Assembly (NCBI GenBank): GCA_023258975.1
Contig: JAHFRD010000001.1
Location: 1 to 64,000, forward strand
Origin: Hydrogenophilales bacterium
GTDB taxonomy: Bacteria > Pseudomonadota > Gammaproteobacteria > Burkholderiales > Thiobacillaceae
Direction of reading: 5' to 3'
Length of the DNA stretch: 64,000 nt
The stretch's first letter is position 1; each line of letters starts with the position of its first letter. Shown here piece by piece: positions 1-64,000 of the stretch. The notes under the pieces were generated by a model, which was given only the letters and a program-made list of their open reading frames with translations, did no database searches and was not told the DNA's origin. A program made the translations under genes and the position numbers.

Positions 1-507
1 GATATTGGTGCGCACCTCGATGGGCGCGGAACTCGCGACCGGCACCGCCGACGCGCGCAATTGCGTGTTCGTGAGCGGCTGAGACAGCCCGGTCTGAGCC
101 GTCACCGTGCCAGATACCGGAACCGCCGCCGCGCGGAGTTGCGTGTCCGTGAGCGGCTGAGACAGCCCGGTCTGAGCCGTCACCGTGCCAGATACCGGAA
201 CCGCCGCCGCGCGGAGTTGCGTGTCCGTGAGCGGCTGGCTATGCGGCGTCGCCGGCAGCCGGTCGCGGATGGCGGTCTCCAGCGCGATCTGCGTGGTCTG
301 GTTGGCGGCAGAGGCGTCGCCACCCGCCCCACCCGCGCCCACGCTCTCCGGCGCCAGAATCACCCGGCCGTCGGCGTCGGTGCGCAAGGGCCGCGCCGCG
401 CCTCCGGCATCCTGGCCGTGGGCCAGGGTGTGCAGGCCGCCGGTGGCGGGGTCCAATCGCAACAATTCGGGGTCGCGCGTGGCGGGGTTGATCGCCTCAA
501 TCAGCAT
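1..507 (-). CDS. Phage structural protein with 26-residue tandem repeats (C-terminus beyond window)
   Basis: Reading leftwards from an ATG at 507, the frame stays open to the window edge. The N-terminal ~95 residues are a non-repetitive phage-like segment (MLIEAINPATRDPELLRL...). It is followed by repeats of 26 residues of the type LRAAAVPVSGTVTAQTGLSQ-PLTDTQ. Such repeats are familiar in uncharacterised virion-associated proteins of Mu-like and other tailed phages. The start lies 10 bp after the stop of a gp36-like fragment on the same strand, so the two were probably consecutive morphogenesis genes. The rightward frames over this stretch are antisense to the repeat and are not believed. The exact role (head decoration, neck or tail) cannot be told from sequence. 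Confidence 0.7.
   Translation of the reverse strand, partial: MLIEAINPATRDPELLRLDPATGGLHTLAHGQDAGGAARPLRTDADGRVILAPESVGAGGAGGDASAANQTTQIALETAIRDRLPATPHSQPLTDTQLRAAAVPVSGTVTAQTGLSQPLTDTQLRAAAVPVSGTVTAQTGLSQPLTNTQLRASAVPVASSAPIEVRTNI
61..237. repeat. 78-bp tandem repeat encoding the 26-residue protein repeat
   Basis: Two full 78-bp units (61-138 and 139-216) differ by a single base (t/c in the eighth position). A partial third unit runs from 217 to about 237. The unit is a multiple of three and keeps the leftward phage frame open. Near identity suggests recent duplication or gene conversion. Confidence 0.9.
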
Positions 508-517
508 GATGTTGCCC

Positions 518-736
518 TCAATAGCCGGCCAGGCCGGTGTCGTCGAAAACCCGCGCGGGCGCGGCGTGGGACGGCGCGGCGGCGGGGGGGGTGGGGGCGC
601 CTTCGGGGGCGCCGAGGCTGGCGCGGCCGGCGGCGATGTCGCGCAGCAGGGCAATCGCCGCGTCACGGGCTTTGGTCGCCACCTCCGGCGCGCCATTCTT
701 ATAGAGGCTGTACCGCACCAGGGCGGCGGCTGGACG
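518..736 (-). pseudogene. C-terminal fragment of Mu gp36-like protein (DUF1320)
   Basis: The leftward frame ending at a TGA at 518-520 contains a stretch typical of the C-terminal half of DUF1320/Mu gp36 proteins: an arginine-tyrosine segment (LVRYSLYKNGAPEV), a helix with LLRDIAAGRASLG, and a short tail ending VFDDTGLAGY. Family members are about 140 residues, and the N-terminal half is absent. Upstream of about 736 the leftward frame loses all similarity, and the opposite strand becomes plausible coding sequence. The fragment therefore ends at a rearrangement junction near 720-740. It probably lies directly upstream of the 26-residue-repeat gene in the ancestral phage operon. Confidence 0.68.
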
Positions 737-1314
737 ATCCGAACGGGCTGGCCGGCGGGCTGCCACGCCAGGTGCTGAATCGGGTGCGGTCGGAGTTGAT
801 GCCCAGCCAGGTGCTGAAGATGCCCGGCCTCGATCCGGCGCTGCTGGAAGATGTGGGCGCGGTGAAGGCGGCGGAGTATTACATCGGCCAGGTGCGGCCT
901 GGCATCCTCCAGGAGATCGCGGCGGGCGGCCTTCCCGGCTCCGCCGCCCTGAAACACGAAATTGCCGAGGTGGCCGCATTGCACGCCGCCGGCTTGTCGA
1001 TCTACGAGCCGGAGCATATCCGCAAGATCAATGATGCGTTCGCGGCGGCACTGGAATCACACGACCCCGCGCGGCATATACCCTGGCATCTGGCCGCACT
1101 CAGCGAGGAGCTTCGCTATGTCCAAGCGACCCTGGCGTCTCTCGGCCTGAACGTCTCGATGGGCGAGGCGGCGCGGGCGGTGTATGGTGAACAGACTGAT
1201 GTCGCGCTCGACAAGATGTTGGATGAATTGACCGAACTCGGCGCCGTGTGGCCGGATTCGTTGAGTGATGAGGTGTTGCATGCGCTACAGATACCGTTCC
1301 CTGCTCGCCGCTGA
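729..1314 (+). pseudogene. Truncated phage protein, possibly the C-terminal domain of a head-morphogenesis (MuF-like) protein
   Basis: A rightward frame open from the junction to a stop at 1312-1314 reads as a natural helical protein in its last ~190 residues. It has a motif ALKHEIAEVAALHAAG followed by HIPWHLAALSEELRYVQATL. The HEIxE arrangement recalls small domains fused to the C-terminus of MuF-type minor head proteins. That is an inference from motif shape; I do not recognise the family securely. There is an ATG at 799 (171 aa) that could serve as a start, but the 5' side abuts a gp36 fragment on the other strand, so I read this as the surviving 3' part of a longer gene. It is followed by two genes on the same strand with overlapping ends, ending in a gpG-type morphogenesis gene. 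Confidence 0.45.
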
Positions 1315-1615
1315 TCGCGTCATCGGCGCGTTCACCGAACTCGGCGGCGGCGTGGCTGTGGTGCTATTCGCCGATTATTTCCGGGAGATCCCGCATCAAC
1401 GTAATTGGCGGCGCCCGGTCTCGCTGGATATGGCCACCACGGACGACATGGAGAATGAGGTGATCGCCGCGCACCCCTCGCTGGCGGTGGCTGATGCCGC
1501 CTGGACCGATGATCTTGTGCCTGACCCCGCCAGCGTGCGCGGCGCCACTGGCGAGACCGCGCGGCGGATGGCCGAGTATCGGGCAGTGCGTGACTGGCTG
1601 CGAGCACGCACATGA
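1280..1615 (+). CDS. Small phage protein of unknown function
   Basis: A protein of 111 residues from the ATG at 1280, preceded by GAGGT five bases upstream. It overlaps the end of the previous frame by 35 bp, and its stop overlaps the next start (ATGA at 1612). I do not recognise a domain. The sequence has no signal peptide or membrane segment and carries conserved-looking helical segments with many Asp/Glu. Position immediately before a virion morphogenesis gene, and translational coupling at both ends, argue that it belongs to a Mu-like head gene cluster. Confidence 0.5.
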   Translation: MRYRYRSLLAADRVIGAFTELGGGVAVVLFADYFREIPHQRNWRRPVSLDMATTDDMENEVIAAHPSLAVADAAWTDDLVPDPASVRGATGETARRMAEYRAVRDWLRART

Positions 1616-2064
1616 TCTCCATCGATATCGATGACCGCCAGATTCTCGACGTGCTGGCGCGGTTGCGCGCCAGGGTGGACGACATGACTCCCGTGATGAA
1701 TGCCATCGGCATGAAACTGGAGGCGCGCATCTCCCGCCGCTTCGAGGACACCACCGACCCGAACGGTCGCCTGTGGATGCCAGGATCGCGTGGCTACCCG
1801 TGGGAGTACGACCGCCGCTATCCCAAGGACGGCAACCGCCGGCTACTCGACCGTACTGGCGACCTGCTCGATGGCCTCAGCTATCAGGCCGATCGCGATA
1901 GCGTGGTGATCGGCTTCGGTGTGGATTACGCGGCGTTCCACGAGTACGGAACGAAGCACATGCAGCGTCGAGGCATACTGTTTTCCGACCCCGTCGCACG
2001 CACACTTGGCGACGACGACCGCGACAGCATTCTCGTCATTCTTAGCCGGTATCTCGCTCCCTGA
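1612..2064 (+). CDS. Phage virion morphogenesis protein (Mu gpG-like)
   Basis: The 150-residue product has the features of the phage virion morphogenesis / tail completion family (Mu gpG, P2 gpS-like): an N-terminal helix ending in RISRRFEDTTDPNGRLW, then LLDRTGDLLDGLSYQ, then VDYAAFHEYGTKHM. These correspond to the family's hallmark order (F-x-x-E/D, 'P-G-x-x-W', 'L-x-x-T-G-x-L', 'Y-A-x-x-H-x-x-G'). In Mu the protein acts in late head/tail assembly. Length is normal and the start overlaps the preceding stop by ATGA. No further phage gene follows, and the sequence turns AT-rich with short direct repeats, so this appears to be the last gene of the remnant. Confidence 0.8.
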   Translation: MISIDIDDRQILDVLARLRARVDDMTPVMNAIGMKLEARISRRFEDTTDPNGRLWMPGSRGYPWEYDRRYPKDGNRRLLDRTGDLLDGLSYQADRDSVVIGFGVDYAAFHEYGTKHMQRRGILFSDPVARTLGDDDRDSILVILSRYLAP

Positions 2065-2438
2065 TTGCCGTTCTACATAGCGCAATCTTTTTGTTTTACC
2101 GTCCCGTATCGTTTCGCTCTATCCCGTCTCGTTTCGGTATTTATCTCACGTTTCTTGTCTGATTTATCTCACCTCTGTTCAGCATCCACGCGGCCTCACG
2201 ATGGCGAATGAGCGTTCAACTGCCGTTTCTAGGTTCAACATGGGGCTCGTCGCAAGACGGGCCTCGCCGTTTTTCGTTCAGGATGGCTGAACCCGGAGCG
2301 CCACATGGAAGATGGATGAGGAGATGGGCAAGTTGCGGCCCAAGCGGCCTCGCCTCATGACTTTCTCCATCCGGCATGCCGCCGGGTATGATTTCCACCA
2401 CTTTTTCATTTTGCCCCGACCATGTCCGTCACCCCACC
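2065..2438. other. Gene-free stretch at the right edge of the prophage remnant
   Basis: No convincing reading frame is present. The first ~110 bases are AT-rich compared with the surroundings and contain short iterated repeats (listed separately). The remainder has unremarkable composition. Just before the STAS gene the string catgtccgtcac occurs twice, 17 bp apart, and the second copy carries the STAS start codon. Confidence 0.6.
2102..2172. repeat. Iterated 11-15 bp direct repeats, candidate Mu-like end
   Basis: Two copies of tcccgt(a/c)tcgtttcg start at 2102 and 2122 (20 bp apart). Two copies of atttatctcac start at 2139 and 2162 (23 bp apart). Regularly spaced degenerate repeats next to the last phage gene resemble the clustered transposase-binding sites at the ends of Mu-like phages. 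The terminal dinucleotide and a target duplication were not identified, so this is a candidate only. Confidence 0.35.
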
Positions 2439-2744
2439 ATGTCCGTCACATTGAACCAGCAGGCCGGTATCGGCACCCTTTCCATCAGCGGCAATTTCAC
2501 ATTCGGCATTCATCGCGAATTTCGCCGCTTGTCGGAACAGGCGCTGGATGATCCCGCGTGCAAACAACTGGATATGGATCTTGCCGGTGTGCAATACCTG
2601 GACAGTTCCGCGCTCGGCATGTTGCTGCTGGCCAGGGAGAAGGCGGCCGCGCAGGGCAAACAGATCCGCCTCAAAGGCGCCACCGGCCATGCCTTGCAGA
2701 TCCTGCAGGCGGTGAAGTTCGACCAGATGTTCGAACTGGTCTGA
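2439..2744 (+). CDS. STAS-domain (anti-anti-sigma factor-like) protein
   Basis: The 101-residue product is a single STAS domain: beta strand with LSISGNFTFGIHREF, then LDMDLAGVQYLDSSALGMLL, then IRLKGATGHALQILQAVKFD. The D-S-S triplet at about residues 55-57 marks the serine phosphorylated in SpoIIAA/RsbV-type proteins. In Gram-negative bacteria such stand-alone STAS proteins take part in partner-switching that controls surface, motility or stress functions. No kinase or phosphatase partner lies next to it here. The ATG at 2439 was chosen because it gives the normal family length; an ATG at 2376 in the same frame would add 21 unlike residues. It lies about 60 bp before the PBP1C gene. Confidence 0.85.
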   Translation: MSVTLNQQAGIGTLSISGNFTFGIHREFRRLSEQALDDPACKQLDMDLAGVQYLDSSALGMLLLAREKAAAQGKQIRLKGATGHALQILQAVKFDQMFELV

Positions 2745-2802
2745 TCGGATTCCCGCCCTGTCCATTCGACCTGCCATCACGACCTGGCTGTTCGCGAGCC
2801 TG

Positions 2803-4911
2803 TTGGCGGCCCCGCTCCACGCCACCCCGCCGGACTCGTTCCCCTCCTTTTCCCAGACCAAGACCGCCTGGCATTCCTCGGAAGCGCGCCTGCTCGACCG
2901 CCACGGCGAGTTGCTCCAGGAACTCCGTGTCGACCCGGCCCTGCGCCGCACCGCCTGGACGGAACTCGCGGACACCTCCCCCGCCTTGATCGCCGCCGTA
3001 TTGCGCGCCGAAGATCGGCGTTTCTTCGCGCACGCCGGGGTCGATTGGCTGGCCGCCGGCAAGGCCGCGCTGAGTAACTGGTTGAGTGAAAGGCCGCGCG
3101 GCGCCTCCACCCTCACCATGCAACTCGCCTCCCTGCTGGATACGCAATACCGCGCCCGCTCGGGGCGCCGCGATGTGGTGGAGAAATGGCGGCAAATGCG
3201 TGCGGCTCGTGTACTGGAACAAAGCTGGAGCAAGGCGGACATCCTGGAGGCCTACCTCAATCTGGCGCCGTTCCGGGGCGAGCTCACCGGCATCGACAGC
3301 GCCGCGCGTGGCCTGTTCGACAAGCGACCCGGCGGCTTGAGCAATACCGAATCCCTGATCCTGGCGGCCCTGATCCGCGCGCCCAACGCCCAACCCCGCG
3401 AGGTGGCGAAGCGGGTATGCGCGCTGGCGGTGGATCTGCCTGGAATGGCGCATTGCGCCACGCTCAAGGCGCTCACGCTCAATACCCTGAGCGGGCGCTA
3501 TCCCATTGTCGCGGCGGCGAATTGGGCGCCGCATCTGGCGTGGCGGTTGCTGGGCGAGAGCCCGATTTCCCACTTTGAAGATGGGAGCGCGGCGGGGAAT
3601 TCCACGGTGGATGGGCACGCCACCCTCCGCACCACCCTCGACGCCGGCCTGCAGCGCCAGGTACTCGCCACCCTCGACGAGCAACTTGCCCGGCTGGCCG
3701 GCCGCGCGGTGAGCGCCGCCGCCGCGCTGGTGCTCGATAACACCAGCGGCGATGTGCTCGCCTATGCCAGCGTGAGTGCGCGTGACTCCGTCTCGCCGGA
3801 GAGTGACGGGGTGCGGGCGCCGCGCCAGGCCGGCTCCACCCTGAAGCCCTTTCTCTACGGTCTGGCCCTGGAACAGCGCTTGCTCACCGCCGCCTCGCCC
3901 CTGGAAGACGCGCCGCTTTCGATCACCACGGCGGGTGGCCAATATGCCCCTCAGAACTATGACCACGCGCATCGCGGCCTGGTCAGCGCGCGCGTGGCGC
4001 TGGCCGGCTCGCTCAACATTCCCGCCGTGCGGACGCTGCGGCTGGTTGGCCTGGAACCATTCGCCGCGCGCCTCGCGCGCTTCGGCTTTGACGGGCTCGC
4101 GGAAAACGCCGACTTCTATGGCTACTCCCTGGCTCTGGGCAGCCTGGATGTCAGCCTGGAACAGGAAACCAACGCCTATCGCGCCCTGGCCAACGGTGGC
4201 GTCTTCACACCGCCCCGTTTCACGACGGACACGGAAAACCGCCCCGCGCGCCGCGCACAGAGCCGCGAGGCCAGCTTTCTGGTCGCCGACATCCTTTCCG
4301 ACCGGCAGGCCCGCGCCGTCACCTTCGGCCTGGAAAACCCGCTCGCCACCCGCTTCTGGACGGCGGTGAAGACCGGCACCAGCAAGGATATGCGCGACAA
4401 CTGGTGCATCGGCTTCTCGTCGCGCTACACGGTGGGCGTCTGGATCGGCAACTTCTCCGGCGCGCCCATGCACGATGTCTCCGGCATCAGCGGCGCCGCC
4501 CCCGCCTGGGCGGCGATCATGCAATGGCTGCACACGAACACGCCTTCGCCGCCGCCCGAACCGCCCAGGGGGCTGACGCGAAAACGCATCCAGCCGCCCG
4601 GCGAAGCCCCCCGGCGCGAGTGGTTCCTGCCCGGCACCGAGCCGGCCGGCGATACCTGGAACGCGGCAAGCCCACCACCGGCAATCGTCACGCCCGGCGA
4701 GGGCGGCATCCTCGCCCTCGACCCGGACATCCCGCCGCAACGCCAGCGCCTGGTATTCCAGGCTACTCACATGCCCACCGGAGCCTGGTGGCAACTCGAC
4801 GGCACTCGGCTCGCGTTACCGGATTGGCCGCTCGAACGCGGCCACCACCAACTCAACCTCAACGCACGGGAGGGCGCATTGCTGGATCAGGTGCGGTTCG
4901 AGGTACGCTGA
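2803..4911 (+). CDS. pbpC: Penicillin-binding protein 1C (bifunctional glycosyltransferase/transpeptidase)
   Basis: Class A penicillin-binding protein that polymerises and may crosslink peptidoglycan in the periplasm. The GT51 domain shows the catalytic glutamate motif [13 protein letters not shown] near residue 70 and [11 protein letters not shown] near 100. The transpeptidase domain has the serine motif AGSTLKPF near 345, the SLN motif ([10 protein letters not shown]) and KTGTS near 522. A C-terminal beta domain typical of PBP1C completes ~700 residues. The start is uncertain. The only common start codon with no upstream ATG/GTG is TTG at 2803, which would leave out part of a hydrophobic segment ([15 protein letters not shown]). 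The frame is open upstream to the STAS gene, so initiation at a CTG (2758) or ATT is possible and would supply the expected N-terminal anchor or signal. No alpha-2-macroglobulin gene, its frequent partner, is adjacent. Confidence 0.9.
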
Positions 4912-5021
4912 ATCGCTACTGCCCTCCCACCGTCGCGATCATGCCCATTATTGGAAAACCCGGATTCAGCCGGATCAAACCTGACCCTCATATCTCAATA
5001 ACCCATAGTTTCAGTCAACTA

Positions 5022-5050
5022 TTGCCGCATCCCGGCCGCGCCCGTAAAAT
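5022..5050 (+). promoter_or_regulatory. Candidate sigma-70 promoter of sodB
   Basis: TTGCCG (5022-5027) and TAAAAT (5045-5050) are separated by 17 bp and lie 50 bp before the sodB start. Each element matches four or five of six consensus positions. The surrounding region is AT-rich for this genome. Confidence 0.55.
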
Positions 5051-5099
5051 CGCCCGGTCTTGCAAGCAGACACGCCTTCAAACAACGGAGAAACAGCAC

Positions 5100-5684
5100 A
5101 TGGAACACCAACTGCCCGCCCTGCCCTACGCCAAAGACGCCCTCGCGCCCCACATGAGCGCGGAGACCTTCGATTACCACTACGCCAAACACCATCAGGC
5201 CTATGTCACCAACCTGAACAACCTCATCAAGGGCACCGATTTCGAGAACAAATCCCTCGAAGACATCGTCAAGAGCGCCCCCGCCGGCGGCATCTACAAC
5301 AACGCCGCCCAGGTCTCCAACCACACCTTCTTCTGGAACTGCATGAAGCCAAATGGCGGCGGCGCGCCCGCCGGCGCCCTGGCCGACGCCATCAACGCCA
5401 AGTGGGGTTCGCTGGACGAATTCAAGAAAGCCTTCCAGGCCAGCGCCGTGGGCAATTTCGGTTCCGGCTGGACCTGGCTGGTGAAGAAGGCCGATGGTTC
5501 CGTCGATATCGTCAACATGGGCGCCGCCGGCACCCCGCTGACCACCGCCGACAAGCCGCTGCTGTGCGTGGACGTGTGGGAGCACGCCTACTACATCGAC
5601 TACCGCAATATGCGCCCCAAGTTCGTGGAAACCTTCCTGAACAGTCTGGTCAACTGGGACTTCGCCGCCGCGAATTTCGCCTGA
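5100..5684 (+). CDS. sodB: Superoxide dismutase, iron type
   Basis: A cytoplasmic enzyme that disproportionates superoxide. The 194 residues fit the Fe/Mn-SOD family from end to end: [20 protein letters not shown] at the N-terminus, first metal ligand in [13 protein letters not shown], second in [12 protein letters not shown], and the last two in [13 protein letters not shown]. The glutamine in AAQVSNHTF is at the position that in Fe-type enzymes hydrogen-bonds the metal-bound water; Mn enzymes usually place it later, in the segment that here reads [11 protein letters not shown]. Iron is therefore more likely. A GGAG lies about 11 bp before the ATG. It has its own predicted promoter and a strong terminator, so it is monocistronic. 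Confidence 0.95.
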
Positions 5685-5702
5685 GGCTCAGGCCTCCGAC
5701 CC

Positions 5703-5731
5703 AAAAAGCCGCGCGATGCGCGGTTTTTTTT
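5703..5731 (+). terminator. Rho-independent terminator of sodB
   Basis: A stem of CCGCGC pairing with GCGCGG (5709-5723) around a very short loop is preceded by five A residues and followed by eight T residues. It begins 18 bp after the sodB stop. Confidence 0.9.
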
Positions 5732-5767
5732 CGTCTGCTGAAGCGCTTCGGCCCACGAGCGGGCCTC

Positions 5768-6706
5768 CTACTTGTCCCGCCAGGCCAGCAGGCCCTGAGT
5801 ATTCAATTCCACGTCACTCGCAAGCAATTCGCGCATGTGTTCCGTTTCCAACGAACAACCGTGGGCGCGGGCGGCGTCGAGCAGGCACGTCTCGATGGAA
5901 GATTTCAGTGCGCCGTGGCGGGCCACGCCTTCCTCCTCCACCGCGCAGGTCAGACGCACGAACTCGTCGATCAGTGTGTGCAACTGTCCGTCAAGCGTTG
6001 CCAGGTTCGTCACACGGCCATAGTGGGTGAGATAGGCGGCGTCCGGATTCAGGGCCAGGAGTCGGTCGATGGAAGCGTGCAATGCCTCGGGTTCGAACTG
6101 GACCGGCGTGGTGGTGGGGAAGATGAACGGCCTCCCCTCGACATCGAACTCCCGGTAGGAAATGCCGAAAGTGTCGCCGGTAAAAATGCTGTTGCTGGCG
6201 GAGTCGTGAACGCAGAAATGGTGACGGGCGTGGCCGGGGGTGTCGATGAAGGTCAGCGCGCGGCCGTGGAAGTCGATCCGGTGGCCATCATCCGCCTCGA
6301 TGACACGCTCGGCGGGTGCCGGGATGATGTCGCCATAAAGCCGACGGAACAGCGCTTCGCCGTAAACGGCCAGAGAGCCGGCGACCAGTCTGGCCGGGTC
6401 GATCAGGTGGCGCGCGCCTTTGGGATGCACCACCAGACGCGCATTCGGGCACGCGGCCAGCAAGGCGCCGGCGGCACCCGCATGATCGAGATGGACATGC
6501 GTGGCGATCACATAATCGACCGCCTCGGGGCCCATTCCCAGTTCCGCCAGGGTGGCAAGAATATGCGGCACGGAATGCCGGGTGCCGGTATCGACCAGCG
6601 CGGCATGGCCGGCCTGCGCGATGAGGTGGATGGAAGCCAGGCCGGGGCGCAGGTAACCGGCATCAATGGTGTGGATGCCGTGTTCATGGTGTTGGGTGGG
6701 GGTCAT
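5768..6706 (-). CDS. Metallo-beta-lactamase-fold hydrolase
   Basis: The ~312-residue product has the metal-binding motif THVHLDHAG (HxHxDH) near residue 70, a second histidine in FIDTPGHARHH and the aspartate in IFTGDTFGISY. These are the ordered ligands of a binuclear metallo-beta-lactamase fold. The C-terminal part is helical and lacks a known accessory domain. Substrate is unknown; glyoxalase II-like and flavoprotein-like relatives share this core. The ATG at 6706 was chosen over an upstream TTG at 6724. It reads towards the sodB terminator, with its 3' end 36 bp away, and is not part of the LPS cluster. Confidence 0.8.
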   Translation of the reverse strand: MTPTQHHEHGIHTIDAGYLRPGLASIHLIAQAGHAALVDTGTRHSVPHILATLAELGMGPEAVDYVIATHVHLDHAGAAGALLAACPNARLVVHPKGARHLIDPARLVAGSLAVYGEALFRRLYGDIIPAPAERVIEADDGHRIDFHGRALTFIDTPGHARHHFCVHDSASNSIFTGDTFGISYREFDVEGRPFIFPTTTPVQFEPEALHASIDRLLALNPDAAYLTHYGRVTNLATLDGQLHTLIDEFVRLTCAVEEEGVARHGALKSSIETCLLDAARAHGCSLETEHMRELLASDVELNTQGLLAWRDK

Positions 6707-6946
6707 GGGTGATGTCGGGTGCAATAATCTTTGCGCATTGCATCATAAATTGCGCGTTGGGGAGTGGAAGCCACCATCGTTTGCCCATGCCCTTTTCGGG
6801 AGCGGAAAAATGCCAACATTTGACTTCCTTTGGAAGAATTGAGGCCACACCAACCGAGAAACTTGGACACGACGGTACAGGCATAACGCCGGAAAAATCC
6901 GATGGGCTGCTAAACTTGCGCCCCATTTCGCGACACCCGCACCCCC

Positions 6947-8008
6947 TTGAGCATCAACGACCCCCTGGATCCAAGCCGTATCCGCCGCGTACTGGTTACC
7001 AAGCTGCGCCATCACGGCGATGTGCTGCTGGCCAGCCCGGTTCTCGGCGCATTGAAGCGGCACCTGCCGGAGGCGGAGATCGACGCCTTGGTTTACCAGG
7101 AGACGAGGGAAATGCTGGCTGGGCATCCTGCGTTGAGCCGATTGCATGGCATCAGGCGCAAAGCAACTCTGTCGGAGGAATGGAGGCTGTATAGAACCTT
7201 GCGTGATCGTGGTTTCGACCTGCTGGTACATCTGACATCAAGTACGCGTGGCGCGTGGCTGGCCAGATTGTTGAGGCCTGTACTGTCGGTCGGCCCGGTT
7301 CATGGTGGCAAGTTCTATCGCAACAGCTTTACACACCTGTATCGCAACGTGCGGGGCAATCGGCGCCACACGGTGGAAAACAATCTGGATGCTCTACGCC
7401 GCATCGGTATTCACATTACCGAGGAAGACAAACCCCTGTTGCTTGCGACGGACGCAGGCACCGAGCAGGCGGTCGACGCGCATCTGCAACGCCTGGGCCT
7501 GAACAGCGGCCGGTTCATCCTGCTGCACCCAACTTCGCGCTGGCTGTTCAAATGTTGGCCGGAAGAAAAGGTCGCCGCGCTGGCCGCCCGACTCAGCGAA
7601 CGAGGCTACTCCCTGCTATTAAGCGGCGCCCCTGACAAGATAGAGATGGAGATGCTGGCCCGCATACAGGCTCGCATTCCTCGCTCGACGCCCAGTCTGG
7701 CCGGGCAACTGACCCTGAAGCAACTGGCGGCGCTAATTGCCCGCGCCCGCCTGTTCATTGGAGTCGATTCCGCACCCATGCACATCGCGGCGGCGGTCGG
7801 CACACCGGTGGTGACTCTGTTCGGCCCCAGCGGCGAAATCGACTGGGGCCCCTGGCGCGTACCCAGTCGAATCATTACCTCCGACCACACCTGCCGCCCC
7901 TGCGGCATGGATGGCTGCGGCGGTGGCAAGCGCAGCGAGTGCCTGGAGACCATTCCGGTCGAACATGTGCTGGCCGCCGTCCTGGAATTGCTGGAGCAAC
8001 CACGTTGA
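6947..8008 (+). CDS. LPS heptosyltransferase family 9 (WaaQ/RfaQ-like)
   Basis: Glycosyltransferase family 9 enzyme that probably adds a heptose from ADP-heptose to the inner core at the cytoplasmic membrane. The N-terminal Rossmann half has RRVLVTKLRHHGDVLLASPV, typical of the WaaQ (heptosyltransferase III) branch. The C-terminal half has LHPTSRWLFKCWPEEKVAAL and the donor-binding segment FIGVDSAPMHIAAAVGTPVVTLFGPS. The TTG start at 6947 has no clear ribosome site but gives the expected distance to the first strand. Its stop overlaps the next start, so it opens a long rightward operon. Confidence 0.88.
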   Translation: MSINDPLDPSRIRRVLVTKLRHHGDVLLASPVLGALKRHLPEAEIDALVYQETREMLAGHPALSRLHGIRRKATLSEEWRLYRTLRDRGFDLLVHLTSSTRGAWLARLLRPVLSVGPVHGGKFYRNSFTHLYRNVRGNRRHTVENNLDALRRIGIHITEEDKPLLLATDAGTEQAVDAHLQRLGLNSGRFILLHPTSRWLFKCWPEEKVAALAARLSERGYSLLLSGAPDKIEMEMLARIQARIPRSTPSLAGQLTLKQLAALIARARLFIGVDSAPMHIAAAVGTPVVTLFGPSGEIDWGPWRVPSRIITSDHTCRPCGMDGCGGGKRSECLETIPVEHVLAAVLELLEQPR

Positions 8009-9135
8009 AGCTGGCCATCATCCGCCAGCGCTACACGCCATATGGGGGGGCGGAACGCTTTATCGAGCGTGCCCTATCTACACTGGGCAGCGACGATCTG
8101 GACGTAACTGTGATAGCCCGCGACTGGCCGGAAGACGCACAGAGCGATTTCCAGCGTTTGCTCGTCCAACCTTTCTCCATCGGCCGCACTTGGCGAGATG
8201 CGGCCTTCGCACATGCCGCCTGCCGCGTGGTGGCAAATGAAGGGTTCGACTTGGTGCAGTCGCATGAGCGCCTGCCGTGCTGCGACATCTTCCGCGCCGG
8301 CGACGGTGTGCATCGGGAATGGCTGATCCAGCGCGCGCGCTTGCGCGGTTCATGGAAAAGCATGGGCAGCCGATTCAGCCTGTTCCATCGCCGCCTGCTG
8401 AATGCCGAGAAGGCGATGTTTGCCAGCCCACGCCTCAAGCATGTCATCTGCATCTCCCGCATGGTGCGGGACGATGTCCTGCGGCATTACGAGATTCCCG
8501 AGCACAAATTGAGCGTGATCTACAACGGGCTTGATCTCCAGGCTTTCCACCCCGGCTTGCGAACCCTGCATCGCAATCGCTTGCGCGCAGAACTTGGCCT
8601 GTCCAAGGAGGCGGTGGTGTTCTTGTTCGTGGGTTCCGGTTTCGAACGCAAAGGCGTGCCAATGTTGCTGCGGCTGTGGCCAGCACTACCACGACATGCC
8701 CATCTAGTCGTCATTGGTTATGACCGCAAGGCGGATCAGTACGCTCGCCTTGCGAGAAAACTCGGCCTGGAGCACCGGATGCATTTCGTCGGCCCGAAGC
8801 AGGATGTCGCGCCCTGGTATGGCTTGGCCGATGTATTTGCCTTCCCCACGATCTACGAACCATTCGGTAACGCGCCTCTGGAAGCCCTGGCCAGCGGCGT
8901 GCCGGTGCTCACGACCAGAAAATGCGGTGCTTCGGAACTGATCCACCCCGGGGTCAACGGCGAGATTCTCGACGCCTTCGACGAGGTGGGCTGGCAACAG
9001 GCTCTGTTGGCCTGGCTCAAGCCAGATCGCCAGGAGGCCGCCCGTCCATCCGCGCGCGCCAGCGCCATACCTTTCACTTATGCGGCGATGGAACAGAATT
9101 TCCGCCATCTCTATTCGACCCTGAAAGCCGCGTAA
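8005..9135 (+). CDS. waaG: LPS core glycosyltransferase family 4 (WaaG-like)
   Basis: The N-terminus LKLAIIRQRYTPYGGAERFI is the signature of WaaG, the LPS core alpha-1,3-glucosyltransferase that acts on heptose II using UDP-glucose. The C-terminal GT-B half carries VFLFVGSGFERKGVPMLL and the donor site FPTIYEPFGNAPLEALASG (E-x7-E motif). At 376 residues the length is normal. The TTG start at 8005 overlaps the previous stop, as expected for translational coupling. Relatives of unknown acceptor share this architecture, so the sugar transferred is inferred. Confidence 0.82.
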   Translation: MKLAIIRQRYTPYGGAERFIERALSTLGSDDLDVTVIARDWPEDAQSDFQRLLVQPFSIGRTWRDAAFAHAACRVVANEGFDLVQSHERLPCCDIFRAGDGVHREWLIQRARLRGSWKSMGSRFSLFHRRLLNAEKAMFASPRLKHVICISRMVRDDVLRHYEIPEHKLSVIYNGLDLQAFHPGLRTLHRNRLRAELGLSKEAVVFLFVGSGFERKGVPMLLRLWPALPRHAHLVVIGYDRKADQYARLARKLGLEHRMHFVGPKQDVAPWYGLADVFAFPTIYEPFGNAPLEALASGVPVLTTRKCGASELIHPGVNGEILDAFDEVGWQQALLAWLKPDRQEAARPSARASAIPFTYAAMEQNFRHLYSTLKAA

Positions 9136-9137
9136 CC

Positions 9138-10872
<1,735 letters not shown>

Positions 10873-10886
<14 letters not shown>

Positions 10887-12009
10887 GCCCCCCTCGAAAA
10901 CACGGATGAGGATTCTGCATACCGAAGCTTCCTGCGGTTGGGGTGGCCAGGAAATTCGTGTCCTCGAAGAAGCGTGCGGCCTGATCGGCCGTGGCCACGA
11001 CGTCCATCTGGCCTGCCCGGCGGATTCAAGCATCTACCAGGCCGCCACCCGCTACGGCGTACCCGCGCATGCCCTGCCGATCGGCCGGAAAAACCTCGAA
11101 GGCCTGTTCGCCCTGCGGGGCTGGCTGAAGCACCACCCGTTCGACATCCTCAACAGCCACAGCTCCACGGATTCCTGGCTCGCCGCCCTCGCCTGCCACT
11201 CGTTCGGGCAAGCCCCGCTGATCGTGCGTACCCGCCACCTCTCCACTCCGGTGCATGCCAACCGCCCCACCTTCTGGCTCTATCAACGCGCCTGCCGACA
11301 TGTGGTAGTGACGGGGGAAGCATTGAAGGATCAACTGGTGCGCGACAACGGTTTCGATCCCGCCAGCCTGACCTCGGTGCCAACCGGCATCGATCTGCAA
11401 CGCTTTCATCCGCGTGATCGCCTCGCCAGCCGTGCCAGCTTGGGACTGCCACCGGATGCGACCCTGCTCGGAATCCTCGCCACCCTGCGCGACTGGAAGG
11501 GGCATACCGTCCTGTTCGAGGCGATCGACCAGTTGCGTGAACGCTTCCCCGCCCTGCGCATTCTGGTGGTGGGCGACGGGCCCTACCGGGATCGCCTGGA
11601 TACCCACCTGGAAAAGCTCGGGCTCGCGGATCGCGTCGATTTCGTCGGCCACCGCGACGACCCGGAAATCTGGCTGGCCGCGATGGATCTGTTCGTGCTG
11701 CCCTCCTGGGGCGACGAGGGCGTGTCGCAAGCGTTGATGCAGGCGATGGCCACCGGCTTGCCGATCATCACCACCCCGGTCGGCAGTCTTGGCGAAGTCA
11801 TCAAGGATGGCGTGACCGGGTTGATGGTGCCGCCCCGCGATCCCCACGCCCTGGCCGGCGCCATCGTTCGACTGCTCGACAATGTTCCGCTGGCCGCCCG
11901 CCTGGGCGATACGGCGCAAGCACTTGCCACACAATGCTGTGGCCGGGAACGGATGCTGGACAAGATGGAGTCCATCTTTTCCCGTTACGCCACCCAGCGG
12001 GAAGCTTGA
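10873..12009 (+). CDS. Glycosyltransferase family 4
   Basis: A GT-B glycosyltransferase beginning RILHTEASCGWGGQEIRVL, with the donor-side segments GILATLRDWKGHTVLFEAI and FVLPSWGDEGVSQALMQAMATG followed by LPIITTPVGSLGEVI. The closest familiar type is the LPS core/O-chain glycosyltransferase with the GGQE N-terminal loop. Two starts are possible: ATG 10873, overlapping msbA by 14 bp, and ATG 10906, which sits directly before the first strand. Sugar and acceptor cannot be assigned. It is followed at 3 bp by the amidotransferase gene. Confidence 0.85.
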
Positions 12010-12012
12010 TCC

Positions 12013-13839
12013 ATGTGCGGGATCGGTGGCTTTTTCCTGCCACAACCGGCTGCCCCCGACGCCATCAACCACATGCTTGCGGCGCTCTCCGCGCGTGGCC
12101 CGGATGCTCGGCATCTGGTCGGCTGGGACGCGGCTTGGCAGCGCGAACAGCAGGCCCCGCAACGCGCCCTGTTGCATACCCGGCTGTCGATCCGCGACCC
12201 GCGTCCGGAGGCGGATCAGCCCATGACCAATCCGGCCGGTGACATCTGGATATGCTTTAACGGCGAGGCCTATGGCATCGAGGCGGATGTCCGGGAGTTG
12301 CGCAAGCGTGGCTATTCGTTCCGCACCACCTCGGACACCGAATTCATCCTACACGCCTACCAGGAATGGGGCCTGGACGGCCTGATTCCGCGCCTGCGCG
12401 GCATGTTCGCCCTGGTCATCCTCGACCTGCGCCAGGGCAAGCTGCATCTGCTGCGCGACCGCATGGGCCTGAAGCCCATTGTCTACAGCCACGAGCCGAA
12501 AACCGGCGCGCTGGTGTTCGCCTCCCTGGTGCGCGGCGTCTTGCCCTTGCTGCCACCCGAGCGGCGGCAGCTTTCGCCCGGGGGCATCGACGCCTACTTG
12601 GCGCATCGCTATGTGCCCGCCCCCGGCACCGTATTCCGTCACATCCGGCGCCTGGAAAACGGTCATCTGCTAAGTTATGACCTGCATAGCGGCATCCTGG
12701 AGAAGCGCCGATATTGGTATCCGCAAGCCTCGGCGGAGGACTGGCGCGTGGCTCTGGATGAGGCCATCCGCCTGCGCATGGTGTCCGACCGCCCGGTCGG
12801 CATCTTCCTCAGCGGCGGAATGGACTCCAGCGTCATCGCCACGCGGCTATGCGCCATCCAGCCGACAAGACCCCATGTCTTTACCGCCAGTTTTCCTGGC
12901 ACGACCTGGGATGAAAGCGGGGAAGCGGAGGCGATGGCGCGACAGTTGGGCCTGCCCTTCACCGCAGTACCCATCGACATGAACCTCGCCCGGGATTTCA
13001 GCCGCCTGGTGCATGATCTGGACGAGCCGTTCGCCGATCCCAGCGCGGTGCCCACCTGGTATCTGTCCCGCGCGGCGGTGCGCGAAGTCACCGTGGTATT
13101 TGGCGGCGATGGTGGCGACGAAGTGTTCGCCGGCTACAAACGCTATCGCAAGCACTTGCGCGGTGCCTGGCGTGGCGCGCTGCGCCTGCCGCTACCTACC
13201 CTGCCCGACTGGTCCTCCAAGGGTTGGAAGAAAAATCTGGCCGAACTGGCGCTGAACTGGGATGACGCCTACGCCCTGCGCTTTTCCGGCCTGACTCCGA
13301 ACCAGCGCGCCTGGCTGCAACCGGATCAGCCGCCGCGCCCCCACTACTGGCGAATGCCGGAGAACCCACCGCATTCCCCCCTGCAACGTCTGCTGGCGGT
13401 GGATTTCGAGAACTACCTGCCGGAATACATCCTGCGCAAAGCCGACCTCTGCACCATGTCACACGGCCTGGAAATGCGCGCGCCGCTGCTGGATCATCGC
13501 TTCTACGAGAGCATCCTCGGCCTGCCGGAAGCGGAACGCTTCACCCGGCCGGCCAAGGCGCTGTTGGCCCTCCATGCGCCGGAAACCCAGCCCATCCTGG
13601 AGCGCAAGAAACGGGGCTTTAACCCTCCCCTAGGCCAGTGGCTGGAACATGACCTGCGCGAGCGTTTCGCCGGACTTGGCCTGCGCCTGAACGATCTCAC
13701 CGGGAACCAGATCGCCACCGCCCCCTGCGACGCCCTGATGGCCCATTACCTGAACGGCGCCGACTTCCTGGCCGAACAGGTACTGCAACTGCTGATTCTG
13801 GATGAGTCGCTGGCGCAGCTCTCTCAGGCGGGAAACTAA
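12013..13839 (+). CDS. asnB: Asparagine synthase-like glutamine amidotransferase
   Basis: Class II glutamine amidotransferase plus ATP-pyrophosphatase. The catalytic Cys2 is in MCGIGGFFLP, with the domain-I motifs SARGPDARH and LHTRLSIRD and the N-G-E motif CFNGEAYG. The synthetase half has the P-loop FLSGGMDSSVIA near residue 266, GGDGGDEVFAGYKRY and RKADLCTMSHGLEMRAPLLD. At 608 residues it is typical of the AsnB/exosortase-type amidotransferases found in polysaccharide loci. There it may amidate a sugar acid such as a uronic acid rather than aspartate. That alternative is inferred from its place between glycosyltransferase genes with gaps of 3 bp on both sides. Confidence 0.88.
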   Translation: MCGIGGFFLPQPAAPDAINHMLAALSARGPDARHLVGWDAAWQREQQAPQRALLHTRLSIRDPRPEADQPMTNPAGDIWICFNGEAYGIEADVRELRKRGYSFRTTSDTEFILHAYQEWGLDGLIPRLRGMFALVILDLRQGKLHLLRDRMGLKPIVYSHEPKTGALVFASLVRGVLPLLPPERRQLSPGGIDAYLAHRYVPAPGTVFRHIRRLENGHLLSYDLHSGILEKRRYWYPQASAEDWRVALDEAIRLRMVSDRPVGIFLSGGMDSSVIATRLCAIQPTRPHVFTASFPGTTWDESGEAEAMARQLGLPFTAVPIDMNLARDFSRLVHDLDEPFADPSAVPTWYLSRAAVREVTVVFGGDGGDEVFAGYKRYRKHLRGAWRGALRLPLPTLPDWSSKGWKKNLAELALNWDDAYALRFSGLTPNQRAWLQPDQPPRPHYWRMPENPPHSPLQRLLAVDFENYLPEYILRKADLCTMSHGLEMRAPLLDHRFYESILGLPEAERFTRPAKALLALHAPETQPILERKKRGFNPPLGQWLEHDLRERFAGLGLRLNDLTGNQIATAPCDALMAHYLNGADFLAEQVLQLLILDESLAQLSQAGN

Positions 13840-13842
13840 GTC

Positions 13843-14952
13843 ATGTCCCGCCTCCCCGCCCGACTGCTCATTCCCCCACTGGCCCTGTTGCGCGGCATCT
13901 TCCGTTTCCGCCGCAAAATACCGGAACAACCGCGCCGCATCCTCATCCTGCACAGCCTGCTGCTGGGGGACAGCCTGCTGTTGATCGCACTGGTGGCGAA
14001 GGTGCGCGCCCGTTATCCGGATGCCCGCATCCTGGTCTCTGTACCGAAGCCGCTCATCCCGCTCTATGCCACCCGACCCTACGGCGTCGAAGCCCTCCCG
14101 TTCAATCCGAAGGACTTCGCCAGCGTCCTCGGCATTCTCCGCTGCGGCCCCTACGATCTCGCCATCATCCCCGCCGAGAATCGCCACGCCTGGCTGGCTC
14201 GTGCGGCGGGCGCCCGACATAGCGTCGCCTTCTCAGGCGACGCGCCAGCCTGGAAGAACTGGATGGTGGACACCCTGGTTCCCCTGCCAACCAGCCCGAT
14301 GGCTCTCGCCGATATTTTTTGTACCCTGCTGCCCGGCCCGGCACCCCGGCCCTATTGCGCAGGGGATTGGCCGGCCCCACCGTTGCCAGAAGCGCTTACG
14401 CTGCCAGCCAATGCCGCCATCTTCCATGTCACCTCCAGCATGGCGACCAAGCAATGGCCATTCCTCCACTGGCTGGAACTGGCGCGTAGGATCAGGAAAA
14501 TTGGCCTGCTACCGCACTGGAGCGTGGCTCCCGGCGAGGAGCCGCTGCTGCAGGAACTGGATCCGGCGCAGGAATTTCCCCACCTGGCCCTGCGCTTCGC
14601 CCCCATGTGGCATGCCCTCACCCAGGCCCGGATCCTGGTCAGCGTGGACACCAGCATCGTGCATCTGGCGCGCCTCACCGAGACCCCCAGCGTCGTGATA
14701 TTCGGCCCGACCGACCCCGAACTCTTTGGATCGGGCGCGTTCTGGCACAATCACCCAAACCGTTCCATATACAAACCCAATGTGCTCTGCCGGAACGATG
14801 GCAAACTGCTACGCCGCCCGTTGAAATGGGTTCATATCTGCACACGGGATACAGACCGTTGCGCCCATCCTCATTGCATCCACAGCCTGACTGTCAACCA
14901 GGTAGAGTGCGCCGTGGTCGAACTATTGGAAAGTACGCAGATTCATGTTTGA
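13843..14952 (+). CDS. Glycosyltransferase family 9 (heptosyltransferase-like)
   Basis: A 369-residue GT9 protein with the N-terminal [20 protein letters not shown] and C-terminal [30 protein letters not shown]. The sequence diverges from canonical WaaC/WaaF. The N-terminal loop has LLLGDSLL in place of the usual G-D motif context, and a basic N-terminal extension of about 25 residues precedes the first strand. Ancestral donor is ADP-heptose, but the acceptor is unknown. It ends within the next gene (8-bp overlap), so the two are translationally coupled. Confidence 0.8.
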
Positions 14953-15553
14953 AGATATCAAAGCCCAAGCCATCGCCGATTTTCACGATCTCTGCCACGC
15001 CAGCCTCGACTGGCCGACGCGCAGTCCCCGTACTCACGCGGAGGATTCACTCTGGTATTGGCTGGAAAGTAACCACCGCTACAACTGCCAACTCTGGGCG
15101 GAGGAGGACCAGGCCCGCCGCCGCGACGTGCCCGATGCCGCAATCGCCAGCAACAAACGCAACATCGACCGCTACAATCAGGCGCGCAATGACGCCATCG
15201 AGCGAATCGACGAACACATTCTTGCCCGTCTGGAAAACATCACGCCAAGCGCGGATGCCTGGTTCAACAGCGAAACAGCGGGATCCATCATCGACAGGCT
15301 GTCCATCGTCAGCCTGAAGATCCTGCATATGGGCAAGCAATCGCTCAGGACGAACATCAACGAGGCACTACGCGAGGAAAGCCAGGGAAAATTGGCTCGC
15401 CTGAAACTCCAACGACAGGATTTACAATTCTGCCTGGATGAATTGCTGGATGGCTATGTCGCCGGTCGCGCCTATTACCGGATTTATCGGCAATTCAAGA
15501 TGTACAACGATCCGAGGATGAATCCTTATCTATCAAAACAAATAATTCAATGA
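14945..15553 (+). CDS. DUF4254 family protein
   Basis: A 202-residue, almost all-helical soluble protein with [20 protein letters not shown] near residue 30 and [13 protein letters not shown] near residue 115. These segments characterise DUF4254, a family found almost only inside LPS biosynthesis loci in proteobacteria. Biochemical role is unknown. It overlaps the glycosyltransferase gene upstream by 8 bp and the methyltransferase gene downstream by 4 bp (ATGA). No membrane segment or signal is visible. Confidence 0.75.
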
Positions 15554-16305
15554 AAAACAAGCAGCACTATCCAGCAGATTTCTACGTCAAAAGGCACGAG
15601 CGTACAGTTGACGCCGCAAGGAAAGTAATCAGCAAGGCTGAACATTTTCTACCGAAAATAGGATCGGTCATAGATTTTGGTTGCGGTGTGGGAAGCTGGT
15701 TATCGGTTTTCAAGGAAAAAGGTGCATTGGTGGCGGGACTGGATGGCCCTTGGGTGCCCACAGAGCATCTTGTAATTCCACGAGAAGATTTCATCCAGCA
15801 TGACCTGGGCAACTCGATCGACCTTGAGCGACGCTTCGATCTTGCTATCAGCTTGGAAGTGGCGGAGCATCTACCAGAGAAATCAGCGGCATGTTTTGTA
15901 AGGAATCTGGTCAGGCACAGCGATTTCATCCTTTTCTCTGCCGCCATCCCGTTTCAAGGAGGTAGTGGTCACATCAACGAACAATGGCCATCGTACTGGG
16001 GAAGGCTGTTTTTGAAAGAAGGCTATCGCACGGTAGACTTAATCCGAATGCAAATATGGCATGACGAAACTATTCCATATTTTTATCGACAGAATATCTG
16101 CCTGTTCGTTAAAAACAACAGCATGAGCAAATTGACCGTTGCCCAACAATTACTTGGAATCCTTCCGGATTTACCAATGGACGCTGTCCATCCGGAGAGA
16201 TTTCTCCGCACAGAAATTCAATCTCTCTCACCGGAAGGCGCATGGAAATTTTTGCGTCGGGCCATTCGCAGATCACTCAAACAGAAATTTACGTCCGGCC
16301 ATTAA
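15550..16305 (+). CDS. SAM-dependent class I methyltransferase
   Basis: The SAM-binding motif I is [19 protein letters not shown] near residues 40-58, followed by motif II (VAGLDGPWV) and [17 protein letters not shown] (motif post-I/II region). These belong to the methyltransferase-23-like proteins of surface polysaccharide clusters. The C-terminal 60 residues are basic. Codon use is noticeably more AT-rich than in the flanking genes, which suggests this part of the cluster was acquired separately. It is the last gene of the tightly overlapping run that starts at 6947. The next 570 bp lack a convincing gene. Confidence 0.8.
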
Positions 16306-16347
16306 TCCAGCAAGCCGATCAACAGCCACTTTGGCCAACATCTCACG

Positions 16348-16509
16348 ATGATCCAACCTACATTACCAAAGCCTCTCCTCCGGATTACCACGCTGTTGCG
16401 AAGATTCAAGGCCAGACAATGTTTGCACCTTCCCTGGTTCACCCAGTTCATCGGCTTCAACAGAACCCGGGCGCGCAAGGAAGCTCATCGTGAATGGCAG
16501 GGTAGCTAA
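16348..16509 (+). CDS. Short basic open reading frame, doubtful
   Basis: A 53-codon frame from ATG 16348 to TAA 16507-16509. It encodes a strongly basic, leucine- and arginine-rich peptide (ITTLLRRFKARQCLHLPWF and RTRARKEAHREWQ). It has no good ribosome site. It ends 7 bp before the large inverted repeat. It may be the remnant of a glycosyltransferase or methyltransferase gene, but no domain can be named. Confidence 0.2.
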   Translation: MIQPTLPKPLLRITTLLRRFKARQCLHLPWFTQFIGFNRTRARKEAHREWQGS

Positions 16510-16516
16510 GTAATGT

Positions 16517-16601
16517 CGCTTAACCGACGTGGAAGATGTTGGCGTCTCTAGACCGTTATTTAAGATGGTGAATGGTTTATATCTTCCACGTCGGTTAAGC
16601 G
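16517..16601. repeat. Perfect 21-bp inverted repeat
   Basis: The arm at 16517-16537 (beginning cgcttaaccgacgtgg) is exactly complementary to the arm at 16581-16601 (ending cgtcggttaagcg). The 43-base spacer contains no further strong pairing. A perfect 21-bp match by chance is very unlikely. There is no T-tract after either arm, so it is not an ordinary terminator. It could be the two ends of a tiny inserted element, a recombinase site, or a structured RNA. Confidence 0.85.
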
Positions 16602-16852
16602 TGTCCACTTATATCTTTTCCAGCGATGGCGGCCTGATTTACCTGCCTGCTCCGTTGGATCTCATGAACGGCCATCTACCTATTCAGGATAGAAAATCCA
16701 ACCGCTTTCTTAATGCACTTGTGAAGATGGATAGCTTTTTTTCGATCTCGGAGCCGACAATTGGGGAATGGGCTCGCTGCACGTCGCCACTCGTCGGCAA
16801 TCGAGACAAGGTGCTTGCATTCGAACTTTTTCCCCACTTCGCCCAGACATGA
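16529..16852 (+). CDS. Hypothetical protein, unrecognised
   Basis: A 107-residue frame beginning inside the left arm of the inverted repeat. The C-terminal 75 residues (from SVSTYIFSSDGGLIYLPAP) look protein-like, with regular hydrophobic spacing. No domain is recognised and no ribosome site precedes the first start. The right arm of the repeat encodes LPRRLS in this frame. It could be a 3' remnant of a gene disrupted by whatever left the repeat. Confidence 0.25.
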   Translation: MEDVGVSRPLFKMVNGLYLPRRLSVSTYIFSSDGGLIYLPAPLDLMNGHLPIQDRKSNRFLNALVKMDSFFSISEPTIGEWARCTSPLVGNRDKVLAFELFPHFAQT

Positions 16853-16873
16853 TCCCCACTTAGGCGGCCAACC

Positions 16874-18022
16874 ATGCCGAAAATCGGATTATTGATTGAC
16901 ACACTGATCGGTGGCGGTGCTGAACGCATCACCCTGAATCTCTATGATGCGTTCACGGAACTGGGACATGAAGCCCATATTTTTCTGGTCGCCAACAAGA
17001 TCGAGCACAACCTCCCGGACATTCCAGCCGACCGCCTGCATTGGCTGAGTGAAGACGGAAAAATCTCCCGGAACAAGGTACTCAACAAGTTGCTGCTGGC
17101 CCAGCGTTTGCGAAAACTCGTTCACGGTATCGAAAGCGGACAAAGCCAACCATTCGCTTTTTTTATCTCCAGCGCCGAAGATATGGATCGGCTGACACGG
17201 ATCGCGGGCATGGCGAATGTCCTGATCCGTTATCGCAACTCCATGTGGGTTTATCTACAGAACAAGATCAAGAACCGGGAGGGAATCAAACGCAAGTGGA
17301 GAAACTGGCAGTTTCTTCGGAAGTTCCGCGCCATTTATGGTGGGCGCCACATCGTCACCGTCTCCCATGCCCTCATTGAGGATATTGTCGATAAAGTCGG
17401 GGTGCGGCCCAAAAGCATCCGAACCATCTATAACCCTTTCAATTTCTCGCTTTACCGTTCCAAGGCCCAGGAGCCGTCGGATTATCCAGACGAACCTTAT
17501 ATCCTCTATCTGGCCCGCTTCGAAAACCGCAAGCGCCACGACTTGCTCGTCCGTGCCTTCCACAAGGCGAACCCGGACTGCAAACTCGTCCTCATGGGAG
17601 GCGTCTACACAAAATCGGATCAGGATGAATTGGCCATGATTCGGCAACTGATCCAGGAACTGGGCCTCGAAGGCAAGGTGTTGTTACCCGGTTTCCGTAG
17701 CAATCCCTATCCCTGGATCAAACACGCGCGGCTGTTCGCCATGTCTTCCGATAGCGAGGGATTACCGACCGTGCTAATCGAATCATTGATACTGGGCACG
17801 CCTGTCGTCAGCACGGATTGCCCCACGGGACCTAGTGAAATATTGACTGGAGAATTTTCGCGATTTCTCTCCCCCATTGGCGACGCGGACACCTTGGCGG
17901 ATAATCTGCGGGAGGCTTTGTCGAACTATCCGGAAATCAATGAAGGATTGATCGCCAAGTACCATCATCTGGAGGTGGCGCACCAATATATCGCCCATGC
18001 CACTCAATTATTCAGGCGTTGA
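16874..18022 (+). CDS. Glycosyltransferase family 4
   Basis: A 382-residue GT-B enzyme. The N-terminus KIGLLIDTLIGGGAERITLNL carries the GGAER acceptor loop. The C-terminal half has ILYLARFENRKRHDLLVRAF and the donor motif AMSSDSEGLPTVLIESLILGTPVVSTDCPTG. It resembles the N-acetylgalactosamine/galactose transferases of O-chain and core loci, but the sugar is undetermined. An internal arginine/lysine-rich stretch (KIKNREGIKRKWRNW) would favour membrane-surface binding. It restarts the rightward cluster after the AT-richer island; the O-antigen ligase follows 30 bp later. Confidence 0.85.
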   Translation: MPKIGLLIDTLIGGGAERITLNLYDAFTELGHEAHIFLVANKIEHNLPDIPADRLHWLSEDGKISRNKVLNKLLLAQRLRKLVHGIESGQSQPFAFFISSAEDMDRLTRIAGMANVLIRYRNSMWVYLQNKIKNREGIKRKWRNWQFLRKFRAIYGGRHIVTVSHALIEDIVDKVGVRPKSIRTIYNPFNFSLYRSKAQEPSDYPDEPYILYLARFENRKRHDLLVRAFHKANPDCKLVLMGGVYTKSDQDELAMIRQLIQELGLEGKVLLPGFRSNPYPWIKHARLFAMSSDSEGLPTVLIESLILGTPVVSTDCPTGPSEILTGEFSRFLSPIGDADTLADNLREALSNYPEINEGLIAKYHHLEVAHQYIAHATQLFRR

Positions 18023-18052
18023 AGCATCTCTCCACTCATCGACATTCAAAAT

Positions 18053-19483
18053 ATGCTGACCAGACCCGCTATCTCATCCATGCGCAGCATTCCCATCGTG
18101 CTGGCGATGGCCTTCACCCTGGCGAATATTTTCGTTTTTCCCATCCCGCACACCATAACGCTGCGCTATTCTTTCGGTGCCAGTGTCCTGCTCATAGTCG
18201 GCTACTATTTTTTCAGGCATTCCCTGGCCAGCCAGATTTCAAAAGACCTCCACCCCGTGCTCATGGTGTATGCGGCACTGACCGGCTGGATTATTTTCCA
18301 GGCCCTGGCAATTTCCACGGAGACCGTTTGGGCGCTGACGGAATTCAAGAAGCAGTGGCTTATCAGCTCCGTCTATTTATTTCTGGGTATCGGGCTGGTC
18401 AGCAGCATCCAATCGAGCACCTCACGGGGTAATGGCGAAGCGAGCAGCTGGCTTCTCATTTTAATCATGGCTGTGCTCGCCAGCCAGATCCTATTCACGG
18501 TGATAGATGACCTGATCATCTATTTCCAGAGTGGTGACATGCCCTTCATGCGCGCGCGCCTAACCAGCGGTGAGCGATACGATGGCGCGGATGGTCACAC
18601 CAGCATGTCCTATGTGTCGAGCCTGCTTCTGCCTATCCTGATTGCGGACACTTTGGCCCGCCTGAACTTCCGAAAACGACTGCTCCCCATTTCCGCGCCT
18701 ATCCTTGTCCTGCTGTTTGCCGCTGACTTGTTCTGTCTTTATCTTATGAAGAGCCGCAACAGCATTCTGGATGCCCTGACCCTGCTCGCTGCGGCAGCGG
18801 TCATGTACGCCCATTTCAGCCTCGTTCGACAATATCGAAAGCGGATAATGGGTGGCATTGCCGTGTTTTTTCTCCTGCTCGGGGTCGGCGCCCATTTCGC
18901 TTACCGCTATGACAGCCGTTGGCAGACCTTCGCGGAGACCATCCCCCTGGCCTTGAAGACACAACAGGAGCGGTCATGGATGCATGATGGCCAATATCCG
19001 CGACTCCCTGACGGCCGCGATATCGACGCCAGCGCTTATCTCCGCATCGCCATGATGAAGGAAGGCCTGCGTTTGGTTCTCGACCATCCACTTGGTTGGG
19101 GCTATGGCCGCCAGGCTTTCTATCACGCCATCCAGAACAAATATGGTGCCAGTAATTACACGGGCCCAGGGCACAGCCACTCCGGCATGCTCGATCTGGC
19201 CATTGGCATCGGATTGCCAGGAGTAGGACTCTGGCTTCTTTTCCTGGCACTGACTGTCCGATCAGCCTGGCGCCAGGCCAGCCAGAAACGAAACCCGACG
19301 GGATTGCTGATCTGTTTGCTAGTCCTGGGATTTTTTAGCCGCTCGCTGATTGACAGCAACTTGCGCGACCACATGCTAGAAGAATTCCTGCTGCTGCTGG
19401 GTATCTATATGACCCTGGCCCTGGGCGACAGGCGGGCGACCGCAACACCAGACACAGGAGTTCCCGTTGTTTCAAAAACTTAA
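18053..19483 (+). CDS. waaL: O-antigen ligase family membrane protein (WaaL-like)
   Basis: A protein of 476 residues with about ten hydrophobic helices and one large periplasmic loop after residue ~290, the layout of the Wzy_C/WaaL family. That loop contains GWGYGRQAFYHAI and then GPGHSHSGMLDLAIGIG, including the histidine that is conserved in ligases. It would transfer O-chain or outer sugars from undecaprenyl diphosphate to lipid A-core on the periplasmic face. A Wzy polymerase is the main alternative; the setting in a core cluster with msbA and waaG favours ligase. It overlaps the next gene by 17 bp. Confidence 0.8.
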   Translation: MLTRPAISSMRSIPIVLAMAFTLANIFVFPIPHTITLRYSFGASVLLIVGYYFFRHSLASQISKDLHPVLMVYAALTGWIIFQALAISTETVWALTEFKKQWLISSVYLFLGIGLVSSIQSSTSRGNGEASSWLLILIMAVLASQILFTVIDDLIIYFQSGDMPFMRARLTSGERYDGADGHTSMSYVSSLLLPILIADTLARLNFRKRLLPISAPILVLLFAADLFCLYLMKSRNSILDALTLLAAAAVMYAHFSLVRQYRKRIMGGIAVFFLLLGVGAHFAYRYDSRWQTFAETIPLALKTQQERSWMHDGQYPRLPDGRDIDASAYLRIAMMKEGLRLVLDHPLGWGYGRQAFYHAIQNKYGASNYTGPGHSHSGMLDLAIGIGLPGVGLWLLFLALTVRSAWRQASQKRNPTGLLICLLVLGFFSRSLIDSNLRDHMLEEFLLLLGIYMTLALGDRRATATPDTGVPVVSKT

Positions 19484-20303
19484 TATCCATGCCCAAAATG
19501 AGACCTCGCAGCACGGTGAGGACGGCATTCTTCAATACCTGATTTCTCTGCTGGGGGATAAGTGCATTCCCTCCTGCTGCGAATTCGGAGCATGGGATGG
19601 CATTGCCATGTCCAACACCTACCGTCTCTGGGCCAAACAGGGCTGGTCAGCCATTTTGATCGAAGGGGACGCGAAGAAATACCCCTTGTTGCTGGAGAAC
19701 ACTCGTGCATTTCCCAAAGTCCGCGCGTTTCGACAAATGCTGGAAGCGCGAGGCGCGGGCTGCCTAGATACCCTTTTCGCCCGCGAGGGACTGGAGTCGG
19801 AAATCGGCCTGCTCTCCATCGACATCGACTCCATCGACTACTACATCTTCAAATATCTCGAACGAGTCCACCCCCAGATCGTGGTTGTGGAATTCAATCA
19901 AGGCATTCCACCCCACATCGACTATGTCGACCCCGAAGGGCAGGTTTATCTGCGCTGCTCGGCCAAAGCACTGGAACGACTGGGCCGGGAGAAGGGATTC
20001 CGACTGGCCTGCTGCACCAAGACCAATGCGATTTTTCTTCGCGAAGACTTGGCTGCTGCCTGCCATATTCCAGAATTGCCCGTGGAATATCTGTTCGACT
20101 ACAGCGAACTGGCCCCTGCCCAGATCCGGATCAACCACGCCAACAGCAAATATCCGATATGGACCTCCAGACAGCGGGGTGGTCTGAAATTCCTCAACAA
20201 GGCGTATTACTTCCTTTCCGCCAAGCTCAATCGCAAACAATCCTGGATCAAGCCCCCGGCGGAAGTACGCGAGGCGATGCGCCGGGCCGGACTGGATTTC
20301 TGA
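19467..20303 (+). CDS. FkbM-like methyltransferase-fold protein
   Basis: A 278-residue protein with SQHGEDGILQYLISLLGDK, then CCEFGAWDGIAMSNTYRLW (motif I position of a SAM-binding fold), GWSAILIEGDAKKYPLLL and SIDIDSIDYYIFKYL. This arrangement matches proteins related to FkbM methyltransferases that occur in polysaccharide loci. The glycine-rich loop is less canonical than in proven methyltransferases, so catalytic activity is an inference. The TTG start at 19467 is supported by AGGAG seven bases upstream; the gene begins inside the ligase coding sequence. The C-terminus is basic. Confidence 0.7.
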   Translation: MFQKLNIHAQNETSQHGEDGILQYLISLLGDKCIPSCCEFGAWDGIAMSNTYRLWAKQGWSAILIEGDAKKYPLLLENTRAFPKVRAFRQMLEARGAGCLDTLFAREGLESEIGLLSIDIDSIDYYIFKYLERVHPQIVVVEFNQGIPPHIDYVDPEGQVYLRCSAKALERLGREKGFRLACCTKTNAIFLREDLAAACHIPELPVEYLFDYSELAPAQIRINHANSKYPIWTSRQRGGLKFLNKAYYFLSAKLNRKQSWIKPPAEVREAMRRAGLDF

Positions 20304-20334
20304 TACCCGGCTTTCTCGACCGAAATCGCATTTC

Positions 20335-21465
20335 ATGCAGCGCCCACCTGCCATTGCACAAATCAAGCTCCATCGCCATTTCGGCGGGGGCGAGGTTTAT
20401 GCGCGCTTTCTTTGCGCTGCCCTGGATGGCCTGGGCCATCCCAACCTCATCCTGACACACCCCCGCGCAACCTACTGGAATACCCTGAAACTTCCGGCGG
20501 GAACCCTCCGCCATGAGGCTGCCACGCCGGAAGAGGCGATCCGCGCCATTCCAAAGGGTATCCCCGTGATTTCCCATGCTCCTCTGCCGCAATCCCTGCT
20601 CCGACAAGCAACTGCACGCAACCCGATGAGTTGCATCGTGCATATGCCTTTTACCGGGAAGGCGGAAGATTTCGCGGGCTACGAAAGGGTTTTCGCTGTA
20701 TCGGAACATGTTGCGAACAGTTTGCGGCAAAGAGGAGTGGAACCCTGGCCGGAACCCCTCCTCGGCGTGGCTGATTTCCAAAGAGGTAGCGCAGGCGACG
20801 GCAGCATCCAACGTCGTTCGGAATTCGATTGGGATCAGCGCAAGGTACGCGACCGCCTTCTGGGATTGAGCGAGTCCATCTGGTCACGCCTGCGCCCCCA
20901 GGCTACCTATGTGCGCAACCCCGCCCATTTAAACCTCTGTGTCGTCTCCCGCCTCACCACCATCAAGAAATTCCCGGAACTCTTCACCCTGCTCGCGCCG
21001 ATCATGGCGGAGTTTCCCCGTGTACGCTTGGAACTGTTCGGCGCCGGCGGCTATGCCCAGGTTCGCGACACGCGCGTCGCGCTACGCCCATTGGGCGAGC
21101 GTGTACGTTTCTGGGGACACCAGACCGACATCACCACCATCTACCGCAACGTGGATTGCGTCCTATCAGGCCTGCCGGAACGTGAAGCCCTGGGGCTAAA
21201 CCTTATCGAGGCGCAACAACTCGGCACGCCGGTCATCGCCGTGGACGCCCCGCCTTTTACCGAAACCGTGGCCCACGGCGTCACCGGCTGGCTTTACCGG
21301 GATCCACGGGAGGATCGTGGGGAGGACTTCCGTTCGCTCCTCCGGAGTTTTCTCGACCACCGCCTGGAACTGGATCGCTCCGGCGCAAAGGCTCACCTGC
21401 AACGTTTCTCGATGCCCGCTTTCATGGAGCGGGTACAACGCGCCTGGGGAATATGGCTGCCATGA
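20335..21465 (+). CDS. Glycosyltransferase family 4
   Basis: A 376-residue GT-B protein. The N-terminal acceptor half begins AQIKLHRHFGGGEVYARFL. The donor half has NLCVVSRLTTIKKFPELFTLL, then LELFGAGGY, and the E-x7-E segment LPEREALGLNLIEAQQLGTPVIAVDAP. Acceptor and sugar unknown. The next gene starts inside its last codons (ATGA overlap), so this pair closes the rightward cluster. Confidence 0.83.
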   Translation: MQRPPAIAQIKLHRHFGGGEVYARFLCAALDGLGHPNLILTHPRATYWNTLKLPAGTLRHEAATPEEAIRAIPKGIPVISHAPLPQSLLRQATARNPMSCIVHMPFTGKAEDFAGYERVFAVSEHVANSLRQRGVEPWPEPLLGVADFQRGSAGDGSIQRRSEFDWDQRKVRDRLLGLSESIWSRLRPQATYVRNPAHLNLCVVSRLTTIKKFPELFTLLAPIMAEFPRVRLELFGAGGYAQVRDTRVALRPLGERVRFWGHQTDITTIYRNVDCVLSGLPEREALGLNLIEAQQLGTPVIAVDAPPFTETVAHGVTGWLYRDPREDRGEDFRSLLRSFLDHRLELDRSGAKAHLQRFSMPAFMERVQRAWGIWLP

Positions 21466-22526
21466 TCGAAATACCAGACAACGCAAAAATCCTGCTCATC
21501 CGCCGCGACAATATCGGCGATCTGTTGCTCACCACCCCCCTGATCCACACCTTGCGCCAGCGCTACCCAAGGGCACGTATCGATCTTCTGGTGAACAGCT
21601 ACAACGCCCCCATCATCCAGACCAACCCCGACGTGAATACGATTCACGTCTATACCAAGGGCAAACACCGGGGAGCTCGGAGCTTGGCCGGTATTTATCT
21701 GCAACGGCTGAAAATGTACCTGACCATGCGTAAAGTCGGTTATGACCTCGCCATCCTGACTACCACCCACAATCCCCGGCGCGACTATCGGCTGGCCCGC
21801 TCCGCCGGCGCAAAAATCATGGTGGGTTTTTCCTCCGGCGCGGAGGATTCCATGCGACCCCTGCTCCAACATCCCATCGACAACCCCTGGAGCGGATCTC
21901 TACATCTGGTCGAGGAACTCGCCCACATTACCCGCGCCTTCGGCATCGACGCGCAACCAGGCCCCTTGGTGCTGGTTCCCGACGCGCTGGAAGTGGCCAA
22001 GGCCAGAAAAAGGATAGGCATACCCGCAGGCTTGGTGCTTGGAATTCATATCAGCGCACGCAAACCACCGCAACGCTGGCCGGTAGAACGATTCTCGGAA
22101 CTGATCCGACGATTGCATGCCGATGGCCAGGTCGGGCACTTCCTGTTGTTCTGGTCGCCGGGCCCAGCAAACCACCCGCAACACCCTGGCGACGATGAAA
22201 AGGCCGCACAACTCTTGGAACTGACACGTGGACTCCCGGTAACCCCCTTTTCCACCCGACACCTCCCCGAACTGGTGGCAGGGCTATCCCTGACGGATCA
22301 GGTGATTTGCAGTGATGGGGGTGGGATGCATGTTGCCGCAGCCCTGGGCAAACCCATCCTCTGTTTTTTCGGGAACTCCGATCCGGTGGTCTGGCATCCC
22401 TGGGGCGTGCCGCACGAACTCTTGCGCCCCGCGAGCGAGAACGTCAGTAACGTCTCCGTGGAGGACACCCTGGAAGCCTGGCGGCGTCTCAACAGAAATT
22501 TGGAGTCTTCATCAACGCCCCGTTGA
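21462..22526 (+). CDS. Glycosyltransferase family 9 (heptosyltransferase-like)
   Basis: A GT9 enzyme of ~354 residues: KILLIRRDNIGDLLLTTPLIHTL at the N-terminus, with the canonical G-D acceptor-site motif, then LGIHISARKPPQRWPVERFSELI and VICSDGGGMHVAAALGKPILCFFG. It is the third GT9 member in the cluster and the most canonical of the rightward ones. ATG 21462 overlaps the previous stop as ATGA; ATG 21453 would add three residues. Its 3' end overlaps the 3' end of the opposing gene by 15 bp. Confidence 0.84.
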   Translation: MIEIPDNAKILLIRRDNIGDLLLTTPLIHTLRQRYPRARIDLLVNSYNAPIIQTNPDVNTIHVYTKGKHRGARSLAGIYLQRLKMYLTMRKVGYDLAILTTTHNPRRDYRLARSAGAKIMVGFSSGAEDSMRPLLQHPIDNPWSGSLHLVEELAHITRAFGIDAQPGPLVLVPDALEVAKARKRIGIPAGLVLGIHISARKPPQRWPVERFSELIRRLHADGQVGHFLLFWSPGPANHPQHPGDDEKAAQLLELTRGLPVTPFSTRHLPELVAGLSLTDQVICSDGGGMHVAAALGKPILCFFGNSDPVVWHPWGVPHELLRPASENVSNVSVEDTLEAWRRLNRNLESSSTPR

Positions 22527-23279
22527 AGACTCCCGCAGCAACTCCCGCAGCTTCGCGTACTTGAGAAAGCTGGTCAAACAACCAATGGCGATATGGATCA
22601 GTCCCGGCACACCATCCAGAAAACCGCGGCGCAGAAAATAAAACTTCATGAAGCGAATTAGTGGGCTGGTCAGCATCTTCACCACGCTGAAACGCTTGCC
22701 GGTTTCGCGCATCCGTTCGGCTTGCAGATCGGTATAGCGGTTCTGCTTCTGCAAATAGTCCGCTAAACCCTGTTCCGATTCGTGCAACAAGTCGCCAGTA
22801 AGGCGGCCTACCCTTTCGGCTTCCAGTTTTTCATGCACAGCATCCTCGCTCCAGTTGGCATGGTGGCGATTGAACAGACGGGCACACCAGTCGGGATAGC
22901 CTTCGCCGTGACGCAGCCAGCGGCCCATGAAGCGATTGCGGCGGGGGAGGAGGTAGGCATCGGCCTCTGGCGCCAGCAATACTTGCTCGATGCTTGCGCG
23001 TAGTTCCGGCGTCAACCTCTCATCCGCGTCCAGGGAAAGTATCCAGTCGTGTTTCGCCTGCAAGGCGGCAAAGCGTTTCTGCGGGCCGTAGCCCAGCCAG
23101 CCCTGGTGGATGACCCTTGCGCCCAGGCGTTCCGCCACGGCCACGGTATCGTCGTCGCTGCCGGAATCTACAACCAGCACTTCATCCACGCCGGGAACAC
23201 TGGCGATGCAGTCGGGCAACAGCCGCGCGGCGTTGCGCGTGATGATGACCAGGGAAAAGGGGATGCACGTTTGATTCAT
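22512..23279 (-). CDS. Glycosyltransferase family 2, WaaE/KdtX-like
   Basis: A 255-residue GT-A enzyme: FSLVIITRNAARLLPDCIASV, the metal-binding DxD motif in HDWILSLDADERLTPEL near residue 85, and the acceptor region YPDWCARLFNRHHANWSEDAVHE. This is the architecture of WaaE (LPS core beta-1,4-glucosyltransferase). A hydrophobic/basic C-terminal helix (LIRFMKFYFLRRGFLDGVPG) should attach it to the inner membrane, as usual in this family. It starts 8 bp after waaF on the same strand and so closes the leftward heptose operon. Confidence 0.85.
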   Translation of the reverse strand: MNQTCIPFSLVIITRNAARLLPDCIASVPGVDEVLVVDSGSDDDTVAVAERLGARVIHQGWLGYGPQKRFAALQAKHDWILSLDADERLTPELRASIEQVLLAPEADAYLLPRRNRFMGRWLRHGEGYPDWCARLFNRHHANWSEDAVHEKLEAERVGRLTGDLLHESEQGLADYLQKQNRYTDLQAERMRETGKRFSVVKMLTSPLIRFMKFYFLRRGFLDGVPGLIHIAIGCLTSFLKYAKLRELLRESSTGR

Positions 23280-23286
23280 CCTGGGT

Positions 23287-24354
23287 TCATTCCGGTATCG
23301 CCTCCAGCACTCTCTCCGGCCTCAGCTTGTTCAGGCAGTCCAGATGCCCCAACGGGCATTCGCGTTTGAAGCAGGGGCTGCATTCCAGGCCGAGTCGAAC
23401 CACCCGCGCCCGTTCCGAATACGGCGGGGTATAGCCGGGGTCGGTGGAGCCATAAACGGCGATCACCGGAACATTGACCGCGGCGGCGATGTGCATCAGG
23501 CCGGAGTCGTTGCTGACCACGGCATCGGCGCAGGCGAGGAGGTCGACGGTTTCTTCGAGGGTGGTCTGGCCGGCGAGGTTGGCAACGGCTGCTTCCTCAC
23601 CCCCGGCCCCTCTCCCCGAGGGAGTGGGGAGAAGCGCGGCTATGGCCGCGCACACCGGCTGATCCTTGGCCGATCCGAACAGCCAGACCCGCCAGCCTTG
23701 CTCCAGCCTGGCGCGCGCCACCGCCGCGTAGTGGGCTTCCGGCCAGCGTTTGGCGGGGCCGTATTCGGCGCCAGGGCAGAGGGCGAGGATGCGGCGTTCA
23801 CGCGCGAGGCCAAGACGGGCAAGGCTGGCGCGTTGCGCTTCCGGGTTGACGACCAGCAGCGGTTGCGGGGGTGCAAGCGTTGCGCCCTCACCCCCGGCCC
23901 CTCCCCCAGGGAGGGCGGGGAGAAAGGCCAGCGCGCTATAGCGCTGCACCAGGCGGGGCATGGTCTGCTGGTCCAGCCGCCGCTTGTCGTTGAGCAGGCC
24001 GTGGCGGAATTCACCGAGGTAGCCTGTGCGCAGTGGAATGCCGGCGAAGAACGGCGCCAGGGCGGATTTCCAGGAGTTGGGCAGAACGATGGCCTGATCG
24101 TAGCGTTCAGCCGCCAGTTCACGGCCGAGACGCCAACGTTCCATCAAACCGAAGCTGCCATGCGCGAATGGCGCCACCAGGGCGCGGCGCACTTCCGGCA
24201 TGCGCGCGAGTATCCCGTGCGACCAGGCCGGGGTGAGCACGTCGAGTTCGAGGCCGGGGTGGCGCGCGGCCAGCGCCTTGAACAGGCTTTGCGCCATCAG
24301 CATGTCGCCCACCCAGGAAGGGCCGACGACCAGGCAGCGATAGCGCGTCCCCAT
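23287..24354 (-). CDS. waaF: ADP-heptose:LPS heptosyltransferase II
   Basis: GT9 enzyme that adds heptose II to the inner core. It shows LVVGPSWVGDMLMAQSLFKAL at the N-terminus, PGAEYGPAKRWPEAHYAAVA in the middle, and ADAVVSNDSGLMHIAAAVNVPVIAVYGSTDP in the donor site, all WaaF-type. Its ATG overlaps the hldD stop (TGATG). At 355 residues it is slightly long because two short Gly/Pro-rich segments (ALPGGGAGGEGAT and LPTPSGRGAGGEE) interrupt otherwise conserved surroundings. Each is encoded by an in-frame 39-bp GC-rich repeat, described separately. Both fall where loops would be expected, so the enzyme is probably still active. Confidence 0.92.
   Translation of the reverse strand: MGTRYRCLVVGPSWVGDMLMAQSLFKALAARHPGLELDVLTPAWSHGILARMPEVRRALVAPFAHGSFGLMERWRLGRELAAERYDQAIVLPNSWKSALAPFFAGIPLRTGYLGEFRHGLLNDKRRLDQQTMPRLVQRYSALAFLPALPGGGAGGEGATLAPPQPLLVVNPEAQRASLARLGLARERRILALCPGAEYGPAKRWPEAHYAAVARARLEQGWRVWLFGSAKDQPVCAAIAALLPTPSGRGAGGEEAAVANLAGQTTLEETVDLLACADAVVSNDSGLMHIAAAVNVPVIAVYGSTDPGYTPPYSERARVVRLGLECSPCFKRECPLGHLDCLNKLRPERVLEAIPE
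23595..23633 (-). repeat. In-frame 39-bp GC-rich palindromic repeat inside waaF, copy 1
   Basis: The + strand begins cctcacccccggcccctctc, continues ...gagggagtggggagaa, and folds on itself (CTCCCC with GGGGAG). It encodes 13 residues, LPTPSGRGAGGEE, with no frame change. It shares almost its whole sequence with the copy 250 bp away. Confidence 0.85.
23886..23924 (-). repeat. In-frame 39-bp GC-rich palindromic repeat inside waaF, copy 2
   Basis: The + strand begins cctcacccccggcccctccc, continues ...agggagggcggggagaa, and is the same length as copy 1 with a handful of differences. It encodes a Pro/Gly-rich segment (LPALPGGGAGGEG) between GT9 beta-strand segments. Confidence 0.85.
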
Positions 24355-25304
24355 CAGGCCGGGTTCTGTTCCAGCCAGGCGAGGTACTTGGGTACGCCCT
24401 GCTCCACCGTCATGAACTCCGCCGTGTAACCGGCCTGGCGCAGGCGGGAAATATCCGCCTGGGTGTAGCTCTGGTAACGGCCCTTGAGGTGGTCGGGGAA
24501 GGGGGTGTATTCGATCTCGCCGCAGCCGTGGTACTGGATCACCGCGCGCGCCACATCGTTGAAGCTCTGCGCGCGGCCGGTGCCGACGTTGAAGATGCCG
24601 GAGACGCCGGGGTTGTCGAGCAGCCACAGCTTTACCGCGATGGCGTCGTCGACATGGATGAAATCGCGCAATTGCTCGCCGTTGCCGTAGCCGTCGGTGC
24701 CCTCGAACAGCCTGACCTTGCCGTCCTTGAGTATCTGGTTGTGGAAGTGGAAGGCGACGCTGGACATGCCGCCCTTGTGCTGCTCGCGCGGGCCGTAGAC
24801 GTTGAAGTAGCGCAGGCCGCAGACCTGGCTGGTCAGCGCGCTCTGGTAGCGGCGCAGGTACTGGTCGAACTGAAACTTGGAGAAGGCGTACATGTTGAGC
24901 GGCTTCTCGTGCGGGCGTTCTTCCTTGAACACCGGCCCCATGCCGTAGACCGAGGCGGAGGAGGCGTAGATGAACGGCGCTTCGATGGCCTGGCACCAAT
25001 GCAACAGCGTCTTGGTGTACTCGAAATTGTTCTTCATGATGAATTCGCCATCCCACTCGGTGGTGGCGGAACAAGCGCCTTCATGAATGACGGCGTCGAT
25101 TTTTCCAAACTCCCAGCCGGACTGGATGTGCTTGATGAAATCGAGCCGATCGACGTAATCGACGATGTCGCAATCGGCCAGATTCCTGAACTTGATGCCT
25201 TCCTTGAGATCGTCGACCACCAGGATGTCGGAAATACCGCGCTGGTTGAGCGCCTTGACCATGTTGCTGCCGATAAGGCCGGCGCCGCCGGTGATGATGT
25301 ACAT
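24354..25304 (-). CDS. hldD: ADP-L-glycero-D-manno-heptose 6-epimerase
   Basis: An extended short-chain dehydrogenase that converts ADP-D-glycero- to ADP-L-glycero-D-manno-heptose, the donor used by the GT9 enzymes here. The N-terminal nucleotide loop is [18 protein letters not shown], the catalytic tyrosine-lysine pair is in [14 protein letters not shown], and the family-specific [20 protein letters not shown] follows. 316 residues is normal. It starts 3 bp after hldE and its stop overlaps the waaF start, giving a pathway-ordered operon hldE-hldD-waaF-waaE. Confidence 0.95.
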
Positions 25305-25307
25305 GCT

Positions 25308-26732
25308 TTACCCCTTTTTGATGGTTGCGATCATGGAGGAAGTGGAATGTCCGGACAGAAAGGGCAGCACCTTGACCTCGCCGCCCGCCGCCAGCACGCA
25401 TTCGCCGCCGGCGATGTCCTCGATGCGGTAATCGCCGCCCTTCACCAGCACGTCCGGGCACACCCGGCAGATCAGGCGTCGCGGGGTGTCTTCCGAAAAC
25501 GGCACCACCCAGTCCACCGCCGCCAGCGCGGCCAGCACGATCTCGCGCGCCTCGCGCGGATTCACCGGACGGGCCTCGCCTTTCAGGCGGCGCACCGAGT
25601 CGTCGTCATTCACCGCCACGATCAGGCGGTCGCCCAGGGCGCGCGCCTGTTGCAGATAAGTGACGTGGCCGGCATGGAGGATGTCGAAACAGCCGTTGGT
25701 CATGACGATGCGTTCTCCCGCCGCGCGCGCGCGCGCCACCAGAGCCACCAGATCGTCTTCCGTCACGGCGCCGGTCCGGATCGGCAGATGCTGCTCCATC
25801 GCCGCCGCCAGTTCGGCGGGAGACACCGTGGCCGTGCCCACCTTGCCCACCACCACGCCCGCGCCCAGGTTGGACAACGCCACCGCCTCGTGCATGGCCT
25901 CGCCCGCCGCCAGCGCGGCGGCAAGCACCGCCACCACGGTGTCGCCGGCGCCGGTCACGTCGTACACCTCGCGCGCGCGGGTAGGGAGATGCACTGGCGC
26001 GTGGCCGCGTTGCAGCAGGCACATGCCTTTTTCACTGCGGGTCACCAGGATGGCTTCCAGATCCAGCGCGTCACGCAGGGCGCAGCCCTTGGCGGCGAGA
26101 TCGACATCGTCCAGCACCGTCCCGACCACCGCCTCGAATTCCGACTGGTTCGGCGTGAGCAGGGTCGCGCCACGATAACGCTCGAAGTCCGTGCCCTTGG
26201 GATCGACCACCACCGGCAGGCCGCGTTCGCGCGCGGCTCGAATCAAGGGCTGGGGATCGCGCAGCACGCCTTTGGCGTAATCGGACAGCACTACCGCTTT
26301 CGCGCGCGGCAGGGCTTGCAGGAAGCGGTCGAGGATGCCGCCGCCGTCACAAGCAACAAAACCGTCCTCGAAATCCAGGCGGATGAGTTGCTGGTGCTTG
26401 GACAGAATGCGCAGCTTGGTGATGGTACGGCTGCCTGGAACCGCCACGAAGTCGCTGGCCACACCGCGCGTGGCGAGGCGATCCGCGAGCAGGCCGGCTT
26501 CGGCGTCCTCGCCCACCAGGCCGACCAGCGCGACCTGGGCGCCCAGGGCGGCGGCGTTGAGCGCCACGTTGGCGGCGCCGCCGGGGCGCAATTCGTCACC
26601 TTCCACCTTGACCACCGGCACCGGCGCCTCCGGAGAAATGCGCGAGGTCGGCCCCTGCCAGTAACGATCCAGCATCACGTCGCCCACGACCAACACGGAG
26701 GCGGCGGAAAAATCGGGCAGTTTCAAGTGCAT
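25308..26732 (-). CDS. hldE: Bifunctional heptose-7-phosphate kinase / heptose-1-phosphate adenylyltransferase
   Basis: The N-terminal ~310 residues are a ribokinase-like (PfkB) kinase: [37 protein letters not shown] and the catalytic [17 protein letters not shown]. The C-terminal ~130 residues are a nucleotidyltransferase with [19 protein letters not shown]. The two domains together perform the kinase and adenylyl steps of ADP-heptose synthesis in the cytoplasm. The fused form is usual in proteobacteria. ATG 26732 was chosen over a TTG six bases upstream. It diverges from gmhA, the enzyme of the preceding step, across about 54 bp. Confidence 0.95.
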
Positions 26733-26786
26733 GGGCAAGGAATTGGATGGTTAAATCGGCGCGTATTCTACTTGGGCCAACCCGAC

Positions 26787-27356
26787 ATGCCTTCGATTTC
26801 AGCCATCTTCGACGCCCACCTGGAGGCTATCCAGGCGCTGCGCGCACAGGAAACCACGATTCAGGAACTTGGCGCGCATCTGATCACCTGCCTGCGCTAC
26901 GGCAACCGAATATTCCTTTGCGGCAACGGCGGCAGCGCGGCGGATGCCCAACACATCGCCGCCGAACTGGTTTGCCGCTTCGAGACCAAGCGCCGCGCCC
27001 TCCCCGCCATCGCATTGACCACCGACACCTCCGCGCTCACCGCCATCGGCAACGACTTCGGTTACGAACGCGTGTTCGCCCGCCAGATCGAGGCGCTGGC
27101 GCGGCCCGGCGACCTGCTGATCGCCATTTCCACCAGCGGCGACAGCGGCAACATCGTCGCGGCGGTGGAACAGGCGGACGAAATGGGGCTGGTCACGATC
27201 GGCCTGCTCGGCGGCGGTGGCGGGAAGCTGCTCGACATGGCCGCCCACTCGCTCGTCGTACCAGCCCACGTCACCGCGCGCATCCAGGAGTGCCACATCC
27301 TGATCGGCCATATCTGGTGCGGCATGATCGACGAAGCTTTCGCGGAAACGGCATAG
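26787..27356 (+). CDS. gmhA: Sedoheptulose-7-phosphate isomerase
   Basis: A 189-residue SIS-domain protein that makes D-glycero-D-manno-heptose 7-phosphate, the first committed step to ADP-heptose. Motifs: FLCGNGGSAADAQHIAAELVCRF near residue 45, LTTDTSALTAIGNDFGYERVF, AISTSGDSGNIVAAV and C-terminal ECHILIGHIWCGMID. DiaA, a close paralogue acting in replication initiation, is the alternative. The divergent position from hldE and the surrounding heptose operon favour GmhA. xseA follows in the same direction. Confidence 0.88.
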   Translation: MPSISAIFDAHLEAIQALRAQETTIQELGAHLITCLRYGNRIFLCGNGGSAADAQHIAAELVCRFETKRRALPAIALTTDTSALTAIGNDFGYERVFARQIEALARPGDLLIAISTSGDSGNIVAAVEQADEMGLVTIGLLGGGGGKLLDMAAHSLVVPAHVTARIQECHILIGHIWCGMIDEAFAETA

Positions 27357-27384
27357 CCGGGCATTCTTGTTGACGCCTCCCGCC

Positions 27385-28701
27385 ATGTCCTCCTCCCCCA
27401 TCCTCACCGTCTCCGAACTCAACCGCCTGGCGCGCCTGGCGCTGGAGAAAGCGCTGCCGTCCTGCTGGGTGGCGGGAGAGATTTCCAATCTCAGCCGGGC
27501 AACCTCCGGGCACTGGTATTTCACCCTCAAGGACGCCCAGGCCGGGGTGCGCTGCGCCATGTTCCGCAACCGCAACCAGTTCGTGGACTGGCCGCCGCGC
27601 GAAGGCGACAGCGTCGAAGTGCGCGCGCAGCCGACCCTGTACGAAGCGCGCGGCGACTATCAGCTCATTGTCGAGGCCATGCGCCGCGCCGGCGCCGGCG
27701 CCCTGTTCGAGGCTTTCCTGCGCCTGAAGGCCAAACTGGAACAGGAGGGACTGTTCGCGCCGGAAAGGAAGCGCGCCCTCCCCCCCTTCCCGCGCGCCAT
27801 CGGCGTCATCACCTCGCCCCAGGCTGCGGCCCTGCGCGATGTTCTCGCCACGCTGAAACGACGCTGGCCGGCCGCGACCGTGGTGCTTTATCCGACCCCG
27901 GTTCAGGGCGCCGAGGCGCCCAGCAGCCTGCGCGCCGCCCTGGCGAACGCGGCGAGGCGGATGGAATGTGACGTGTTGTTGCTGGTACGCGGCGGCGGCA
28001 GCCTGGAAGACCTGTGGGCATTCAACGACGAAGGGCTGGCGCGCGCCATCGCCGCCAGTCCCGTCCCGGTCGTTTCCGGCGTCGGCCACGAAACCGATTT
28101 CACCATCGCCGATTTCGTCGCCGACCTGCGCGCGCCCACGCCCACTGGCGCCGCCCAACTCGCCACCCCGGATCGCGAGGAACTCGCGCAGCACCTCGAC
28201 CACCTGGCGCGGCGCCAGGCGCACGCGCGGCGGCGGCACATGGCATCACTGGCGCAACGCCTGGACAGCCTCACGCGGCGCCTGCGCCACCCCGCGCAGC
28301 ACCTGGCCGCGCAACGCCGGCACCTGAATCATTTGGCCGATCGCCTGCACCTGGCGCGATCCACCCAGCGGGAACGCGCGCGGCAACGGCTCGACCGCCT
28401 GAGCGAACGCCTCGCCGCCGGCAAACCCGACCCGACCGCGCTACGCGAACGGTTGGCGCGCCTGCGCGCTTCGCTTGTTCGCGCCTGGGCCACCCACCCC
28501 GACCGCAACCGCCTGGCCGCCCTCGGCGCCCACCTCGGCCACCTCAATCCACGGGCCGTGCTGGAACGCGGCTACAGCATCACCCGCGATGCGCGCGGGC
28601 GCGTGGTCAGGGATGGCGCGTCGCTGACCGAAGGAGAACGGCTGGATCTGACTTTCGCCCACGGGAAAGCGAGCGCGCGGGTTGTAAACCGGGAACACTA
28701 A
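27385..28701 (+). CDS. xseA: Exodeoxyribonuclease VII large subunit
   Basis: A 438-residue nuclease subunit that degrades single-stranded DNA. It has the N-terminal OB fold (CWVAGEISNLSRATSGHWYFTLKD), the catalytic domain (AIGVITSPQAAALRDVLATL and LLLVRGGGSLEDLWAFNDE, then PVVSGVGHETDFTIADFVAD) and a long arginine-rich coiled coil from about 260 to 380. The C-terminus LERGYSITRDARGRVV is conserved. The ATG at 27385 gives the family N-terminus; in-frame TTG codons at 27367/27370 lie upstream. The small subunit xseB is not adjacent. Confidence 0.93.
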   Translation: MSSSPILTVSELNRLARLALEKALPSCWVAGEISNLSRATSGHWYFTLKDAQAGVRCAMFRNRNQFVDWPPREGDSVEVRAQPTLYEARGDYQLIVEAMRRAGAGALFEAFLRLKAKLEQEGLFAPERKRALPPFPRAIGVITSPQAAALRDVLATLKRRWPAATVVLYPTPVQGAEAPSSLRAALANAARRMECDVLLLVRGGGSLEDLWAFNDEGLARAIAASPVPVVSGVGHETDFTIADFVADLRAPTPTGAAQLATPDREELAQHLDHLARRQAHARRRHMASLAQRLDSLTRRLRHPAQHLAAQRRHLNHLADRLHLARSTQRERARQRLDRLSERLAAGKPDPTALRERLARLRASLVRAWATHPDRNRLAALGAHLGHLNPRAVLERGYSITRDARGRVVRDGASLTEGERLDLTFAHGKASARVVNREH

Positions 28702-28846
28702 CCTGGATGTTGCACAAAGAGGGCGAGATACGTTGTAAGCATTTGATACAACTGGAGTTATCCAGAAACCAATTCGTAAAAATGCCTACAGGTACTCGCC
28801 CTGCTGCTGATTTTGCCCCGGAGCAACTCCGGTTTCCGCCTGCTGC

Positions 28847-29080
28847 GTGATGATCACGACCAACCTGACCTTCGGGGAGTGGGCCAGCGTGTTTGGTGAC
28901 GCGAAGATGACGACAGCGTTGCTGGAGCGTCTGACGCACCACTGCCATATTGTGGAAACCGGCGACGAGTCGTTCCGCTTCTGCTACAGCAGCGCCACGG
29001 CAAAGTCGCGCATCAAGGCTCGGGAACTGAGCAAAAAAGGCAAGCCGCCAGAGACTTCAGAAGGGGATGCGCTGGTCTGA
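28847..29080 (+). pseudogene. C-terminal fragment of IS21-family helper ATPase IstB
   Basis: The 77 residues begin [19 protein letters not shown] and continue [24 protein letters not shown]. This is the strongly conserved C-terminal block of IstB, the AAA+ transposition helper of IS21 elements. Family members are ~250 residues, so about two thirds is missing. No istA transposase sequence remains, and the 145 bp between xseA and this fragment has no recognisable coding content. The element is therefore a dead right-hand remnant. Confidence 0.85.
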
Positions 29081-29188
29081 TCTTACGGACTGAACGGGGG
29101 CTGAACATCCCCGTTCAATTAGACTTATCCACAGCCACCCCACCAAACAGGTGGCCTCAGACTCTGGTCAAAAATTGGGGGGGTTCCG
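29081..29188. mobile_element. Right end of the IS21 remnant
   Basis: Non-coding sequence between the istB stop and the point where the interrupted regulator gene resumes. It ends with gactctggtcaaaaattggg, a motif of the kind repeated in IS21-family termini (ggtcaaaatt). The left end is gone, so terminal inverted repeats cannot be paired. Confidence 0.45.
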
Positions 29189-29469
29189 TCACGGTGCAGG
29201 CGGTTCGCCGTTGGCTGCACGGAGAGGCCATTCCCTCGCAAGACAAATTGCAGGTGCCGGCGGAATGGTTGAACGTCGAACCGCAGGTACTGCGTTTTGG
29301 CGAAAAAACGGTTCGCTCCGTACCGGCGGCGCGGAAATACTGGGGCGAGGCCATCGGCTATCAGGAACGTGGGGGATTTGAGGCCTTCCCGGCTCTGCCT
29401 TCACCGCAAAGGAAGGTGCTGCGCCTGACTTTCGCCAAGTGCCATGCCAAGTCCAATCAGGGCAAGTAA
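29189..29469 (+). pseudogene. 3' part of a small DNA-binding regulator, truncated by the IS21 remnant
   Basis: The reading frame resumes with SVTVQAVRRWLHGEAIPSQD, the recognition-helix part of an HTH protein that binds as part of XRE-like regulators. It continues with WLNVEPQVLRFGE and a C-terminal basic segment. The first HTH helices are missing: the sequence before them is IS21 end rather than coding. The surviving product would be at most ~92 residues and probably non-functional. Insertion into the helix-turn-helix region is inferred from the abrupt change at about 29186. Confidence 0.7.
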
Positions 29470-29540
29470 GCCAACTATTCGTTCCTTTCCCGCCAATCCG
29501 GTTGGCTCACCGCAAGTCATTGCGACCAATCGTCGGGTGG

Positions 29541-29598
29541 CTGTAAGCCGACATCCCTCCGGCCACTGAAAAAACGCCGGCTGGAAGCCGGCGCTACA
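29541..29598 (-). repeat. Composite palindromic repeat, copy A, acting as ppsA terminator
   Basis: The right half (29575-29598) is cgccggctggaagccggcgc followed by taca, sharing the terminal motif GCCGGCGCTACA with the other copies. The left half is degenerate. Read on the minus strand, a CGCCGGCT/AGCCGGCG stem with a 3-base loop is followed by TTTTTT. It lies about 70 bp beyond the ppsA stop, so it forms a convincing intrinsic terminator for that gene. Confidence 0.8.
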
Positions 29599-29668
29599 AG
29601 GGGTGAGATGCGTGGTTGGCGTGGTATTCCGGCGTGGCCCGCTTGCTTCGCTCACCCGGATTACCGGA

Positions 29669-32062
<2,394 letters not shown>

Positions 32063-32107
32063 CAATTCCTCTGAACGGTTTTTTCACAAGCGCAGCGCCC
32101 TTCCCCC

Positions 32108-32935
32108 ATGACCCCCGCACGCCCGGTTTTTTTCGTCTCCGACCATACTGGCATCACCGCCGAGATCATCGGCAAGAGTCTCCTCTCGCAATTTCCCGAC
32201 GAAGCGTTCGCGCCGACGAGTTTACCCTTCGTCGATTCTTTGGAGAAAGCGAATATTGCAGCGCAGCAAATCCAGGAAGCCTGGAAAAACACCAGCTTGA
32301 AGCCGTTTGTGTACTCCACATTGACCGATCCTGGCGCACGTGCAGCATTGGGCGCCTGCGGGGCTTTGGTGATGGATATCTACGGCCATTTCCTGGGCAT
32401 GATGGTGGGCGAAATCGGCTATCCGCCAGAGCCGTTGCGTGGACGTTTTCACGGCATGGGCGATCAGAGCGACTACTCCACGCGCATCAACGCGGTGAAC
32501 TTCGCGCTGGCGGCGGATGACGGCCTGAGCATCGAGAAATACGACCGCGCCGATGTCATCCTGGTCGGGGTATCGCGTAGCGGCAAGACGCCCACTTCGC
32601 TGTACATGGCCATGCAGTATGGCCTGCGCGTGGCCAACTACCCGCTCACCCCGGAGAACTTCGAGCAATCCGGCCTGCCGCGTTCCCTGCTGCCCTACCT
32701 GACCAAGCTGCGCGGCCTGACCCTGGCGCCGGAACGGCTCGAACAAATCCGCTCGGAACGCCGTCCCAACAGTGTGTATTCGTCGCTGGAAACCTGCCGC
32801 ACGGAGCTGAATCTGGCGGAAAGGATGATGAGCGAAGCCGGCATCCCCATCGTTGATTCCTCTGCCCGCTCGGTGGAAGAGATCGCCTCCCTCATCAAGC
32901 AGTCGCTGCCCAGGCCGGCTACGCCCGCTGCCTGA
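32108..32935 (+). CDS. ppsR: PEP synthase regulatory protein (kinase / pyrophosphorylase)
   Basis: A DUF299-family protein of 275 residues that inactivates and reactivates PEP synthase by ADP-dependent phosphorylation and phosphate-dependent dephosphorylation. Motifs: VFFVSDHTGITAEIIGKSLL at the N-terminus, HGMGDQSDYSTRINAVNFAL, and the P-loop ILVGVSRSGKTPTSLYMAM near residue 155. The divergent pairing with ppsA fixes the PEP synthase branch rather than the PPDK branch. Its 3' end overlaps the convergent methyltransferase gene by 17 bp. Confidence 0.95.
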   Translation: MTPARPVFFVSDHTGITAEIIGKSLLSQFPDEAFAPTSLPFVDSLEKANIAAQQIQEAWKNTSLKPFVYSTLTDPGARAALGACGALVMDIYGHFLGMMVGEIGYPPEPLRGRFHGMGDQSDYSTRINAVNFALAADDGLSIEKYDRADVILVGVSRSGKTPTSLYMAMQYGLRVANYPLTPENFEQSGLPRSLLPYLTKLRGLTLAPERLEQIRSERRPNSVYSSLETCRTELNLAERMMSEAGIPIVDSSARSVEEIASLIKQSLPRPATPAA

Positions 32936-33683
32936 CCCGCTCGAACAGACAGATGGCGGCGGCGGCCGCCACGTTCAGCGACTCCACCTGGCCGCTCATG
33001 GGAATGGTGAACGGACGGGTACAGGCGCGTAGTGCCTCGCTCAGTCCCGCGCCCTCGTTGCCGAAGGCGAACCCGGTCGCGCCGCGCAAATCCAGATCGA
33101 ACAGCGATTGCCGCGCGCCCAGCACGGCGGCAAGCACCGGGAACTGCCGCGCCACGACCGGCAAGTCCGCGCGCTCCCGGATCGCCAGACGAAAATGCGC
33201 GCCCTGGCCGCCGCGCAGGCACTTGGGCGACCAGGCATCGGCGCAGGCCGTGGAGAGATACGCCTGCTCGACCCCGGCGGCGGCGGCGGTGCGCAGCAGC
33301 GCGCCCAGATTGCCGGGATCCTGGATGTCTTCCAGCAATACCACGAACCGCGCGGCTTCGTTCACCACCCTGGGAATGGCGATTTCCGCGAGCACCCCGG
33401 TAGGCGACTCCACCGGCGAAAGGCCGGCAAACAAGGAATCGGCCAACGCCACGGCTTCAACCTCCGGCAAACGGGTCAGCCAGGCTGCCGCGCCGCCCAC
33501 CAGGGCGCGTTCCGAGAACACCAGGCGGCGCGGCGTGATTCCCGCCGCCAGGGCCGCTTCGAGCAGATGCTCGCCGTCGATCAGCGTGGCGCCGGCCTGG
33601 CGCCGCGCGCGGCGGTCTTCGGCAAGGCCACGCAATATCTGATACGTGGCGTTGCCGCGTGAAGTCAGTGGAATCAGAGACAT
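32919..33683 (-). CDS. SpoU/TrmH-family RNA 2'-O-methyltransferase
   Basis: A 254-residue SPOUT methyltransferase with an N-terminal substrate-binding domain (ATLIDGEHLLEAALAAGI). The catalytic knot shows motif 1 VLLEDIQDPGNLGALLRTA, motif 2 GFAFGNEGAGLSEAL and motif 3 IPMSGQVESLNVAAAAAICLFE. It probably methylates a ribose in 23S rRNA or tRNA; the exact nucleotide cannot be told. ATG 33683 was chosen because it removes a poorly conserved extension and overlaps the upstream gene by 10 bp, indicating coupling. Confidence 0.88.
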   Translation of the reverse strand: MSLIPLTSRGNATYQILRGLAEDRRARRQAGATLIDGEHLLEAALAAGITPRRLVFSERALVGGAAAWLTRLPEVEAVALADSLFAGLSPVESPTGVLAEIAIPRVVNEAARFVVLLEDIQDPGNLGALLRTAAAAGVEQAYLSTACADAWSPKCLRGGQGAHFRLAIRERADLPVVARQFPVLAAVLGARQSLFDLDLRGATGFAFGNEGAGLSEALRACTRPFTIPMSGQVESLNVAAAAAICLFERVRQRA

Positions 33684-34522
33684 TCGCCAACCGATCCGGT
33701 GGCGCAGGCGCGGCCATCGCTCCACACCGCATGATCCAGGCGAGTGCCGGCCAGGTGCGTCTCATTGGAGACGGCATAGCGCAGGTTCGCGCCGGACAGA
33801 TCGGCCCCGGAAAGATCCGCGCCGGACAAATCCACCGCCGTCAGTTTCGCCCCGCGCAGATCGGCATTACGCAGGTTGGCTCCAGTCAGGCTGGCGTACT
33901 CCAGTACCGCGCCAGCCAGCCTGGCATCCTCCAGGCGCGCTCTGTCCAGGCGCGCATTGCGCAGCATGGCGCCGGCCAGCGCCGCGCCACGCTTGTCGCA
34001 ACCACTCCAGTTGACCCCTTCGGCTGCGGGCGCGGCACAGCTCACCGCCTGATTGAGCGCCGCCTGGATCGGCTTCTCGCTTTGCCCCCACCATACACTC
34101 ACCCCGGCGGCGCCCAGAGCCAGCAAGGCCAGCAGCCCAATCCACCATGAGGGTCGGCGCGCTTGTGCCGCGCTGACCAGACGCTCGGTACGCTGTTGAT
34201 CCAACCCCAGAGCCTGGCGCCGAGTCTCTTCGAGGCCGGCATCATGCGGTACCGGCGCCTCGCCGGCTCCTTGCCAGCGCTCGCGCGCGCGCTGACGCTC
34301 CTCGACCCAGGCGCTCCGCCCGCCGGTGGCTTCCCCTGGCTGCGTTTCGTCCAATCCGGAAAACTGGCCGCTTTCCTTGAGTGGAAGCCAATCCTGCTCA
34401 TCCAGGCTGATTTCCCACTCCCCGGAAACCTCTTCGGCGCGCAGCAATTCCTCGACCCGCGGTGGCGGATAAGGGCCAATGACCGTGCCTGCGTGGCGTA
34501 AATACCAGAGCGGTTGCGCCAT
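33674..34522 (-). CDS. GYF-like/DUF4339 and pentapeptide-repeat membrane protein
   Basis: A 282-residue protein in three parts. Residues 1-50 (WYLRHAGTVIGPYPPPRVEELL) resemble the small domain of DUF4339/GYF_2. One membrane helix follows (WWIGLLALLALGAAGVSVWW) near 127-146. About 14 pentapeptide repeats of the type A(D/N)LxG run from ~175 to 255. The topology would place the repeat coil in the periplasm. No function can be assigned. It is cotranscribed with the SpoU methyltransferase by a 10-bp overlap. Confidence 0.7.
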   Translation of the reverse strand: MAQPLWYLRHAGTVIGPYPPPRVEELLRAEEVSGEWEISLDEQDWLPLKESGQFSGLDETQPGEATGGRSAWVEERQRARERWQGAGEAPVPHDAGLEETRRQALGLDQQRTERLVSAAQARRPSWWIGLLALLALGAAGVSVWWGQSEKPIQAALNQAVSCAAPAAEGVNWSGCDKRGAALAGAMLRNARLDRARLEDARLAGAVLEYASLTGANLRNADLRGAKLTAVDLSGADLSGADLSGANLRYAVSNETHLAGTRLDHAVWSDGRACATGSVGECL

Positions 34523-34572
34523 GATCTCGGGCTCCAGAAAGAATGTATTCCCGCTCTCGCGGGTTGTTTTCC

Positions 34573-34604
34573 CCGCTATCCCGCGCTATCCCGTGCTATC
34601 CCGC
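34573..34604. repeat. 10-bp tandem repeat across the stop codon of the DUF349 gene
   Basis: About three and a half units of ccgctatccc (with one-base variants) run from 34573. The stop codon of the leftward DUF349 gene is one of the repeated cta triplets, at 34586-34588. Unit-number changes would alter the protein's last residues. Confidence 0.7.
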
Positions 34605-37294
34605 TCCACCAACTTGAGCATGATCGCTTCGATGCGCCGGTCGAAAGCCGCGTCAGGAAGGGCGGCGGTGGCGTACCAGTGGGATAACAGCGTTTCCGGT
34701 TCCCGTGGTTGAGCCGAGGCCGCGCCGAAGCGGTTTTGCAAGCGCTCCAGTTGGCGTTCGTGGCGCGCCACCGCGTATTCCTTCGGCGAGGGCAGGCCAA
34801 GGGCGATTTCCAGGTCGAGCAGCATGGTTTCCCGCACCGCGCGACCGGTCGCCAACACCGTCGGCGTGGCGTTGACCGCCGCCGCGAGACGCTGGGCGAG
34901 GAGGGTTTCACTATTGCCGGGCAGAGGCGGCAACTCATCCCAGGCCTGTTTTGCCTCGGCGACGGCCGTTTCCAGCGGCCCGGCGGCGAGCGCCGCCGCT
35001 TCGACACCTTCGGCCAGCACGGCTTTTCGCGCCAGCAGGTCGAAGCCGGCGCGGAGCTTTTCGTTGCGCACCTCGGCGAGGCGCTGCTGTGCCCGTTCCC
35101 GCAGGCCGCGCGCGCGGTCTTCCAGACTATCGGCGTGATCTCGCGGGGTCGGCTTGCCGATACCCCAGTCGGCATTGAATTGCGCCAGGACTTGCTTGAC
35201 CGCACTGGCATCGGCGTCCGAGAGCGCGGCCGCGAAGGCATCCAGCAGTGTTTCCCGCGACCGTAGCCACTCCTGGTGCTGGATCGCCTGCTCCTCGCGT
35301 TGGGCGTCCTGACGCTGGAACACGCTATCGCAGGCGGCGCGGAAGCGCCGCCACAATTTCTCTTCGTCACTTCGCTTGAGGCGAACCGTCCCCTGTGGAT
35401 TCCATTGCGACTGCAATGATTTGGCTTCGGACATGGCGCGGCGCAGGTCGGGCAGTTCGCTCAGTGCTTGCGCGGTGGCGATGATCCGCTCGCGGCGTTC
35501 GCTTTCACCGGCTCTCGTCGCTGCCAGGTGCTGATCGATGCTGGCGATCATGGGATCAAATTGCTTGCGCAATGCGCGCTCATCGCGGAACCCGGTTTTT
35601 GGCGCGGCGTGCCATTGCTTGAGCATCTCCGCGCGGCGGGCCTCGACCGCCTTGAAGTCGGCATGTTCCCAGTCCATGCCCCGCATCTCGGCTTCCCACC
35701 CGGCGCACAGTGCTTCCCTGGCCGCGCGTGCCTCGGCCTGGCGAAGCGCGTCCTCTGCGCGACGGGCGGCGACCGGCTGATAGGCCTTTTCCAGGGTCTG
35801 GTCGAAACTTTCCCACTGGCCTTTCGCGGCCGCTCCGTGCGCGTTGAGGCGTTTCCATTCTTCACGCAACGCCGCAATGGCGGTGGCCAGTTCCTCCACC
35901 TCCTGCTCACCGTTGAGCAGCCCTTCGGCGGCGGCGATCAACTGGTCCCGCGCCTGCCCCGTCCCCCAGCGTGCCCAACCGCGCAACGCTTCCAGTTGCG
36001 CATGCAGGCTGTGCAGGCGTGACTCCAGGGCGCCGCGCGGGTTGTTTCCGCCCAGTGTGGTCTTGATCTGTTTGGCCGCCGCGTCGGCGTCGAGCAGATG
36101 CCCCTCGGCGATGGCCTGTTCCAGTTTGTCCAGCAGTTCGCGCACGGCGTCCTGGTCGATCTGCCGCTTGGGCCGAGGCTGTGGAGCCGGAGAAGGGTTC
36201 GAAGGCGCCGGCTCGTCCACGACGGGCGGCGGCAGGTGGGCGCGCAGGTGAGCGCTTAATGCCTGCCAACGCGACTCCAAAGGCGGGCGTGCGTCCGGGT
36301 GATCTGGCTTGGCCAGCGCATCCCAGGCCGCAGCCGACTCCGCAGTGGGTTGCAAGTCGGCTTCCAGCGCAGTGAGGAACTGGTCACAGGCAAGAACGAG
36401 TTCTTCCTCCGTGGCGAGTTTCGCCAGGTGGGACGCGATCTCGCTCAAAGACTCCGCCAGCGCGCGCGCCGTGGCCTGTTCGGCCAGCCAGGAAGGCAAG
36501 CCGTCGCGCGTCTGGATCAGGGTATCGAGACGGGCGCGCCAGGCGTCGGCCCGCTCGCTCCAGGGCCATGCCGCGTTCGCGCATTCCTCCAGCAGCGTCA
36601 CGGCGGCACACTGGCTCAACTGCAAGTCGCGGCGCGCCTCGGATTCCTGTTGCAATTGCGCGATCGCGCGCCGCATCAGCGCGTCGCATTCCAGGTACGG
36701 TTCACCCGCATCACTCAGGGCGCTCAATTCCTTTTTCAGGTCGAGCAGACGCGTGGCGGGCAGCGGGGCGGTATCGAGCAAGTTGCGCAGTTCGTCGGCG
36801 ATTTCCTTGACTCGCCGGGCGCTCGCTTCGACCTGTCGTCTTTGCCGCAGCAGGTCGGAACAATGGCGATAGACACGTTTGTCCTTGTCCCGGCTGGCCT
36901 GCGCGACCTGCTCCAGCGCGCCGGTCGCCTCGATGCGTCGGGCCGCCGCGAAGCGGACTTCGGAGATGCGCGCTTGTGACACCACCTCGCCCAGCCAGGT
37001 ATCTCCGTTCAGCTTGGCCACCCAGGTCAGCGCGAGCGCCTTGTCCGGGGCGTGGCAGACCGCCGCGACCCAGACCTCGGACGGGTCATCGGCTTGCGGC
37101 GCCTGCGCTCGCCCCGCCAGCGCGCGGCCGAGACGATCCGCCATCTGGATGCGCTCCCCATCAAGGGCACGGGCCAGTGCGCCACGCAGTTGCTCGACAT
37201 CTTCCACGGGGGTGGCCACCTGGGTGGTTGCGGGGCGTGGCAGCACCGGCGGCCTCGCTTTGGTCCTGGTCAACAAATTACTAAGCCATTTCAT
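34586..37294 (-). CDS. DUF349 domain-containing coiled-coil protein
   Basis: A 902-residue hydrophilic, strongly helical protein rich in Ala, Arg and Glu with no signal peptide. Several DUF349-like repeats can be seen between about 430 and 760, for example LREEWKRLNAHGAAAKGQWE, LKRSDEEKLWRRFRAACDSV and FNADWGIGKPTPRD. DUF349 proteins of proteobacteria are often over 700 residues and of unknown role. A Pro-rich linker (PPPVVDEPAPSNPSPAPQPR) separates an N-terminal HEAT-like region from the DUF349 region. The gene precedes the pentapeptide-repeat gene on the same strand with a 63-bp gap. Confidence 0.75.
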   Translation of the reverse strand: MKWLSNLLTRTKARPPVLPRPATTQVATPVEDVEQLRGALARALDGERIQMADRLGRALAGRAQAPQADDPSEVWVAAVCHAPDKALALTWVAKLNGDTWLGEVVSQARISEVRFAAARRIEATGALEQVAQASRDKDKRVYRHCSDLLRQRRQVEASARRVKEIADELRNLLDTAPLPATRLLDLKKELSALSDAGEPYLECDALMRRAIAQLQQESEARRDLQLSQCAAVTLLEECANAAWPWSERADAWRARLDTLIQTRDGLPSWLAEQATARALAESLSEIASHLAKLATEEELVLACDQFLTALEADLQPTAESAAAWDALAKPDHPDARPPLESRWQALSAHLRAHLPPPVVDEPAPSNPSPAPQPRPKRQIDQDAVRELLDKLEQAIAEGHLLDADAAAKQIKTTLGGNNPRGALESRLHSLHAQLEALRGWARWGTGQARDQLIAAAEGLLNGEQEVEELATAIAALREEWKRLNAHGAAAKGQWESFDQTLEKAYQPVAARRAEDALRQAEARAAREALCAGWEAEMRGMDWEHADFKAVEARRAEMLKQWHAAPKTGFRDERALRKQFDPMIASIDQHLAATRAGESERRERIIATAQALSELPDLRRAMSEAKSLQSQWNPQGTVRLKRSDEEKLWRRFRAACDSVFQRQDAQREEQAIQHQEWLRSRETLLDAFAAALSDADASAVKQVLAQFNADWGIGKPTPRDHADSLEDRARGLRERAQQRLAEVRNEKLRAGFDLLARKAVLAEGVEAAALAAGPLETAVAEAKQAWDELPPLPGNSETLLAQRLAAAVNATPTVLATGRAVRETMLLDLEIALGLPSPKEYAVARHERQLERLQNRFGAASAQPREPETLLSHWYATAALPDAAFDRRIEAIMLKLVERDSTG

Positions 37295-37427
37295 GAGTTC
37301 CGTCCGCCAGGCAGGTATTCATAACGATTAAAGTTGCGCCACATGGTCAACGCGCTCGGAGCCCGAGTTGCGGCCACCGGCGCGAATTCCCACGCGCCGG
37401 CCAACCCTATCCACAACGCAGTTCGGA

Positions 37428-40076
<2,649 letters not shown>

Positions 40077-40142
40077 TGCGGGGGCGTCTTCTCGGTTTGT
40101 TCTTTGAAAAACGTGATGTTTTTGCAGGAAAAAAGCCGCGCG

Positions 40143-40151
40143 ATTCTAGCA
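40143..40151 (-). promoter_or_regulatory. Candidate extended -10 promoter of gyrA
   Basis: On the minus strand TGCTAGAAT (TGn plus TAGAAT) lies ~67 bp before the gyrA start. No good -35 hexamer is placed 17 bp further up, as is common for extended -10 promoters. Confidence 0.4.
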
Positions 40152-40232
40152 CGCCAAGCCCCCTTTCCTGCCGGGATCAGGGGGGCATTCAGGGCTTGGG
40201 CGGATTCTCATGGGGTTGAAAACCCTACTCCC

Positions 40233-40754
40233 TCACTCCGGCCGCGTATCCTCCAGCCAGCACCGGAACAGCCAGGCCAGTGCCGCCAGCATCAGCCCCC
40301 ATCCGAGAAAAGCGGTGAAGCCGGCGATGCGGGTATCCGCATCGAGCACGCCCCAGCGGGAAAAAATCTCGGCCCAGTCGTGTTCGCCGCCGCCCACCAG
40401 AGGCAACGACTGAACGCGCGCATCCGCCATGTAACGCGCCACATTGAGCAGGCTCTCGCCCAGCCAGACCAGGCCGAACGCCAGTCCCACCGCCTCGCCT
40501 CGACGGCGGAAGTGGAAGGCGACCAGGGCCGGAAACAACAACTGGAACAGCGTGCCGCCGTAGACCATCAGGCGCCCGCTCAAGAGGCCGACGAGGGGAT
40601 GCCCCGCTTCGTGGAAGACCAGATTGGCGCTATCCAGGATCGGCACCCAGTCCTCCCCGGATTTCAGTCGGGCGAACACGATGTACACCACGAACGCGGC
40701 CACGCCGACGAAGCCGGCCAGGGTCACCGGACGGGGATCGAGATCAACGGCCAT
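40233..40754 (-). CDS. M50-like membrane protein with HEAGH motif
   Basis: A 173-residue integral membrane protein with about five hydrophobic helices. The first loop/helix boundary carries ANLVFHEAGHPLVGLLSGRL, the HExxH zinc motif of intramembrane or membrane-anchored metallopeptidases. A later aspartate-containing segment could supply the third ligand, but the pattern is not certain. Function unknown. The start is odd: seven bases upstream begins a palindromic repeat element, leaving no room for a ribosome-binding site, so translation may be leaderless-like or start elsewhere. Confidence 0.6.
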   Translation of the reverse strand: MAVDLDPRPVTLAGFVGVAAFVVYIVFARLKSGEDWVPILDSANLVFHEAGHPLVGLLSGRLMVYGGTLFQLLFPALVAFHFRRRGEAVGLAFGLVWLGESLLNVARYMADARVQSLPLVGGGEHDWAEIFSRWGVLDADTRIAGFTAFLGWGLMLAALAWLFRCWLEDTRPE

Positions 40755-40760
40755 CGCGGC

Positions 40761-40855
40761 TGTAGCGCCGGCTTGATGAGGCCCCTACCCTTCGGTATCC
40801 AGCCGGCTCGTTTATCGGATCAGAAGCACGAAGCCGGCGACTCGCCGGCGCTACA
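40761..40855. repeat. Composite palindromic element, copy B (95 bp, 12-bp terminal inverted repeats)
   Basis: Begins TGTAGCGCCGGC (40761-40772) and ends with its exact complement GCCGGCGCTACA (40844-40855). Internal smaller palindromes include gccggcgactcgccggc. It fills the whole gap between the HEAGH gene start and the hypD stop. The hypD stop codon begins at the very next base. Confidence 0.88.
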
Positions 40856-41986
40856 TTATTTGTGCCGGCCATAGCTGTAGTGCGCCGCGCAGGCACCCTC
40901 GCTGGACACCATGCAGGAACCCATCGGGTTTTCCGGGGTGCAGACGGTGCCGAAAATCTTGCAATCGGTGGGCTTCTTCACGCCGCGCAGAATGGCGCCA
41001 CATTCACAGGCCTTGTTGTCGGCGACGGGCTGGTACTCCAGGTTGAAACGCCGCTCGGCGTCGAATTCGGCGAAGCGCTCGCGGATTTTCAGCGCCGAAT
41101 ATGGCACCTCACCCAGACCACGCCATTCGAAGCTACGCCGCAGCTCGAACACTTCCGAAACCAGGTTCTGCGCCTTCTCGTTGCCTTCCGGCGTCACCGC
41201 GCGGGTGAACTCGTTTTCCACCACCGCCCTGCCCTCGTTGACCTGGCGCACCAGCATCCGAATGGCCTGCATCACATCGAGTGGCTCGAAGCCGGCGATC
41301 ACCACCGGCTTGCGGTATTCCTCGGCGAAGAACTCATAGGGGCGGCTGCCAATCACCGTGGAGACGTGGGCCGGGCCGATGAAACCGTCCAGCGGCACGG
41401 TGCCCAGGTCACGTACTTCCGGCGACTCCAGGATGTTCATGATCGCCGAGGGGGTAAGCACATGGCAGCACAGCACGCTGAAGTTCTTCAGCCCCGCCGC
41501 CCGGGCCAGTTTGATCGCCACGGCGGTGGGCGGCGTGGTGGTCTCGAAGCCGATGGCGAAGAACACCACCTCTTTTTCCGGATGTTCGCGGGCGATCTTC
41601 AAGGCATCGGTGACCGCGTAGACCATGCGGACGTCCCCCCGAGTTTTGCCAACCAAGGCCTTCGCGCGCATCAGGGAGAGGCCGCCGGAGGCCGGCACCC
41701 GCACGGTATCGGCATAAGTGCAGAGGATGGCGCCGTGTTCCAGCGCCAGTTGGATCGCCAGGTCGATGCGGCCGATGGGCAGCACGCACACCGGGCAGCC
41801 GGGGCCGTGAATCATGCGCACGTTGGCCGGCAACAAATCCGCCACGCCGTAGCGGGAAATGGCGTGGGTATGGCCTCCGCAGAATTCCATGAAGTTGTAG
41901 CGGCGGTCGGGGCGAACCTCGGCGGCGATGGCGGACGCCAAGCCATTGGCAACCTCGCCGTCCCGGAATTCGTCGACGTATTTCAT
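40856..41986 (-). CDS. hypD: Hydrogenase maturation protein HypD
   Basis: A 376-residue iron-sulfur scaffold that, with HypC, carries the Fe(CN)2CO unit before insertion into the large subunit. Conserved cysteine motifs are visible: FMEFCGGHTHAISRYGV, HGPGCPVCVLPIGRID, and the C-terminal cluster region NKACECGAILRGVKKPTDCK, then FGTVCTPENPMGSCMVSSEG. It starts by an ATGA overlap with hypC and is the last gene of the hyp operon. Confidence 0.96.
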   Translation of the reverse strand: MKYVDEFRDGEVANGLASAIAAEVRPDRRYNFMEFCGGHTHAISRYGVADLLPANVRMIHGPGCPVCVLPIGRIDLAIQLALEHGAILCTYADTVRVPASGGLSLMRAKALVGKTRGDVRMVYAVTDALKIAREHPEKEVVFFAIGFETTTPPTAVAIKLARAAGLKNFSVLCCHVLTPSAIMNILESPEVRDLGTVPLDGFIGPAHVSTVIGSRPYEFFAEEYRKPVVIAGFEPLDVMQAIRMLVRQVNEGRAVVENEFTRAVTPEGNEKAQNLVSEVFELRRSFEWRGLGEVPYSALKIRERFAEFDAERRFNLEYQPVADNKACECGAILRGVKKPTDCKIFGTVCTPENPMGSCMVSSEGACAAHYSYGRHK

Positions 41987-42219
41987 GCGCCGACGGCCTG
42001 TTCCATCAGTCCGGCCTCCGCCATCAGCGCCAGAGTCTTTTCCGCCTCCTCCGGGTCGAGCAGGGTCAATGCGTAGCCGACATGGACGATGACGTAATCG
42101 CCCACCGCAACACCTTCCACCAGGGCCAGGGAGACATCCTTGCGCACGCCGCCGAGATCGACGATGGCTACGTCGTTTTCTTGCAGTTCCACCACGCGGG
42201 CGGGGATGGCGAGACACAT
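41983..42219 (-). CDS. hypC: Hydrogenase maturation chaperone HypC/HupF
   Basis: A 78-residue protein beginning MCLAIPARVVELQENDVAIV. The N-terminal Cys2 and the MCLAIP motif are the HypC signature, and the cysteine binds the iron carrier and the hydrogenase precursor. The central VGDYVIVHVGYALTLLDPEEA is also family-typical. The start is fixed by the invariant MC. Its stop overlaps the hypD start. Confidence 0.95.
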   Translation of the reverse strand: MCLAIPARVVELQENDVAIVDLGGVRKDVSLALVEGVAVGDYVIVHVGYALTLLDPEEAEKTLALMAEAGLMEQAVGA

Positions 42220-42289
42220 GATGGGGTTCCTCAGGAAATAATATGCCGCCCCCGCAAGGGGGATGCCGGATTCGCAAGATGCTGAAGCA

Positions 42290-44647
42290 TCAGCGGCTCC
42301 GCGACATTGCAACCCAAGCCTGGCCCAGGCTCAAGCCCCCATCGTTGGGCGGCGCCTGAAGCGCGGCCAGGACGGTGAACCCGCGCGCGGCCAGGTGGCC
42401 GCTCAGTTCGCGGGAAAGGAGGTGATTCAGGAAACAGCCGCCACCCAGTGCAACCGTGCTCAGACCCTCGCGCTGGGCCGCACGTTCCAGCCAGTCCGCC
42501 AGGGCATGGGCCAGGGTGGCGTGAAATAAAGCGGCGCCGCGGGCTGGATTCTTCGCGTCGGCGAGGCGGGCCAGCAGGGGTAGCAAGTCGAGGCGGCCGT
42601 CGTCGTGAAGGACATGGCCGCCGCGCATGGGCGCAACCGAGCCATGTTGCTCTGCCAGGCCCTCCAGCAACATCGCCGCCTGCCCCTCGTAGGCCATGAC
42701 CGCGCGCGCGCCGAGCAATCCCGCCGCTGCGTCGAAGCAGCGGCCGAGGCTGCTTGTTTGTGGGCAGTTCAAGTCGCGCTCCAGCAATGGATGCAGTTGC
42801 GCCGCCGCCGGCTGGTCGAAAAAGCGGCGGGCGATTTCATCGCCGCGCCCCAGCCGGTGCAGCACCGCCGCCGCCATGCGCCAGGGCTGGCTGGCGGCCT
42901 TGTCGCCGCCGGGCAGCGGGAGGGGCGTGAGATGGCCCAAGCGGCTGAAATCGGCGTCCTCCACGCGCAGCAACTCGCCGCCCCAGGCGCCGCCGTCACT
43001 ACCCAGGCCCACCCCATCCAGCGCCAGGCCGAGGATGGGGCCGGTAACACCGTGTTCCGCCGCGATTGCCGCGATATGGGCATGGTGATGCTGCACGGCG
43101 AAGGCTGGCACGCCCCAGCGCCCGGCGAGTTCCAGTGCGTGGCGGCTGGCGAAGAAATCCGGGTGCAAGTCGTGGGCCACGGCTTGCGGCCGGACTTGCA
43201 GGATGTCGAGCAGATGTCCAGCCACCTCGATCAACATGGCGCAGGTCGCCGGGTTGTCGAGACCGCCGATGTGCTGGGAAACGAAAGCCTCGTCGCCTCG
43301 CGTGACGCAGATTGTGTTTTTCAGATGGCCGCCCAGGGCCAGCACCGAAGGGCCGGAACGCGGCAGGCGGATGGCGCGCGGGGTGTAACCACGGGCGCGG
43401 CGGATGAACTGGGGGGTATCGCCCAGACACCGCACCACCGAATCATCACAACGCGCCACGATGTCCCGGTCATGCAGCAACACCGCGTCGGCGATGCCGG
43501 CCAGACGCGCCAGCGCCTCGTCATTGCCAATGACCAAAGGCTCACCGCCGGGGTTGGCGCTGGTCATCACCAGCACCAGGGCTTGCGGCGCGTCCATCCA
43601 CGCGCTGCCGGTGGGTTGGCCGGCGGCTTCATGGAACAGCAGCCAGTGGATCGGCGTATAGGGCAGCATCACCCCCAGCCAGGCCAGACCGGGAGCGATG
43701 CCGGGGAAAGCGGCGTCACAGCCGGGCTTCTTGCGCAGCAGGACAATGGGCCGCTCCGGGGATTGCAGCAGTTCGGCCTCTTCCTCATTCACTTCCACCC
43801 AGTCGGCGATGGAGGCCAGATTGGCGGCCATCACCGCGAAGGGCTTTTCCTCGCGATTCTTGCGCTCACGCAGGCAACGCACGGCTTCCGGGTCGCGCGC
43901 GTCGCAGGCCAGGTGGAAACCGCCGAGGCCCTTGAGGGCGACGATGCGGCCGGATTGGAGGTGATTGAGGGTCTCGGCGATGGGGTCTTGTTGTAGCGCC
44001 GGCATCCCTGCCGGCGTCTTTTCAAACATCCGGCCGGCCCTAGAGGATACCGTCCCTTCGGGACATAAAGCCGGCGCTACAAGAAACGCCAGCTTCGGCC
44101 CGCACACCGGGCAAGCCGTCGGCTCCGCATGAAAACGCCGGTTGCCCGGATCGCGGTATTCCCGCTCGCACTCCGGGCACAGCGGGAAGGCCGCCATGCT
44201 GGTTTGCGCGCGGTCGTAGGGCAGGCGCCGGGTCAGGGTGTAGCGCGGGCCGCAGTGGGTGCAATTGATGAAGGCGTGGCGCCAACGCCGGTCGGCGGGG
44301 TCGAACAATTCCGCCAGGCAGTCGGGACAGGTGGCGGTGTCCGGGCCGATCAGGGTGGCGGCCTGGCCGGCACCGCTTTCGCCGATGCTGAATTCGGCGA
44401 ACTCACCAGTGGCCGGAGCGTCCGTCCAGGTCAGGTCACGCACCTGGGCGAGCGGCGGCAGTTCCTCCGGCAGGCGCCGGGTGAAAGCCTCGATGGCCGC
44501 CTCGACGCCTTCCAACAGCACTTCCACCCCGGCGGCATCGTTGCGCACCCAGCCGGTGAGATTCAATTCATTCGCCAGATGCCAGACCGTGGGGCGGAAA
44601 CCGACCCCCTGGACGATGCCGGTGACGCGGAGGCAGCGTTGCATCAC
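42290..44647 (-). CDS. hypF: Carbamoyltransferase HypF, with an in-frame repeat insertion
   Basis: A 785-residue enzyme that makes the cyanide precursor from carbamoyl phosphate and passes it to HypE. Domains in order: acylphosphatase (GIVQGVGFRPTVWHLANELN), zinc fingers (CPDCLAELFDP, CTHCGPRYTL, CPECEREYRD, CPVCGPKLAF), YrdC-like (GRIVALKGLGGFHLACDARD) and the Kae1-like C-terminal domain with VQHHHAHIAAIAAEHG. Between the last zinc finger and the YrdC domain, 30 extra residues (VAPALCPEGTVSS...GMPAL) are encoded exactly by a 90-bp palindromic element. This lies in an interdomain linker, so function may be retained. It follows hypB by 22 bp. Confidence 0.95.
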   Translation of the reverse strand: MMQRCLRVTGIVQGVGFRPTVWHLANELNLTGWVRNDAAGVEVLLEGVEAAIEAFTRRLPEELPPLAQVRDLTWTDAPATGEFAEFSIGESGAGQAATLIGPDTATCPDCLAELFDPADRRWRHAFINCTHCGPRYTLTRRLPYDRAQTSMAAFPLCPECEREYRDPGNRRFHAEPTACPVCGPKLAFLVAPALCPEGTVSSRAGRMFEKTPAGMPALQQDPIAETLNHLQSGRIVALKGLGGFHLACDARDPEAVRCLRERKNREEKPFAVMAANLASIADWVEVNEEEAELLQSPERPIVLLRKKPGCDAAFPGIAPGLAWLGVMLPYTPIHWLLFHEAAGQPTGSAWMDAPQALVLVMTSANPGGEPLVIGNDEALARLAGIADAVLLHDRDIVARCDDSVVRCLGDTPQFIRRARGYTPRAIRLPRSGPSVLALGGHLKNTICVTRGDEAFVSQHIGGLDNPATCAMLIEVAGHLLDILQVRPQAVAHDLHPDFFASRHALELAGRWGVPAFAVQHHHAHIAAIAAEHGVTGPILGLALDGVGLGSDGGAWGGELLRVEDADFSRLGHLTPLPLPGGDKAASQPWRMAAAVLHRLGRGDEIARRFFDQPAAAQLHPLLERDLNCPQTSSLGRCFDAAAGLLGARAVMAYEGQAAMLLEGLAEQHGSVAPMRGGHVLHDDGRLDLLPLLARLADAKNPARGAALFHATLAHALADWLERAAQREGLSTVALGGGCFLNHLLSRELSGHLAARGFTVLAALQAPPNDGGLSLGQAWVAMSRSR
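43992..44081. repeat. Composite palindromic element, copy C, in frame within hypF (90 bp)
   Basis: It has the same perfect 12-bp ends as copy B: TGTAGCGCCGGC at 43992-44003 and GCCGGCGCTACA at 44070-44081. Internally it has gccggcatccctgccggc and ccgtcccttcgggac palindromes. Its length of 90 bp equals 30 codons and no stop arises in the hypF frame. The arm with the terminator-like T-rich flank (gtcttttc) faces the antisense strand, so it would not terminate hypF transcription. Confidence 0.9.
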
Positions 44648-44669
44648 GTTGCCCGACTTACGCTGAAAA

Positions 44670-45671
44670 TCACCCCTTCGCCGCCAGCCGCGCTTCCAAC
44701 TCCGCGATCCGCTTCTTCAACAGGTTCACGTTCTGCTGCCGCGCGGCAATGGCGACATCGACGCCTTCGGTGAGCCAGGCGAGCCAGCGTTCCATGCCTT
44801 CACCGCTGGTGGCCGAGACCTTGAGCACTTCCAGCTTGGGGTTGATGCGGTGCGCATATTCGACGCACCTGTCGACGTCAAAGGTCAGGTGCGGCAGCAG
44901 ATCCACCTTGTTGAGGAGCATCAGGTCGGCGGCATGGAACATGTCCGGGTATTTCAACGGTTTGTCTTCGCCTTCCGTGACCGAGAGGATCACCACCTTG
45001 TGCGCTTCGCCAAGGTCGAAGGCGGAGGGGCAGACCAGATTGCCGACGTTCTCGATCATCAGCAGGCCGTCGTCGGGCAGGCTCAGGCGTTCCAGGGCAT
45101 GGCCGACCATGTGGGCGTCGAGGTGGCAGCCGCGGCCGGTGTTGACCTGCACCGCCGGGGCGCCGGTGGCGCGGATGCGGTCGGCATCAAAGCTGGTCTG
45201 CTGGTCGCCTTCCACCACGCCGACCGGCAGGCGGCCGGCGAGATCCTGGATGGTCTTTACCAGCAGCGTGGTCTTGCCGGAACCGGGGCTGGATACCAGG
45301 TTGACGGCGAACAGGCCATGTTCGGCGAAGTACTGCCGGTTCTCGGTGGCATAGGCGTTGTTCTTGCCGAGGATGTCCTGCTCGATCTTTACCATGCGTT
45401 CCTGGCTCATCCCCGGCGCGTGCGCGTGGGCGGGGCCAAGGCCGTAGTGAAGATCGCCCTTGTGTTCGTGGTAGTGCGTGGCGCCGGCGTCGTGCAAGTG
45501 GTCATGGGCGTGGCCGGGCTCGGTGTGCTCATGGCTGTGTTCATGGGGGTGCGGGTGGCTGTGCGTGGTGCCGTCGGCATGGGTGTGTTCATGCGCGTGA
45601 TCGTGGGGGTGTTCGTGCTCCTGGCCCTCGATGTGGGTTTCGCCCTGGCCGCAGCCGCAAACTGTACACAT
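44670..45671 (-). CDS. hypB: Hydrogenase nickel-incorporation GTPase HypB
   Basis: A 333-residue GTPase delivering nickel to the hydrogenase large subunit. The N-terminus [11 protein letters not shown] is the high-affinity nickel site. Residues ~14-85 form a very histidine-rich nickel-storage segment ([20 protein letters not shown]). The G domain has the P-loop [14 protein letters not shown] near 127, [26 protein letters not shown] and [14 protein letters not shown] 45671 is fixed by the CxxCxC motif. It lies between hypA and hypF, and the gap to hypA contains part of a palindromic repeat. Confidence 0.96.
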
Positions 45672-45697
45672 GGTGTGTTGCTCCTTGAATGTCCGAA

Positions 45698-45719
45698 TCG
45701 CGGGCAAGCCCGCTCCTAC
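45698..45719. repeat. Half copy of a second palindromic repeat, supplying the hypA stop codon
   Basis: This 22-bp stretch (beginning tcgcgggcaagcccgctcct) is identical to each arm of the element at 53531-53588. The hypA stop codon (45716-45718 on the minus strand) lies inside it. Confidence 0.85.
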
Positions 45720-46057
45720 TCCACCAGCAGGTCCTTGACCCGCATTTCCGTGCCGCCGGTGGCTTGCACCTGATAGCCGCCGCATTTCGGGCAGGCATCG
45801 TACAGCGCCGTCACCGGCACCGTTGCGGCGCACTCCAGACAAAACCCCTGTCCGGGCACGCGTTCCAGTTCGACGCGGGCGCCCTCCGCGACACTGCCTC
45901 TGAACACGACATCGAGACAGAAAGCCAGCGCCTCCGGTTCCACCCCGGACAGCGCGCCGATTTCCAGGCGCACTTCGGTCACTTTCTTGAAATTCTGCTT
46001 GCCGGCGGCGTCCTCGACGATCTGGAGAATGCCTTCGGCCAGGGACAATTCATGCAT
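45716..46057 (-). CDS. hypA: Hydrogenase maturation nickel metallochaperone HypA
   Basis: A 113-residue protein with the nickel-binding N-terminus [10 protein letters not shown] (His2, Glu3) and a zinc site formed by two CxxC motifs: [11 protein letters not shown] (Cys73, Cys76) and [10 protein letters not shown] (Cys89, Cys92). It passes nickel to HypB. The protein ends in the normal place (KDLLVE), but the stop codon is contributed by the palindromic repeat downstream. It starts 4 bp after the end of the upstream HupK-like gene. Confidence 0.95.
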
Positions 46058-46060
46058 ACA

Positions 46061-47170
46061 TCATCTCGCTTCACTTACCTCGATTCCAAAGGCGACGCAG
46101 GGATCCAGTGACTGGGCGACCAGCCGGGCGCGGGCGTCCAGTCCATCTCCCGGCGCGAGGCCGGCCAGGGCCTGGCACAGGGGGCCGGCGGGATGGAAAT
46201 TCCATTCGGTGGGGGCGACGATGCGGTACTGCTCCACCTTGCCCTCCCGCAGGCGCGCCACGTGAAACAGCAGGCCACGCGCGGTTTCCACGCCGGCCAG
46301 GCCGGTATTGTTGCTGAGGGGCCAGGCACGAACCCATATGGAGCCGGCAAGGATGCCGGCGCTACATTCGGCCAGTCGCGCGGGCAGTTCCGTCAGTTCC
46401 AGCAAACGCGCCAGCAGACGCGCGCCGGCGCCGCAGCCGCGTTGCGCGATCCAGGCGGCGAGCAGCGGTTGTTCGCGCATGCGGGCGAGCGCGCCGGTCT
46501 CGGCGGGCGCGCCGCGCCACAGCGGTTGGCCGCAGAACGCCGGCTCATCGAGCGCCCGCCGCGCGAGTTCATGGGCTTCCGCGTCTTCCAGGATGGCCAG
46601 CGGCGGCAACGGGCCGGCCTGGCTGATGCCGATATCCGCGCCCTCCCCCAGCCCGGCGAACAGGCGCGCGGTCGCGGTGGCGCCCGCATGGCGCCAGGCA
46701 TCGAATCCGGCGAGGCCGCGCGCCAGCCAGACGTCGGCCGCCTCGCCCAGCAGGGTGGTTCGCAATAACTCGTCGAGCGTCTCCAGAAAGTGCGTGGGAT
46801 CGGCGGCGCTCTGGCGCAGCCGCGACTGGCCGGCCTGGTCGGGCGGCATGCCCTGTTGTTGCGGCCAGTCGAGCAGGAAGCGCCAGGCATGTTCCTGGGC
46901 CAGTTCCAGCAACACGGCGGTTTCGCGCGCCCGGCTCACGGCGGCGGCAGGCATCACACCCGACGCCGCTTCACAGGCGGCCTTGGCGGCGACTCGTTGC
47001 GCCTTGCCGCACAGGCTGAAAATCAGTCCGGCCAGATGCGCGGCTTCCTCGGGCGCCCGCCCGCCCAGGAGCTTCTGTGCCAGTTGTGGCCGCGAGGACT
47101 GGATGGCCACCGTGGCCGGCGCGACGCCGCGCGTTTTCAGTTGAATGTCGATCCGGCCTTCGAGGTTCAT
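46061..47170 (-). CDS. HoxV/HupK-like hydrogenase assembly protein
   Basis: A 369-residue protein whose C-terminal half resembles the NiFe hydrogenase large subunit without its catalytic cysteine pairs: ETARGLLFHVARLREGKVEQ, APTEWNFHPAGPLCQAL and QSLDPCVAFGIEV. HoxV/HupK proteins are proposed scaffolds for the Fe(CN)2CO group. ATG 47170 gives MNLEGRIDIQLKTRGVAPAT. Near residue 275 a 24-bp half copy of the palindromic element encodes CSAGILAG in frame. The gene sits between hypX and hypA, 55 bp after the former. Confidence 0.72.
   Translation of the reverse strand: MNLEGRIDIQLKTRGVAPATVAIQSSRPQLAQKLLGGRAPEEAAHLAGLIFSLCGKAQRVAAKAACEAASGVMPAAAVSRARETAVLLELAQEHAWRFLLDWPQQQGMPPDQAGQSRLRQSAADPTHFLETLDELLRTTLLGEAADVWLARGLAGFDAWRHAGATATARLFAGLGEGADIGISQAGPLPPLAILEDAEAHELARRALDEPAFCGQPLWRGAPAETGALARMREQPLLAAWIAQRGCGAGARLLARLLELTELPARLAECSAGILAGSIWVRAWPLSNNTGLAGVETARGLLFHVARLREGKVEQYRIVAPTEWNFHPAGPLCQALAGLAPGDGLDARARLVAQSLDPCVAFGIEVSEAR
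46344..46367. repeat. Palindromic element, half copy D, in frame within the hupK-like gene (24 bp)
   Basis: Sequence gccggcaaggatgccggcgc followed by taca matches one arm of copy C with one mismatch and carries the terminal GCCGGCGCTACA. Its 24 bp equals eight codons, and it lies in an open coding frame. Confidence 0.8.
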
Positions 47171-47225
47171 GTCCGCGCCCAGGGCAAGCGAGGGGTGAAC
47201 ACGGCATCGGCGCGCGCCGCGTGAC

Positions 47226-48929
47226 TCATTCCGCGCCCTCCGCGTCCGGCACCACCCAGCCCAATTCCCGATGGATCGCCAGATGCCGGGGCGTCCAGGA
47301 ATGCGGGGTCTTGCGCACGAAGTGATGGCGGGCAACGTGGTAGCTGGGATCGAAGCCGTAGAAATTGCGCTGCATGTGTTTCAGTTCCTCGGCGCGATAG
47401 GCGTCCAGCGCTTTGCTCGCCTCGTCCTCCGCCCGGCGCCGACACTTGGCTTGCAGCCGCGCCTCGAAATCGGTGGCGACGGCCAGGGCTTCGGCGCGGG
47501 TACGGGCTTCCGCCTCGAAAGCGGGCAGGTGGTCGCCGAACACCGCGTCGAGGAAGCCCATGTTCGCCGCCGCCTCGGCGCCCAGCGGTAACCGGCCGCG
47601 CATGATCTCGGCGGCCCGCTCCACGCCCACCCGGCGCGGCAGCAGATAGCTCCAGTATTCCGAGCCGTACAGGTTGCCCATGTTCTTGTAGTGCGGGTTC
47701 AGGATCACCCCGCGCCGCGCCCATACCCGGTCGGCGGCCAGGGCCAGGAAGGCGCCGCCGGCGCCGGCATTGCCGCGCAGGGCGCTGATCGTGAGATGGC
47801 GCGAGGAGTTGAGAATGGCCCGGCACAGATCATCCATCGCGTTGATGTTGCGCCAGGACTCGTCGGAGGGGCTTTCCGCCGCCTCGATACGGTTGAGGTC
47901 GAGGCCGTTGCTGAAAAAATCCTCACCCCCCAGGAGCACGATGACTTTGGTGGGGCGCTGTGTCGCGGCTTCATAAGCGGCCAGCAGGTGTTGGCAGGCC
48001 GCCGTGCTCATGGCGCCGTTGTAGAAGTCGAAGTGGAGATAGCCGACGCCGGCGGATTCTTCGTAGCGAATTTCCGGGGAGAAATTGGGCAACGCTTCCA
48101 TTTCCAGCAACGCCCCGGCTTCCGGAAACACGCCCGCCACCGGCAGCTTGATACCCATCGCCGGTGTCCTGGCATGGCCGATCCACACCGCGCCATCGAG
48201 CGTCGCCCGCACCACCCCCTCTCCCACGCGGCCCAGCAGTTCGCCCGGCGCGCCGGTCGCGGCATGGGCGCGGGCGTTGTAGAGGTGGCAAGGCTGCCCG
48301 AACAGGCTGTCGCGCACGCCGGGGAAGCCGTCGCCGCAGTTGAGCCTGGCCAGCACCGTGGCGGTGTCGTCGCGCGACCAGTCGATGGCGCGGTCGGCCT
48401 GTCGCATCAAGGGCCGGCGTTGCCCGCGCGCCGCGCTCTGATCCAGCGGCGCGGGTTTCCAGGTTCCGGCCCGATAGTCCGGCAGGCGTTCAAGGGCGGC
48501 GCGCACCGCGCGCACGGCCGCTTCGGTGACTTCGTTGCGGTACAGGCTGGATTTCTTCGCTACACGCATGGGGAAGGTTTCGCTCGCCCACACCGGGCCG
48601 GCATCCATCTCCGCTTCCGCCTGGAGCACGGTGACGCCCCATTCGGCCTCGCCATTGAGAATGGCCCAGTCCAGCGCCGACGGCCCCCGGTCGCCGACGA
48701 TGCCGGGATGCGCGATCAGGCAGACATGCCGGCGCCAGATGGTTTCCGGAATCGCCCGGCGCAGGTAGGGCGCCAAAACCAGGTGGGGGCGGAACAGTTC
48801 CACGGCCTCGACGCTGACGCTGTCGTTGATGTCGAACTCGATGGAAATCTCATGGCCCAGCGCCGTGAGTTCCACGAACAGCCGCTGGGTCAGGCTGTTG
48901 AAGGCGTGGGTGAGGAAGAGGATGCGCAT
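47226..48929 (-). CDS. hypX: Hydrogenase maturation factor HypX/HoxX (CO-forming)
   Basis: A 567-residue protein with an N-terminal formyltransferase-like domain (MRILFLTHAFNSLTQRL, CLIAHPGIVGDRGPSALDWA) and a C-terminal enoyl-CoA hydratase-like domain (NSSRHLTISALRGNAGAGGA, FLALAADRVWARRGVILNPH, YKNMGNLYGSEYWSYLLPRR). HypX makes the CO ligand of the active-site iron from formyl-tetrahydrofolate under aerobic conditions. Its presence implies an oxygen-tolerant or aerobically made NiFe hydrogenase elsewhere in the genome. It starts 16 bp after hypE. Confidence 0.93.
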   Translation of the reverse strand: MRILFLTHAFNSLTQRLFVELTALGHEISIEFDINDSVSVEAVELFRPHLVLAPYLRRAIPETIWRRHVCLIAHPGIVGDRGPSALDWAILNGEAEWGVTVLQAEAEMDAGPVWASETFPMRVAKKSSLYRNEVTEAAVRAVRAALERLPDYRAGTWKPAPLDQSAARGQRRPLMRQADRAIDWSRDDTATVLARLNCGDGFPGVRDSLFGQPCHLYNARAHAATGAPGELLGRVGEGVVRATLDGAVWIGHARTPAMGIKLPVAGVFPEAGALLEMEALPNFSPEIRYEESAGVGYLHFDFYNGAMSTAACQHLLAAYEAATQRPTKVIVLLGGEDFFSNGLDLNRIEAAESPSDESWRNINAMDDLCRAILNSSRHLTISALRGNAGAGGAFLALAADRVWARRGVILNPHYKNMGNLYGSEYWSYLLPRRVGVERAAEIMRGRLPLGAEAAANMGFLDAVFGDHLPAFEAEARTRAEALAVATDFEARLQAKCRRRAEDEASKALDAYRAEELKHMQRNFYGFDPSYHVARHHFVRKTPHSWTPRHLAIHRELGWVVPDAEGAE

Positions 48930-48945
48930 GGTTCAGCGGAATTTT

Positions 48946-50013
48946 TCAGCAAATCCTCGGCAACTGCTCGCCGGAGAGCCAATCCACCATGCGCCGCCCG
49001 CCGAACCGGGTTTTCATCTGGACGAAGCCGTTGGAGTCCGCCACGACCTTGCCGATGATGGCGCTCTGCCGGCCTTGAGGATGGGCGCGCATGGCGGCGA
49101 GGAGTTTGTCTGCGTCCTCGGCGGCGCAGATGGCGATGAGCTTGCCTTCATTGGCGATGTTGAGCGGATCCAGGCCAAGCAGTTCGCAGGCGGCTTCGAC
49201 TTCCGGTTTCACCGGAATGGCCGCCTCTTCCAGATGGACGCCGACGCCGGACTGCCGGGCGATTTCGTTGATGGTCGCGGCCAGGCCGCCGCGGGTGGGG
49301 TCGCGCATCACCCGGATCGCGGCGCCGCTGGCCAGCATGGCGGCGGTGAGGCCGTTCAGGGAGGCGGTATCGGACAGGATGGGGGCGTCGAAGGAGAGAT
49401 TTTCCCGCTTGCTCATGATCGCCATGCCGTGGTCGCCAAGGCTGCCGGACACCAGCAGCGCGTCGCCGGGCCGCGCCAGGTCGCCGGAGAGATGCACGCC
49501 GTCGGGCAGGAAGCCGATACCGGTGGTGGTGATGAACACGCCGTCGCCCTTGCCATGCTCCACCACCTTGGTATCGCCCGCCACCAGCTTCACGCCCGCT
49601 TCGTTCGCCGCCCGCGCCATCGACATGACGATGCGCGCCAGATCGGACAGGGGGAAACCCTCTTCCAGAATGAAGCCGGCGGTGAGATAGAGCGGCGTGG
49701 CGCCCATCACCGCGACGTCGTTGACCGTGCCGTGCACCGAGAGGCCGCCGATGTCGCCGCCGGGGAAGAACAGGGGCGAAACCACATGGCTGTCGGTGGA
49801 GACCACCAGGCGGCCGTTGCCCTGGGGCAGGCAGGTGCCGTCGTTCCCCTGGGCCAGGTATTCGTTGCCCAGATGTCTGGCGAACAAATCCGAGATCAAC
49901 TGCGTCATGGCGCGTCCGCCACCGCCGTGGCTCAGGTCGACGCGGCCTTGTTTGAGGTCCAGGGGACGGGCGTAGCCGGTTTTCACCGGGCTTTTCATTT
50001 CTGGGCCGCTCAT
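48946..50013 (-). CDS. hypE: Hydrogenase maturation protein HypE (thiocarboxamide dehydratase)
   Basis: A 355-residue PurM-like enzyme that dehydrates its own carbamoylated C-terminal cysteine to a thiocyanate, giving the CN ligands. Visible are VDLSHGGGGRAMTQLISDLF, VSTDSHVVSPLFFPGGDIGG, VAGDTKVVEHGKGDGVFITT, and the essential C-terminal motif QLPRIC ending exactly in cysteine. ATG 50013 was chosen over 50049 to give the usual short N-terminus. It is the first gene of the leftward operon. Confidence 0.96.
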   Translation of the reverse strand: MSGPEMKSPVKTGYARPLDLKQGRVDLSHGGGGRAMTQLISDLFARHLGNEYLAQGNDGTCLPQGNGRLVVSTDSHVVSPLFFPGGDIGGLSVHGTVNDVAVMGATPLYLTAGFILEEGFPLSDLARIVMSMARAANEAGVKLVAGDTKVVEHGKGDGVFITTTGIGFLPDGVHLSGDLARPGDALLVSGSLGDHGMAIMSKRENLSFDAPILSDTASLNGLTAAMLASGAAIRVMRDPTRGGLAATINEIARQSGVGVHLEEAAIPVKPEVEAACELLGLDPLNIANEGKLIAICAAEDADKLLAAMRAHPQGRQSAIIGKVVADSNGFVQMKTRFGGRRMVDWLSGEQLPRIC

Positions 50014-50110
50014 GTCGGCGATTCCTTCGGGGATGTGGGGCGGCCGCAAGTGTAGCGCTCACCGGCACCGTTCATTCAGCACCGCCGGAGACATCCCGCA
50101 CCCTCCAGTT

Positions 50111-50566
50111 TCAACCTGGCTGGCGATACACCAGCACCGGAGTCTTGCAGTGGGTCAACACCTTCTGGGTTTCCGATCCAAGCAACAGCGCGCTCGCGCC
50201 ACGCCGCCCGTGCGATGCCATGAAGATGAGATCACAAGCCTCGCTCGCGGCGGCGGCGATGATTCCTTCATGCGGGGAATCGCATTCGCTGCTCAGGGTT
50301 GCTGCCGCCACACCCACGGCGGCGGCCGCCTGTGACGCGCCGCTCAATATCATATTGGCCCGTTGGTTCATCGTGGCGCGGAATGCGTCGTAGGCCGCCA
50401 TCTCGTCGAACAGCGCCTCGCCCGCGATGGCGGTCGGGAAATAGGCGGATTTCGCGTGATAAAACGTCAGCCGGGCGCCGATTTCCTTGGCGAACGAGCA
50501 GGCACGAGTGACCGCCGAATTGGACAATTCACCGCCATCGACGGGCACCAGGATGTGTTTGAACAT
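50111..50566 (-). CDS. Universal stress protein UspA family
   Basis: A single Usp domain of 151 residues: MFKHILVPVDGGELSNSAVT at the N-terminus and the ATP-binding signature MASHGRRGASALLLGSETQKVL (G-2x-G-9x-G-S/T-like) near residue 115. Small cytoplasmic protein induced by stress or starvation in relatives. A strong ribosome site (GGAGGT, 4-5 bp) precedes the ATG. It lies between the P-type ATPase gene and hypE on the same strand with 50- and 97-bp gaps, so cotranscription is possible. Confidence 0.88.
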   Translation of the reverse strand: MFKHILVPVDGGELSNSAVTRACSFAKEIGARLTFYHAKSAYFPTAIAGEALFDEMAAYDAFRATMNQRANMILSGASQAAAAVGVAAATLSSECDSPHEGIIAAAASEACDLIFMASHGRRGASALLLGSETQKVLTHCKTPVLVYRQPG

Positions 50567-50615
50567 GATCGACCTCCGTGAGTCACTCCCAGCATAGGCC
50601 AGCGCCGCGAAGCCG

Positions 50616-53315
50616 TTAACGGCGGCCGCGCAACAGCGCCTTGCGCGCCTCCTCCAGGAGCAGCATGGCCAGCGCGAATGGCAGGATATACAACCAGACC
50701 TCCCAGCCGATGGGCGCGCAGCCGAACAAGCGATTGCCCCAAGGGGTGTAGGCGATGCCCAGAATCAGGCCGAACTCCACCGCCAGGCCCAGGAAAATCA
50801 GCGGATTGGCGGGCCATCCTCGGGCAAACACGGAACGACGCGGATCGCGGCAGAGGAAAATATTGACCGCCTGCATGACGATGATGGCGACCAGAGTGGC
50901 GGTCGTGGCTTGCAGGTAGAGGGGCGCATCCGCCGCCAGCGCCTGGCCACCGAATTGGCCTCCGACTTGGTCATATACCCAGCCGCCGCCGCGCAGCACG
51001 AAGAAAAAGGCGGCCAGGGCGGCGGCCGCCTCCAGCACGCCAAGGAACAGATAAGCGCGCAGGATCAGGCCCGTCGTCAGCAGACGCTGCCCGCGTGGCC
51101 GGGGCGGTTCGCGCATCAGGCCGGGATGCGGCGGCTCGGCTCCCAGGGCGAGCGCCGGCAGCATGTCGGTGCCCAGGTCCACCGCCAGGATCTGGATCAC
51201 CGTCAACGGCAGCGGAATGCGGAACAGCACGAAGGCCAGGTAGGGCACCAGTTCCGGGATGTTGGAAGTGAGGATGTAGGTGAGGAACTTGCGGATGTTC
51301 TGGTACACCGCCCGGCCCTCCTCGATCGCCGCGACGATGGTGGCGAAGTTGTCATCCAGCAGCACCAGATCGGCCGCTTCCCGCGCCACCTCGGTGCCGC
51401 CGCGTCCCATGGCCACGCCGATGTCTGCGGCGCGCAGCGCGGGCGCGTCGTTGACGCCGTCGCCAGTGACCGCGACGACATGGCCCTTGGCCTGCAATGC
51501 CCGTACCAGGATCAACTTCTGGTCCGCCGAAAGGCGGGCGAACACCAGTTCGGGGCGATCCAGGGCCAATTGCAACTGCATCGGCGACAGGTGGCGCAGT
51601 TCCTCGCCGGTGATCACCCCGGGTGCCAGGCCTGCGGCATCCGGCCCCGTTCCACCCACCATGCCGATCTCACGCGCCACCGCCAGGGCGGTACGGGGGT
51701 GGTCGCCGGTGACCATGATTACGCGGATACCCGCAACGTGGCATTGCCGTATCGCCTCCGGTACTTCCGGCCGGGGCGGGTCGGCCAGGCCCACCAGGCC
51801 GACCAAAATGAGATCCTTCTCCCAATCCTCACGCGCCTCCTCCTCCGGCGGCGAACGCCAGGCCAGGGCCAACACGCGCAGCCCCCGTTCGGCCAGGCTG
51901 GCTTCCGCCGCCAGGGCCACCGTCCGGGTCGCGTCATCCAGGGGCCGCGTCGCCGCCCCATCCTGCAATCGGCCGCACAGGGGCAGCACCGTTTCCAGGG
52001 CGCCCTTGCAGTAAAGGCGGCGGCCATCCGGGGCGGCATGCAGGGTGGACATGCGCTTGCGTTCGGCGTCGAAAGGAAGTTCATCGAGCTTGGGCAGGCG
52101 CGGCCGCTCCTCGTCCAGGGCCAGCAGGGCGGCTTCCATCGGGTCGCCCTGAAATTGCCGCTTCGCCTCCACCCAGGCCAGGGTATGGCAGTGGACGGCA
52201 ATATCCAGGGCGAAAGCGCCGGTGGGCATTTGGCCCAGGGATTCCGGTTCGACCTCGCGCCCGTCCGCGCCACCCAGCCAGAGACGCTGAACCGCCATGC
52301 GGTTCAGCGTGAGGGTGCCGGTCTTGTCGGAAAGAATCACCGACGCGCCACCCAGGGTCTCCACCGCCGGCAGATGGCGCACCAGCGCGCGGCGTCCGGC
52401 CATACGCCGCGCCGCCATCGACAACGCCAGGGTCACGGTGGGCAGCAGGCCCTCGGGCACGTTGGCGACCATGATGCCGATGGCGAATACGAAGCTGGCC
52501 CAGAACGGTTGGCCGGTGGCCATGCCCAGCAGGAAAAAACCGCCTCCCAGTGCCATCGCCAACATGGCCACCAGGCGCGACAGGCGGGCGATTTCGCGGT
52601 ACAGGGGGGACGCCTGGACGTCGGCATGCTGGGACAGGCGGGCAATCTTGCCGAACTCGCTATGCCGCCCGGTGGCGAAGACCACGGCCCTTGCCTCGCC
52701 GGTCAGCACGGCGGTACCCGCCAGCAGCACGTTGCGTGACCGCAGAATGTCCTCGGTTTGGCACGGCTCGGCGCCACGAGACTTGGGCAGCGATTCCCCA
52801 GTCACCGCCGCCAGGTTCACCCGCACCCCGTAAGCCTCGATCACCCGCGCATCGGCGGGCACGTTATCGCCTTCCCGCAACAGCAGGACGTCGCCCGGCA
52901 CCAATTGCGTGGCGGGCAGGCGCAGGCTCTCACTCTCCCGCAGCACCGTCACCTTCCGAGGCAGCAGCGCTTCCAGGGATGCGAGTACCTGCTCGGCGCG
53001 ATATTCCTGCCAGAACGAGAACAGGCCGTTGATCAGGATCACCCCCAGGATGGCCCAGCCCAGCGCGGCCATCCCCTGCCCCGGCTCGCGCCATTCGGAA
53101 AAGAATGCCAAGCCCGCCGCCAACCAGAGGATCAGCGCGAAGAGATGGGAAAACTCCTTGAGTAGCCGCCACCACAGCGGCGGGCGCGCCAATCGCTCGA
53201 TGCGGTTCTCGCCGTATTCCCGCAGCCGCGACGCGGCTTCCGCCGCCGACAGGCCCTCGCGCCGGCTGTGCAGGCTGGCGATGGCCTCATCGGCGCCAAG
53301 GTGATGGATCTTCAT
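50616..53315 (-). CDS. P-type cation-transporting ATPase (P2 type)
   Basis: A 899-residue pump with the full P-type set: N-terminal cation_ATPase_N segment, A-domain AAVTGESLP near 170, phosphorylation motif ILSDKTGTLTLNRMAVQRL near 330, nucleotide site YCKGALETVLPLC, hinge AVTGDGVNDAPALRAADIGV and six C-terminal helices. The M4 motif is MVANVPEGLLPTVTLALSMA; PEGLL is the form seen in Na+/K+- and H+/K+-type (P2C-like) pumps rather than the PEGLP of SERCA-like pumps. Ion specificity is therefore uncertain (Ca2+, Na+ or K+). UspA is directly downstream, a frequent neighbour of such pumps. Confidence 0.9.
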   Translation of the reverse strand: MKIHHLGADEAIASLHSRREGLSAAEAASRLREYGENRIERLARPPLWWRLLKEFSHLFALILWLAAGLAFFSEWREPGQGMAALGWAILGVILINGLFSFWQEYRAEQVLASLEALLPRKVTVLRESESLRLPATQLVPGDVLLLREGDNVPADARVIEAYGVRVNLAAVTGESLPKSRGAEPCQTEDILRSRNVLLAGTAVLTGEARAVVFATGRHSEFGKIARLSQHADVQASPLYREIARLSRLVAMLAMALGGGFFLLGMATGQPFWASFVFAIGIMVANVPEGLLPTVTLALSMAARRMAGRRALVRHLPAVETLGGASVILSDKTGTLTLNRMAVQRLWLGGADGREVEPESLGQMPTGAFALDIAVHCHTLAWVEAKRQFQGDPMEAALLALDEERPRLPKLDELPFDAERKRMSTLHAAPDGRRLYCKGALETVLPLCGRLQDGAATRPLDDATRTVALAAEASLAERGLRVLALAWRSPPEEEAREDWEKDLILVGLVGLADPPRPEVPEAIRQCHVAGIRVIMVTGDHPRTALAVAREIGMVGGTGPDAAGLAPGVITGEELRHLSPMQLQLALDRPELVFARLSADQKLILVRALQAKGHVVAVTGDGVNDAPALRAADIGVAMGRGGTEVAREAADLVLLDDNFATIVAAIEEGRAVYQNIRKFLTYILTSNIPELVPYLAFVLFRIPLPLTVIQILAVDLGTDMLPALALGAEPPHPGLMREPPRPRGQRLLTTGLILRAYLFLGVLEAAAALAAFFFVLRGGGWVYDQVGGQFGGQALAADAPLYLQATTATLVAIIVMQAVNIFLCRDPRRSVFARGWPANPLIFLGLAVEFGLILGIAYTPWGNRLFGCAPIGWEVWLYILPFALAMLLLEEARKALLRGRR

Positions 53316-53697
53316 GCCGGGCTCGATAACGCGGCGGCGGCCATGCGGCCGGATAAACCGGCGCGAGACGTGATCGCCAGAGAGTTGCCGTCCGCTTGCA
53401 TGAGGGCCTCATCTCCACATTCAACCTGGAAACGGTAGTTGGTCATACGCAAAACGCTCGAAAGCTGCGTGGGCAAAGGCATGACCGGTGATTGTTCGCT
53501 TCACCTGCGGGGTGAGTGGAAACGTCACTCGTAGGAGCGGGCTTGCCCGCGAATGGCCGCGTTCTATCGCGGGCAAGCCCGCTCCTACGGCACCTGCAAC
53601 TGCGGGAAATAGGTTCAATCGAAAAACAGCCGTTGGAGGCCAGATGGCGATACAGCCGCAATCTGATCTCCGCAAGCTTCGCCGTCGCGGAGGCTCT
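53316..53697. other. Gene-free stretch upstream of the P-type ATPase, with a palindromic element
   Basis: No convincing reading frame. The notable content is a 58-bp palindromic element at 53531-53588. The remainder has ordinary composition and should contain the ATPase promoter, which I could not locate. Confidence 0.6.
53531..53588. repeat. Second palindromic repeat, complete element (22-bp perfect arms)
   Basis: Arms 53531-53552 (starting gtaggagcgggcttgcccgc) and 53567-53588 are exact complements separated by 14 bases. Each arm is itself partly palindromic (gcgggc-tt-gcccgc). The motif GTAGGAGCGGGCTTGCCCGC is familiar as a REP sequence in pseudomonads and relatives. A half copy occurs at 45698-45719. 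Confidence 0.92.
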
Positions 53698-53979
53698 TCA
53701 GTGATCTTCCAGGTGCGTCAGCGTGTCCTCGGCCAACTCGCCGGTTTCCGCGTCGACCCAGTCCGACAGGCCTAATTCCTGTTCCACTTCTTCGAGCCCC
53801 GCCGCTTCCTCGTACCCGCTTTCCGCGTTGTATTCCATATCCTGAACCGCCTCCAGCAGGGTGGCGAACGGGCCGAACAACCCATCCGCCTCCTTGTCCT
53901 GCCAGAAAAAACCGTCGGGCCGCTCAACAATGCGTGTCGTGTCGAAATCGGGGGGTGTTTCGGGAATGATCTGAACCAT
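53698..53979 (-). CDS. Small acidic hypothetical protein
   Basis: 93 residues, strongly acidic (about one fifth Glu/Asp). It contains VERPDGFFWQDKEADGLFGP, then ATLLEAVQDMEYNAESGYEE. The first half, with 'RPDGFYWQ', is a pattern seen in short conserved proteins of beta- and gammaproteobacteria. No signal peptide or membrane segment. A GAGGG lies six bases before ATG 53979. Function unknown. Confidence 0.6.
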   Translation of the reverse strand: MVQIIPETPPDFDTTRIVERPDGFFWQDKEADGLFGPFATLLEAVQDMEYNAESGYEEAAGLEEVEQELGLSDWVDAETGELAEDTLTHLEDH

Positions 53980-54138
53980 GGTGAACCCTCGTCAGTGATG
54001 AAAACCGCTGGGGTATTCTAGAAAAATCACGGGTGGAATAGTGCGAATGGCCGTCACCGGCCGACGCTACGGGGGTGCCGGTTTCTTCGGCGCGCGGCGG
54101 GCGCCTCCTGGCCGATCACTTCGCGCTGTGCGCCCACA

Positions 54139-54447
54139 TCAGTCGGCGCGAGCCCCCACCCCGACAAAGCGTGCGGCGATGCCCGTCTCCCATTTGCGCA
54201 CGACCATGATCGGCAACCAGCGCTGGGCTGGCGTCTCGTCCAGAAGTTCCACCATGACGTCCAGGTGCTTGCCGGGATCAAGTTCGTCCTCCGAGTAATC
54301 CTGTTCGATACGGAGCATCAGGCCATGCTCGCTCATATCCACGGTCATCCCGTGGGCGACCAACATGCCATAGGCATAGACCTGCATCTTTAAAATGGTG
54401 GAATTGCGCTCGCTCATGCGCCGCTCCCTTCCAATCAACGGATCCAT
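54139..54447 (-). CDS. PilZ-like domain protein
   Basis: A 102-residue product from ATG 54447. It shows an RxxxR pattern (RRMSER near residues 10-15) followed by TVDMSEHGLMLRIE (D-x-S-x-x-G), the two halves of the PilZ cyclic-di-GMP site, and then VMVELLDETPAQRWLPIMVV and TGIAARFVGV. ATG 54417 would delete the first arginine, so 54447 is preferred. The domain could bind c-di-GMP alone; the target is unknown. The aldolase gene ends 55 bp upstream on the same strand. Confidence 0.65.
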   Translation of the reverse strand: MDPLIGRERRMSERNSTILKMQVYAYGMLVAHGMTVDMSEHGLMLRIEQDYSEDELDPGKHLDVMVELLDETPAQRWLPIMVVRKWETGIAARFVGVGARAD

Positions 54448-54502
54448 CTGCTTGCCTCCAAAAGGTTGGCCAAAGCGTGGAGTAGTCCACCGACACAGTG
54501 AA

Positions 54503-55552
54503 TCAGGCCAGGGTGACATCACGGGACAGGTATACATCCTGGATGGCGTTGAGTAGTTCCACCCCTTCCGCCATCGGTCGCTGGAACGCTTTGCGACCGG
54601 AAATCAGGCCCATGCCGCCGGCCCGCTTGTTGATTACCGCCGTGCGTACCGCCTGGGCCAGATCATTCTCACCCGAGGCGCCACCGGAATTGATCATGCC
54701 GGCGCGGCCCATGTAGCAATTGGCCACCTGGTAGCGAACCAGGTCTATGGGATGTGGCGAGGTCAACTCGGAATAGACCCTGGGATGGGTCTTGCCGAAA
54801 TTGATGGCGGTATAGCCGCCGTTGCTGGTCGCTTGTTTCTGCTTGACGATGTCGGCTTCGAGCGTGGCCGCCAGATGGTTGGCCTGCCCGGTCAGATCGG
54901 CGGCCTCGTGGTAATCGACGCCGTCCTTCTTGAATCCGGAATTGCGTAGATAGGCCCAGAGAAAGGTGACCATGCCGAGCCGATGGGCGTGGGCGAAGGC
55001 CTCGGAAATCTCGATGATCTGGCGCCGCGATTCCGGTGAACCGAAATACACCGTCGCCCCCACCGCCATCGCGCCCAGGTCGAATGCCTTCCGCACACTG
55101 GTGAACAGCGTCTGGTCGTGCATTGTCGGGTAGGTGAGCATCTCGTTGTGATTCAACTTCACCAGGAAGGGAATCTTGTGGGCGTATTTGCGCGATACCG
55201 ACCCCAACACGCCAAGAGTGGATGCCACCGCATTGCAGCCTCCATCAATGGCCAGCCTGACGATGTTCTCGGGATCGAAATACTCCGGGTTGGGCGCGAA
55301 GGAAGCGCCACCCGAATGCTCCACCCCCTGATCCACGGGCAGAATGGAAAGATAACCCGTACCCGCCAGACGGCCCGTATTGAAAATCTGCTGGAAGTTG
55401 CGCAGCGTGCCCGGTGTGCGGTCGCTGCCCGCCACCACCCGGTCGATGTAATCCGGCCCCGGCAGATGCAGGGCCGACTTCGGGAAGGTGTTGCAGGTAT
55501 GGCTGAGAAGGGATTCCGCCTCGCCGCCGAGAAGCGCCTGGATATCGGTCAT
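54503..55552 (-). CDS. fbaB: Class I fructose-bisphosphate aldolase (archaeal/DhnA type)
   Basis: A 349-residue aldolase of the DhnA/FbaB type, interconverting fructose 1,6-bisphosphate and triose phosphates. Visible are [52 protein letters not shown] and the Schiff-base lysine region [17 protein letters not shown]. The C-terminal phosphate site is [16 protein letters not shown]. It is unrelated to the metal-dependent class II enzyme usual in this group and could serve gluconeogenesis or the Calvin cycle together with PEP synthase. AGGAG stands 5 bp before the ATG. Confidence 0.93.
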
Positions 55553-55867
55553 GTCGTCTCCTGAATGCCGCTCTGATTGGTCAAGCCTCCCTCTTTATAG
55601 CAGGGCTGGGTGAATCGCCTCCCACACTGACAGCGGCCCGGAAACATACACTGTGAACATTAGAAAACAACGGGTTGAAATACTTTTCTCAAGTACGGTA
55701 AAGCGATACCGGAATCCGGGGATGAAGAAATCTTCCCGAGTACAACCAGGCACTCGCTTCACATCGCCCGGTTGGACAGGCTATCCGCCGAGGCTACACG
55801 CATGCCGGGCGCACCAAACAAAACGGGCCGGCATGTAGCCGGCCCGTTCAACCATCCACCAGTTCAA
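55553..55867. other. Gene-free stretch between soxZ and the aldolase gene
   Basis: Contains the soxZ terminator at its right end and, ~42 bp before the aldolase start, a TATAAA on the minus strand (tttata at 55594-55599) that could be its -10 box. A 61-codon rightward frame at 55653 has no ribosome site and is not credible. Otherwise nothing is recognised. Confidence 0.5.
55816..55849 (-). terminator. Rho-independent terminator of soxYZ
   Basis: On the minus strand an 11-bp perfect stem (AACGGGCCGGC with GCCGGCCCGTT) around TACAT is followed by TTG-TTTGG, 19 bp after the soxZ stop. The U-tract is short, but the stem is very stable. Confidence 0.75.
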
Positions 55868-56182
55868 TCAGCCAATCGTGGTCTCGGCCGTATTGCGGTC
55901 GCCCTGGTTATCGGTCCAGGAAATCTGAACCTTGTCGCCAGCCTTGGCACCCTTGACCTTGAAAGCCAGGTAGGGGTTCTTGGAAATGCCGCCGCCCCAC
56001 TCGGCATCCATCACGGTCTTGCCGTTCACGCTGGCGGTGACGTTGGTGATGTGGTGCGCGGGCACCACGCCGCCGGTCTTGGCATCCTTGCGCAGGCCGG
56101 TTTCCATCGGGTGGTTCATCAGGCACTTCACATCAGCGGTATCGCCGGACATGGAAGCACGAATCTTCATCGGTTCAGCCAT
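55868..56182 (-). CDS. soxZ: Sulfur-oxidation protein SoxZ
   Basis: A 104-residue immunoglobulin-like protein that pairs with SoxY to present the sulfur substrate in the periplasm. Family features: MKIRASMSGDTADVKCLMNH (P) near the N-terminus, VPAHHITNVTASVNGKTVMD, and NPYLAFKVKGAKAGDKVQIS. It has no signal peptide of its own, as expected because it is exported with SoxY by the Tat route. AGGAG precedes the ATG by 8 bp. It follows soxY by 48 bp and has a terminator directly after it. Confidence 0.95.
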   Translation of the reverse strand: MAEPMKIRASMSGDTADVKCLMNHPMETGLRKDAKTGGVVPAHHITNVTASVNGKTVMDAEWGGGISKNPYLAFKVKGAKAGDKVQISWTDNQGDRNTAETTIG

Positions 56183-56230
56183 TTACTATCTCCTGTTGAT
56201 GTACGGTAAGTCGATTCCGGGTACAGCCGA

Positions 56231-56704
56231 TCAGCCGCCGCAGCCGCCGATGGTGACCTTGACTTCCTTGTGAGCCTTGTAGGACTTGCCACCGGCCTTG
56301 ACCAGGGCAATGACGTTGGAAGTGGAACCCATCTTGATGCGAGTGGAGATGTAGCCTTGCGCGCCGTTGCTGAGATTGAACACGGCAATCAGGGGTAGCG
56401 TGTTCTTCTCGCCGATGATGGCGATGGAATCCGTGCCCGCGATATTGGAGATGATCTCGACCGGCACGACGGCGCCGTTTTCAGCGATGTCAGGAGCCTT
56501 GACGCTGATGTCGCCAGAAGCGGAAGCGCTGTTCCCGCCGATGGAACCCAGGGCGGAATCAAGGTTCTTGGACTCGAAGCCAGCCTTGTTCCAACCCGCG
56601 AAAGCGGCCGTCGGCTTCATCAGACCGGCGGCAACAGCCACGGTCACGGCGCCGGCAGCGCCAGCACCTTTCAATACGTTCCTGCGCAGAATGTTCATAT
56701 GCAT
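56231..56704 (-). CDS. soxY: Sulfur-oxidation carrier protein SoxY
   Basis: A 157-residue periplasmic carrier. The Tat signal is MHMNILRRNVLKGAGAAG, with an AFA cleavage site near residue 38. The C-terminus KVTIGGCGG is the invariant GGCGG arm whose cysteine carries the sulfur adduct. ATG 56704 is favoured by AGGAG four bases upstream; ATG 56698 is an alternative. No soxXA, soxB or soxCD lies in this window, so the pair stands alone, as in sulfur oxidisers that use SoxYZ with other enzymes or have split loci. Confidence 0.95.
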   Translation of the reverse strand: MHMNILRRNVLKGAGAAGAVTVAVAAGLMKPTAAFAGWNKAGFESKNLDSALGSIGGNSASASGDISVKAPDIAENGAVVPVEIISNIAGTDSIAIIGEKNTLPLIAVFNLSNGAQGYISTRIKMGSTSNVIALVKAGGKSYKAHKEVKVTIGGCGG

Positions 56705-56971
56705 TTGTCTCCTAAAAGATGCACTGCAAGTTTGCATTTAACACCGTCTACCTTGGTCCGTCCGGATGGTGAGGAGCACGGTTCGGCGGTGATTCGATGT
56801 TAACGCCACTAAGACCGCAAAAGAAACGCACAATCGTCTGATACTTTCGGGCTACCAAACAACCGTTCATACCATGCAGCGGCGCGCATCATGACACTCA
56901 CCTCGTGCCCGTGTCCACGGGAGAGGCGAGGTTTTTCATTGCCGACAAACCCTTGTTTCGACATGGTCTTG

Positions 56972-58225
56972 TCAATTCAGTTGGACGCGGATGCCGAACG
57001 GAACGCCCACTTTGCCCTTGACCAGCCAGATTACCGGGTAGGGTGGTTCGCGTTCCGGGAAACTTCCTTGCGCATCGGTGAAGTAGACCAATAGATCGGG
57101 GCTGATGTGTTCCCGCGCCACCCAGTCGAACAGCGGCCGGAAATCCGTGCCGCCACCGCCACAGACTTCCTCGGGCAAGCGCACCGGCTCCCATGACGCG
57201 AAACGCCAGGGGCCGTTCGAGTCGAGTTTGTCGTCACAGGCATGCAGGGTGATCTCGGCGCGCACCTGACCCTTGAGGGCGTCGATTTCACTCAGGAACG
57301 CCATCAACTCCTTCTGCCGCACGGAACCGCTGGTGTCCAGGGCCACTACCACATTGACGCTCTGGCTGTGCAGGCGCGGCATCAGCGCGCTGGATTCACG
57401 CCGGGAAGCACGCTGGAAACTGTAATCGTCGCGCGCCGCGTTCATCACGTAGCGCGCCAGCATGGCGCGCCAGGGCAGTTGCGGCGCCAGCAGTTCGTCG
57501 ACCAGGCGCATCAGCGACTGCGACAGCTTTCCGGCCTGGCGCGCGGCCTGCGCGGCGGCGGCCAGACGGCTTTTCCACTGTTCGTCGAGTTTGCCCGGAT
57601 CGGCGGGAGGCGGGGGTGGCGCGGCGTCCACCTCCTGCCGCGCGACGCCGTCTTCCCGCGTTTCGGCGTGGCCGGAACCGCCGTCCTCCCGCTGGTCTTC
57701 GGAAGGTTCACCCTGGCCCTCGCCGCCATCCTGTCGCTGCGGCTCGCCATCACCGCCCTGTTCGCTCGAATCGTTGTCGAACAGGTGCGTGTCCTGGGTT
57801 TCTTCCGGCGGGTCTTCATGCAGCGCCGGATAGATTTCCTCCGCCGTCAGCCCCCGGTAAGCGGCGCTCATCAAGGCGTTGTCCGGCCCCCGCATGCGTT
57901 CGTCGTCCAGAATCATGTTCACCGCGTAATCGCAGGCCACATCCCAGCGATGTTTATGGCGATGGTTGCGCCGCGCGAAGTGCGACAGCGCGCAGTGCAT
58001 GGCCTCGTGCGCCAGGACGAACTGGGTCTGCTCCAGCGTCAGGCGGGCGATGTAGGCGGGGTTGTAGAAGAAGCTTTTCGCGTCGGTCGCCGTGGTTTTG
58101 CACCACTTCGGGTCCGCCGCCTTCAGCGGCAGGTGCATGACCAGGGAACCGAGGAAGGGCTTCTCCAGGATCAGCCGCGTGCGCGCGGCTGCGAGCTTGG
58201 TTTCGAGGTCGGGAAGATCATTCAT
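56972..58225 (-). CDS. VWA-like/DUF2201 metallopeptidase-like protein
   Basis: A ~417-residue protein in three parts. The N-terminal DUF2201 domain has the zinc motif FVLAHEAMHCALSHFARRN (HExxH) near 75, followed by HRWDVACDYAVNMILDD. The middle is acidic and low-complexity (Gln/Glu/Gly/Asp-rich, ~150-220). The C-terminal VWA-like domain has the MIDAS-type start VNVVVALDTSGSVRQKEL and GGGGTDFRPLFDWVA. ATG 58225 is preferred to a TTG at 58231. It lies 9 bp after a MoxR ATPase gene, the partner normally found with such proteins; the pair may act in metal-cofactor or complex assembly. Confidence 0.85.
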   Translation of the reverse strand: MNDLPDLETKLAAARTRLILEKPFLGSLVMHLPLKAADPKWCKTTATDAKSFFYNPAYIARLTLEQTQFVLAHEAMHCALSHFARRNHRHKHRWDVACDYAVNMILDDERMRGPDNALMSAAYRGLTAEEIYPALHEDPPEETQDTHLFDNDSSEQGGDGEPQRQDGGEGQGEPSEDQREDGGSGHAETREDGVARQEVDAAPPPPPADPGKLDEQWKSRLAAAAQAARQAGKLSQSLMRLVDELLAPQLPWRAMLARYVMNAARDDYSFQRASRRESSALMPRLHSQSVNVVVALDTSGSVRQKELMAFLSEIDALKGQVRAEITLHACDDKLDSNGPWRFASWEPVRLPEEVCGGGGTDFRPLFDWVAREHISPDLLVYFTDAQGSFPEREPPYPVIWLVKGKVGVPFGIRVQLN

Positions 58226-58234
58226 TGACAATGG

Positions 58235-59284
58235 TCAGGCGGCCGGTTTGAAGTCATACAACATCAATTCAGCCACGCTGTTGGCCCATTCCACGAACTC
58301 CGGCACGGCGAACAGCGGCTTGCCGACGGCGCGGTGCAGGTCGGTGATCAGCATCACGCCCATCTCGCGCTGCGGGTAACCGCGCGCATATTTCAGGATG
58401 TTGCCGAGCTTGCGCGGGTCGCCCGCAGATTCCTTTGCCCGCCGCACCAGCGCGGCCGCCACACCATATTGCAGGTCGATGCCCTTGGGCACCTCGGCCA
58501 CCGTGCCGGCCAGGATGCCGTCGATGTCCGGCAGGTTTTCCATGTTGTCGATGAATGCCTTGAGTTCCACGCCCACGCCCTGCCCCACGCAAGCTTGCAG
58601 TGCATCGCCAAGCAGGTCGGGGCGGTCGGAGAACTTGTACAACGCGCGGTGGGCATATTCCCAGGAACGCGGGCTGGGGAAGGCCACCGGGTTGTGCGCC
58701 GGGTCGAAGCTGAACAGCAGATCGGGGCGGAAGCGCAGGAAGCCGAGGATGCGCGCGTCGATGCCGTGTTCCAGCGCCCAGACGACCCAGTCATCCAGAT
58801 TGGCATCCACCTCGTAGTGGGTGAAGCGGTTGGCCAGCGGTGCCGGCATGGCGTAGGTGACGCCGCGGTCGCCCTGGCGGTTGCCGGCGGCAAAAATGGC
58901 CCAGCCTTCCGGGATCGCGTATTCACCCAGCTTGCGGTCGAGAATGAGCTGGTAGGCGGCGGCGGATACCGTCGGCGGCGCCGCATTGATTTCGTCCAGG
59001 AACAGAATCCCGGCCGGGCCGTGGCGATTGGCGTCCGGCAGCATGGACGGCACCGACCACTCCACGTTGTCACCGTTGCGGAAGGGGATGCCGCGCAAGT
59101 CGGTCGGCTCCATCTGCGACAGGCGGATGTCGATCAGCGGCACGCCATGCTTGGCGGCGATGCCGGCAATGATCTGCGATTTGCCGACGCCGGGCGGCCC
59201 CCAGAGCATGACGGGCGTGTGTTGGCCGGCGGCGCAACTGGCGAATTCGCGGTCGAGGATGGTTTCGATGTGAGATGGACGCAT
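58235..59284 (-). CDS. MoxR-type AAA+ ATPase
   Basis: A 349-residue AAA+ protein with Walker A VMLWGPPGVGKSQIIAGIAA near residue 27, Walker B GILFLDEINAAPPTVSAAAY near 92, sensor 1 AIFAAGNRQGD and the arginine-containing ANRFTHYEVDA. The MoxR clade with a DUF2201/VWA partner is proposed to act as a chaperone for maturation of metal enzymes or complexes. It sits between the VWA gene (9 bp downstream) and an uncharacterised gene (9 bp upstream). Confidence 0.9.
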   Translation of the reverse strand: MRPSHIETILDREFASCAAGQHTPVMLWGPPGVGKSQIIAGIAAKHGVPLIDIRLSQMEPTDLRGIPFRNGDNVEWSVPSMLPDANRHGPAGILFLDEINAAPPTVSAAAYQLILDRKLGEYAIPEGWAIFAAGNRQGDRGVTYAMPAPLANRFTHYEVDANLDDWVVWALEHGIDARILGFLRFRPDLLFSFDPAHNPVAFPSPRSWEYAHRALYKFSDRPDLLGDALQACVGQGVGVELKAFIDNMENLPDIDGILAGTVAEVPKGIDLQYGVAAALVRRAKESAGDPRKLGNILKYARGYPQREMGVMLITDLHRAVGKPLFAVPEFVEWANSVAELMLYDFKPAA

Positions 59285-59293
59285 GTTGTTTAC

Positions 59294-60154
59294 TCAATTC
59301 CAGTCGGGTTCGGGGCCGCCCGCAGCCTGTTCCAGTCTTGCCGCCACCAGCGCGGCCTGGATCCGTGGCGCGTCCGCCATGACGGGCAGCAAACGATGAA
59401 TACGGGCCAGCCAGCGGGGCTTTTCGCAGGCCAGGATTTCCAGACGGGCGCGGGTCGCGACGGAGAGTCGCGGCCATGACAGCAGGATGGGCGCGAGCCA
59501 TGCATGATAATCGGCAATAACCGAGTTTTCCAGTCGACTATTCCCGGTTTCCCGTACCAACAACTCGGGAAAGGCCGCCGCCGGGAGATGGCGTCCTTGC
59601 CATTCATGGGGGATGCGCAGTCCGGAAAAGCCAACGCCCTCTCCGGCCGGATCGCGCTGGAACCATTGCGCCGCCGAATAGGGGCGTGCGATCTGGTTGA
59701 CCTGGCGCGCGAGCCGCTCACGGTGGCGCGGCTGCTCAAGTTCGGCCAGGGCGGGCGAATGAAAGCCGGTGAACGACTCGACGAAGGGATGCCATTCTCC
59801 CTCCGCCTGTTCGCTGTGCCTTACTCCTTCCCGATCACACGCCAGCAAGGCCAGCGGCAACCCGGATTCCTTGTCGAGCAGCCAGAGTTCCTGGCTATCG
59901 ACGAGGGGAAACGGCAAGGCCGGGCGCGTTTCCAGCGCGGGCAGGATGTCGCCCAGGTTGTCGACGTGGCCGGCCTTCAAGCCTTCGCCCTCGATCCAGA
60001 TGCCGGTGGGGCGCACCCAGCCATAGCCGTCATCGGCGCGCAGATGCCAGGTCAGGCCATCGAAGGAATGCGCGGTGACCTCGCCCGCCTCGACAATCTG
60101 GATGACACCACGATAGGGATTGACGCGGCGCAGGGCGTAGTAACGGGGGTACAT
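59294..60154 (-). CDS. Conserved hypothetical protein of the MoxR/VWA module
   Basis: A 286-residue soluble protein beginning YPRYYALRRVNPYRGVIQIV and continuing HSFDGLTWHLRADDGYGWVR, EEWQGR-like GLRIPHEWQGRHLPAAAFPE and a helical C-terminus (RLEILACEKPRWLARIHRLL). I do not recognise a named domain; the N-terminal part looks like a small beta-rich unit. ATG 60154 was chosen over 60184. Because it is the first gene of a three-gene leftward unit with 9-bp gaps, it probably works with the AAA+ ATPase, perhaps as substrate or adaptor. Confidence 0.7.
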   Translation of the reverse strand: MYPRYYALRRVNPYRGVIQIVEAGEVTAHSFDGLTWHLRADDGYGWVRPTGIWIEGEGLKAGHVDNLGDILPALETRPALPFPLVDSQELWLLDKESGLPLALLACDREGVRHSEQAEGEWHPFVESFTGFHSPALAELEQPRHRERLARQVNQIARPYSAAQWFQRDPAGEGVGFSGLRIPHEWQGRHLPAAAFPELLVRETGNSRLENSVIADYHAWLAPILLSWPRLSVATRARLEILACEKPRWLARIHRLLPVMADAPRIQAALVAARLEQAAGGPEPDWN

Positions 60155-60326
60155 GGGAAGTCGAAGTTGTGTCGGGCGCCACAAGCGTAACGCATTGCGC
60201 CGGCTTTCATCGGGTACGCGAGGCCGCTCCCGCCACGATCAACCGCGCTGAACCAATCCGCCACAGCCCCAGTCTCAGACCCTTCACGGCTAGAATGCCG
60301 CACCTTTCCACCAGGAGATTCATCTC

Positions 60327-61184
60327 ATGCAACGTTTTTTTCTGGCCCTGTTCACGGTCTTTATCGGTTTTTCCCTCCCCATGCACGATGCCGAGGCGAA
60401 GCGGTTGGGCGGCGGCAAGTCCTACGGCATGCAGCGCCAGGCGCCGGTGAAGCGTGAAGCCACGCCGAACCAGGCACCCAGCCAGGCGCAGAACGCCGCC
60501 GCGCCAACACCCGGAAAACGCTCCTGGATGGGCCCCCTTGCCGGCCTGGCGGCGGGCCTGGGCCTGGCCGCGCTGGCTTCCCATTTCGGCTTTGGCGAAG
60601 GGATGGCCAACTTTCTGATGATCGCCCTGCTGGCGATGGCCGCCTTCATGTTGGTGCGCTGGTTCATGCGCCGCAATCAGCCGCAAGCGCAACCGGCTCA
60701 ATATGCCGGCGCGGCGGCGGGATCGAATCAGCCCGTCCATTTCGAGCCGGCGCAGGCGCTGCCCGGCGGCGCGACCAACCCGAGCAACGCCGCGCCGGGA
60801 AGCGCCCCCGCGCTGCCCCCGGGCTTCGATGCCGAAGCCTTCACGCGCCAGGCCAAGGTCAATTTCCTGCGTCTGCAAGCGGCCAACGATGCCGGCAATC
60901 TGGACGACATCCGCGAATTCACCACGCCGGAGATGTATGCCGAGATCAAGCTGGACATCGACGAGCGCCACGGCGCCACCCAGCGCACCGATGTGGTGAC
61001 GCTCAACGCCGAAGTGCTGGAAGCGGTGGAAGAAGGCAAGCGCCAGATCGTCAGCGTGCGTTTCCACGGCATGCTGCGGGAAGGTGGCGAGCAGGCCGCC
61101 CCGTTCGACGAAACCTGGCACCTCACGCGCCCCGGAGACGCCAGCCTCGGCTGGGTGGTGGCGGGGATTCAGCAGAACGTCTGA
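60327..61184 (+). CDS. Tim44-like domain membrane protein
   Basis: A 285-residue protein with an N-terminal signal-like segment (MQRFFLALFTVFIGFSLPM), a low-complexity linker, two hydrophobic segments (PLAGLAAGLGLAALASHFGF and FLMIALLAMAAFMLVRWFM), a Gln/Ala/Pro-rich spacer and a C-terminal Tim44-like domain (TRQAKVNFLRLQAANDAGNL, YAEIKLDIDERHGATQRTDV). This is the usual architecture of bacterial Tim44-like proteins of the cell envelope, whose role is unknown. GGAG lies 8 bp before the start. A terminator follows. Confidence 0.85.
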   Translation: MQRFFLALFTVFIGFSLPMHDAEAKRLGGGKSYGMQRQAPVKREATPNQAPSQAQNAAAPTPGKRSWMGPLAGLAAGLGLAALASHFGFGEGMANFLMIALLAMAAFMLVRWFMRRNQPQAQPAQYAGAAAGSNQPVHFEPAQALPGGATNPSNAAPGSAPALPPGFDAEAFTRQAKVNFLRLQAANDAGNLDDIREFTTPEMYAEIKLDIDERHGATQRTDVVTLNAEVLEAVEEGKRQIVSVRFHGMLREGGEQAAPFDETWHLTRPGDASLGWVVAGIQQNV

Positions 61185-61201
61185 GCATTTTTACTGAATC
61201 G

Positions 61202-61238
61202 AATGGCGGCCCGCAGGTCGCCATTTTTATATTTTTTC
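61202..61238 (+). terminator. Rho-independent terminator of the Tim44-like gene
   Basis: A stem AATGGCG/CGCCATT with an inner GCC-GGT extension (61202-61225) is followed by TTTTTATATTTTTT. It lies 18 bp after the stop codon. Confidence 0.85.
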
Positions 61239-61291
61239 CGCTCAGTCACGCCGAGGACTCATTTCTTTCAAGAAATCATCGCCCCCTCGTT

Positions 61292-61310
61292 GATAACAGT
61301 TCTCATTACT
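61292..61310. promoter_or_regulatory. Candidate Fur box upstream of the iron-binding protein gene
   Basis: The sequence gataacagttctcattact matches about 12 of 19 positions of the Fur consensus GATAATGATAATCATTATC, including both outer hexamer halves. It lies 44 bp before the start of an iron(III) binding-protein gene, where iron repression is expected. Confidence 0.45.
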
Positions 61311-61353
61311 GACATGATTCGCTCCAGTCATTTTCCGAACTGGAGTGCCCACC

Positions 61354-62373
61354 ATGAAGTGCCGCAATTCCTTCAAGTTTTTGTTGTCCGGCGCCTTGCT
61401 GCTTGCGCTGGGCCAGGTTGCCCAGGCGGCGGAAGTCATCGTTTATTCCGCGCGTAACGAACAGTTGATCAAGCCGCTGTTCGACGCCTACACGCTGGAA
61501 ACCGGTGTGCAGGTCAAGTTCATTACCGACAAGGAAGGCCCGCTGATGGCGCGTCTGAAAGCGGAAGGCCGTAATACCCCGGCCGACATCCTGCTTACCG
61601 TCGATGCCGGCAACCTCTGGCAGGCGGCGCGGGAGGACTTGCTGAAGCCGGTCGATTCCAGGGTGTTGAAGGCCAACATCCCCGAACACCTGCGCGACCC
61701 CGGCAACGAGTGGTTCGGGCTGTCGGTGCGCGCCCGCACCGTGATCTACAACCCCAACAAGGTGAAGGCGGGCGAGTTGAGCACCTATGAAGACCTGGCC
61801 AGCCCGAAATGGAAAGGCCGCCTGTGCCTGCGCACTTCCAAGAAGGTCTACAACCAGTCGCTGGTGGCCATGATGATCGGGGAACACGGCGAGGAAAAAA
61901 CCGAGCAGATCGTGCGTGGCTGGGTCGCCAACCTGGCGACCGACCCCCTCGCCGACGACACCAAGGCGATGGAGGCCGTAGCCGCCGGCCTGTGCGACGT
62001 CACCGTGGTCAATACCTATTATTTCGGCCGTCTGATGGAGAAGAAGCCGAATCTGCCTCTGGCCCTCTTCTGGCCCAACCAGAACCTGAAGAACAAGGCG
62101 GCCGGAGTGCATGTAAACGTTTCCGGCGCCGGCGTGACGAAGTACGCGAAACACGAGCGGGAAGCGATCCACCTGCTGGAATGGCTGTCTTCGCCCAAGG
62201 CACAGAATCTGTTCGCCGACGTCAACCTGGAATATCCCGCCAACCCGGCCATCCAATGGGATGCCACCGTAGCCGCGTGGGGCAATTTCAAACAGAACCT
62301 CATCAATGTCGCCGAGGCCGGAAAACTGCAGGTCAAGTCGGTGATGCTGATGGATCGCGCCGGTTACAAATGA
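61354..62373 (+). CDS. fbpA: Iron(III) ABC transporter, periplasmic binding protein
   Basis: A 339-residue ferric-ion binding protein of the FbpA/FutA/AfuA family. A signal peptide ([17 protein letters not shown]) ends at about residue 26 and is followed by [20 protein letters not shown]. The metal-binding tyrosine pair is in [14 protein letters not shown] near residue 220, preceded by DVTVV. ATG 61354 was chosen because GGAG lies 9-10 bp upstream; a GTG at 61345 is too close to it. The permease gene follows 55 bp later, with an intrinsic terminator at its beginning. Confidence 0.93.
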
Positions 62374-62428
62374 TGCTTACGCAACGCGGTAAAATGCGGA
62401 CGTTTCTATCCATTAGTCGGCCTTCGCC

Positions 62429-64000
62429 ATGACATTGACTGAAAGGGCGCCCGCTTCGGGCGCCTTTTCCTTTTTCTCCGCGCCACGCCTGACAGCGGCG
62501 GCCATCGCCGCGCTCACCCTGATTCCGGTACTCGTGGTGGCTTCCGCCTTGCTCGACCCCGACCAGGAAATCTGGGCGCATCTGTGGCGCTACACGTTGC
62601 CGGAGTTGCTGGTGAACACGCTTTGGCTGGCGCTGGGCGTCGCTCTCGGCGTCAGCCTGATCGGGGTGGCGCTGGCCTGGCTGACCGCCGCCTGCGAGTT
62701 TCCCGGCCGCCGCTTCTTCACCTGGGCCTTGTTGTTGCCGCTCGCCCTGCCCGCGTATGTCACCGCCTTCGTCTGGCTCGGCCTGCTGGATTTTTCCGCC
62801 TGGCTGCCCACCTGGCTGCGCGACAACTGGGGCATCGTCCGGCTGCCGCCGGTGCGTTCGCGCGGCGGCGTCATTCTGGTGATGGCGCTGTCGCTCTACC
62901 CGTATGTCTACCTCACCGCCCGCGCCGCCTTCCAGGGCCAGGGCCGGCGCCTCATGGAAGCGGCGCAATCCCTGGGTCTGGGCAGGGTGCGCGGCTTCTT
63001 CCGGGTGGCGCTGCCGATGGCGCGGCCGGGCATCGTCGCCGGCCTTTCCCTGGCGCTGATGGAAACCCTGGCGGATTTCGGCACCGTCTCGGTGTTCAAC
63101 TACAACACCTTCACCACCGCCATCTACAAGGCCTGGTTCTCCCTGTTCTCGCTGCCGGCGGCCTCGCAACTGGCCAGCATCCTGATCTTCTTCGTGCTGG
63201 TGCTGGTGCTGCTGGAACAAATGTCACGCCGGCAGCGCAGTTACGCGCTATCGACGCGCGGCGGTGGCGCCTCGGCGCGTATCCGCCTGACTGGGTGGCG
63301 CGCCGGGCTGGCCGCCGGTTTTGCCGGACTGGTGTTCCTGCTCGCCTTCGCCATGCCGTTCACGCAACTGCTGGTCTGGGCGTATCGCGCCATCGGCGGC
63401 GATTTCGACACACGCTATTTCGCCTTCATCTGGCATTCCCTGCTGCTCTCCGGCATCGGCGCCGTGCTGGTCGCCGGCCTGGCGCTGGCCCTGGGCTATG
63501 CGCAGCGCCTGCAACCTTCACCCGGCATGGCCTTCACCGCGCGCCTAGCGGCCATCGGCTATGCCCTGCCGGGCGCGGTGCTGGCGGTGGGTTTCTTCAT
63601 CCCGGTGGCCTGGCTGGACAACCTGATGATCGACCAGATACGCGCCTGGACCGGCCGCGAGAGGGGCCAGATTCTCGGGGGCACGCTGGCGGTGATGCTG
63701 CTGGCCTATTGCGCGCGTTTTCTCGCGGTGGGTTTCGGTTCGGTGGAAGCCGGATTGGCCCGTGTCACCCGCACGCTCGACGAGGCCTCGGAAGTGCTCG
63801 GCGTGACCGGCTTCAGGCGCCTGTTCAACGTGCATCTGCCGATGTTGCGCGCGCCGCTGCTGGTGGCGATGGCGCTGACCTTCGTCGACATCATGAAAGA
63901 ACTGCCCATCACCCTGATGACCCGGCCGTTCGGCTGGGACACCCTGGCCACCCGTGTGTTCGAGATGACCTCCGAAGGCGAGTGGGAACGCGCCGCCCTC
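62429..64000 (+). CDS. fbpB: Iron(III) ABC transporter, permease (truncated by the window end)
   Basis: A permease with the double-module FbpB architecture, open from ATG 62429 to the window edge (524 codons, no stop). The first module has helices such as LPELLVNTLWLALGVALGVS and the EAA loop MEAAQSLGLGRVRGFFRVAL. The second has SLLLSGIGAVLVAGLALALG and the EAA loop LDEASEVLGVTGFRRLFNVH. The two loops contact the missing ATPase. There is no clear ribosome site at ATG 62429. A strong terminator hairpin occupies codons 5-16, so expression is likely limited or controlled at this point. Confidence 0.92.
   Translation, partial: MTLTERAPASGAFSFFSAPRLTAAAIAALTLIPVLVVASALLDPDQEIWAHLWRYTLPELLVNTLWLALGVALGVSLIGVALAWLTAACEFPGRRFFTWALLLPLALPAYVTAFVWLGLLDFSAWLPTWLRDNWGIVRLPPVRSRGGVILVMALSLYPYVYLTARAAFQGQGRRLMEAAQSLGLGRVRGFFRVALPMARPGIVAGLSLALMETLADFGTVSVFNYNTFTTAIYKAWFSLFSLPAASQLASILIFFVLVLVLLEQMSRRQRSYALSTRGGGASARIRLTGWRAGLAAGFAGLVFLLAFAMPFTQLLVWAYRAIGGDFDTRYFAFIWHSLLLSGIGAVLVAGLALALGYAQRLQPSPGMAFTARLAAIGYALPGAVLAVGFFIPVAWLDNLMIDQIRAWTGRERGQILGGTLAVMLLAYCARFLAVGFGSVEAGLARVTRTLDEASEVLGVTGFRRLFNVHLPMLRAPLLVAMALTFVDIMKELPITLMTRPFGWDTLATRVFEMTSEGEWERAAL
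62442..62475 (+). terminator. Intrinsic terminator/attenuator inside the fbpB 5' coding region
   Basis: Eight perfect GC pairs (GGCGCCCG, 62446-62453, with CGGGCGCC, 62457-62464) enclose a 3-base loop. Four more A/G-T pairs extend the stem, and TTTTCCTTTTT follows. It meets all sequence criteria for a Rho-independent terminator and lies 70 bp after the fbpA stop, within the open frame of fbpB. Confidence 0.8.

Follow-up and report, generated by a model that had tools for sequence, protein, structure and literature searches.

Does a 90-bp palindromic element that is read in frame within a hydrogenase maturation gene belong to a class of repeats built for translation, or is it ordinary mobile DNA that settled in a tolerant part of the protein? 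The hypF gene of this Hydrogenophilales genome raises the question, and we addressed it in the window (the whole 64,000-nucleotide stretch of DNA analysed), in the rest of the genome and in the HypF proteins of relatives. The features concerned are as follows.

42290..44647, minus strand: hypF, 785 aa, a [NiFe]-hydrogenase maturation protein by its open frame and domain matches
43992..44081, minus strand: in-frame GTAG-REP pair (BIME) with the GTAG ends outward, HypF residues ~189-219
43993..44016, plus strand: short REP of that pair, GTAG-CGCCGGC-ATCCCT-GCCGGCG
44030..44080, minus strand: long-subtype REP arm of the hypF pair
44038..44067, minus strand: 30-nt module within the long arm
40761..40855, no strand assigned: intergenic REP pair that separates the hypD ORF from a 173-aa ORF; its 12-bp ends are those of the hypF pair
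29577..29598, minus strand: single REP of the GTAG family
46344..46365, minus strand: a further in-frame REP, the second in the window, lying within a hupK-like gene (about 46061-47170, minus strand)

The observation of an in-frame palindromic element in hypF, made in a preliminary description of this DNA, is confirmed. The ends of the element, TGTAGCGCCGGC, are exact at 43992-44003 (plus strand) and 44070-44081 (minus strand), and those of the intergenic copy at 40761-40855 are identical, so that the perfect 12-bp inverted ends reported for both copies are indeed shared. The hypF frame stays open across the element without a stop. The window protein has the full set of HypF domains (Acylphosphatase, two zf-HYPF, YrdC and Kae1-like), and by coordinates the element codons, ~189-219, lie between zf-HYPF (residues 156-188) and Sua5/YrdC (residues 230-418), that is, in the zinc finger–YrdC linker, as had been proposed. 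Two further points were borne out in part. The 90 bp are in frame, but the net gain is ~21 residues rather than exactly 30 codons, the linker measuring 47 residues compared with 25-26 in most of the HypFs read. The terminator-like arm described as antisense does consist of a plus-strand hairpin with TCTTTTC after it, antisense to hypF, but the scan called neither a terminator nor a promoter within the element. A betaproteobacterial host, also suggested there, fits relatives such as Hydrogenophilales and Thiobacillus.

The genome-wide search for the 12-bp ends that had been proposed beforehand returned many more copies. The exact motif occurs 243 times (118 + 125) in the 3.63-Mb genome compared with three times (1 + 2) for the reversed control, and six of the copies are in the 64-kb window. 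When up to two mismatches are allowed, the window contains 30 matches compared with a shuffle mean of 12.4, and none of 100 shuffles reaches 30. The pattern GTAGCGCCGGCW-loop-GCCGG is found at 96 places in the genome and at one in the reversed control. The common form of the REP is GTAGCGCCGGC, a loop of ~5-6 nt and GCCGG; a long subtype also exists. The places are dispersed over many contigs, from C1 to C37. We grouped copies into 119 clusters, drawn from 30 exact-end loci, 80 stretches and the window, with any additional copies that these contained; the 80 stretches were built from the first 100 exact-end places listed and the 96 GTAGCGCCGGCW-loop-GCCGG places, with an 81st stretch left out. 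By the seed used, 48 clusters are pairs with GTAG outward, three are reverse pairs, 66 are single and two are triple. The GTAG end, the high and dispersed copy number, the outward pairs and a REP-flanked transposase gene are all features of the GTAG REP/BIME superfamily, and the hypF element is a member of this family.

The genome has four PF01797 (Y1_Tnp) genes, one of which (C14:51298-51534) has REPs on both sides; no flanking REPs were found in the ~3.3-kb loci of the other three. This flanking position suggests that REPs of the hypF type are probably moved by the REP-associated Y1 transposase (RAYT). Neither a target-site duplication nor movement of the element was seen. At the same C14 locus (L147:715-2130, minus strand), the frame of the REP-flanked RAYT continues across a REP pair into an ORF that resembles a uracil-DNA glycosylase (named by eye), giving a single open frame of 472 codons.

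In-frame copies are not confined to hypF. Nine of the 119 clusters lie in frame within ORFs that have coding-like flanks on both sides, and seven of the nine are insertion-like. The genes concerned encode HypF, a HupK-like protein, SMC, the copper ATPase CopA, a DNA methylase, a GGDEF protein, glycerate kinase, the RAYT/uracil-DNA-glycosylase junction and a NarX-like kinase. Thirteen ORFs had passed the score, and four of these (L121, L187, L146 and L166) were dropped as a matter of judgement, being probably ORFs on the wrong strand. As insertion cases, the NarX-like kinase (C1:23148) was set aside as, in our judgement, probably a chance match, and the C14 ORF because it is the RAYT/uracil-DNA-glycosylase junction. 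A match to the insert peptide in C33 was also rejected as occurring in another protein of the genome, since the open frame has only just begun where it sits and the upstream flank does not look coding. Among the insertion-like calls, CopA was set against a solved structure only and the GGDEF protein against G282 only by eye.

Comparison with relatives supports insertion in HupK, in glycerate kinase and, by eye, in SMC. The hupK copy in the window is half a pair. Among nine compared loci, the same site has a full pair in L035 (G270) and L036 (G274) and possible remnants in L114 and L047; no REP is evident there in L037, L038, L039, L044 and L046. The glycerate kinase gene (L030:1029-2342) contains a triple in-frame REP of 136 bp. 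Its residues ~134-188 are absent in relatives, which match both halves with flanks that overlap or lie 0-15 nt apart, and G270 has an apparent single REP at the same place. Beyond residue ~385 the frame no longer matches relatives, and the gene may therefore be broken or misassembled. In SMC (L117), the region 430-490 is hypervariable, and REP-like peptides of differing length can be seen by eye in several relatives. Related peptides (VAPAS.., CSAGILAG.. and ..AGAT) recur across the in-frame cases in unrelated genes. In L138, the open frame of the DNA methylase contains both a GTAG-REP pair and a stretch of PLPPAGEGPGVR, which looks like another repeat family.

To place the hypF element, we compared the zinc finger–YrdC linker (linker A) between HypF proteins. 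It could be read in 79 of them, namely 78 of the 80 fetched loci (the linker motif failed to match in L083 and L113) and the window; nor did it match in five of 30 loci of a further set. Linker A has 25-26 residues in 56 of the 79 proteins. In 13 others it has 13-31, and in the remaining ten, nine of which bear recognizable palindromic repeats, it has 39-65. The ten long linkers contain GTAG-CGCCGGC REPs (three), GTAG-CGCAGGC REPs (two), CTCTCCC/GGGAGAGGG repeats (two), CCCCCTTT/AAAGGGGGG repeats, here termed C5T3 (two), and an uncharacterized insert (one, L043). As the preliminary description had anticipated, the residues of the insert are absent from most of the 79 proteins, and in relatives within the genus the linker is either short or filled in another way.

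The genus search covered 23 genomes, of which 21 gave a match and 19 gave HypF orthologues. G273 and G267 (only a ~45% paralogue) and G272 and G284 (no match) were excluded, and G280, cut by contig ends, was counted for sites A and B only. Most of the relatives are draft genomes or metagenome bins. Site labels are motif patterns chosen after inspection of the sequences; the second labels at site C of G281 and at site B of G275 did not enter the counts. At site A, the zinc finger–YrdC linker, 12 of the 19 orthologues have labelled repeats from four families: GTAG-CGCCGGC in three, GTAG-CGCAGGC in two, C5T3 in three and CTCTCCC in four. The other seven linkers measure 10-28 residues, and that of G182 is shortened. 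Site B, the turn after YrdC (~409-413), has labelled repeats of at least two families in seven of the 19, and longer segments of 21-32 residues without a label in G276, G182 and G103 were left uncounted. Site C (~670-685) is labelled in two of the 19, and at site D (~624-630) short, unlabelled REP-half-like pieces occur in G274, G182 and G275. A large addition is seen at site B of G275 (L260), which holds four to five tandem in-frame copies of a CCCCCTTT-type pair and measures 200 residues, compared with 11-13 in species without repeats there. In the same gene, the C-terminal match sits in another frame. The HypF of G281 is 154 residues longer than that of the window. At site C in the hypF genes of L257 and L258, the Kae1-like domain contains VIPAxAGIQ...WTPxxxGVT peptides, which we take to be typical of yet another palindromic repeat.

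Length differences at the same locus are 0 for HypA (19 of 19) and HypC (25 of 25) and -9 to 0 for HypD (23 loci), compared with -22 to +202 aa for HypF (34, with some genomes counted twice). HypB (-53 to +60 aa, 24 loci) and HupK (-17 to +20, eight loci) also vary. HypF is thus apparently a hotspot for palindromic repeats, as seen from hypF as the starting gene. In the HypF core tree (29 rows), the sisters G276 and G277 (100/98) have different families at site A, and the clade of G282, G283 and G270 (100/98) has two. Each family requires 2-4 changes on the tree, and all labels together require eight, compared with a shuffled mean of 8.5 and a value as low in 101 of 200 shuffles; family labels therefore do not follow relatedness. 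We claim several separate captures at HypF joints without giving a number, because the tree leaves nine of its 26 inner branches open and each label group has few members.

We then compared capture in HypF with the load of the same repeats in each genome, for C5T3 and GTAG across the 19 genomes. Counts were made on both strands, so that palindromes are counted about twice, and include the hypF copies. The seven genomes with C5T3 in HypF have 73-788 copies compared with 0-57 in the 12 without, and are exactly the seven richest in C5T3 (Mann–Whitney 0.0002, or 0.0009 with one clade collapsed; Fisher 2e-5 with the cut chosen afterwards). G266 has 57 copies, none of them in HypF. For GTAG, the five carriers have 70-596 copies and the 14 non-carriers 1-326 (Mann–Whitney 0.004, collapsed 0.018; Fisher 0.011, again with the cut chosen afterwards); the GTAG-rich genomes without GTAG at site A are G282 (326), G182 (216), G275 (82) and G103 (41). 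In a smaller comparison, four GTAG carriers have 70-596 copies compared with 1-6 in four genomes whose linkers have 26-28 residues, yet L038 combines 216 copies with a 13-residue linker. There, the two GGGAGAGGG carriers have 38 and 17 copies compared with 0-4 in five others; for C5T3, the genome of carrier L040 has 23 and that of carrier L099 only 3, while the L047 genome has 22 but another family at site A. Capture in HypF thus tracks the repeat load of its own genome for C5T3, with a looser trend for GTAG.

The AlphaFold2 model of the window HypF, built from 38 HypFs, has a mean pLDDT of 87.7, and the only segment below 50 is residues 194-219, within the insert. Sites B, C and D lie in turns or loops by the secondary structure of the model. 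On the simplest reading of the model, the HypF domains would fold on their own, and the joints between them would tolerate many sorts of added sequence as long as the frame is preserved.

The comparison with relatives also bears on how the 90 bp arose. G270 (L035/L255), of the same genus, has the same junctions as the window copy, with CTT before GTAG and CAAGA after CTACA/CTACAG. Between these junctions it has a shorter pair, and the window copy is longer by 30 nt in one arm, an arm-length comparison made with G270 alone. The 30-nt module, with up to seven edits, is found at 14 places in the stretches examined of this genome, including the one in hypF. The peptide RLFEKTPAxMPALQQD is coded by the HypF of both G270 and G283, and the inserts of the window, G270 and G283 look like one insertion. 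The likeliest course would be one older insertion of ~60 bp followed by a 30-nt in-frame step, either an insertion or a conversion between REP subtypes; the direction from short to long pair is suggested because the short form is common in the genome. The HypF tree requires two changes for the label common to these three genomes. G282 groups with G270 and G283 but bears another family at site A, so that either a replacement in G282 or an exchange between lineages is needed. A ten-residue step of like kind is seen by eye in the GGDEF protein, between the window genome (G000) and G282.

Taken together, we consider it highly probable that mobile palindromes are captured neutrally in the disordered linkers of HypF and filtered for frame. 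The GTAG-REP pair would be a non-autonomous palindrome, probably moved by RAYT, that landed or was copied in the stretch of hypF encoding the disordered joint that connects two domains, each folding independently. An insertion that broke the frame or a fold would be lost, and multiples of three in a floppy loop would be kept and presumably translated as additional linker. Later changes would again keep the frame, as in the 30-nt difference from G270 in hypF and the difference of 13 codons in hupK. The HypF joints would act as sinks that, for the two families tested, tend to hold the family abundant in the genome. Repeated capture predicts labels on the HypF tree that are no more clustered than shuffled ones, which is the pattern obtained.

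The preliminary description had likened the element to the protein-coding palindromes of Rickettsia (RPEs, reviewed in PMC10969869), which would make it an element adapted to translation that spreads via genes. The likeness holds in that a palindromic family with many further copies lies in frame in a protein linker, as RPEs do in unrelated genes (PMC10969869, PMC3733652); the seven insertion-like cases here (HypF, HupK-like, SMC, GGDEF, methylase, CopA and glycerate kinase), with their recurring peptides, speak for it as well. The class does not hold. The hypF family has GTAG ends, unlike the CGTC with which R. conorii RPEs end according to the main text of PMC3733652, and is GTAG REP/BIME. 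No adaptation to coding is apparent either: across 45 pairs there are 3.22 open frames per pair compared with 2.93 in shuffled sequences and 4.32 in random genomic windows, two of the six frames are never open, and only ten of the 45 lengths are multiples of three. Most of the copies examined are not in frame in genes (9/119 clusters are), and at least two sense frames are used. We therefore regard an element built for coding as very unlikely.

The remaining alternatives concern hypF itself. If its DNA offered preferred insertion targets, by sequence or by a hairpin at the fork, targeting rather than tolerance of the protein would account for the presence of four families in the short linker A and of two or more in turn B, recurring in different lineages. 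However, the ends of the families are unrelated and the junction sequences differ, sites A to D are all in loops or turns of the model, and SMC, HupK and glycerate kinase are hit too, which makes targeting improbable, if less so than the other alternatives. Slightly harder to sustain is the idea that longer linkers are adaptive and the repeats only their raw material: large additions are kept open, such as the 200 residues of G275, and 12 of 19 linkers A bear repeats, but lengths and sequences are erratic, seven of 19 linkers have only 10-28 residues with that of G182 shortened, and capture follows repeat load for two families. Least probable of all is that the insert is a sign of gene decay or of faulty assembly. 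Draft bins are common among the relatives, the glycerate kinase frame fails to match after ~385 and the C-terminal match of the G275 HypF is in another frame; the window HypF, on the other hand, has all its domains and a mean pLDDT of 87.7, and the same peptide and the same junctions are found in G270 and G283.

Related repeats have been described before. In the 2013 study by Di Nocera et al. (PMC3733652), the main text of which does not mention Thiobacillus, GTAG and CGTC REPs are reported inside genes of several species, Thauera among them; the intragenic REPs are in the majority dimers or groups coding 20 to 30 residues, flexible linkers are named as possibly neutral insertion sites, and the recB genes of X. 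campestris and X. oryzae have different REPs at about the same site. The GTAG superfamily of that text resembles the hypF element in its GTAG end, short stem-loop and outward pairs 20-100 bp apart, as well as in having some copies in genes coding 20-30 residues and an association with RAYT. Unlike the cases that we found there, ours involves several loops of one protein, several unrelated families across a genus and a match to repeat load. REPIN/RAYT systems, as described in PMC3116915 and PMC2817692, likewise combine paired REPs with a Y1 transposase gene, a link drawn here by flanking position only. The palindromic amphipathic repeat coding sequence of Mollicutes (PMC2996958), likened here by description only, is also a palindromic DNA repeat translated within proteins. 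Among titles and abstracts, in a search with slight coverage of subscription papers, we found no HypF case with palindromic repeats and no multi-family hotspot in HypF. The element itself is thus of a known kind, and the multi-family HypF hotspot was not found in print.

To judge from the main text of PMC3733652, REPs in genes were known before mostly as scattered cases. Nineteen alignable HypFs with several families at the same joints make it possible to test, with replication, how mobile palindromes are turned into protein. They open the questions of which loops accept repeats, how the family relates to load, whether later changes keep to multiples of three, and whether hydrogenase maturation still works with a long HypF of the G281 type. 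For annotation, recurring VAPAS, CSAGILAG or PPLKKGG peptides can be translated repeats and not domains. On balance, and with some reserve, we lean towards the broader view that the HypF linkers of this genus are a general site of in-frame capture, where unrelated families, each in the genomes in which it is abundant, repeatedly move into the same joints and displace each other; HypF would then be a readable recorder of repeat activity and a natural experiment in making linkers from mobile DNA.
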